From the IMG/VR virus record IMGVR_UViG_3300023210_000135, positions 1 to 31,398 of that record: a stretch of 31,398 nt of DNA; one strand, written 5' to 3'. This document shows, in pieces, positions 1 through 31,398 of the stretch. Source of the stretch: a virus. Numbering within the stretch: position 1 is the first letter of the stretch; the number at the start of each line of letters is the position of its first letter. The notes beneath the pieces are model-generated. The model did not search any database and had not been told where the DNA came from. It saw nothing but the letters and a program-made list of their open reading frames with translations. Made by a program: the position numbers and the translations under genes.

Positions 1-4
1 TTCT

Positions 5-886
5 TTATTCATCGTCAACTCCTATTTCGTTCCATTCATGATATTTCATAAATATTGGGCGCGGTCTCTCAACCTTTTTCCGTTCTTCTGAAGATAAGAA
101 GTCACAGTATCCATCCCAAGAGTCTATGTTGTAATACCATGGGACTTCAACCTTGCTTTCTATATCTATTATAACAGATTTAAAGATTTTGTCAAGAGAA
201 AAATAACGTGCAGACCATCTTTCTTCTTTTGGTAGTTTCTCCCTGGGATATAAACCGCCCTCTAAAACTTTAGAATTGTATCTTCCTGTTCCCTCGCGGA
301 TCTTTCGGCGCGCAATGACAAAATCATCTTTATCGAAAGTAAAACCAAGATATTCACCATCCTGAACAGTCTTCCCTGCATGAGATAACATGAACGGACG
401 CTCGCTAGAAATATCTTTCCGGTGCTCCCGTAGTATTTCTGGGTCATAGACACCATAAGGGAAGGCGACATAATTTCTAGTTGGAATCACCCATTTACTT
501 AGACGCGCCGAGATTTCGAAAGCTGTAACTGCTCCATGTAAGATGCTCCAAGCTAAGCAGTCTCTCTTGCCAATGTCTTTGGCTCGGATTGGGACGTAGA
601 ATATCGGGATTTGTTTTCTCGTTTGGGATGGGTATGGGTCTAGACGACGGCCAATCCACACAGGATCTTGGACCCATTCGCCTAGGCGGTGTCGAATCAG
701 GGGTTCGATGTCATCGTTGCAGACAATCCAGATAGTCTCACATCCAGCCCATGCGCACTCGGATACAGCGCGTTCAACTGCGAGATAGTCTGGCGCGATG
801 GGCATCAGCGCGTCGTGCCAATCCATTTTGAAATCAAGAGGCTGTCCCGCTACGGGAATAACCCCAGCCAGATGAAAAGACCCCAT
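5..886 (-). CDS. Nucleotidyltransferase-like protein (GT-A fold, putative)
   Basis: The N-terminus (residues about 4-75) reads like a sugar-nucleotide or GT-A nucleotidyltransferase: a first strand AGVIPVAG, then DWHDALMPIAPDYLAVERAV, then a strand WIVCNDDIEPLIRHRLGEWV. This matches the usual order of nucleotide-binding loop, 'activation at the loaded position' helix and second Rossmann strand. The canonical GxGTRLxP signature is not present, so substrate and activity are open. The C-terminal 200 residues are unrecognised. I chose the ATG at 884-886 rather than the TTG two codons upstream because AGGGG lies six bases before it. The stop codon TAG of the upstream gene forms part of that ribosome site. 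It could equally be a glycosyltransferase-fold protein without catalysis. A sigma70-like promoter lies inside its 3' end. Confidence 0.55.
   Translation of the reverse strand: MGSFHLAGVIPVAGQPLDFKMDWHDALMPIAPDYLAVERAVSECAWAGCETIWIVCNDDIEPLIRHRLGEWVQDPVWIGRRLDPYPSQTRKQIPIFYVPIRAKDIGKRDCLAWSILHGAVTAFEISARLSKWVIPTRNYVAFPYGVYDPEILREHRKDISSERPFMLSHAGKTVQDGEYLGFTFDKDDFVIARRKIREGTGRYNSKVLEGGLYPREKLPKEERWSARYFSLDKIFKSVIIDIESKVEVPWYYNIDSWDGYCDFLSSEERKKVERPRPIFMKYHEWNEIGVDDE
168..195 (-). promoter_or_regulatory. Sigma70-like promoter inside the nucleotidyltransferase gene
   Basis: On the minus strand there is a perfect TTGACA (190-195), a 16-base spacer and a perfect TATAAT (168-173) preceded by TGT, that is an extended -10. 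It would drive genes left of the window. Being inside a coding sequence it could be chance, but it matches five others of the same design and orientation in this window. Confidence 0.5.
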
Positions 887-895
887 TGTCAACCC

Positions 896-1243
896 CTAAA
901 CCTTATATTTAAGCCATGCAAAGAAACTTCTTTTTTCAAGATAGTCATCGTAAAGGTCATTTGAATATGCTTCCTGTTCAAATCTTATTTGATAATAAGC
1001 CTTTTCGGAGTCTCTATACTTAATTAACCCATGGATATAATCGAAAAGGTAGATTAACAAGAAGCCAATTATTAAAGTTTCGATATATTGTCTAAAGTGA
1101 ATTGTTTCATGGGTGATGGTAGTCTCATTCCCTTCGTCTCTTATGAAAACAAAGGGGAACAAGGTTATAGCATATACACTCATGACCCAACTTAGTAACG
1201 CGGGGACTCTGCTATTTTTAATTATGATTGGGTTTTTTAACAT
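896..1243 (-). CDS. Small membrane protein with HExxH zinc-protease motif
   Basis: This 115-residue protein has a hydrophobic N-terminal segment (about residues 14-33), then HETIH at about residues 44-48, a second hydrophobic segment (about 56-70), and an acidic FEQEAY near residue 90. HExxH followed by a downstream glutamate is the zinc-binding plan of gluzincin metallopeptidases, and the flanking hydrophobic stretches suggest membrane attachment. No family name can be given with confidence. The start ATG overlaps the stop of the upstream DUF6356 gene (TAATG), so the two are probably translationally coupled. A regulated membrane protease or a lysis/envelope function is possible but is inference only. 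Confidence 0.5.
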   Translation of the reverse strand: MLKNPIIIKNSRVPALLSWVMSVYAITLFPFVFIRDEGNETTITHETIHFRQYIETLIIGFLLIYLFDYIHGLIKYRDSEKAYYQIRFEQEAYSNDLYDDYLEKRSFFAWLKYKV

Positions 1244-1479
1244 TATCTGTTTTTGGACCTCTTCGATTCCAGAAATTCAATCAATGAGTTTACATCTGAG
1301 CCATATGGTGGAGTAAAATTAGGAATAATTGAATGGACAAGCTGAGCAAGAGATGAAAGAAGAAGTACAGAAGCAATTTCCCATGCGTGACGGAAATGCT
1401 CATAATAGGTTTCATTGATCTCTTGAAGGTGTCCCATCTTTTCATAAGTAGTCTTCCGAAATTTTAGAAAACAAAACAT
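1243..1479 (-). CDS. DUF6356 family small protein
   Basis: The core INETYYEHFRHA, followed by a hydrophobic helix and LAQLVHSIIPNF, matches the pattern of DUF6356: an E-T-Y-x-E-H motif, one membrane-like helix, then a histidine and a short C-terminal helix. Family members are small proteins of unknown function found in Proteobacteria. The first ATG (1477-1479) gives 78 residues and a 38-base overlap with the upstream gene but has no visible ribosome site. The ATG at 1435-1437 gives 64 residues, no overlap and a weak GAAAAG site, and is a real alternative. It is coupled to the downstream membrane HExxH gene, which suggests a shared membrane role. Confidence 0.6.
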   Translation of the reverse strand: MFCFLKFRKTTYEKMGHLQEINETYYEHFRHAWEIASVLLLSSLAQLVHSIIPNFTPPYGSDVNSLIEFLESKRSKNR

Positions 1480-2338
1480 TATTTATTTTTGAAGTATAAT
1501 TCTGCATATCATTTTTATAATTTTTAAGTATCTCTTCTGGGGTGTCATATCTAAATTCAAATCTATCGTCATCTTCATAAAATGTTTCAACCTTTGGTAT
1601 TATCTGGCGCTCGGTTGGCTCTATTTTAACTGAATAATATCGGTATATGTTGGGGTTGTATGTGTCTCTGCCGTTCCTGGCACCCTTTATCCCCGCCTTC
1701 TTCATCATATCTAAGATCTTAAACCTGGCCATCGTATCTGAATAATCAAAAATATTTATTTCTTCGCGGCTTAGGTGGGAAACTGCCACTAAATCTTTTC
1801 GTGTTCGACCTGCTTTCTGTATTCCAAAACGGTCGGATGGATAGAAGTGTACAGCCTTAACAAAGTCCGATTGGGTTTCAAATATTTGGTGATCATGTTC
1901 CATACCACTGCGGACGTTGAACCAATCCAAAACTTTGCACTTTCCCTCATGCCTCTCTTTTACCAGAGGAAGTCCTGAAACTCTTGTGTCATCAAATACC
2001 ACCAGATTTTTGAATTCAAACCTCCCAAGTCGTGAATTAGGGGTTGTGACTTTCAGGAGGTTATCCCGAATGCTTGCAAACGCTGCTCGGTTTGACATCG
2101 GAAGTTGTCCTCCGACCCCCAAAAGAAACATTAATCTTTCCCACGCTCTGCGGTAACTTTTTGAGTGAGTATGTAAAAAGCTGAAGTCATAGTCGTCAGA
2201 GCACCCATCAAATCTAAAAGGGGGAAGAGGCTCAATACAAATACAAGGGCAACCAGCGAAGAAAGAATATAAGAGAGCATTTAATCCGCCACCAATAACA
2301 ATTGTTTCATGTACATAAGTATGTTTATCTATTCTCAA
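1442..2338 (-). CDS. Rossmann-fold flavoprotein-like protein
   Basis: The N-terminus, residues 12-36, contains a hydrophobic strand and a GGGLNALL glycine motif, then a second strand ending in glutamate (ICIEP). That is the dinucleotide-binding signature of FAD- or NAD-dependent oxidoreductases. The remaining 260 residues do not let me name a reaction. The start is TTG at 2336-2338: no ATG lies upstream of the glycine motif, and AGGGA sits six bases before the TTG, formed partly by the TAG stop of the preceding gene. It sits in a run of small accessory genes and may act in cofactor or sugar metabolism together with the nucleotidyltransferase-like gene two genes downstream; this link is inference. 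Confidence 0.5.
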   Translation of the reverse strand: MRIDKHTYVHETIVIGGGLNALLYSFFAGCPCICIEPLPPFRFDGCSDDYDFSFLHTHSKSYRRAWERLMFLLGVGGQLPMSNRAAFASIRDNLLKVTTPNSRLGRFEFKNLVVFDDTRVSGLPLVKERHEGKCKVLDWFNVRSGMEHDHQIFETQSDFVKAVHFYPSDRFGIQKAGRTRKDLVAVSHLSREEINIFDYSDTMARFKILDMMKKAGIKGARNGRDTYNPNIYRYYSVKIEPTERQIIPKVETFYEDDDRFEFRYDTPEEILKNYKNDMQNYTSKINNVLFSKISEDYL

Positions 2339-2346
2339 GTAGTTCC

Positions 2347-2616
2347 CTACCGATTCATCCAGTGTTGAATTTTTTCTAAAGACGAGACGATTTTATCTGG
2401 CTCGATAAAAAGAATTGTGTCGACACGATATTGTTTTCTAGTATAATCTCGATTAGTAAGCTTGTTTCTCCAAGCAACTGCGCCCTCTTGAGCCTCATCA
2501 TTTACCCATCTAACGTTAAGATGAGTCCACGAATCTATCTCTTCTTGTCCCATGACAATCCCAAATCTCAAAATGCTTCCATACTTTTGTGCTACGGTGC
2601 GCCCTATGTGGTTCAT
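2347..2616 (-). CDS. Small hypothetical protein, SH3-like beta-rich
   Basis: This 89-residue protein begins with a pattern typical of small SH3/KOW-like domains: GRTVAQKYGSILRFGIVMGQ, then a W and an HLNVRWVND strand, with alternating hydrophobic residues throughout and a charged C-terminal helix. No enzyme motif is present and no function can be assigned. GAGGAG lies five bases before the ATG. The TAG stop of the upstream gene immediately precedes this site, so the two genes are tightly linked. Similar short beta proteins are common between early genes of T4-like phages. Confidence 0.55.
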   Translation of the reverse strand: MNHIGRTVAQKYGSILRFGIVMGQEEIDSWTHLNVRWVNDEAQEGAVAWRNKLTNRDYTRKQYRVDTILFIEPDKIVSSLEKIQHWMNR

Positions 2617-2626
2617 ACTATCTCCT

Positions 2627-3181
2627 CTAGTTTTTGTAAAAAGAATCTTCTAATTTTTTTGCTGGAATCTTCTTCCAGACAACAGCGATTATATTATTTG
2701 TTCCCGAATGCTTATATAAGAATCCGATATACCCTCTCGCTTCTGCTAAGACGGCAGCGCGTTCATAGGGATTTAAAAATCTTGGGTGATATCTATCAAG
2801 ACCGGTCAGTTCTTGGAATTCCTCGTATTTTTCTTCTTTTGAGAGTTTTAAAGGATCCTCATGTATGGGATACAGTTTATCAAAGTCAATTTCTGATACA
2901 TAGGCGGTTTTGCCAGGAATCCTCCCGATTCCAGGGTCTTCCTGACCCATTTCTGTAAAAAAGAAAACCCTAGGTCTGTCCCATGTTCGATATTCTGTCC
3001 TAGAAAAAATATTCTTACTCTTTGCAGAGATCTCCGGATCAAGTTCAGCGATATCAGAAGCATCTGACACATGGTATAGTTTGATCTTACCCTTGTCGTC
3101 TACTTTTAGACTATTTCGATAGGTATCGAACGTGTCCGAAGTTTCATTGAGGAAGTTTCTCCAAATTTTATTAACATTCAC
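2627..3181 (-). CDS. ADP-ribosyltransferase-like protein with putative capsid-targeting N-terminus
   Basis: Residues 33-100 resemble small ADP-ribosyltransferase folds: KLYHVS (His37), a DPE segment, WDRPRVFFFT (68-76), then KTAYVSEID (Tyr94) and a C-terminal GYIGFLY strand region. This matches the H-Y order of RNA/protein 2'-type transferases such as Arr, but a catalytic glutamate cannot be placed with certainty. The first 13 residues include IWRNFLNE, ending in L-N-E before Thr14. That form matches T4 prohead protease sites (L/I-x-E) and T4 Alt, an ADP-ribosyltransferase packed in the head and clipped at its N-terminus. The start is GTG at 3179-3181; no in-frame ATG is near. Fold assignment is moderate and packaging is inference. 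Confidence 0.5.
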   Translation of the reverse strand: MNVNKIWRNFLNETSDTFDTYRNSLKVDDKGKIKLYHVSDASDIAELDPEISAKSKNIFSRTEYRTWDRPRVFFFTEMGQEDPGIGRIPGKTAYVSEIDFDKLYPIHEDPLKLSKEEKYEEFQELTGLDRYHPRFLNPYERAAVLAEARGYIGFLYKHSGTNNIIAVVWKKIPAKKLEDSFYKN

Positions 3182-3184
3182 AGC

Positions 3185-3343
3185 TTACTTCTTTTTCTTA
3201 ATAATTTGTTCTAGACGCTCCGATAAAAATTTATCTAATTTATTGGACAGCGGGGCAGTAAGAAGCCCTCTACCTTTCTCTAGTCTTTCTTTAACAAGTT
3301 CTTTGATTAAGATCACAAGCTTGTCTTTATTCATCTTTCCCAT
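3185..3343 (-). CDS. Short lysine-rich hypothetical protein
   Basis: A 52-residue reading frame fills the space between the ADP-ribosyltransferase-like gene and the GroES-like gene. It is almost entirely charged amphipathic helix (KLVILIKELVKERLEKG, later LSERLEQIIKKKK). The ATG at 3341-3343 is preceded by GGAGG about 11 bases upstream; a second ATG three codons later is possible. Its fit between neighbours and its ribosome site make it likely real. No function is apparent; a small nucleic-acid-binding or regulatory peptide is possible. Confidence 0.55.
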   Translation of the reverse strand: MGKMNKDKLVILIKELVKERLEKGRGLLTAPLSNKLDKFLSERLEQIIKKKK

Positions 3344-3346
3344 CTT

Positions 3347-3628
3347 TTATTCATCCTCCGGAAGTGTGCCACACACACCGTTTTCTAATATTAAATAGAC
3401 TAGTCCCTCTCCAAAATCCACTTCTTCAATCATATGGCTTAAGACTACGGCTCTCTGACCACTGCCGAGTGGAGGCTTGACGCCAGGAGCGACTGCAACA
3501 ATTTTTACTAGTTCGTGTGCCATAACCTTCGGCTTAAAACCGTCTGGTAACTGGATCAAACTTTCTTGTTCTGTCTTTTCTAATTTTGTCCTTTCGATCA
3601 GGATGTATTTATTGCAGGGCTGAAACAT
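3347..3628 (-). CDS. GroES-like co-chaperonin
   Basis: At 93 residues the protein matches the length of GroES (about 95-100). It shows the family layout: N-terminal P-x-N-K-Y-I-L-I strand, a mobile-loop-like stretch ending in SLIQLP (about 24-29), ELVKIVAVAPGVK at about 39-51, a VVL strand, an EEVDFGEGLVYLILEN region and a closing strand. GroES caps GroEL folding chambers, and T4 gp31 does the same for folding the major capsid protein gp23, so this gene may help fold a virion protein in the host cytoplasm. Its ATG has AGGAG nine bases upstream, within the 3' end of the reductase gene, four bases from its stop. Divergence from bacterial GroES leaves some doubt. Confidence 0.6.
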   Translation of the reverse strand: MFQPCNKYILIERTKLEKTEQESLIQLPDGFKPKVMAHELVKIVAVAPGVKPPLGSGQRAVVLSHMIEEVDFGEGLVYLILENGVCGTLPEDE

Positions 3629-3631
3629 GAA

Positions 3632-5869
3632 TTATTCTCCTAGGGGTTGGGGTTGATTCCTTAAAGCTTCTAAATATTCTGTTGGCAGTTCACAAGCTCC
3701 GCCAGAGCAGGCAGATTCTTGTTGAAAATCAATGTTATCCGTCTCTTCGCTCATGAGTGTCCAATCAACATCTTTATATTCTTGAGAGAGTTTCTCCCAG
3801 AGCTTCAGGTTATGGACGTCTTTAAGACAGTAAGTCATCTTTCTTACATTTCCTTCAAAATGACTATCGGCGAATTTAATAGCGGCTGATGCCCAGTCTC
3901 TCTTATTGATGTCGACGTGGTTTAGAGACTCGCCGATCCCGAGGAGGCAATCACAAGCAGACCATAGATCGCCATCGAACTTCACCAGAGCGGCCTCGAT
4001 GATTCCAGAAGCAAAAAAAGAACCTGCGCCGTACTCGCGAAGGATATCGTTGGGATATGGCACCGCGCAGAATGGAGCTTGAGGGTAGTCTCTATCACCA
4101 GAATATGGCAACAAACTTACGCCGGCGAAGTCCTTACGATTCTTATAAATAAAATCAGCTACAGAGTCCCATTCATGCTCCTTCACATGAATCGTGTTCG
4201 AGACATTATGCCTCATTCCGCGTCGAACACATAAATCTATGTTTGTGCCATACCTAACCCAATTCTGCTGGGTTGTCTTAACACTCTCCAAGAGGGTAAA
4301 AGCATCGATTTGGTTCTTAGTCTTCGCTCCAGAGGGAACCTCGCACAAAAAAGTGATCACTTCAGTGACCCCGTTTGGATCCCAAACACTTTGTTCAACT
4401 GCTCGGGGGTTAATATTTTTGAAATAAGAAACCGGGTTCTCTTGGACGTTGGCTTGAACCCTGCGAAAGTATCTTTTTGCATGGTGCGGGTGAATTCCGC
4501 TAGCGGTTCCAAGGATGCAAGAGGTTGAACCAGCCGGCTTTATACAAGTTGTTCTTGCCGCAACATTCGTACCAATTATTCCGGCGATGAACCTGTTGAC
4601 TTCCTTGACAATCTTTGCGCCTTGACGCTGGATGGCGGGATCAAATAGAATATCCGGGCTATCCATCATGCCAGTAACAGAGACTCCTAGCAACGCTTCT
4701 CTCCGAGTAATCGATTCAGTCACAGAGCCAACATAGGGAAAGTCTATATATGCCGCCTGGAGGGTTCCAATTATCGCTGCGATTCGACAAGCACTATAGA
4801 AAGCCTCTTCGGTATTAGCCTTTTTTCCATTGATCTCGGTTAGATTGCAGAACTGCCAGCCGGTTTTACCAGTCTCTTCATCGACAGGATAGAGGCTGAT
4901 TTCTGCACAGGGGTTGAAGCCACACTCGGTATCTTCCGCCCAGATAAACCCTGGCTCTCCAAACTCTCGTACACACTCCATAAGATTATCAAAATCTTGC
5001 TTTGTTGTCCTGTCACGGACGAGGAGAGCGCTGTTGTTGGACCTGCCCCGTTGAGGATTCTCAAGCAGCCAGCGACCGGTCTTTGCTTTGGCCATATCTT
5101 CGTCATCAGGAGAGAATAAAGCAATCGTCGCTGAACGTCGGACACCTCCGGAGATAACAGCATCTGCCGCATGCATAATAATATCGTATACCTGGATAGG
5201 CTGTAATTTAACTCTGTCTAAATTTCCGAGCGCATTTTCGAGAACCTCTTGGATTAAGCCCAATGACCTTTCAAGACCCTTTGGACCAGGGGCTTTTGAG
5301 CCCGAACTTAAAGGAGAGCCGGCGGGACGAATCAAAGAATAATCAAAAACGACGTCGAAGCCGACATATTCATCAAAATCGGGAATTCCACCCAGATAAC
5401 TGGACATCAAGACCCCGATTGAGTCTGCCCAGCCTTCGATTGTATCCGGAACGACAAAAATTTTCTCGCCATCAGAGGGACGATGGATTGGAGGGAGCGC
5501 GTCGACGTGATGTTTTTGAACACTAAAACCGATGCCGCAACCACAAAGGAGAAGGTACATCAACTCCTGAAAAACGCGAGGGCGATTAATATGCCCGAAA
5601 CCACAGTTGTAAAGTCTTGCATTATGCTTGAAAATTGGGTCACCGCCAAATTGGAGAACACGTTGAGATCCCAAGACTTCTTTCTTCTTAACTGCAGCCT
5701 CTGCTTCATCGATATACTCTGAAATTTCAGGAAAGGCTTTGAATTTCTCCCTGTGCATATCGAAGACGCGCGTAACCTGCTCTGCCCAAGTTTCTCGTCT
5801 TTTCTCTTCCGGCAAATACTTTGCGTATTTGGCTATTCTCGTGTATTCCTGTAGGGTGCTAATTGACAT
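3632..5869 (-). CDS. nrdJ: Adenosylcobalamin-dependent ribonucleoside-triphosphate reductase (class II, monomeric)
   Basis: At 745 residues it is close to the Lactobacillus leichmannii RTPR length (739). Family residues are visible: Cys89 in LYNCGF and Cys341 in CNLTEIN as the likely redox pair, FNPCAEIS with thiyl-radical Cys321 and Glu323, a GGVRRSA loop (241-247), KPAGSTS in the substrate-phosphate region, and a C-terminal CSGGAC pair (about 721 and 726) that re-reduces the active site. The enzyme makes deoxyribonucleotides from ribonucleoside triphosphates and needs coenzyme B12 but no oxygen and no small subunit. It follows the helicase stop with zero spacing, so it is in the same transcript, started by the promoter at 7249-7277. 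No B12 riboswitch is seen. Confidence 0.95.
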   Translation of the reverse strand: MSISTLQEYTRIAKYAKYLPEEKRRETWAEQVTRVFDMHREKFKAFPEISEYIDEAEAAVKKKEVLGSQRVLQFGGDPIFKHNARLYNCGFGHINRPRVFQELMYLLLCGCGIGFSVQKHHVDALPPIHRPSDGEKIFVVPDTIEGWADSIGVLMSSYLGGIPDFDEYVGFDVVFDYSLIRPAGSPLSSGSKAPGPKGLERSLGLIQEVLENALGNLDRVKLQPIQVYDIIMHAADAVISGGVRRSATIALFSPDDEDMAKAKTGRWLLENPQRGRSNNSALLVRDRTTKQDFDNLMECVREFGEPGFIWAEDTECGFNPCAEISLYPVDEETGKTGWQFCNLTEINGKKANTEEAFYSACRIAAIIGTLQAAYIDFPYVGSVTESITRREALLGVSVTGMMDSPDILFDPAIQRQGAKIVKEVNRFIAGIIGTNVAARTTCIKPAGSTSCILGTASGIHPHHAKRYFRRVQANVQENPVSYFKNINPRAVEQSVWDPNGVTEVITFLCEVPSGAKTKNQIDAFTLLESVKTTQQNWVRYGTNIDLCVRRGMRHNVSNTIHVKEHEWDSVADFIYKNRKDFAGVSLLPYSGDRDYPQAPFCAVPYPNDILREYGAGSFFASGIIEAALVKFDGDLWSACDCLLGIGESLNHVDINKRDWASAAIKFADSHFEGNVRKMTYCLKDVHNLKLWEKLSQEYKDVDWTLMSEETDNIDFQQESACSGGACELPTEYLEALRNQPQPLGE

Positions 5870-7225
5870 TTATTTTTTTCCTTTCCATCTTTTATATTTC
5901 TCTTTCATCTTTTGCTCTTGTCTTTTTTTCGCTTCGAGCTTAACCTCTCCGATCGTTTCGCCGTGACTGGCGTGTACTTTAATAGTGATATTCGAAGTGT
6001 CCATGTGTATAGGGTAGACGATTCCATCGACGCCATTTCTATTCTTTGCAATAAAAATGCGACCTTCATTATTCAGTTTGTCTTCTGACGTTCTAGATAT
6101 TGAAAATATAAAATCTGCAACAAAACATTTGTTAAAAGCTTCCGAAATTGACTCCATAGTAATGACTTCAGCATTTAACCCAGAACGATTGGTTTGTGAA
6201 GCCGTCCATACACAACATTTATTCTCTTGCGCCAAGGCGCGCAACTGTTCATAAATAGTCTCTAATTCATGCCTTTTCTCTTTTAATATGGAAATCGGAC
6301 GTAAAAGGTCCGCGTAATCTACAAGAATAATATCCGGCTTAAAGTCACGATTTTTTAATTTTTCCAAATGACTTCGGATGGTGTTGACGCTAGCGGATTT
6401 GGTTGGATATTCTTTTACAACGAGGCTTCCTTTTAGGCTCTGAACCTTCTCATAAATTTCCTCTTTGAACGTTTTTAAATTGCCCAAGGGAACATTTGTT
6501 ATACAACTATCGAAACGAGATCCAACCACTACATCTGCTAGCTCCAGAGTATAATATAGAACGTTCTTCCCATCTTTCAGAGCCTGCGAGCCAATGTGGA
6601 CGAGAGCCATTGACTTCCCCGCTCCAGTTGGAGCGATGACCACGCCCAGTTCACCTGCGCCGAGACCATCCTGGGTTATCCTGTCTATCTCATCCCAGCC
6701 TGTTGAGACCGGAGAGCGAGCCCTATACATAAACCGCTGCTCAAAGTCTTTCAAATAATCATGACCACAATCAGAATCGCTACCAAGTTTCAGTGCGTCA
6801 TTTATGACCTGGGCGATCTCATCGAAAGACGAATTCTTAAGGAGCTTGACAGACCGTAGCATGGCCTCTTTGAGTTTCTGCTTCCTACAGAAATCAAGTG
6901 CTGTATGTCTAACATACTCGCTCTCGACTACTTCAGATTTTGAGATTCTAGCAAAGAAGTTTCTAATCTGCTGTTGAGTGATATCGTTTAAATCACCAAC
7001 CTCGGTCCTCAAGACAGAAGTCATAATCTTTTCAGTTGGATGAACTGAGAACTTTTCTCGGTATTTCCCTATCAGTCTAACAAATTCCTGAAGGTACTTC
7101 AATTCTAGGAAGTTAACATCGAGAACCTCGAACATCTGATCAGCAAAAGGTCGGTCGATCAAAACTAATTGACACAGCATTTCCTGAAAATCTTTGCCGT
7201 ATTGACTAAAACTTTCCTTTGACAT
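5870..7225 (-). CDS. Replicative DNA helicase, DnaB/gp41 family
   Basis: This is a hexameric 5'-3' replicative helicase candidate. The N-terminal 150 residues are helical, as in DnaB/gp41. The RecA-like motor follows: VVIAPTGAGKS (Walker A, about 195-205), NVLYYTLEL (H1a with Glu), and DIILVDYADLL (Walker B, about 298-308), then VWTASQTNRS as the H3-type Gln motif. T4 gp41 is 475 residues, DnaB about 471; this one has 451. I use the ATG at 7223-7225, which has GGAGG four bases upstream, not the TTG one codon before. The promoter at 7249-7277 lies just upstream. No primase domain is fused. Confidence 0.92.
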   Translation of the reverse strand: MSKESFSQYGKDFQEMLCQLVLIDRPFADQMFEVLDVNFLELKYLQEFVRLIGKYREKFSVHPTEKIMTSVLRTEVGDLNDITQQQIRNFFARISKSEVVESEYVRHTALDFCRKQKLKEAMLRSVKLLKNSSFDEIAQVINDALKLGSDSDCGHDYLKDFEQRFMYRARSPVSTGWDEIDRITQDGLGAGELGVVIAPTGAGKSMALVHIGSQALKDGKNVLYYTLELADVVVGSRFDSCITNVPLGNLKTFKEEIYEKVQSLKGSLVVKEYPTKSASVNTIRSHLEKLKNRDFKPDIILVDYADLLRPISILKEKRHELETIYEQLRALAQENKCCVWTASQTNRSGLNAEVITMESISEAFNKCFVADFIFSISRTSEDKLNNEGRIFIAKNRNGVDGIVYPIHMDTSNITIKVHASHGETIGEVKLEAKKRQEQKMKEKYKRWKGKK

Positions 7226-7248
7226 CAAACCTCCCGATTCTTATTAAT

Positions 7249-7277
7249 AATTTAACATATTTTAGATCGGATGTCAA
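7249..7277 (-). promoter_or_regulatory. Sigma70-like promoter for helicase and reductase genes
   Basis: The minus strand has a perfect TTGACA (7272-7277), a 17-base spacer and TAAATT (7249-7254) preceded by TGT (extended -10). It lies between the exonuclease stop and the helicase start; the -35 overlaps the exonuclease stop codon. Transcription would begin about 15-20 bases before the helicase start codon. Confidence 0.75.
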
Positions 7278-8230
7278 GCATTATTGACAATTCTTTTATA
7301 TGTTGCAAAGATATCGAAGGTATTCCATTCACCGAACCCATCGATCTTCATTCTTTTTATTACTTCTGTTTTATTGAACTGTGGCTTAAAATTATGAACA
7401 ATGTTATTCATTTTTGTCCTTCCAGTGACCGATATCATTGGTTGGTAAAGTTGCATAATCTTGTAATTGCTCTCAATGGCTTCCTGATTCTCTGCGATCG
7501 CCGCGAACGCCTTTAAGCCAGTGTTATCATTTTCACAGAACTCGATCAATTTACCTATCGTAACAGATTTTTCTTCTGCAAAGAACGGCAGTCTTTTTGA
7601 TACTGTGCCTAGTCCTACTCCGCGTACACCATTAAGGTTGTCTGATTTATCGCCTGCCATGGCTCTTGCCAAAGCGAAGTTCGTTGGGTGAATTGAGAAT
7701 TCTTCAAGAATACGCAACTTATTAACAAATTTCTTTTGAATCGGACGATACAATACGGTTTCGTCATCACATAGCTGAAAGAAGTCTTTGTCACTTGAGA
7801 CAATTACCTTTTGCCAACCGCGATAATGTGGCATCTGCACCACATGAGAAATAATGTCGTCTGCCTCGACTCCATCATGGACCAATTGCATAACAGGCAT
7901 CTCATTTAACATCTCCATAAGTCGATGTTGCTGCCATACCTTGTTATGAAGCTCCTCATTTTCAGTGAGATTTTTAACCGTTCGGTTCAGCCGAATTGGC
8001 TTCCGCCCCTCTTTATAACCCTTGTTTATAATTTTACGGCGTTGTGAACCGCCTGCTCCGTCCCATGCGATGATGATCTCATCAGGTTTCATTTCCCTGC
8101 ATAATTTCTGGAGTATCTTTACAAACCCCTTATAGCCACCGATGGGTTGACCGTTGGTCGATAAGCTCGGGTCAACGATGTAGGCACGAAAATACGCATT
8201 TAGCGCATCAATAACCAGTAATCTCTTCAT
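7274..8230 (-). CDS. 5'-3' exonuclease / RNase H (FEN-like)
   Basis: The protein has the acidic metal-binding plan of flap nucleases. These residues are LVIDALNAYFRAY (first Asp at residue 7), IIAWDGAGG (Asp56), DGVEADDIISH (about 119-129), VIVSSDKDFFQL (about 142-153) and GDKSDNLNGVRGVG (about 193-206), the last being the helix-hairpin-helix entry. T4 RNase H has 305 residues; this has 318. It would remove RNA primers and flaps from Okazaki fragments, which fits the neighbouring helicase and the polymerase, which has no 5' nuclease domain. ATG at 8228-8230 has AGGGA seven bases upstream. It lies 13 bases after the J-domain gene. Confidence 0.92.
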   Translation of the reverse strand: MKRLLVIDALNAYFRAYIVDPSLSTNGQPIGGYKGFVKILQKLCREMKPDEIIIAWDGAGGSQRRKIINKGYKEGRKPIRLNRTVKNLTENEELHNKVWQQHRLMEMLNEMPVMQLVHDGVEADDIISHVVQMPHYRGWQKVIVSSDKDFFQLCDDETVLYRPIQKKFVNKLRILEEFSIHPTNFALARAMAGDKSDNLNGVRGVGLGTVSKRLPFFAEEKSVTIGKLIEFCENDNTGLKAFAAIAENQEAIESNYKIMQLYQPMISVTGRTKMNNIVHNFKPQFNKTEVIKRMKIDGFGEWNTFDIFATYKRIVNNA

Positions 8231-8243
8231 GTACTTTCCCTAA

Positions 8244-8843
8244 TCACGACTCGCACGCATGAGCTTCCACTATGAAGTCAACGTAAGTAGCCATTATTTC
8301 ATCTCTAATATCGGGGTCAGTAGCCATGGTCCATGCGTAAGCCACTGTACCTTTTACTGCGTCTACTTCCCCCTTCTTTTCCTGGATATCTTCGGACACC
8401 GAGGCGATGTCTTCCTTGACTATAGGAGGGAGCGGGATCTCTAATTCCGAGGCAAGGTCTCTTAAAAGAGATGTCTTCCCCTCTTCAAAGGCGACGGCGG
8501 CGGCTCGGAAAAGCCTCTCCTTCCTTTTGCGGTCCTTCGGGCTTAGGGCGGCGAGTTTATCTGGGTGGGTCTCTATGGCGATCTTCTTGTAGAGCTTTTT
8601 AATCTGTTCAGACACTTTCCTTCTCTTCCTTCGCTGTTCTCGATTGAGCTTCTCTTCGGGTTCGTCGGTTGGTTCTGGAAAGATTATGTCTCTACTTGCA
8701 AGTTCATTTCGGTAATTGTTGCTGAAGCTCTCTTTCTCGGAGTCAACGAACGCTAAATAATATTCCAATTCTGACTCCAACAACTTCAATTCTGAAACTG
8801 CCTTATTGTATTCAAGAACTACTAGTTTATCTTCTGCGGACAT
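8244..8843 (-). CDS. J-domain (DnaJ-like) protein
   Basis: A central segment, about residues 83-110, has the J-domain signature: EQIKKLYKKIAIETHPDKL, with HPD between helices II and III, followed by a charged helix (KDRKRKERLFRAAAVAFEEG). HPD is what stimulates DnaK ATPase. The N-terminal 60 residues are coiled-coil-like and the C-terminus is acidic. It lacks the Gly/Phe and zinc-finger parts of DnaJ, so it is a minimal J protein that could recruit host DnaK to phage replication or assembly complexes. The ATG at 8841-8843 starts MSAEDKL; a GTG seven codons earlier is less likely. No strong ribosome site is visible, and a 19-base palindrome covers the start codon. Confidence 0.8.
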   Translation of the reverse strand: MSAEDKLVVLEYNKAVSELKLLESELEYYLAFVDSEKESFSNNYRNELASRDIIFPEPTDEPEEKLNREQRRKRRKVSEQIKKLYKKIAIETHPDKLAALSPKDRKRKERLFRAAAVAFEEGKTSLLRDLASELEIPLPPIVKEDIASVSEDIQEKKGEVDAVKGTVAYAWTMATDPDIRDEIMATYVDFIVEAHACES

Positions 8844-8859
8844 ACTATAATATAGTATG
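8841..8859. promoter_or_regulatory. Perfect 19-base palindrome over the J-domain start codon
   Basis: CATACTATA-A-TATAGTATG has two perfect 9-base arms around one central base. On the minus strand its last three bases are the J-domain ATG. It could be an operator or an RNA hairpin hiding the start codon. The arms ATACTAT/ATAGTAT recur at 30549-30564. Confidence 0.45.
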
Positions 8860-8890
8860 CCCACAGATTTAAATACCAGTACAAATCAAC

Positions 8891-9217
8891 TTAGCGGTGA
8901 CTGCGATGGTTTGTCGAGTGGGAGCGTGTGGACGAATAACGATGACTTGAGTAGCGTCCGTGGTGGGTATTATGACTTCGATGGTTGCTGCCAATTCGGA
9001 TCGACAGTGGTCGGATGACCACCATCTGACGGCGTACCGGTACCGGCTGGCGACACAGTTGGGTAACCTCCCAGTGCCCTGCATGGTAGTGTCCATGACC
9101 ATCTTGATATGCATCCACCCAGACCTGAGTTGGTCCGCATGAACTACATGCCTCTGCTTCGTCGAATGGCAAGAGTGTTGCCATGGCTATTAGTGCGATT
9201 TTAAACAATTGTTTCAT
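8891..9217 (-). CDS. Secreted Cys/His-rich small protein
   Basis: The first 23 residues are a signal peptide: MKQ, a hydrophobic core (LFKIALIAMATLLPF) and AEA before CSSCGP. Cleavage before Cys24 is likely; a strict lipobox is not present. The mature part holds CSSC, a GHGHYHAGHW cluster (about 40-49), and a long C-terminal tail rich in His, Ser and Arg (about 79-108). This suggests metal binding in the periplasm or at the cell surface. AGGAG lies six bases before the ATG, formed with the TAG stop of recA. An overlapping 81-residue frame is a shadow because it lacks a signal and a ribosome site. Function unknown. Confidence 0.65.
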   Translation of the reverse strand: MKQLFKIALIAMATLLPFDEAEACSSCGPTQVWVDAYQDGHGHYHAGHWEVTQLCRQPVPVRRQMVVIRPLSIRIGSNHRSHNTHHGRYSSHRYSSTRSHSTNHRSHR

Positions 9218-9226
9218 CTCTTTCTC

Positions 9227-10339
9227 CTATTTTTTGGTGTCTTCTATCTCATAAAAATCCTCAGCCTTTCCTTGCCGAGTATCAAATTTATAAATTATTT
9301 CTTCATCGATGATTTGATAGACCCTTTGTCTGAATTTATCATCTTGCATCTTCTCTATCCATTTCGAAGCCTGAAATTTCTCTGTGGCACCGTCTTCAAA
9401 GACCATCGTAAACCAGGCGCCTGCCTGGAGAATCTTATCGGATCCCTTGACCGCCTCAAACAAAGACTCATCATCTTGGATGCTGACTCGATCACCTCCC
9501 CACAATATACTGAAGTTACATCGACGACCCTGCGTACCGAATCGAGACTTCTCAAGCTTTACTTTAACTTCGGAGCCAATACGGAAGCCATTTTCATCTA
9601 GAACAAAACTTGCCTTTGCCTTGCGTCCAGTGAGCCAGATACGCAATGAATATGCGTAAGTCATGGCTTTCCCGCCTGGTGTGACATACGGAGTTGTCAT
9701 GGCTTCGCTTGGAGAGCGCGTGATATTTGTTTTTAGCTGGTTTAGAACCAAGAAGGTGCATTTGTTATTAGCTATAGCCAGTGTCAGCTTGGACATTCCC
9801 TTTGAAAGAATGCGAGCCTTGACAGCCATGGATGACTGTGGATTAAAATCTCCCTCAATATCTGAGATGGCGGGTGTTAAAGCCAGAGAATCCCAGATAA
9901 AGAGAACCTGACTGCCATTGCCCAGGAGGTCTTCAATCGTTTCCAGAACGAATTCGACAGACTGTGCCTGGACATAGAGAAGCCTGTCAAGATCACACCC
10001 CGAGTTTTTCAGGAAGGATGGATCAATTGCCGACTCTGAATCAAAGTAGACTACATCCATGTCCATTTTCTGGGCATTTGCTGCAATTTGTGCAGCCATA
10101 TATGATTTACCCGTCGCTTCAAGCCCAGCGATTTCGACAACCTTGCCAACGGGAATTCCAGACAGTTTACCTCGACAGATAATTGAATCAAGCCAGCGCG
10201 AGCCGGTAGGAATCCATTGAGTGACCTCTGTTGGGTTTGCTTCCTTGAGATTGTGGGCAAGATTCATGCCCGCTTTCTTGTTGATGAGTTTTCGCATGTC
10301 GCCCATTGAGAGCTTGCCTGGTGATGCCTTTTTGGCCAT
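9227..10339 (-). CDS. RecA/UvsX-type recombinase
   Basis: This is a strand-exchange recombinase. The sequence shows GLEATGKS (Walker A, 72-79), VVYFDSESA with the catalytic Glu near 102, VLFIWDSLAL (Walker B, about 145-154), a loop NQLKTNI (200-206, the allosteric Gln) and TPGGKAM (220-226, second DNA-binding loop region). Its 370 residues are near E. coli RecA (353) and T4 UvsX (391). It would drive recombination-dependent replication and repair together with the gp32-like protein. The ATG has AGGA upstream, and a near-perfect sigma70 promoter lies about 25 bases upstream, so it can be expressed alone. Confidence 0.95.
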   Translation of the reverse strand: MAKKASPGKLSMGDMRKLINKKAGMNLAHNLKEANPTEVTQWIPTGSRWLDSIICRGKLSGIPVGKVVEIAGLEATGKSYMAAQIAANAQKMDMDVVYFDSESAIDPSFLKNSGCDLDRLLYVQAQSVEFVLETIEDLLGNGSQVLFIWDSLALTPAISDIEGDFNPQSSMAVKARILSKGMSKLTLAIANNKCTFLVLNQLKTNITRSPSEAMTTPYVTPGGKAMTYAYSLRIWLTGRKAKASFVLDENGFRIGSEVKVKLEKSRFGTQGRRCNFSILWGGDRVSIQDDESLFEAVKGSDKILQAGAWFTMVFEDGATEKFQASKWIEKMQDDKFRQRVYQIIDEEIIYKFDTRQGKAEDFYEIEDTKK

Positions 10340-10363
10340 TTAAATTCCTATTCTTTATACCTT

Positions 10364-10392
10364 ATTATACCATCAAATTTATGTTGTGTCAA
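10364..10392 (-). promoter_or_regulatory. Consensus sigma70 promoter for the recombinase gene
   Basis: The minus strand has TTGACA (10387-10392), a 17-base spacer and TATAAT (10364-10369), both perfect, with TGG before the -10 (extended -10). It overlaps the 3' end of the upstream nuclease gene. Confidence 0.85.
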
Positions 10393-11155
10393 GTGTTTTT
10401 TCGGGAGCAGGATATATTTTTTTAATAGCAGTTGCAAAGTCAGTTACTTTTGTGTCTACAAATTTTCCTCGCAAAGCCATCGTGTATGAATATCTGTTTT
10501 TAGAATGATATTTAATTCGAAATACCACATAACAATTTTGCAAGGCGCCTTCCAGAGTGGGCAGGTCACCCCCTCCCAGCGAATAAATATCGTCTCCCAA
10601 AATAATAAAATCATCCCCCTTGGATCGATAATATTGCTGAATAAAAGAAGGTGAGATATTTACTCTTACAATATCTCCACTCAAGCTTTTTATCCTTGGT
10701 CGACTAAGGTAAGATTCCCAAAATTCTGCTGCATTTTCGGTTGTTAGGCTAGGTCCGGACGGGAAGTCTCCCTGGATTTTACTATCTAATATACTTTTTA
10801 TTTCTGAAAATACAGTTACTAAGATATCATTTTTTAAACCAGTTGCTTGAGCCCACCCGGACGACTCACTGTATGTGGCTCTAAATTGACCAAAATCTAT
10901 TCTTGACCCTTTGCTCGTCTTTATCTCGTAAGAGTGGATTTTATCTCCAGTAGTCTTATCCTTCACCACAACGTCGCTAGCAGCGCCGGCGCCTCCTTCG
11001 GCGGTCGCAGTATACTCAATCGAGCTAGCTTCAAAAAACGAGTTCATAACCTGAGCAATGTGTTCCTCGTGGGCTGAGCCGCGACTAACCATGCTAATGT
11101 TACCCGCTTCGTCCAGATATCTTCGCCAACCTTCCATTAATGGTTTCATATTCAT
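10379..11155 (-). CDS. PD-(D/E)XK-type endonuclease-like protein with putative capsid-targeting N-terminus
   Basis: Residues about 60-92 have the restriction-endonuclease core: ASDVVV (Asp61), a turn, then YEIKTSKG (Glu77, Lys79), followed by DFGQFRATY (Gln90). This matches the D...ExK plan with a downstream Gln. The rest is unrecognised. The first 18 residues (MKPLMEGWRRYLDEAG within them) share WR-x-(Y/F)-L-x-E with the protein at 2627-3181; LDE before Ala17 fits a prohead-protease site. The start ATG shares its A with the methyltransferase stop (TGATG), so the two are translated together. Likely a nuclease that acts on DNA lacking the partner's methylation; head packaging is inferred. A structural role is the alternative. 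Confidence 0.6.
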   Translation of the reverse strand: MNMKPLMEGWRRYLDEAGNISMVSRGSAHEEHIAQVMNSFFEASSIEYTATAEGGAGAASDVVVKDKTTGDKIHSYEIKTSKGSRIDFGQFRATYSESSGWAQATGLKNDILVTVFSEIKSILDSKIQGDFPSGPSLTTENAAEFWESYLSRPRIKSLSGDIVRVNISPSFIQQYYRSKGDDFIILGDDIYSLGGGDLPTLEGALQNCYVVFRIKYHSKNRYSYTMALRGKFVDTKVTDFATAIKKIYPAPEKTLDTT

Positions 11156-12099
11156 CACCCTATAATTAGTAGTTCAGATGAGGAACCCATCTTTTTTGTG
11201 CTAACATTTTTCATTCCGTATGACCACGCGGCTTCTCTTATCTCGTAACCCTTGTACAAATCCCTGATTGCTGGGCAATTATTGTAAGACAAGACCCAAT
11301 TTGAACGCTGCGATAAAACCTTGTGAAGAGCCTGATGGTTGAAGGGACCGTGAAGGTCGCCGTCGCTTCCATATAGAACTTCGCGGTTTGTCCAATATCC
11401 TGGGATGACCTTCCCGGTTCTCTCATCTACATGCTCTTCAATCCAAGCTTTTGAGCCAAGCATATATGGTGGATCGCAGTATAGAAATGCATCAGGGTGC
11501 TTTTCGATGGCCTCTTTAAAATCTAGACACTCAACTTCGAAGTTTTTAACTTTGAATTTCCTTAATCTATCCAGGGTCGTGGGTGTCATCCTTGCCCAGC
11601 TTGCTTTCCATGACCACCCTCCAGAAGTTGTCGCACCAGAGAAGCTTGAACGATTCACAATATAGTACTGAGCGGCGCGCTTAAATAAATTTTTCCCTGT
11701 GGGTTTGTTTTTCGTTTGCAATAAATTTACAATTTCTCGGGCATCTTCGAATTCTTCTCTGGAAATTCCTTTTATCTCCCCTCGTCGTATCTTGTTATAT
11801 AGATCACCAGCCTCGAATTTTGCAGGATCATCTGTATACTCGATCAGCTTTTGTCGGCGCTTTTCGATTTCTTCGAGTAGCTGCTCTGGATCTTCCAAGA
11901 GGGCTTGCCAAAACCAAACCAACGGCTTGAACAAATCATAACCATAGACTTTGGCTCCATATTCTTCAGCGACAGCAAGCTCCAGCGACCCACCCCCGAG
12001 GAAAGGGGAACAGAATTCCTTACAATCCTTGGGGATGAGTGGCAGAATGTGCTTAACAGCACGCGACTTGCCGCCCGGATATCGTAGTGGCGTTTTCAT
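11155..12099 (-). CDS. Dam-family (D12 class) adenine-N6 DNA methyltransferase
   Basis: The protein starts with LRYPGGKSR, the usual D12 N-terminus, then CSPFLGGGSLE (SAM-binding motif I, 30-40), YGYDLFKP, VNRSSFSG (149-155), and LYCDPPYM (catalytic motif IV DPPY, 209-212). The 314 residues fit the family (Dam 278). It transfers methyl groups from SAM to adenine in DNA; the recognition site is not readable. It is coupled at both ends: its ATG overlaps the ParB-like stop (TAATG) and its TGA overlaps the nuclease start. This suggests a modification function paired with that nuclease. Confidence 0.93.
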   Translation of the reverse strand: MKTPLRYPGGKSRAVKHILPLIPKDCKEFCSPFLGGGSLELAVAEEYGAKVYGYDLFKPLVWFWQALLEDPEQLLEEIEKRRQKLIEYTDDPAKFEAGDLYNKIRRGEIKGISREEFEDAREIVNLLQTKNKPTGKNLFKRAAQYYIVNRSSFSGATTSGGWSWKASWARMTPTTLDRLRKFKVKNFEVECLDFKEAIEKHPDAFLYCDPPYMLGSKAWIEEHVDERTGKVIPGYWTNREVLYGSDGDLHGPFNHQALHKVLSQRSNWVLSYNNCPAIRDLYKGYEIREAAWSYGMKNVSTKKMGSSSELLIIG

Positions 12100-13259
12100 T
12101 ATTTTGAATTTATGATTTTAAGGTTATTTTCACTAGCTCTAATATCGATTTCAGACAGCAATTCCCCTTCATCAACCCCGTTTATTTGACCAAGGGCAAA
12201 TTCTTCATCAAAAACTCTCTTACCAACATATTTATTCATTTTACTAAGTTTGTCAAAAGTTTTCAGTTGAGATTTCCTTACTGCTTCGGGTGTATTGGCG
12301 TCTGTTCTAAAAATAAGTGCGGATCTCCTTTTATCATTACCATCTGCTTTTCTAAAAATTTCTGTGGCGAATTCTTTGTATAAATGTCCGTATTGCGGCG
12401 AAACTTGATAAATTTTCCAATCTTTATGTGTGTATTCGTTCTTATCTTCCACCCACTTGTCTGGATTTACCGCAACACTTCCCTTACCAGCTTCCAGAGC
12501 TTTGCGAATAGTGACGGCGCGGGATCTGGGTTCAGTAAAGGTTTTAACTCCGTTACCGACAGCCTTAATTGAATTATAAACCTCTGTTACATAAGACCTG
12601 ATGGTCCTGTGGGTTTTATTTCCGCCAGACAGTGTATGTACATGTTTAGCCAGAAGATTCTTAAAGTTGTCAGAATGATCTTCTGGGCGCCGAGCCTCTT
12701 GTTTAACAAAATTTCTAATTAACTTTTTTAAGTCAGTAGCAGATGATGCGTCTGCAGGAAGATGATCGTTTAAGAGTGTCTGAAAGCTCATCTTATGTCG
12801 CATGATGAACATAATGAGTTCGGAGTCTTCAACCACAAACATGGGTACTGTGATGGTCGCGTTATTGGCAGTGTGCCCTTGCTCTTCACAATTGCGAGCC
12901 AGAACGATGCGAGTATTGCCGTCTAACACAATTCCTGACCACTTAGAATTGGGATCTTGGTCGAGGACTGCAAATCCTGGATGTATAATCCCTTTCGATC
13001 GAATTGACTCATATTTCGTCTTATATTTATTTGGCGAGATAACGTCGTCTCGCACCTGATCGCATTTAAATTTAGCGTTTTTCTCGACTTCAGGTTTGGC
13101 TTTATCAAGCCCAGGGTGGTAAAAATCAGAAGTAGCCATAAATTTTTCAGATATTTTTCCATAAAAAGGGCTGGTCTTATCATTGAACGCTTTTCCAGTA
13201 CGACAAGACTCAATTAGTTTAAATAATTCACGTTCGGCGGCAGTAGATGGAATTGGCAT
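12099..13259 (-). CDS. ParB/sulfiredoxin-like domain protein
   Basis: Residues about 85-140 resemble the ParB N-terminal fold: SIRSKGIIHPGFAVLD, then GIVLDGNTRIVLARN with the DGNTR box at 113-117, then ITVPMFVVED. That is the motif in which ParB proteins bind CTP and sulfiredoxin binds ATP; phage copies are often annotated as ParB-like nucleases. The remaining 240 residues hold a basic helical stretch and no second enzyme motif. It is first in a three-gene coupled unit with the methyltransferase and nuclease. AGGAG lies six bases before the ATG. A terminator lies just upstream, so expression may depend on read-through. DNA specificity subunit or regulator for the unit are possible roles. Confidence 0.7.
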   Translation of the reverse strand: MPIPSTAAERELFKLIESCRTGKAFNDKTSPFYGKISEKFMATSDFYHPGLDKAKPEVEKNAKFKCDQVRDDVISPNKYKTKYESIRSKGIIHPGFAVLDQDPNSKWSGIVLDGNTRIVLARNCEEQGHTANNATITVPMFVVEDSELIMFIMRHKMSFQTLLNDHLPADASSATDLKKLIRNFVKQEARRPEDHSDNFKNLLAKHVHTLSGGNKTHRTIRSYVTEVYNSIKAVGNGVKTFTEPRSRAVTIRKALEAGKGSVAVNPDKWVEDKNEYTHKDWKIYQVSPQYGHLYKEFATEIFRKADGNDKRRSALIFRTDANTPEAVRKSQLKTFDKLSKMNKYVGKRVFDEEFALGQINGVDEGELLSEIDIRASENNLKIINSK

Positions 13260-13273
13260 AATTCTCTCCTATT

Positions 13274-13304
13274 AAAAAAATGGCACACTTTAACCGGTGT
13301 GCCA
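13274..13304 (-). terminator. Rho-independent terminator after the single-strand binding protein gene
   Basis: Stem TGGCACAC (13281-13288) pairs with GTGTGCCA (13297-13304) around an 8-base loop. On the minus strand it is followed by seven U (A run at 13274-13280). It lies between the ssb stop and the ParB-like start. Confidence 0.85.
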
Positions 13305-13315
13305 GCGGGTGGAGG

Positions 13316-14095
13316 TTAGCTGTTAGAAAGCTCGTTAAAAGCACTCAGAACATCTGATACCGGGGCAGCAGGGCGGGATTGGTAGGGCACCGCCTCTGTC
13401 TCTGTTTCTTCCGAACCCGAGATGGATTCCATAACATTGTCCAGGATTTCCTGGAGTTCGTCATGAGACTTCATATCAAAAAGATTATCGAAGCCTGGAA
13501 TATTTTCCATAAGACGGTTGCACTCGTCGTCACCTCCCAACGCATCGTCACATAGCGGCGAAGATCGTCGACGGGGAGTAAGCACAGTCTTTGGAAAGTT
13601 TGCGCCTGGGGGTTTTCCGTAGGAAAGAGTCAAGTCCGTACCTTCGTCGGTGTCAGTAATGTCACCGTATTCAGGATTAAGAACGAGATTCAAAAGCGAA
13701 GTGTACGCTTCCTTACCAAAACCCCAGATTCGGATACCATCAGACTCCTCGCCGCGTACAAGTACGGGTGAAAAGAAACGCTGGCGAGGAGACATATCCT
13801 TCGCTAGCTTCATAGTATCGCCATCTTGGGAATTATTATACTCCTTCCAAAGAGTATCTTTAAAATCACAGATGGGACAAGGCTCATCATGATTGCGCTT
13901 TGGACATAGAACGCCACCTTTTTGGGCGCCCAGATTATAATGGAACCAATAATCTTTAAAAGGATCTCCATCTTTTGTGGGTACGATACGGATGACCTGT
14001 GTACCGTCTTTTGGGCGCCAGAACTGACCACCGCCCTTTCCATTACTGTTAACGCTGTCTAAGCGCGCTCGGATTTTATCTAGATTAATTGCCAT
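13316..14095 (-). CDS. Single-stranded DNA binding protein, gp32-like
   Basis: Residues 1-30 are a basic N-terminus. A gp32-type zinc site follows: His52, Cys64, Cys73 and Cys76, with spacings 12-9-3 against T4 gp32 His64-Cys77-Cys87-Cys90 (13-10-3). The LCPKRNHDEPCPICDF segment is diagnostic. Aromatic residues across 85-170 would stack on bases. The C-terminal 60 residues are acidic (EETETEAVP) as in gp32, where the tail binds partner proteins. Length is 259 (T4 301). It coats single-stranded DNA for helicase, RecA and polymerase. It has its own promoter upstream and a terminator downstream, so it is likely a separate, strongly expressed unit. Confidence 0.9.
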   Translation of the reverse strand: MAINLDKIRARLDSVNSNGKGGGQFWRPKDGTQVIRIVPTKDGDPFKDYWFHYNLGAQKGGVLCPKRNHDEPCPICDFKDTLWKEYNNSQDGDTMKLAKDMSPRQRFFSPVLVRGEESDGIRIWGFGKEAYTSLLNLVLNPEYGDITDTDEGTDLTLSYGKPPGANFPKTVLTPRRRSSPLCDDALGGDDECNRLMENIPGFDNLFDMKSHDELQEILDNVMESISGSEETETEAVPYQSRPAAPVSDVLSAFNELSNS

Positions 14096-14158
14096 TTATT
14101 TTTTTTACCTCTTTTTATTGTTTAGTCAAAGTAACAAATCTCTCACTTTGATATATAT

Positions 14159-14187
14159 AATATAACATGTATTTTGGATCTTGTCAA
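14159..14187 (-). promoter_or_regulatory. Sigma70-like promoter for the single-strand binding protein gene
   Basis: The minus strand has TTGACA (14182-14187), a 17-base spacer and TATATT (14159-14164) with TGT before it. It is in the 95-base gap between the ssb start and the upstream gene, with an AT-rich start region. Confidence 0.85.
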
Positions 14188-14190
14188 GTA

Positions 14191-14460
14191 TTATTTTGAT
14201 TTTTTTTCAAAGTTCTCAAGACTTTCAATATTGAAAGTTTCAAGTTCTCCAACAATCGTATTCTTGTTAAAAACACGAAATCCTTGCATGTCCAAATCCC
14301 AAACAAGGTTGCTTCCTTCGGTAAGATTCCGCTTCTTACCAGTGCCTTTTGTTTGAGAGGTGAAAAATCCATCAGGAAGGTCTTGAAGGGCGACGAATTT
14401 CATCGTCCTCAAGCTTCCGTCTTTCTTTTTAAATGTTCCTGTATTTGCTTTCAATTTCAT
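14191..14460 (-). CDS. DUF2693-like small protein
   Basis: This 89-residue basic protein has the layout seen in small DUF2693-type phage proteins: TGTFKKKDGSLRTMKFVALQ near the N-terminus, DLPDGFF, then NLVWDLDMQGFRVFNKNTI. The K-K-D-G-S-x-R turn and W-D-x-x-x-x-G-F-R-V-F-N are conserved in such proteins of T4-like phages as I recall them. It is probably an SH3/beta-barrel fold; function is unknown. Its start overlaps the upstream gene stop (ATGA), and AGGAAG sits four bases before the ATG. Confidence 0.5.
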   Translation of the reverse strand: MKLKANTGTFKKKDGSLRTMKFVALQDLPDGFFTSQTKGTGKKRNLTEGSNLVWDLDMQGFRVFNKNTIVGELETFNIESLENFEKKSK

Positions 14461-15296
14461 TTTACTTCCTGTATTTGGATGTTTGGGGTTCTTTCAATTA
14501 TATAACCGAGGTCATAATCATATTTGGTCGAATAGACAGCGTACGACGTCGTTAAGTCATCGGTGCTTTTCTCTTTAACCTGTTTAGTTATTTTTTTAAG
14601 CAAAGTTCCATCAGTCTTTAACCTTTCTTCATTGATACCATAAATATAACATTTATCTCGGGGTTTGTCAAGAGAAAAAAACATTTTCTCTTCATTTTTC
14701 TTGACGTCATATAATCCAATGGTCGTGATCTTATGGGTGCTCTTTGGAGTATTGATCTTTCCGATAACAGGATCTGTATTCTCAAAAACTTTTATCATGT
14801 GGAAGGCTGGCACGAGGACTTCGTTGAGCTTATCATGATATCCAATAATTGGTGCACCGCCGACTATAGTGTCCAAAGCTTCGTTGGAAATAAGATATAT
14901 TTGCTTAAAGACATCTGACCTTGCATACTCTTGAAGGACACCACAGACAACTCGTTCTTGTAAGAGGGCGCTGCCTCCAATTAATTCCATATCGGGCTTA
15001 ATATACATTATAGACAGGGGAAGCTTTTTAATATTTTCAAGGATCTTCAAGGATATACAAGAGACTTTTCCAGAGCCTCCGACAATTAACATTGTTTCTC
15101 CTTTCATGCCCTTGAGGAAGGGTTTTATTTTTGGCAGATCAAGAGATTCATATTCTTCGGCAGTGATACACTTTGGGACGCTATAGCAATTATCGCCCTT
15201 AAGACCGACGTCTACTTTGTAAATATTATATTGAGGGTATTTTGAAAAGCAGTCAGCAATCCTGCACCCTGCTGCTCCGAGACCTATAATATTCAC
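14457..15296 (-). CDS. Divergent FtsZ/tubulin-like GTPase-fold protein
   Basis: The N-terminus GLGAAGCRIAD (5-15) resembles the first nucleotide loop of FtsZ/tubulin (G-x-G-x-x-G-x-N). A second glycine loop IVGGSGKVSC (71-80) sits where the GGGTGTG signature belongs, followed by a helix and a strand, and ISNEAL (136-141) sits where FtsZ has its Asn-containing motif. A helix with conserved hydrophobics (LVPAFHMIKVF) ends the domain. The signature is degenerate and the T7 catalytic loop is not obvious, so polymerisation is uncertain. Start GTG overlaps the polymerase stop (GTGA) and has GGGAGG upstream. A ThiF-like Rossmann protein is the alternative. Confidence 0.45.
   Translation of the reverse strand: MNIIGLGAAGCRIADCFSKYPQYNIYKVDVGLKGDNCYSVPKCITAEEYESLDLPKIKPFLKGMKGETMLIVGGSGKVSCISLKILENIKKLPLSIMYIKPDMELIGGSALLQERVVCGVLQEYARSDVFKQIYLISNEALDTIVGGAPIIGYHDKLNEVLVPAFHMIKVFENTDPVIGKINTPKSTHKITTIGLYDVKKNEEKMFFSLDKPRDKCYIYGINEERLKTDGTLLKKITKQVKEKSTDDLTTSYAVYSTKYDYDLGYIIERTPNIQIQEVK
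14643..14671 (-). promoter_or_regulatory. Sigma70-like promoter inside the FtsZ/tubulin-like gene
   Basis: The minus strand has TTGACA (14666-14671), a 17-base spacer and TATATT (14643-14648) with TGT before it. It would drive the DUF2693-like gene and possibly ssb. It is inside coding sequence, so it could be chance, but matches the other sites. Confidence 0.6.
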
Positions 15297-16483
15297 CGAC
15301 CACCTCCCAGTTTTTCAAGATGTCCGAAATCACGTCCAATATTAACATTCACCATAAATTTGCCGAGATCAGTGCTGGAAAAAAGATCCACTATCTCATT
15401 GAGACAGTCCTTATCCTCAATCGAAAAATCTATGACAATAGAATCGTGAATAGGGAAGGCAATAAAAGATTTTTTATTTTCTAGATAATTAGATACTTTT
15501 ATCATTTGTCTCAAAACATTTTCAGCGCATGTGCTCTGGATGATATAATTTAGTGCTGTCCTTTTCTCGGAGGGGATCACCTTGTCCCAAAAGGTTGTCA
15601 CTTGCCCCTCAGTGAAGTACTTTTGTACCACAGAATCTCTATCGTAAGCACGGCTGGCGAGGTAGTCGTCGCTTTCAGGATTATATAGCCAAGCAAAAAT
15701 TCTCGTCTTGGCCTCGGCTCTTGTTCCCAAACCTCGGAAAACATTTTCGATATTCCATTGATGCATATCTTCCAGGGGTTGAGGTTTCCCTTGCAGCGCG
15801 AGGAGCGTTCTCAACTCCGCTGCGTTGAAGTCTAATTCAAGGAAGTATTCATTGTGCGGTTCGATGACAGATCGCAACTCCTTTTCCATTGTCAGAATTG
15901 GAAAGCTCTTTCGTTGCGTTGTTAACCGTCCAGTCTTGGTCCCGTTGATGTTAAATTTACAATAATGTTCAACGTTGTTCAGAGTTTTTGCAAACTTACG
16001 ATGCTTCGTCTTCTGAAACATTAAGTTCTTTGGTTTTATGTTTAGCCTTTGATATTTTATACCTTCGATCACTTTTGTTAAATCAAGCAGATAATCATAA
16101 TTTTTTGGTTTCTCAAAGTTCTCAAAAACGTGTTGACAAATCATGTCTTTGACGCTACACATCTCTAAAAGGAACTTTTCAGGTACCAAATCAAAAAAAC
16201 AGTTCTCATTAAGTGATACACGCGCCGTATGGAATGACTTGATGAAAGCCTTGAACTTTTCCTCAACATCGCTCCAGCGGTCTATTAGGTGCTCTGGTGA
16301 TGCCTCCATCAATCCAAGACCACCACAATAAATCTTGGCATATTCTATCTCTCGATCTCCGAGGAAGGAGGAATAAGCCCAAGTATGGCTTAGCTGGTCT
16401 GGTAAATCTTCATCGAAAGCTAACATACCGTCGTGGTAAATGCCAACACATTCTTTTTTATCGTCTAAAGTCTGGAATAACAA
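15293..16483 (-). CDS. DNA polymerase, family A (palm-fingers), exonuclease-less
   Basis: The C-terminal half carries the three family A motifs. Motif A is FLELDFNAAELRTLLAL (Asp218). Motif B is R255-x3-K259-x3-F263-x3-Y267, with Phe at the E. coli 762 position. Motif C is IHDSIVIDF (His346-Asp347-Ser348), where most enzymes have HDE. NINGTKTGRLTT (178-189) is the thumb-palm TGRxSS motif. The protein has 396 residues; E. coli Pol I has 928. No 3'-5' exonuclease motifs are evident in the N-terminal 150 residues. It would be the replicative polymerase with helicase and ssb. Start is TTG (16481-16483) with AAGGG upstream. Confidence 0.93.
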   Translation of the reverse strand: MLFQTLDDKKECVGIYHDGMLAFDEDLPDQLSHTWAYSSFLGDREIEYAKIYCGGLGLMEASPEHLIDRWSDVEEKFKAFIKSFHTARVSLNENCFFDLVPEKFLLEMCSVKDMICQHVFENFEKPKNYDYLLDLTKVIEGIKYQRLNIKPKNLMFQKTKHRKFAKTLNNVEHYCKFNINGTKTGRLTTQRKSFPILTMEKELRSVIEPHNEYFLELDFNAAELRTLLALQGKPQPLEDMHQWNIENVFRGLGTRAEAKTRIFAWLYNPESDDYLASRAYDRDSVVQKYFTEGQVTTFWDKVIPSEKRTALNYIIQSTCAENVLRQMIKVSNYLENKKSFIAFPIHDSIVIDFSIEDKDCLNEIVDLFSSTDLGKFMVNVNIGRDFGHLEKLGGGR

Positions 16484-16485
16484 TC

Positions 16486-17772
16486 TCAGCCCTTTTTTAA
16501 GGTTTCTATTAAATAATCTTGATAGTCTTCAAACGGATATTGGCTCTCGTCGAGGTTCTTATAAAATTTCCTATTTCTAAAATCATTATAGGATCCTTCG
16601 AGTGACGGAATATCTTTGAATACTGTATTAATATACCCTATAATCCTGCTCATGTCAAGTGTTTTTGATAATTTTATGGAATCAGATACAATATCGTCAA
16701 TGGCGGGCTGTTCTAATTTCAAGTTTTTTTCTTTGTTTTTAATTTTTACATATAAAGATAACCACTGGCTTGGAGGATATGCTTGAAAAGCTTCCAGTTG
16801 ATTTGGTTTGGTGCGCCTGATCGTTCTTGTCATTTTTCTGCCATTTTCAATCGAGGTTCGAAATATCTTTGGTCGAGAAAATACAATGGCGCCGTATGCT
16901 CTGAATGCAGCATATCGTAAAAGAGCCAGATCCCCCGCGTACGCTTTTCCGTAATAGCGATTAAAAATAGGAGCCAACCCCTCGCTGGAACCACGGGCGA
17001 CAGAATAGGATTGTATGGCGGCAGAAGAAATGTTCGCAATAATCCGCCATGGTGCATTCTCGTCAATATAAAATCCGTATTTTTCAAGAAGTTTAAGATA
17101 ATATGGAAATTCTGGGTGGTTTATATAAAATTTTACTTTTCCCTGATCTACCGAATAATCCCCGTCGCCGAGACTTAAAGCTAATCCTGTATATCGGATA
17201 TCCATCACTTTTGTCATTATCACAGAAGATTTTGTCAGGGCGCGATTCGCCGTATATTGAAGTGCGAGGTCTTCAAACTGAACCATGAAATCTTTAAAAT
17301 TTTCAATTTTATCTATCTTGCGGGTCTTTATCAACTCTCGGAGGATATATCTAACAAAAATCACGTTTCTTTGATTCATCATCGAGGGAAAGTTTTCTGT
17401 CGATTCCACAACCTTTATCTTTTTTAACAAGGGGAAGGATTTTATTGTACCATTTAAAATGCATTTTTTTACGTCTTTTTCAAAAGCCTCAAAAGCGTCT
17501 TTTACGAAAGGAAGAGTAAAATGTCCCTGGTGGTTTCTCAGTGGAACCAATTGGGATCGATCAAGTTGAAGGGGTGTGAACTGAAGATTCACTTTACCAT
17601 AATATGCGTTTTCTTGAAACCAGAAGTCCTTGACAACACCCTCTTCAACTGCCTCTGGGTGATCATGGAACGCATATGTGGCATATGCTATACGAGAATA
17701 AAAAAGGTTTTCAGATCCTAAAGAATTATCCCCGATGAAAAGATTACTATTAATTTTTGGTTTCTTGGCCAT
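16486..17772 (-). CDS. Unknown 428-residue protein between tail and polymerase genes
   Basis: I do not recognise a family. The sequence is mixed alpha/beta with many aromatics. A central stretch (about 240-310) is the most ordered: WRIIANISSAAIQSYSVARG, then an RYYGKAY segment and ALLRYAAFRAYGAIVF, which looks like packed helices. No enzyme motif or signal peptide is seen. It is coupled to the hub-like gene upstream (TAATG) and is followed at once by the polymerase, so it marks the switch from virion to replication genes. The coupling to the baseplate operon favours a structural or assembly role, but this is inference. It contains a sigma70-like promoter facing the polymerase. Confidence 0.75.
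   Translation of the reverse strand: MAKKPKINSNLFIGDNSLGSENLFYSRIAYATYAFHDHPEAVEEGVVKDFWFQENAYYGKVNLQFTPLQLDRSQLVPLRNHQGHFTLPFVKDAFEAFEKDVKKCILNGTIKSFPLLKKIKVVESTENFPSMMNQRNVIFVRYILRELIKTRKIDKIENFKDFMVQFEDLALQYTANRALTKSSVIMTKVMDIRYTGLALSLGDGDYSVDQGKVKFYINHPEFPYYLKLLEKYGFYIDENAPWRIIANISSAAIQSYSVARGSSEGLAPIFNRYYGKAYAGDLALLRYAAFRAYGAIVFSRPKIFRTSIENGRKMTRTIRRTKPNQLEAFQAYPPSQWLSLYVKIKNKEKNLKLEQPAIDDIVSDSIKLSKTLDMSRIIGYINTVFKDIPSLEGSYNDFRNRKFYKNLDESQYPFEDYQDYLIETLKKG
16630..16658 (-). promoter_or_regulatory. Sigma70-like promoter ahead of the polymerase gene
   Basis: The minus strand has TTGACA (16653-16658), a 17-base spacer and TATATT (16630-16635). GGG instead of TGn precedes the -10. It lies in the 3' part of the 428-residue gene and would start a transcript reading the DNA polymerase. 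Confidence 0.6.
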
Positions 17773-20700
17773 TATGCGGGGTCTCCTCCTACTGGTTTAT
17801 CAATATTATTTTTAATGTCCTCGGTGGTCGACTCGATGAAAGAGGTATCACATTTAGCTGTTTCAGTCTCTCGTCCATTGTCGGCGCGTTTGGCGTCTTT
17901 TCCGCCACTAGTTTCGAACAGAGCCTCAACCGTGGTTTCAAATTTACCATTCTCGATATAACTACTGACTTGAGTTACTAAATGGTACCCGCCGAGCCCC
18001 ATAGCTCGGGAGGGAGACGTTGGGTTTGTTGGCAATCCGAGTTTGGATCCAAAACCAATTGGATTTAAATAAACCAATTGTCCCGGATAAAATATTACAT
18101 TCCCTATCATCTTAGCAGTTATATTATATACGTCAGCTAAATGTTTAAGTGGATTAAGTTCGGATTCTTCAATTACTCTCTGTTCGCGTAAACCTTTGAC
18201 GGTGGATCTTTTAAACTGGGCATCCTTCAAAATTCCTGTTCTTGCTCCCATAACTATGTGCTGGATACCTCTCTTATTATCCTCGAATCTATCTCCGTTT
18301 AAATATGTCGGAGATTCGTTAACAAGATAAAATACTTTATAATGGAACATTTCATTTGGTGTCAAATTCGGAGGGTTAACCGGAGCCATGGGCGAGACAT
18401 TATTAATTGAGTCACCACTTAAGCGAGAAGCAATTAATTTGCCCGGATTGAATGTGCTCGATCCGCCGGGGGGTTTAAAATGATTCGAATCTATTTTATC
18501 GTTAATGGGGCTAATACCCTCTCTTAACGCGGGGACAGATATGGATGCGTCTTTCATCAAAAGCCTTTGAGGTCTTCGCCCACCAAGAACCTCCCCACCG
18601 ACTGCATCGATAACAAAATCCTTTAAACATTCGCGAATGAATTTAATAAGAGGAAAAGTGTTTGCTTTAGCTTTGTTAACGTTTCTAAACCACCAGTCTC
18701 TAAAATACGGCAATGCAATAGGGATGTCTCCTAAATTTATAGTTTTTTCTTCATTGACTCCAAATTTAGCTACATGCATCGTCCCCAAGATGATCCCTAA
18801 ATTTTGGACTCGGTTTGGGTGAAAGTCTCCGCCGCACTCGTCTTCGGACGCTGAATATTTTCCTTCACCAAAAGCTTTCACTGCGGCTATGTCCACCAAA
18901 TCCCCAAAGAAGAAATATGGAATTATTAATTTTCCGTCGTCTTCGGCGGCGGTTAACCCAAACTTCGAACCGACGACCCCACTTGGATTTTCAAAGTCTT
19001 CAAAGTCATCAATTGTATCTCCGTCGGAATTCTGACCTTTTGCATCGTTAAGTGCTCGGAGGAAACAATCGTAGTTTGTAGCATCATCGGTTGCGTCGAG
19101 TTCTGTTCCCAGAGTGTTTTCAAGAACCCAGTCAGTAAACCCAGACGTCTGAGAGGCAGCTAGGAGTGCACCCCCGGCTGTTGTAATCGTTGGCGGTCCG
19201 CCGAGAATGGTACCAAAACTATATTCTTCCGCAGCCTGGGCTCCCAAGGCTGCAGCAAAAATATCGAGATACTGCTCATCACAATTGTATTTTGCTGTGT
19301 CGGCTTCATTCGCCGATTGAGTGGCTGCGCCTATTAGTTCTTCCTTTGCGGCGCCAGATAAAAGCTTCAAAGAAGAAACCCCTGATAGATCTGACGGTTT
19401 TATATTATGTACCTCTCCGCCGGCGGCTGCCCACTGCTCTTTGCTGAGTTCTATACAATAAACTTTATCTTTCTGTAAAAGACCTTCAACAATAATATCC
19501 ATACCGCTTTTATTTCTAGCCGTTTGCTTTACTAATTTCATCTCATGTTTAATTTTTTCAATACTCTCTGCAAAACAACCTTCCTGGGCAGCATCCAATT
19601 GTTTTTGGAGCACACACAATTCATGACGAGTATCCTCGGTTAATATAATATCAGCGCGCTGGTCCATCATAATACCGTCGATCCGACCCCTGTAACTGAT
19701 CGATAATTCAAAGGTGCCGTCCTGTTGGATGCTAAATTCATGTTCGACGAGAGTCAAAAATAATGGCACCAATTGTCCTTGTATTCCGGTGGCTAATCTA
19801 TTTTTGCCTAGGCTTTCGGCATACTGGAGATTTGGAGCCCAGCCGACTACCGCTTTTATCTCGAAGTGCCTGGGATCGGCTATATCTGTTTGCGGTTTAC
19901 TCGAAGTAGGAACACAAGGATCTTCAATCGAATTGTCTGAATTCTTGTCGCTTCCCGGTTTTGTTCGAACCAGAAGGTCGACGTATTTAAATCCATTTGG
20001 TTGGAGTTTTAAGAGATCATTAAAATTCTGGAAATATAAGACCAGTTTGGCTGTTATATCGTTCTTCGTGGTGGCAATATTAGTGCCGTTATATTGCCAA
20101 TCGAAAGATTTAATTCCAACACCAGATCGTCCCAGCCCTTCGAGTCCAGAGGTTTCTATATCTTCCGTCTTTGTATAAGAGTTAAAAACAATGGGTACTG
20201 GCTGTGGGAGTTGTTCTCCTTTCGAATTATACAAAATCTTGTATAATCGTATCATCGGAACAAGAGATGACGCCTCTGGGACCGTTATATTTGTAAATTC
20301 TTCGGAACCAGGGACATACGTCAATTTGTTAACTATTTCACTGGGGTGGGCATGCAGCAGAGTTGTTTTCTTATATTTGTTGATGGTATAGGATCTTTTG
20401 CTTTCACTCAAGCTAGCTAAAGTTGTCATGTTAGCTGCAAGCAGCGTCTGAAGGTGGAATTTTATAGCAGTGATTTGCTCTTCTTGCGATCTAGAATCAA
20501 GTTCTTTTTCGGCTTTTCCCGCTAAAATTGAATCTCGGCGTTCAGCCATGAGTTGTTTGTTGGTTTCTGCTTTATCTTCGCGGGGTGGCAAACCGGCGCG
20601 GGCTTTTCTGGCAGTATTGACAGCATCGCCCAGGAGACCAAGATCATACCAATCGTATTCTCCTTCACTTATCGAAACGATATCGTCGAATACCGGCGTC

Positions 20701-21173
20701 CCCATCAGATTAAAAGCCAGGATATCATATGCAGCCCGACGAGCGGATAGGTCTGGTCGGCTGGGACTATAAGACAATATCTTTTCTTTAATTATGGGGG
20801 TTCTACTTGCATCGTCTCCGCTTCCTTTGGCGATATCGAATGCAGCCAAGTTAATCCCACCCTTGTTTTTCAAGAATTTAAGACTTACGGTACCGGCGAG
20901 GAATTCCTCCAAATTTGCAATGAGTTGGCTGTTCCCAGTAGCCTTTAAACTTCCACGCATAGCTTTTGCTGTATTAATGAGCCAACCGTTGGAAAACCCT
21001 GGTGTTCCTGCAGCTACGGAAGAATCCTTGGGAGTTTCGGAAATTTCATACCACGTCCCATTAGTAATGAGCCCTACGATGGCCAACTGACCTACAGCGC
21101 CATCTTCTTTGCCAAGGTCATTCTCAATAGGAGTTTTGCCCTTCATTATTTCATAATGTCCGAGACCTGCCAT
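17772..21173 (-). CDS. Very long baseplate-hub-like structural protein
   Basis: The 1133-residue protein has no catalytic motif that I can place. Its C-terminal region (about 1015-1090) has IGNVIFYPGQLVYLNP, then GGYHLVTQVSSYIENGKFETTVEALFE, the pattern of phage baseplate-hub proteins (gp27/gpD type) where a final beta domain carries the 'G-x-Y-x-V-T and G-x-F-x-T' strands. The middle contains long Ala- and Asp-rich stretches. It sits directly after the LysM/gp53-like gene and after the tape measure gene, a normal place for a hub. It likely joins tail tube and spike at the baseplate. It is far longer than T4 gp27 (391), so it may combine hub and other parts. Function moderately supported. Confidence 0.6.
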   Translation of the reverse strand: MAGLGHYEIMKGKTPIENDLGKEDGAVGQLAIVGLITNGTWYEISETPKDSSVAAGTPGFSNGWLINTAKAMRGSLKATGNSQLIANLEEFLAGTVSLKFLKNKGGINLAAFDIAKGSGDDASRTPIIKEKILSYSPSRPDLSARRAAYDILAFNLMGTPVFDDIVSISEGEYDWYDLGLLGDAVNTARKARAGLPPREDKAETNKQLMAERRDSILAGKAEKELDSRSQEEQITAIKFHLQTLLAANMTTLASLSESKRSYTINKYKKTTLLHAHPSEIVNKLTYVPGSEEFTNITVPEASSLVPMIRLYKILYNSKGEQLPQPVPIVFNSYTKTEDIETSGLEGLGRSGVGIKSFDWQYNGTNIATTKNDITAKLVLYFQNFNDLLKLQPNGFKYVDLLVRTKPGSDKNSDNSIEDPCVPTSSKPQTDIADPRHFEIKAVVGWAPNLQYAESLGKNRLATGIQGQLVPLFLTLVEHEFSIQQDGTFELSISYRGRIDGIMMDQRADIILTEDTRHELCVLQKQLDAAQEGCFAESIEKIKHEMKLVKQTARNKSGMDIIVEGLLQKDKVYCIELSKEQWAAAGGEVHNIKPSDLSGVSSLKLLSGAAKEELIGAATQSANEADTAKYNCDEQYLDIFAAALGAQAAEEYSFGTILGGPPTITTAGGALLAASQTSGFTDWVLENTLGTELDATDDATNYDCFLRALNDAKGQNSDGDTIDDFEDFENPSGVVGSKFGLTAAEDDGKLIIPYFFFGDLVDIAAVKAFGEGKYSASEDECGGDFHPNRVQNLGIILGTMHVAKFGVNEEKTINLGDIPIALPYFRDWWFRNVNKAKANTFPLIKFIRECLKDFVIDAVGGEVLGGRRPQRLLMKDASISVPALREGISPINDKIDSNHFKPPGGSSTFNPGKLIASRLSGDSINNVSPMAPVNPPNLTPNEMFHYKVFYLVNESPTYLNGDRFEDNKRGIQHIVMGARTGILKDAQFKRSTVKGLREQRVIEESELNPLKHLADVYNITAKMIGNVIFYPGQLVYLNPIGFGSKLGLPTNPTSPSRAMGLGGYHLVTQVSSYIENGKFETTVEALFETSGGKDAKRADNGRETETAKCDTSFIESTTEDIKNNIDKPVGGDPA

Positions 21174-21182
21174 AATATTCCC

Positions 21183-21533
21183 TTAGCGCGCCTTGCTGCT
21201 GTAAAATAATCCCATCATCTCTGACAAGGGGAGTGGTATTAAAACGGTATCGCCGAGTCGGATATGACTATCTGTTGGCTTCTGATTATACCAGGCGATC
21301 AACCACCACATTTCGGAATCACCATAGTGTTCTGCAGCTAGTTTATATAATCTATCGCCTGTTGTCCAAATGTGCCTGATGGTTTGGACATTCCGTATAT
21401 TTTGGGATGTCAATTTATTAAAAATCGCCGTCGTATATTGTTTTGCCTTTTTTAACCCTCGGCTCTCAAGTAATTCTTTATAAATTTCTGCGCCATTTGT
21501 TCGAATGACTCTATTGCTATTTCTGCTAGACAT
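21183..21533 (-). CDS. LysM-domain baseplate protein, gp53-like
   Basis: In the C-terminal half, HIWTTGDRLYKLAAEHYGDS is followed by MWWLIAWYNQKP and LGDTVLIPLP. That is a LysM-type fold: G-D-x-L-x-x-I-A, Y-G-D, W-I-x-x-N, and a closing L-x-I-P. The same pattern is found in T4 gp53 and other baseplate wedge proteins, where LysM is structural. The N-terminal 50 residues are basic. AGGAG lies about nine bases before the ATG, partly formed by the TAG stop of the upstream gene. It should assemble into the baseplate wedge. A peptidoglycan-binding role is less likely in this context. Confidence 0.8.
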   Translation of the reverse strand: MSSRNSNRVIRTNGAEIYKELLESRGLKKAKQYTTAIFNKLTSQNIRNVQTIRHIWTTGDRLYKLAAEHYGDSEMWWLIAWYNQKPTDSHIRLGDTVLIPLPLSEMMGLFYSSKAR

Positions 21534-21544
21534 AAGTTATGCTC

Positions 21545-22531
21545 CTAAAAGTCAAAAGTCGTCGGGTCACTTAATAAGGACTCGTCGTAATAATCGGTAA
21601 TATATTCGGGAAGGGGGGAGGGATTGGTGCTGTCGGCTTGAGGTTGAGATACTGCTTCATCCTCACCTTGCTGAAGCGAAATCGATTGTTCCGCCTGAGC
21701 CGCTTCTTGTGCCCTTATCTCTGCAGAATTATCTGGGACCGGGTTGTTGGCACCCGCCTCTTCCTGGGTTATTCCTTCTCCGATGTCCTGTTCATTCAAT
21801 ATCTCGGCTGGAGTTTTTATACCCAGTGTATCATTGGCTGATTGCTTCCATGCCATATATGGAAAAGAATTTTTCTCGTAATCAAAGTCAATAAACCCCT
21901 CCGGACCTATCTGTTCTTTAATTATTTCCCATGTTCCCTCTTGGGTCCAGCCCAGTGGTTGTTCGTGGATAACATGAAACTCACATGAAAATTTCAAGGA
22001 CTTGGGGTATAAGATATTTGTCATTCCACCGTTGAGCGTACGATCGCCGTCCCACCAGCCTACTTCCATATCAGGCTCAAATGTGAATCCGTTAACTTTT
22101 CCAAGTAAGCCTGTATTCACATTGAGTTTGATCAAATTAACGAATTTCATCCTCAGCAAAGGGGGCTTCGTTATAGTTGTTGCATCGCCAGAGTCCGTAT
22201 ACGTTGGATATAAATATCGCATTAAGCTTGATGCTCTTGCCATATTTTGTTTGGCTTCTTCTAAGCTAGCAGATGGCGCATCCCATGCCAAGGAAATAAT
22301 TCTAGTCGTATTCTGAAAAGTGTAAATTGGATCGATTCTTCCATAAACCAGTTCTTCATTCCACTTTGAATCAAAGGAATCAGTATAGCTTGTTAGAAAT
22401 GCCTTGAATTTGACTCTTCCGACACTGGGTTCGTTTGTCCCGGTCTTTTGTTTGGCAGCGTGAAAATATTCAAATTCAATAAAAAAGTTTTTCTGATTTG
22501 CGTAGGTATCACTTGGATCTGAGAATGCCAT
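21545..22531 (-). CDS. Baseplate/tail-tube-cap-like structural protein
   Basis: Residues 1-235 are beta-rich and resemble the tube-like domain of baseplate-completing proteins: VKFKAFLTSYTDSFDSKWNE, YGRIDPIYTFQNTTRIISLAW, LMRYLYPTY, PPLLRMKFVNLI, FTFEPDMEVGWWD, and CEFHVIHEQPLGW. The last 90 residues are a low-complexity Glu/Gln/Ala tail (EIRAQEAAQAEQSISLQQGE), likely flexible. It lies between tape measure and LysM genes, where T4 gp48/gp54 class proteins that start the tail tube are found. I infer a role at the tube-baseplate joint. No enzyme motif is seen. Confidence 0.6.
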   Translation of the reverse strand: MAFSDPSDTYANQKNFFIEFEYFHAAKQKTGTNEPSVGRVKFKAFLTSYTDSFDSKWNEELVYGRIDPIYTFQNTTRIISLAWDAPSASLEEAKQNMARASSLMRYLYPTYTDSGDATTITKPPLLRMKFVNLIKLNVNTGLLGKVNGFTFEPDMEVGWWDGDRTLNGGMTNILYPKSLKFSCEFHVIHEQPLGWTQEGTWEIIKEQIGPEGFIDFDYEKNSFPYMAWKQSANDTLGIKTPAEILNEQDIGEGITQEEAGANNPVPDNSAEIRAQEAAQAEQSISLQQGEDEAVSQPQADSTNPSPLPEYITDYYDESLLSDPTTFDF

Positions 22532-22588
22532 AGATTTTGGTTTCCTTATTCGTGGTATTAGTAAGTATGAGACTCATCAAAAAATGAT

Positions 22589-24997
22589 CTAGCTCTTATA
22601 ATTTAAGAAATCAGACACAGAGTTGTATGACCAACTCATCATTTCTCGACCATTCATCACCATGTTTACCTTCAATGGCTGTCCGAGCGCTCCCGCTCCT
22701 GTTCCTCCGCCCTTGGCGGAGACAGCGCTTTGAGTGTTGGCAGATGATGCTCCATTAACTGCTTCGATGATTTGTCTAACGGCGACTAGTCTTTCCGTAT
22801 CATCGACGGCGCTGGCTGCATCCGAGATTCCCTTAACTGCTTCCTCTATTTTTGCCAATTTTTCAAGGTCTTTGTCCAATACTGAACTTAGACTTTGGAA
22901 AAACATAGTTAATGTAGCGATATTTGTGATATCGATTAAAGACATCGCAAAGGCAAAACCGGCTAAGCCAGCAGTGAGAAGTGCGAGTACTGGGAGAAGT
23001 GGGGTTAGAAGGTACATCGATAAAATTAAACCGCCCAAGGCTAGGACAAAGGAAGTCAAACTCTCCACCTCAAGTGTGGCGAAGAGAAGAGAAAATGAAT
23101 ATACAAGCAACGCCAAGCCCGCTACGGCGATGGCTATACCAACCCCAATCATAATAAAGGAGGCGCCCATAGCCAACAACCCAATGGCGGCGGCTGGAAG
23201 CGTTCCACTGTATACCAGAAGAGCCAACACTATCCCAAATGCAGTAAACGCTGCTGTGAGAGCCAAAAGTCCGATTACCGCGCCAACTATTTGTCCGGCG
23301 CTCAAATAAGAAAAGGAAAAGACAAACAGTGCCATGCCAACGGCGGCGGTGGCTATTCCAACCCCAACCATAAGTATCGCTGCTCCAAAGGCGAGCATCC
23401 CGCCGGCTGCAGAAGTGGCGGCTTTGCCCATAGTCTGCATAGCTTTAGCCGCCTTCGGCGCCAAATCATCAACGTCGTCTCCCGCTTTGACGGCAGCGCC
23501 GCTGAAGAGCGCCGTTGCAGCAGCAGCAGCGGGCATGGCGACCGACGTGGCAGTTAATGCAGCCCAGAGGGCTCCACCGACGACAAATGCCAAGGCGCCG
23601 AGGGCGATTACTATTGCGCCGAGAGGGGCTAGCCAGCCATCCGTATAGGCGTTCAGATCCTGGATCCACTGTGCCATGGATTTAAGAGCGTCGATGACTG
23701 GTGTAAAACTCAGCGCGAACATTCTCATTAGTTCTATGCCCTCTTCCTTAAGTGTGTTAAATTCTTTAGATTGTTCAGCCAAGGCTGCTAGCTCTTCTTG
23801 GCTTTGTGCCATGGCTGGGACAGTTTCGTCAAAACCATCTCTCATCACTAGCGCTAATTCCGAGACATCTTTTAACCCCATCGCTTCAGTTAACGCAATT
23901 CTTTCATAATAAGCCATGTCGTCGAAGCTGGATCCAGCCTCGTTCAGCGCTCCGCTTAAAAGCCTCATCCTCTCGGTTGGATCTGTAGCCTCTACCATTT
24001 GCATAGAACTCAAGAATGGTCCGCCAAGAATTGCATTAAGTTGCCCAACTGATTTTGCGGCGCCTTCGAATGTATCAAATTTCTCGGTGATGCTTAGCAG
24101 TTGATCGACTCCCATTCCGGCATGCTTGGCGTTAACCGCTAATTTCTTAAATACTTCTGTGCCCTCCGCTCCAAATTTTGCCATCTGCGGCTGGGCAGAA
24201 GCAAAGTCCTCAGCCATCTTCGTCGGAGCCATTCCCACTTCCTGGGCTAAAGCGAACATCTCCCGTTGAGAAACAGCGGCTTCGTGTGCTGTCATTCCCA
24301 TGGCTGCGGTTAAAAAATGCATGTTTCCGGCTGTTGTACCAGCAGCAACGCCCATATGTTCCAGAACAGCAGCCGTCTGAGCAAGTTCAACCTGGTCGGT
24401 CTTCGCCATATTATTGAGTTGACCCATTTCTGCTTGGAGGGCGCCATATGCGGCGCCGGCGTCCTCGACTGAGACGCCGTGGTGGAACATATCTTGATTC
24501 AACTCAAGCATTTGATCACCGTACATTCGCATTGCACCGGTGTTTATATTGAAAGCTACAGATGCTGCCTCTTGTTCAAACGTTAAGGCAATGCTGGCGT
24601 CAATCACCTTCGATATTGAAGCCATGGCAATATTAGAAGCCGTAAACGTACGTTGGAATGAATCCGCTAGACCGTCGGTACCGCCCTTAAAGAGTTTAAG
24701 AACTTTGGAGTTCTTTACAAGAGAATCGCTTATCCCCATGGTAGCGCCAAAAATATCGTCCCATGCTTTGGCGGCTTCGTTAACATTCGCATGTTTAGCC
24801 GCCAGAGCCATATTATCAGCGATATCGCCGGTGAGCTTAACTCGCTCAACCTCTATTTGCTGAATAATCGCTTGCTGCTTGCGGATATCCGTCGTCGCGG
24901 CGAGTTCTTCTTGAAGGTTAGCGATCTTCTCAGCGCCGGAAATTTCCGAGGAAAGCGCTGCTGCTAGACCTTCTGCTGTACCGTCTCCACTTGGCAT
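22589..24997 (-). CDS. Tail tape measure protein
   Basis: The 802-residue protein is mostly Ala/Met-rich helix, with long amphipathic helices in the first 450 residues and a hydrophobic block at about 455-690. Within that block two similar segments repeat: about 532-564 and 604-638, each with GMLAFGAA/GLLAMGAS, VGVGIA, and FSFSxL. These are the membrane-active part of tape measure proteins that helps DNA cross the inner membrane. Length sets tail length; at about 1.5 angstrom per residue this predicts a tail of roughly 120 nm. GGGAG lies before the ATG. It follows the chaperone-like genes and precedes baseplate genes, the usual order. Confidence 0.88.
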   Translation of the reverse strand: MPSGDGTAEGLAAALSSEISGAEKIANLQEELAATTDIRKQQAIIQQIEVERVKLTGDIADNMALAAKHANVNEAAKAWDDIFGATMGISDSLVKNSKVLKLFKGGTDGLADSFQRTFTASNIAMASISKVIDASIALTFEQEAASVAFNINTGAMRMYGDQMLELNQDMFHHGVSVEDAGAAYGALQAEMGQLNNMAKTDQVELAQTAAVLEHMGVAAGTTAGNMHFLTAAMGMTAHEAAVSQREMFALAQEVGMAPTKMAEDFASAQPQMAKFGAEGTEVFKKLAVNAKHAGMGVDQLLSITEKFDTFEGAAKSVGQLNAILGGPFLSSMQMVEATDPTERMRLLSGALNEAGSSFDDMAYYERIALTEAMGLKDVSELALVMRDGFDETVPAMAQSQEELAALAEQSKEFNTLKEEGIELMRMFALSFTPVIDALKSMAQWIQDLNAYTDGWLAPLGAIVIALGALAFVVGGALWAALTATSVAMPAAAAATALFSGAAVKAGDDVDDLAPKAAKAMQTMGKAATSAAGGMLAFGAAILMVGVGIATAAVGMALFVFSFSYLSAGQIVGAVIGLLALTAAFTAFGIVLALLVYSGTLPAAAIGLLAMGASFIMIGVGIAIAVAGLALLVYSFSLLFATLEVESLTSFVLALGGLILSMYLLTPLLPVLALLTAGLAGFAFAMSLIDITNIATLTMFFQSLSSVLDKDLEKLAKIEEAVKGISDAASAVDDTERLVAVRQIIEAVNGASSANTQSAVSAKGGGTGAGALGQPLKVNMVMNGREMMSWSYNSVSDFLNYKS

Positions 24998-25011
24998 TTA
25001 AAAATCTCCCT

Positions 25012-25380
25012 TTATTTAAATGGCCACTTTAAGCCGGTAGTTTTCTCAAATCCCTTTATCGCTCTGTCAAGTGACGATTTAGATTTGAATGTTTTAGAAT
25101 CGTCTAGCCCGCTCTTTTTCATGGCGTCGAGATATGATTTCTCTTTTCCAATAGTTTTTGCAAATGCCTCGACGTCCTTTCTCTTACCCTTAATATTGTA
25201 ATATGCCCCAGGCTTCCAGTCTCCGAGATGGCTTCCTGGCAGACCCTGTGTTAGATACCCCATAAGGAGTTTAATTGTGCTAGCGAACATCATAGTAAAA
25301 CTCTCATCCATCTTATTCTTTTTCAGTTCGTCTAGATCAATTTGGATGTTTACAATTTTATCTTCGTTTAAAATATTCAA
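25012..25380 (-). CDS. Small conserved tail-region protein of unknown function
   Basis: The protein is about 122 residues with a basic C-terminus: DLDELKKNKMDESFTMMFAS, GLPGSHLGDWKPGAYYNIKG, then KDVEAFAKTIGKEKSYLDAMK and SSLDRAIKGFEKTTGLKWPF. It looks like a compact alpha/beta protein; I do not recognise a family. The frame opens with TTG at 25411-25413, but that has no ribosome site. A TTG at 25378-25380 with GGGAG seven bases upstream is better, and I use it. A start further upstream is blocked by a stop. It lies between a terminator and the tape measure gene, so it may be an assembly helper of the tape measure protein. Confidence 0.6.
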   Translation of the reverse strand: MNILNEDKIVNIQIDLDELKKNKMDESFTMMFASTIKLLMGYLTQGLPGSHLGDWKPGAYYNIKGKRKDVEAFAKTIGKEKSYLDAMKKSGLDDSKTFKSKSSLDRAIKGFEKTTGLKWPFK

Positions 25381-25422
25381 AGCGTGTGCTCCCTTTGTAT
25401 TAAATAGTTTCAAATTAAAATA

Positions 25423-25455
25423 AAAGCCGAAAACTCAACATTGAGCCTCGGCTTT
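25423..25455 (-). terminator. Hairpin terminator between the small gp26-linked gene and the tape measure block
   Basis: Outer stem AAAGCCGA (25423-25430) pairs with TCGGCTTT (25448-25455), with an inner stem CTCAA/TTGAG (25434-25438, 25441-25445). On the minus strand it is followed by U-rich sequence. It overlaps the stop codon of the upstream gene. It may reduce, not stop, transcription of the tape measure gene. Confidence 0.65.
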
Positions 25456-25654
25456 ATCTTTTATTCGAGGATTTTTCCATATCCTCTTTTTCTCTTTCAA
25501 ATTGTTTCACAAGCCTATTCAGAAACCATCTTCGAATTTGAATTGGTAAACTATAAGCTTCAAAAAACGACCAAGCTCCGTGATATTTTAATAAGAAGAG
25601 TTCTTCGTAGACGTTTTCAATGTATTCATTGCTTAGGCCAAAAGAATTCCGCAT
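25454..25654 (-). CDS. Small tail-assembly protein overlapping the gp26-like gene
   Basis: This 66-residue helical protein has a strong aromatic core: SNEYIENVYEELFLLKYHG, then AWSFFEAYSLPIQIRRWFLN and a charged C-terminus. The ...YEELF.LKYHG.WSF.EAY.LP...R.WF pattern is typical of short proteins encoded beside gp26-like genes in T4-like phages. I choose the ATG at 25652-25654 because GGAGG lies nine bases before it; the frame is open seven codons further. It overlaps the gp26-like gene by 29 bases in the +1 frame, so a frameshift fusion is possible. T4 proteins at this position are assembly factors not found in the virion. Likely a tail or tape-measure chaperone. Confidence 0.65.
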   Translation of the reverse strand: MRNSFGLSNEYIENVYEELFLLKYHGAWSFFEAYSLPIQIRRWFLNRLVKQFEREKEDMEKSSNKR

Positions 25655-26486
25655 TAAGCGGAACCTCCATTTCATCTTCTAATGAACATGAGGAGCACTC
25701 AAATTTCTGCCTCAAACTGACATTAGGCACAGCTTTCGAATATGTATGCCTAATGTATTGAGAATCTCTCGCTGGAAGATGATTTACCAGAGATTCTATT
25801 GTTGTCGAATCGGTTCTGCCACTGACAGAAACGATAACGGTTTTTAGCATATCCGTCAATGACGAATCTACTTTATCTTTGCCTTTTTTACTGATAGCTA
25901 GTCTTGTAAGATAGCTTTCTGATTTTCCTGTGAGCATCCGAAGTTCAACATCGACTTTTAGCACAGGGAGAGACAGCATTAAAGTGCCGTTCTCAGTTAC
26001 TTTTATGTCCGCGTCTTCTGCGAGTGCGCCTTCTGACAGAGTTTGTTCACTCAGGTCAAAAGAAAATTTAGTGACTGACATACAGTTGGGACACGTAATC
26101 TGAGTTGTATAATCCTCACCGTATCCCGTTATCCTCGCTGCAATAAGAATTGCATTTCGATCTCCGACATAAAGGTCATTGACGTCGATATTGCGATTCT
26201 TGATGACACTCTGTAAAAACCTATCAATTGCAACGCCCTTTTTAAGAAGAGCCTTTGAAGCTAAGATATCCTCTTCTTTGGCGGTCATGTGTTTAATTTC
26301 GACCTGCTCTTTATTATGAAGGGGATGATCGGGTGGATAGAATACTCCCCGAGTTGGTAGATCTACAAACCCAGAAGGGGTTTCGAAGATAAGAGGACCA
26401 TCCGATCCTCCGAGGGTTGGAGACCCGGCGGGATTACCGCCTGTAGGGCTGCTCCGTTGACCTAAACGGTCCTTATTTCTAGACAA
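25626..26486 (-). CDS. gp26-like baseplate/tail assembly protein with zinc site
   Basis: After a Gly/Pro/Ser-rich N-terminus (1-30) comes the family block: DLPTRGVFYP (42-51), EVKHMTAKEEDIL-type segment (about 63-75), KKGVAIDRFL, GDRNAILIAARITGYG (108-123). Two cysteine pairs follow, CPNC (132-135) and CSSC (264-267), probably binding one zinc. This matches the T4 gp26-type baseplate hub assembly family. Start is TTG (26484-26486) with GAGAGG upstream. T4 gp26 is needed to build the hub but is not clearly seen in the finished baseplate, so a chaperone role is plausible. It precedes the small overlapping gene and the tape measure block. Confidence 0.75.
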   Translation of the reverse strand: MSRNKDRLGQRSSPTGGNPAGSPTLGGSDGPLIFETPSGFVDLPTRGVFYPPDHPLHNKEQVEIKHMTAKEEDILASKALLKKGVAIDRFLQSVIKNRNIDVNDLYVGDRNAILIAARITGYGEDYTTQITCPNCMSVTKFSFDLSEQTLSEGALAEDADIKVTENGTLMLSLPVLKVDVELRMLTGKSESYLTRLAISKKGKDKVDSSLTDMLKTVIVSVSGRTDSTTIESLVNHLPARDSQYIRHTYSKAVPNVSLRQKFECSSCSLEDEMEVPLNAEFFWPKQ

Positions 26487-26521
26487 TAGTTACCTCTCTA
26501 TTTGTGTATTGTATTGTTATT

Positions 26522-27112
26522 TCAATCAAGGGTTCCAGGCTTAAAGAAAGCTTTTCCGTCGGCATCAGCGCCGCTTGGAGTTTTAAGACCGGTGTGCGAT
26601 GCATTGTCAGTCTCAAGCACAGCCCAGTCATATCGAATCGTCATTTGAATCTCGGTCAATTCATCTGAAGTATAGTCTAGATCACCATAAGTGACTTTTG
26701 ATACCCATGCATTCCACAGCGTCCATTTTTCCATAGTATTACCTACAGCATCAATTTGTTCGATAATGACGCCATTAAGAGCCTGAACAGCGGCTTGTTT
26801 GGATATAGTAGTTGTGTCATTAACATCCTTTGGAGGAGTATATCCAGCAGATCGCAAGATTGCAGCAGTATTAGCTGCAGCATCAGGAGAAACAGGATCA
26901 ACTAGAGTTACGTCTACCGTCGACCATTCAGTACTCCCTGGGTAGTAAAACGTATGATTAAGAAACTTATGAGAAGCTTCTTTTACCTCGATTGAAGGTT
27001 TCGTAACCTTCTTTGCATACCAAGTTGCGCCATTTTCCATGGATCCCAGTTGAACCAGGAACCTAAACGCTCTTTTCGGATCTTTATTTGTTGCGTCTGT
27101 CCAGAATGCCAT
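26522..27112 (-). CDS. Tail tube protein, gp19-like
   Basis: The layout is that of contractile tail tube proteins. It starts WTDATNKDPKRAFRFLVQL, then YAKKVTKPSIEVKEASHKFL, HTFYYPG, EWSTVDVTLVDP, later MEKWTLWNAWVSKVTYGDLD, and LTEIQMTIRYDWAVLE near the C-terminus. At 196 residues it is slightly larger than T4 gp19 (163). It forms the inner tube inside the sheath. It directly follows the sheath gene, the usual order. The ATG is preceded by AAAGGAG about 11 bases upstream. Confidence 0.92.
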   Translation of the reverse strand: MAFWTDATNKDPKRAFRFLVQLGSMENGATWYAKKVTKPSIEVKEASHKFLNHTFYYPGSTEWSTVDVTLVDPVSPDAAANTAAILRSAGYTPPKDVNDTTTISKQAAVQALNGVIIEQIDAVGNTMEKWTLWNAWVSKVTYGDLDYTSDELTEIQMTIRYDWAVLETDNASHTGLKTPSGADADGKAFFKPGTLD

Positions 27113-27172
27113 TGTTTTAAAAACTCCTTTTGCTTATTAGCCTTATATCTTTAATTAGTAACCACAATTGTT

Positions 27173-30037
27173 TTAGTCATCAAAAGATGCACCGGATCTC
27201 GTAATTACGAAGTCCACCGCGATGAATTCGATCGACCGTGCAGGCTTGAGGAAAACCTTAGCATACATGATATTTTGATCAACCAGGTCTGGTGTTGTAG
27301 TCGTCTCGTCCAAAATGACTCTGAATTCGGTAAGTCCAAGGTCCGCTTGGATGGAACTCAAGAACGGGTTAACCTGATTTAAGAATCTATTCCAAGTTAC
27401 TGAAACATTCTGATCGAACAATAGTCCGGAAGAAATTCTAGAAACCTCTTTTTTGATATAAATCATTAGTCGTCTGACATTGATTCTATCTAGGGCTGAT
27501 GGAGTTATCTGAAGAGTCTTTTGTCCGAAGACCACGATCCCCTCTGACGGGAATGAAGCGATCGGATTGATATTTGCTTCATAGAGGACGTCTCTTTCTT
27601 TAGAAGTCAGTTTATAAGTTAAACCAGTGACCGGAATTCCGGCAGAGCCCTCAGTGAGACCACCGCGATTAAAACCAGCAGGGGCAAACCAAAGTTTTGA
27701 AGCTGCTTCTGAACCTGCCATCACGCCAAGCGCGATTACGGAAGGGGGCGCCCAAAGGAGCCGCGAGTTAATCGTGTCTCTGATCTGAACCCATGGGTAA
27801 TAGGTGCATGCATAAGAGGAATTAAGCCCTCTTGTTCTAAGAGTCGAGACAGTCGTGCTCGGTACCGTGATCCGGTCTTTGAACGAATTCGTATTCTCCG
27901 TGAATGGAGTATAAACATCGCTCAGGTCGATAACGGCTAAAGCGTCTGCTCTATCTTCGCAGACATCAACCATTTGTTGAGTCAGCTTGGTATTTGTTAT
28001 TCCTGGAACCGCGAGCATGTTGAATTCAACCGCTTCGGGATCAGATACAGAATTCAATGCTTGCTGAATCGTGTTAATCGCATAGTTATTAAATTCGCTT
28101 GCGCCGGTGTCATCCATTGCACTGTTTCTAAATGGTTCAATTTCTTTGATGTTCAAGCCATCGAAGCCTCCATATAATGGAGAAGTGATGTTATCGTAGC
28201 CGGCATTAAGGATGCTCTCGTAAGTTCCTCCGACTGCCGTCGCCGAAGCTCCGGACGCTCGTGAGCCAGCGAGCCAATTGGCGTTATTACTACCAGTTAT
28301 AACATCGTCTAAGGAAACTCTCCAAGCTGGGGTTAGCGTTCCAGCGAGTCCGGTAGGAAAGGCTCTCAGCAAGTCAGCCCAGCCTCTGTCATAAGAAATA
28401 TTTCCATTTGAAATTCTTGTGGCACTTTGTGCTCCAAAATAAGCGTCTTTCGTATTTGTCAAAGCGCCGTCTGAAGCCGAGATACGAGTGGTAACCTGTG
28501 GCCACTGGATCGAAGCGGTGTGGGTTGTATACCCACCTCCGTCGTAACCCATCGTAGTGCTAGACATTGTATTTGCACCAAGAGAAGAGGATACAACCAT
28601 CGACGTCTTTGAATCAGCTACCGTCACATCCGTCCCGCCCTGAGTCATTGTTACAGTTGCTGGAATCTGGGGTCCGATAACGCCGAATGGCAAGAATACT
28701 GGGTTTGTTTGTCCGTTATCGACATCTTCAGAGATGCTGACGCGGATATATTTCGAGTTATTATTATACTGCCCATATTCTCTTAATCTTTGTTGGTTTT
28801 CATCGTATTCAATATATTTGTCACCGATGACCAGTCCAATGTATTTTTCAGATGCAGGGTTCAAGCTCAGATTGGTAAATCTTTCAATCCACCTGACAAC
28901 GTTGTCGGAATCAGTGGCTCGTCGGATGACAAGATCAAAACTTCCGTATTGATTATCGAGACTAGTACTTGCTTTGATATTCTCAATTGACACTTTTAAG
29001 GTCGCCTGTGCGTTTTCACCAGCGTCTCGTGCAATGATCTGGAACAGGTTGGTCATATCGGTAGCAAGGTATGAACCCGAGTCAGTGGTCACGTCTTGAG
29101 AGAAGAACCACCCAGTTTGAGCAGCGGCATAGTCCTCTCTCATATCTGATCGGAGTGTGGTACCAGGTTTATCGCCCAGAGCGACTAGCATTCCTTGTAG
29201 GCTGCTATCTAAGCTAAGATTTCCGGCATCTACTTGCTTTAAAATATTGTCTTCAAAACTTTCACCGAGCCAATAATATTGCTCTCCATTTTTAAGACTA
29301 GTGGTCGTGACAACAGCCGAGTTAACTAGCTGAGGGTTTGTATTGAAAACCTCTCTGATAAATTTTCTAGAACTGTTATTAAAGTTAAATGATGTCTTGT
29401 GGACGATTGTCTCTGAATCTTCAGATTTAATCTGTACAACAAATTCGCCGTTTGTATCAGCGGCAAAGAGACCATAAGTTCCTGTTGCAAGGGTACTGGT
29501 ACCGGCTTGAGTACCGGATAGTTCAATCTGTCCATCTTCCATATACCAGATCGCTGCGACATATGCATTCTGTGCAGTTGCAATTGGCGCAGTGCCACTG
29601 TTAAGAAGAACAAGGGCGTAAGCGCCGCCGTCTTCTCCGGTGATATCGCCAGCTAATGACCATCCTGCGGCACCTTTAAGTGCTGGACTAGTCGATCCAT
29701 CAGTGTTCTCTGGATTTCCTTTTCCGAGCAATCGGACCATGGTAACTGGTCCAACACCTGCTCGAAGATATGCCTGAGCGGCGAACACTCCGTAAGTTGG
29801 TCCTTGTTTATTTCCTTCTCTCCAAACATCTCCGCCAGCGCCACCGGCGACTGGGCTTCCAAATGTTTCCACAAATTCAGAAAACGACTGTACAGTTACG
29901 GGTTTCAGCGCGGGACCAAATTGGGTGCGCCCGATAACGAGTGGTCCTACTACGGGTTGTACAGACGGTACCTGCGAGTTATCGACTTCGCTTAAAAAAA
30001 CGCCCGGTGACACAAACTTAAATTTCTTAACTGACAT
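27173..30037 (-). CDS. Tail sheath protein, gp18-like (unusually long)
   Basis: The N-terminus FVSPGVFLSEVDNSQ and PVVGPLVIGRTQFGPALKP are typical of sheath proteins, as is the C-terminal domain: GIVVFGQKTLQ, DRINVRRLMIYIKKEV, NRFLNQVNPFL, LGLTEFRVILDETT and SIEFIAVDFVITR. Those ends form the conserved core and the strands that lock neighbouring subunits. T4 gp18 has 659 residues; this has 954. The extra material is between the core halves (about residues 120-560), rich in Thr/Ser/Asn, and probably sits on the outside of the sheath. It contracts to drive the tube into the host. Ribosome site GAGGAG lies about ten bases upstream. Confidence 0.93.
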   Translation of the reverse strand: MSVKKFKFVSPGVFLSEVDNSQVPSVQPVVGPLVIGRTQFGPALKPVTVQSFSEFVETFGSPVAGGAGGDVWREGNKQGPTYGVFAAQAYLRAGVGPVTMVRLLGKGNPENTDGSTSPALKGAAGWSLAGDITGEDGGAYALVLLNSGTAPIATAQNAYVAAIWYMEDGQIELSGTQAGTSTLATGTYGLFAADTNGEFVVQIKSEDSETIVHKTSFNFNNSSRKFIREVFNTNPQLVNSAVVTTTSLKNGEQYYWLGESFEDNILKQVDAGNLSLDSSLQGMLVALGDKPGTTLRSDMREDYAAAQTGWFFSQDVTTDSGSYLATDMTNLFQIIARDAGENAQATLKVSIENIKASTSLDNQYGSFDLVIRRATDSDNVVRWIERFTNLSLNPASEKYIGLVIGDKYIEYDENQQRLREYGQYNNNSKYIRVSISEDVDNGQTNPVFLPFGVIGPQIPATVTMTQGGTDVTVADSKTSMVVSSSLGANTMSSTTMGYDGGGYTTHTASIQWPQVTTRISASDGALTNTKDAYFGAQSATRISNGNISYDRGWADLLRAFPTGLAGTLTPAWRVSLDDVITGSNNANWLAGSRASGASATAVGGTYESILNAGYDNITSPLYGGFDGLNIKEIEPFRNSAMDDTGASEFNNYAINTIQQALNSVSDPEAVEFNMLAVPGITNTKLTQQMVDVCEDRADALAVIDLSDVYTPFTENTNSFKDRITVPSTTVSTLRTRGLNSSYACTYYPWVQIRDTINSRLLWAPPSVIALGVMAGSEAASKLWFAPAGFNRGGLTEGSAGIPVTGLTYKLTSKERDVLYEANINPIASFPSEGIVVFGQKTLQITPSALDRINVRRLMIYIKKEVSRISSGLLFDQNVSVTWNRFLNQVNPFLSSIQADLGLTEFRVILDETTTTPDLVDQNIMYAKVFLKPARSIEFIAVDFVITRSGASFDD

Positions 30038-30082
30038 TTAAAAGTTTCTCCTCAAGATCTAAATTATCATTACATTTCACTT

Positions 30083-30092
30083 TATAAATAGT
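30083..30092 (-). promoter_or_regulatory. Candidate late-gene element upstream of the sheath gene
   Basis: The minus strand has ACTATTTATA about 46 bases before the sheath start. The same ten bases recur at 30553-30562 before the next late gene. No sigma70 boxes are near. It is a weak candidate for a late promoter element; the opposite strand reads TATAAATA, the T4 late motif, in the wrong direction. Confidence 0.3.
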
Positions 30093-30126
30093 TCAATGAA
30101 AATCCAACAGCAATATTTATTTTATG

Positions 30127-30528
30127 CTATTTATTCTTTCTTAATAATTTGCCAGGCTTTCCACCGCCCTCCTCTGGCAATAGCACCTGGTATTGATCCA
30201 TCTCCTCCTCTGCAACGTTAAATAGCCTTTTTATCCTTTTGCTTTCTTTTTCCAAATCGTCATCCAATTCTACTAAGCGCCTTTCCAGAATTATCTCTCT
30301 TATCTTGTGAGAGAAGAGGTTTTCTTTAATCTGGGATAGAACGTTGTTTCTCTCTCTCGCGATCTGGGAGAGTGTCGAAATTTCCTGATGGTGGACGTCA
30401 GCCTCGTCGGGAGGTGGCTCAGGCTGTGGTTCGGGTATGGGCTCTGGTATGGGCTCTGGTATGGGCTCCGGGGGTCTTGGCAGTTCCTTCTTTTTTGAAA
30501 ATATAGATAATAGTTCTTTCCAAGACAT
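30127..30528 (-). CDS. Proline-repeat, coiled-coil protein of unknown function
   Basis: The protein starts with an amphipathic helix SWKELLSIFSKKKE, then a proline-rich stretch (about 16-40) with PEPI repeated three times and PEPQPEPPP, then a long charged helical region (about 45-115) that should form a coiled coil, ending in GGGKPGKLLRKNK. PEP repeats are stiff and extended, as in TonB. No family match is apparent. It lies between a terminator and the sheath gene, so it is probably expressed late and could be a small virion or assembly protein. AAGGA lies about nine bases before the ATG. Function not assigned. Confidence 0.7.
   Translation of the reverse strand: MSWKELLSIFSKKKELPRPPEPIPEPIPEPIPEPQPEPPPDEADVHHQEISTLSQIARERNNVLSQIKENLFSHKIREIILERRLVELDDDLEKESKRIKRLFNVAEEEMDQYQVLLPEEGGGKPGKLLRKNK
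30434..30469 (-). repeat. Three tandem 12-base units encoding PEPI
   Basis: GGTATGGGCTCT on the plus strand is repeated at 30434-30445, 30446-30457 and 30458-30469 (the last ending CC). Read on the minus strand each unit encodes the Pro-Glu-Pro-Ile repeat of the gene above. Such repeats can change number by slippage. Confidence 0.85.
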
Positions 30529-30548
30529 TTGTGTTTTCCTTCTAGCTT

Positions 30549-30564
30549 ATACTATAAATAGTAT
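30549..30564. promoter_or_regulatory. Palindrome ATACTAT-AA-ATAGTAT upstream of the PEPI-repeat gene
   Basis: Two perfect 7-base arms surround AA. It lies between the terminator and the start of the PEPI-repeat gene and shares its arms with the palindrome at 8841-8859. It contains the ACTATTTATA (minus strand) also found before the sheath gene. Possible operator or late promoter. Confidence 0.4.
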
Positions 30565-30565
30565 G

Positions 30566-30600
30566 AAAAAAAACGCCTCCTCACTTTTTATGAGGAGGCG
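30566..30600 (-). terminator. Strong rho-independent terminator after the repeat protein gene
   Basis: Perfect 10-base stem CGCCTCCTCA (30574-30583) with TGAGGAGGCG (30591-30600) and a 7-base loop. Read on the minus strand it ends in eight U (30566-30573). It ends transcription coming from the fibre-like gene. Confidence 0.95.
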
Positions 30601-30639
30601 CGATATTAAAGCATCAATGTGCTCTTATATCAAATAAGA

Positions 30640-31398
30640 TTAGATAACAGGTACTGCACTGGTGGTTACGGAAACCGCCTTGCGCATACGAGCCTCGATA
30701 CGAACTCCAACAGGAACCGTTACGAGTGCTTTGAATTTATGTTCACCTGAATCTATCACAATACTATAGTCCTCACCAGAGGTCTGTAGAATTCCGTTGT
30801 AGTAGAGATCAACTAATTCATACTGTTCACTAAACCCGAATGCAGTCAAATCATTAACGGCCAGTTCTGTTGAAACAACCATACTGAAGCTTCTCCAACG
30901 AGCCTCCAACGCACCCAAATCTGTTATCGCAGTTGCGACTCTAGATATAAGGTATCCATGCATGACTTCTCGCTCATCACGAGCAGAGCCCGAAAGCACA
31001 GTGTCAGCATCGCCAAAGGCAGTGGTGACAACACCGTCAGCAGCAATGTAATTGTTGGTGACAACACCGTCAGCAGTAATAAACTCCGTACGAATCAGGG
31101 CACGATCAGCACTACCTGTTGTAATTGATGAGATAATGTTTGTATCAGCCAACTCGTAAGCAGCTACAACTTCAATCATGGTATCAAGATCTATATCAGC
31201 AGAAGCAATAATTGCATCGGCAGTAGCTTGAGCAGCAGCAGCAGCAGCCATAACTACGACATCCGCAGCAATAAACTCCGAACGAATCAGATTACGATCA
31301 GCCAAAGCAGAGCCCGAAAGCACACCGTCAGCAGCGATGAACGCAGTGGTGACAGCAGTGTCAGCAGCAGCAAACTCCGAACGAATCAGATTACGATC
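30640..31398 (-). CDS. Alanine-rich repeat protein, probably tail fibre (5' end outside the window)
   Basis: The reading frame stays open to the right edge, so the N-terminus is missing. The visible part is built of repeats of the form DRNLIRSEF-x-AAD-xx-VT-x-AF-x-AAD-x-VLSGSA, with Ala/Asp/Leu spacing that fits a coiled coil or trimeric fibre shaft. The last 90 residues lose the repeat: RWRSFSMVVSTELAVNDLTA, LVDLYYNGILQTSGEDYSI and FKALVTVPVGVRIEARMRK look like a beta-rich tip domain of the kind found at the end of phage structural fibres. Located next to sheath genes, a fibre or neck appendage is likely. It is the last gene before a strong terminator. Confidence 0.65.
   Translation of the reverse strand, partial: DRNLIRSEFAAADTAVTTAFIAADGVLSGSALADRNLIRSEFIAADVVVMAAAAAAQATADAIIASADIDLDTMIEVVAAYELADTNIISSITTGSADRALIRTEFITADGVVTNNYIAADGVVTTAFGDADTVLSGSARDEREVMHGYLISRVATAITDLGALEARWRSFSMVVSTELAVNDLTAFGFSEQYELVDLYYNGILQTSGEDYSIVIDSGEHKFKALVTVPVGVRIEARMRKAVSVTTSAVPVI
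31273..31398 (-). repeat. DNA repeats in the fibre-like gene
   Basis: A 27-base block starting AAACTCCGAACGAATCAG occurs identically at 31273-31299 and 31372-31398, 99 bases apart (33 codons), and with changes at 31081-31107. An 18-base block GCAGAGCCCGAAAGCACA occurs at 30983-31000 and 31307-31324. Near-identical DNA suggests recent duplication. Confidence 0.8.

Follow-up and report, generated by a model that had tools for sequence, protein, structure and literature searches.

A candidate virion-delivered restriction-modification pair in an uncultured marine T4-like phage

Why should the gene of a putative phage nuclease begin with a peptide of the capsid-targeting type and overlap the gene of a DNA methyltransferase? 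The question is raised by the window, the whole stretch of 31,398 bases analysed here, which is a record holding a fragment of a T4-like myovirus genome (with gp32, a DnaB-type helicase, ribonucleotide reductase, a RecA/UvsX-like protein and sheath-type proteins). Its source is an uncultured marine T4-like phage, which has only distant relatives in culture, with Microcystis phage Mel-JY01 matching best by capsid protein (37%); a near-identical copy of the gene pair lies on IMGVR_UViG_3300040985_002763 (L002). An initial annotation had proposed an injected restriction-modification pair at this locus; its observation is confirmed by the present analysis, and its interpretation is partly supported.

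The pair belongs to a minus-strand gene string that reads, 5' to 3', gp32, ParB-like protein, D12 methylase, nuclease and RecA. The fixed borders of this slot are the gp32-like ssDNA-binding protein (13316–14095; PF08804, E 4.2e-15) and the RecA/UvsX-like recombinase (9227–10339), as seen from the slot contents of 80 relatives, kept from the 508 IMG/VR stretches in which the window RecA has relatives. What lies between the borders varies: the slot measures 60–70 bases in many relatives, holds the methylase alone or the methylase plus a nuclease elsewhere, and is empty or variable in most. The ParB-like protein (12099–13259, minus strand), upstream in the same string, was recognized by eye from LDGNTRIVLA...VPMFVV, a Pfam search giving no match; its homologues (25–34%) adjoin the methylase, directly upstream, in L180, L185, L194, L196 and L215. 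The downstream RecA gene is served by a sigma70-type promoter read from the sequence (TTGACA-17 nt-TATAAT; 10364–10392, minus strand), which is early-type, in contrast to the late-type promoter of the nuclease described below. Near RecA, a DnaJ-domain-like protein (8244–8864, minus strand; PF00226 at E 2.4e-4, below cut-off) has homologues in about 20 other loci.

The methylase (11155–12099, minus strand; 314 residues) is an untagged D12-class (Dam-like) N6-adenine DNA methyltransferase. It matches Pfam PF02086, MethyltransfD12 (E 6.5e-28; 98.6 bits against a cut-off of 22), and phrog_56 (E 7.5e-52), carries FLGGGS and the catalytic DPPY, and scores 71.9 bits against TIGR00571 dam, under the cut-off of 114.85. 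The methylase is conserved in relatives, many of which have it without a nuclease. Its stop codon TGA (11157–11155) overlaps both the GTG at 11158 and the ATG at 11155 of the nuclease frame, a 4-nt overlap, so that, as in type II restriction-modification systems, the methylase and endonuclease genes are adjacent. The open reading frames, this overlap and the motifs are as the initial annotation had described them.

The putative nuclease (10379–11158, minus strand) has 259 residues counted from GTG 11158, the numbering used below; its start is likely the third in-frame ATG, at 11149, because this gives a protein beginning MK, as in other tagged proteins. In an alignment of same-slot relatives and cyanophage proteins, untagged ones included, E31 on the preceding helix (11066–11068), the predicted catalytic aspartate D62 (10973–10975), the predicted catalytic motif E78-x-K80 (10919–10927), D88 and Q91 are invariant across 18 relatives, and the core is therefore not a matter of chance. 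These residues, of which D62 and E78-x-K80 were noted earlier as D61 and E77-x-K79, constitute the acidic/lysine core E...D...(D/E)xK of the PD-(D/E)XK enzymes. The fold prediction that the initial annotation called for is consistent with this assignment in topology and less decisive in database matches: the AlphaFold model (pLDDT 79.9, pTM 0.78) has a helix-beta-beta-beta core that fits PD-(D/E)XK, and no PDB entry reached E ≤ 0.001 in a Foldseek search, where 3ijm, a restriction-endonuclease-like protein (probability 0.69, E 0.43), was the best restriction-like match and the one match of notable probability. Within BFVD the model matches a named PD(D/E)XK protein weakly (probability 0.38).

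The sequence by itself finds no match in Pfam, NCBIfam, PADLOC, PHROG or PDB sequences, and no relatives in a single-sequence search of 50,697 phage records or, as a profile, in bacterial genomes. The more central members L031 and P0002, used as queries, retrieve cyanophage relatives, and 12 of the 15 members of the nuclease family match phrog_26930. In addition, the predicted structure of the hypothetical protein PSSM2_192 of Prochlorococcus phage P-SSM2, linked by shared description and family, matches the model in BFVD at E 3.3e-9; it shares family and predicted fold with the window protein and differs in being untagged and having no adjacent methylase. The window protein thus appears to be a PD-(D/E)XK nuclease that belongs to no named family. 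A cyanophage string annotated 'endonuclease - Dam - hypothetical' was also considered as a tagged-nuclease locus, and on reading it contains no tagged nuclease.

Such a nuclease might act on the phage DNA itself, in recombination, resolution, packaging or head maturation, and be no weapon. It adjoins RecA and gp32, its untagged cyanophage relatives lie in replication regions, and a weak PHROG match of RusA type (E 0.013) was obtained for one family member. Against this stand the dispensability of the function, since most relatives have an empty or variable slot, the replacement of one nuclease family by other, unrelated ones, and the association with a methylase; we consider a role of this kind very improbable.

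The N-terminal residues M4–E17, MKPLMEGWRRYLDE (11108–11149, minus strand), form a predicted capsid-targeting tag, identified by matrix score and hhalign, which ends at a predicted prohead-protease cleavage site, LDE|A, between E17 and A18 (11105–11110, minus strand). The same type of 14-residue peptide (MKLLLENWRxYLxE-like) starts dozens of unrelated proteins in relatives, among them seven consecutive genes of L130 and, in L089, the gene that immediately follows the prohead protease. A tag matrix reached 10 bits or more at 37 of 1691 N-termini and at none of 1138 interior decoys. When the matrix was rebuilt from non-nuclease tagged proteins only, because circularity was to be avoided, the window peptide scored 33.6 bits against a maximum of 10.4 among 1618 interior decoys; 17 of the 35 slot proteins listed score above that best decoy, and the untagged forms lie at background level. 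Alignment of the F0 profile, that of the family to which the window nuclease belongs, with those of families F1, F4 and F2 by hhalign recovers only 16–17 residues, which coincide with the tag; beyond it the nuclease bodies do not align from one family to another, and common ancestry is not claimed for them for that reason. In F2, the first residues of the untagged L166 (SRNT...) correspond to those that immediately follow the tag in its relatives (RE|SKNT...), and the peptide is likewise absent from the untagged cyanophage members.

The processing machinery expected of such a tag is encoded in relatives, which have a T4-type S77 prohead protease (PF03420, in 7 of 16 relative contigs) and gp23; the window, a fragment, has no protease gene. 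The LxE|A pattern at the tag end recurs at the predicted cleavage site of the relatives' major capsid protein (LLRE|AS), which we take to sit at the place of T4 cleavage. By comparison, then, the packaging/cleavage-like peptide of the initial annotation is a genuine tag, MKPLMEGWRRYLDE|A: like a T4-type CTS, it is a short N-terminal peptide on unrelated proteins, with a T4-type prohead protease and a predicted cleavage-type site at its end.

Other N-termini of this kind were seen along the way. The seven MKLLLENW-type genes of L130 (13321–18151), one of them GNAT-type by Pfam, are preceded by a ACTAATTA element ahead of the first gene and make up a predicted injected-effector cluster. In the window, a second possibly tagged protein with a GTG start (2627–3181, minus strand; MNVNKIWRNFLNE|T...) has no relatives in the loci or phage records searched, and a reading of it as an ADP-ribosyltransferase was supported by no match. 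A second recurrent N-terminal peptide, MKITKxxLRxIIKEE (L106 15849; L107 16859 and 19144; L130 5666 and 7732; L230 4792), also lies behind late promoters, and a similar peptide starts the L230 nuclease; this may be another type of capsid-targeting sequence. Marine phage proteins (L105 19515, L148 7896, L161 7199) show a third recurrent start, (L)NEgTIRRFgKLANM.

The timing of nuclease production is suggested by a predicted late promoter, TACTAATTATAG (11160–11171, minus strand), which lies within the 3' end of the methylase gene and is predicted from element statistics. The ACTANTTA element is enriched 1.7- to 2.8-fold in relatives; in three of them, 43–57% of its sites fall 12–70 bases before an ORF start, against 4–6% of random positions, and most of the genes downstream of it are either structural genes (of sheath and tube type, and the one that follows MCP) or tagged ones. 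Within the window, five of seven sites have this spacing, against 3.7% of random positions, and precede the genes for the sheath, the likely tail tube, two others and the nuclease. At the methylase end, TACTAATTA occurs in 23 of 24 tagged-nuclease loci, none of 10 untagged-nuclease loci and one of nine loci that have no nuclease (RecA next). The contrast itself is clear, and its Fisher p of 5.7e-10 overstates it because the rows are not independent and the test ignores relatedness. Three weak- or no-tag loci were left out of the test; two (L070 and L230) carry the element, and L175 has lost both tag and element. An explanation of the conserved TACTAATTATAGGG as a mere reflection of the protein end LIIG was rejected, because loci with an untagged nuclease or none use different codons for nearly the same residues. 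Since the final codons of the methylase gene, both here and in relatives, also spell out the late promoter, the downstream gene limits codon choice at this point. In L191, TACTAATTATAGGATGATG stands at the end of the methylase gene with no nuclease after it and looks like the remnant of a lost nuclease gene.

We infer that the nuclease is expressed late, as befits the T4-type CTS class. The earlier statement that the two proteins are made together calls for correction: with a separate late promoter for the nuclease lying within the methylase gene, it is likelier that the methylase is produced first and the nuclease late. This bears on the idea that the pair is an ordinary type II restriction-modification system that attacks superinfecting phages within the infected cell, in which case the N-terminal peptide would have another role. 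Versions with neither tag nor late promoter do occur behind the same methylase family (L166, L185, L197, L199, L200, L208, L209, L221 and L236). However, tag and late promoter co-occur, the tag is common to unrelated proteins and ends at a cleavage-type site, and late production would be poor timing for rival exclusion, all of which makes this explanation improbable in our judgement.

The nuclease-like genes that follow near-identical methylases in relatives fall into at least five unrelated families, which replace one another immediately after the tag. The methylases of the window and L164 are 92% identical and are followed by different families; those of L226, L233, L235 and L223 (95–99% identical) are followed by three further ones; and behind the methylases of L042 and L211 (94% and 88% identical to that of L031) the family differs from that of L031. 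Across swapped pairs (methylases 88–99% identical), DNA similarity drops in or right behind the tag. The motifs of these families were read by eye (F1, KxD...SxK; F2, NPTDIL...SAK; F4, KVDI...SLK...QF; F12, KSDF...SHK...FGQW), and F2, F4 and F12 are putative nucleases by such motifs only; the structure model of F1 is poor (pLDDT 47.5). Since methylases of 95–99% identity go with three unrelated nuclease families, either one site is shared or the match between methylase and nuclease is loose.

The second option leads to a reading in which the packaged nuclease is unmatched: the slot, with its late promoter and tag, would be a landing place for injected effectors, and the methylase would serve otherwise, for example in evading host restriction. 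It draws on the exchange of unrelated families behind 95–99% identical methylases, on the many relatives with methylase and no nuclease, on the tagged proteins, one of GNAT type, elsewhere in the genomes, and on cyanophage S-8S53, whose partial genome has an untagged relative of the nuclease and no D12 or N6_N4 methylase. The first and the last of these points, together with the PDB fold search lacking a significant match, the poor F1 model and the assignment of F2, F4 and F12 by motif only, also count against the pair reading that we prefer. On the other hand, all tagged proteins directly behind the methylase carry a nuclease-type motif, whereas those elsewhere show none, and an unprotected nuclease packed with DNA would endanger the phage genome. 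Moreover, the adjacency that the initial annotation asked to see conserved is borne out, as the D12 methylase immediately precedes 14 of the 15 F0 members from IMG/VR, the exception being L160, a 4.8-kb contig. We regard the unmatched reading as fairly unlikely.

How does the pair compare with known systems? In T4, the internal proteins IPI–III and Alt (PMC9026906, PMC5694885) likewise have a short N-terminal peptide removed by the prohead protease and are unrelated cargo injected with the DNA, packaging and injection being predicted here. They differ in that T4 cargo inhibits restriction or ADP-ribosylates and T4 naturally lacks a nuclease paired with a methylase of its own; the present peptide has 14 residues, 10 being sufficient in IPIII, and belongs to a different clade. 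EcoRI fused to T4 IPIII or its CTS is packaged and delivered (PMC9026906), and the packaging of a tagged nuclease is therefore feasible. Type II restriction-modification systems with a D12 methylase resemble the pair in that the methylase gene overlaps a PD-(D/E)XK-like gene; unlike theirs, the nuclease here is tagged, separately promoted as a late gene, and exchanged between unrelated families. Phage P1 Dar and the polyvalent proteins (PMC5512222, PMC12810830) are also injected phage proteins in restriction conflicts, but they are large and anti-restriction or multidomain, in contrast to a small separate nuclease plus methylase. As for a natural phage-packaged nuclease or restriction pair, none was found in the open-access papers searched, which is weak evidence because only such papers were covered.

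The earlier remark that no such system has been described thus stands for phages in that literature and fails for viruses generally. In the chloroviruses (PBCV-1 and its relatives), according to the available part of the source (PMC7019647), the endonuclease is packaged and the methylase is not, and host DNA is degraded from 5 min. As here, methylase and endonuclease genes are adjacent, and the endonuclease enters the virion without the methylase, the counterpart in the window being a tag on the nuclease and none on the methylase. The differences are that the chloroviruses are eukaryotic algal viruses with an unrelated particle, that the same part of the source reports no T4-type tag or prohead-protease processing, and that packaging was measured there and is predicted here. 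The role proposed for their packaged restriction enzymes is host-DNA degradation, minutes into infection, and these enzymes are reported, in that account, not to cause exclusion. On this analogy, of the two targets proposed initially, host DNA is the likelier and rival phage DNA a possible one.

In sum, the nuclease core, the tag, the adjacency, the late promoter element and the repeated nuclease exchange, all read from sequence, make a virion-delivered restriction-modification pair reasonably probable. The methylase, encoded among replication genes, would methylate phage DNA in the infected cell, and the nuclease would follow late, expressed from a separate promoter that lies in the final methylase codons. 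The 14-residue tag would carry the nuclease into the prohead core, where the T4-type prohead protease would cut after LxE and free it. At the next infection the nuclease would leave the head with DNA that is methyl-protected, presumably at matched sites, and in the new cell it would cut unmethylated DNA, most likely the host chromosome (for shut-off and nucleotide supply) and perhaps also unmethylated rivals.

A broader proposal, which we place only slightly on the probable side, is that this widespread marine T4-like clade maintains a 'warhead slot', in which a methylase bearing a late promoter, followed by a tag, receives interchangeable injected restriction nucleases that would be isoschizomers from unrelated families, the phage DNA being methyl-protected. 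If true, bacterial viruses would have in this slot their own equivalent of the chlorovirus system, and phages would use restriction-modification offensively, delivered ready-made in the particle. The tag and the ACTANTTA promoter together would provide a reading rule by which the injected arsenal of a large, uncultured clade of marine phages could be listed from sequence alone. The locus also brings to light several nuclease families that are as yet uncharacterised and may have one recognition site in common. The system would also allow one to test how a nuclease that is injected avoids cutting the DNA of its own phage.
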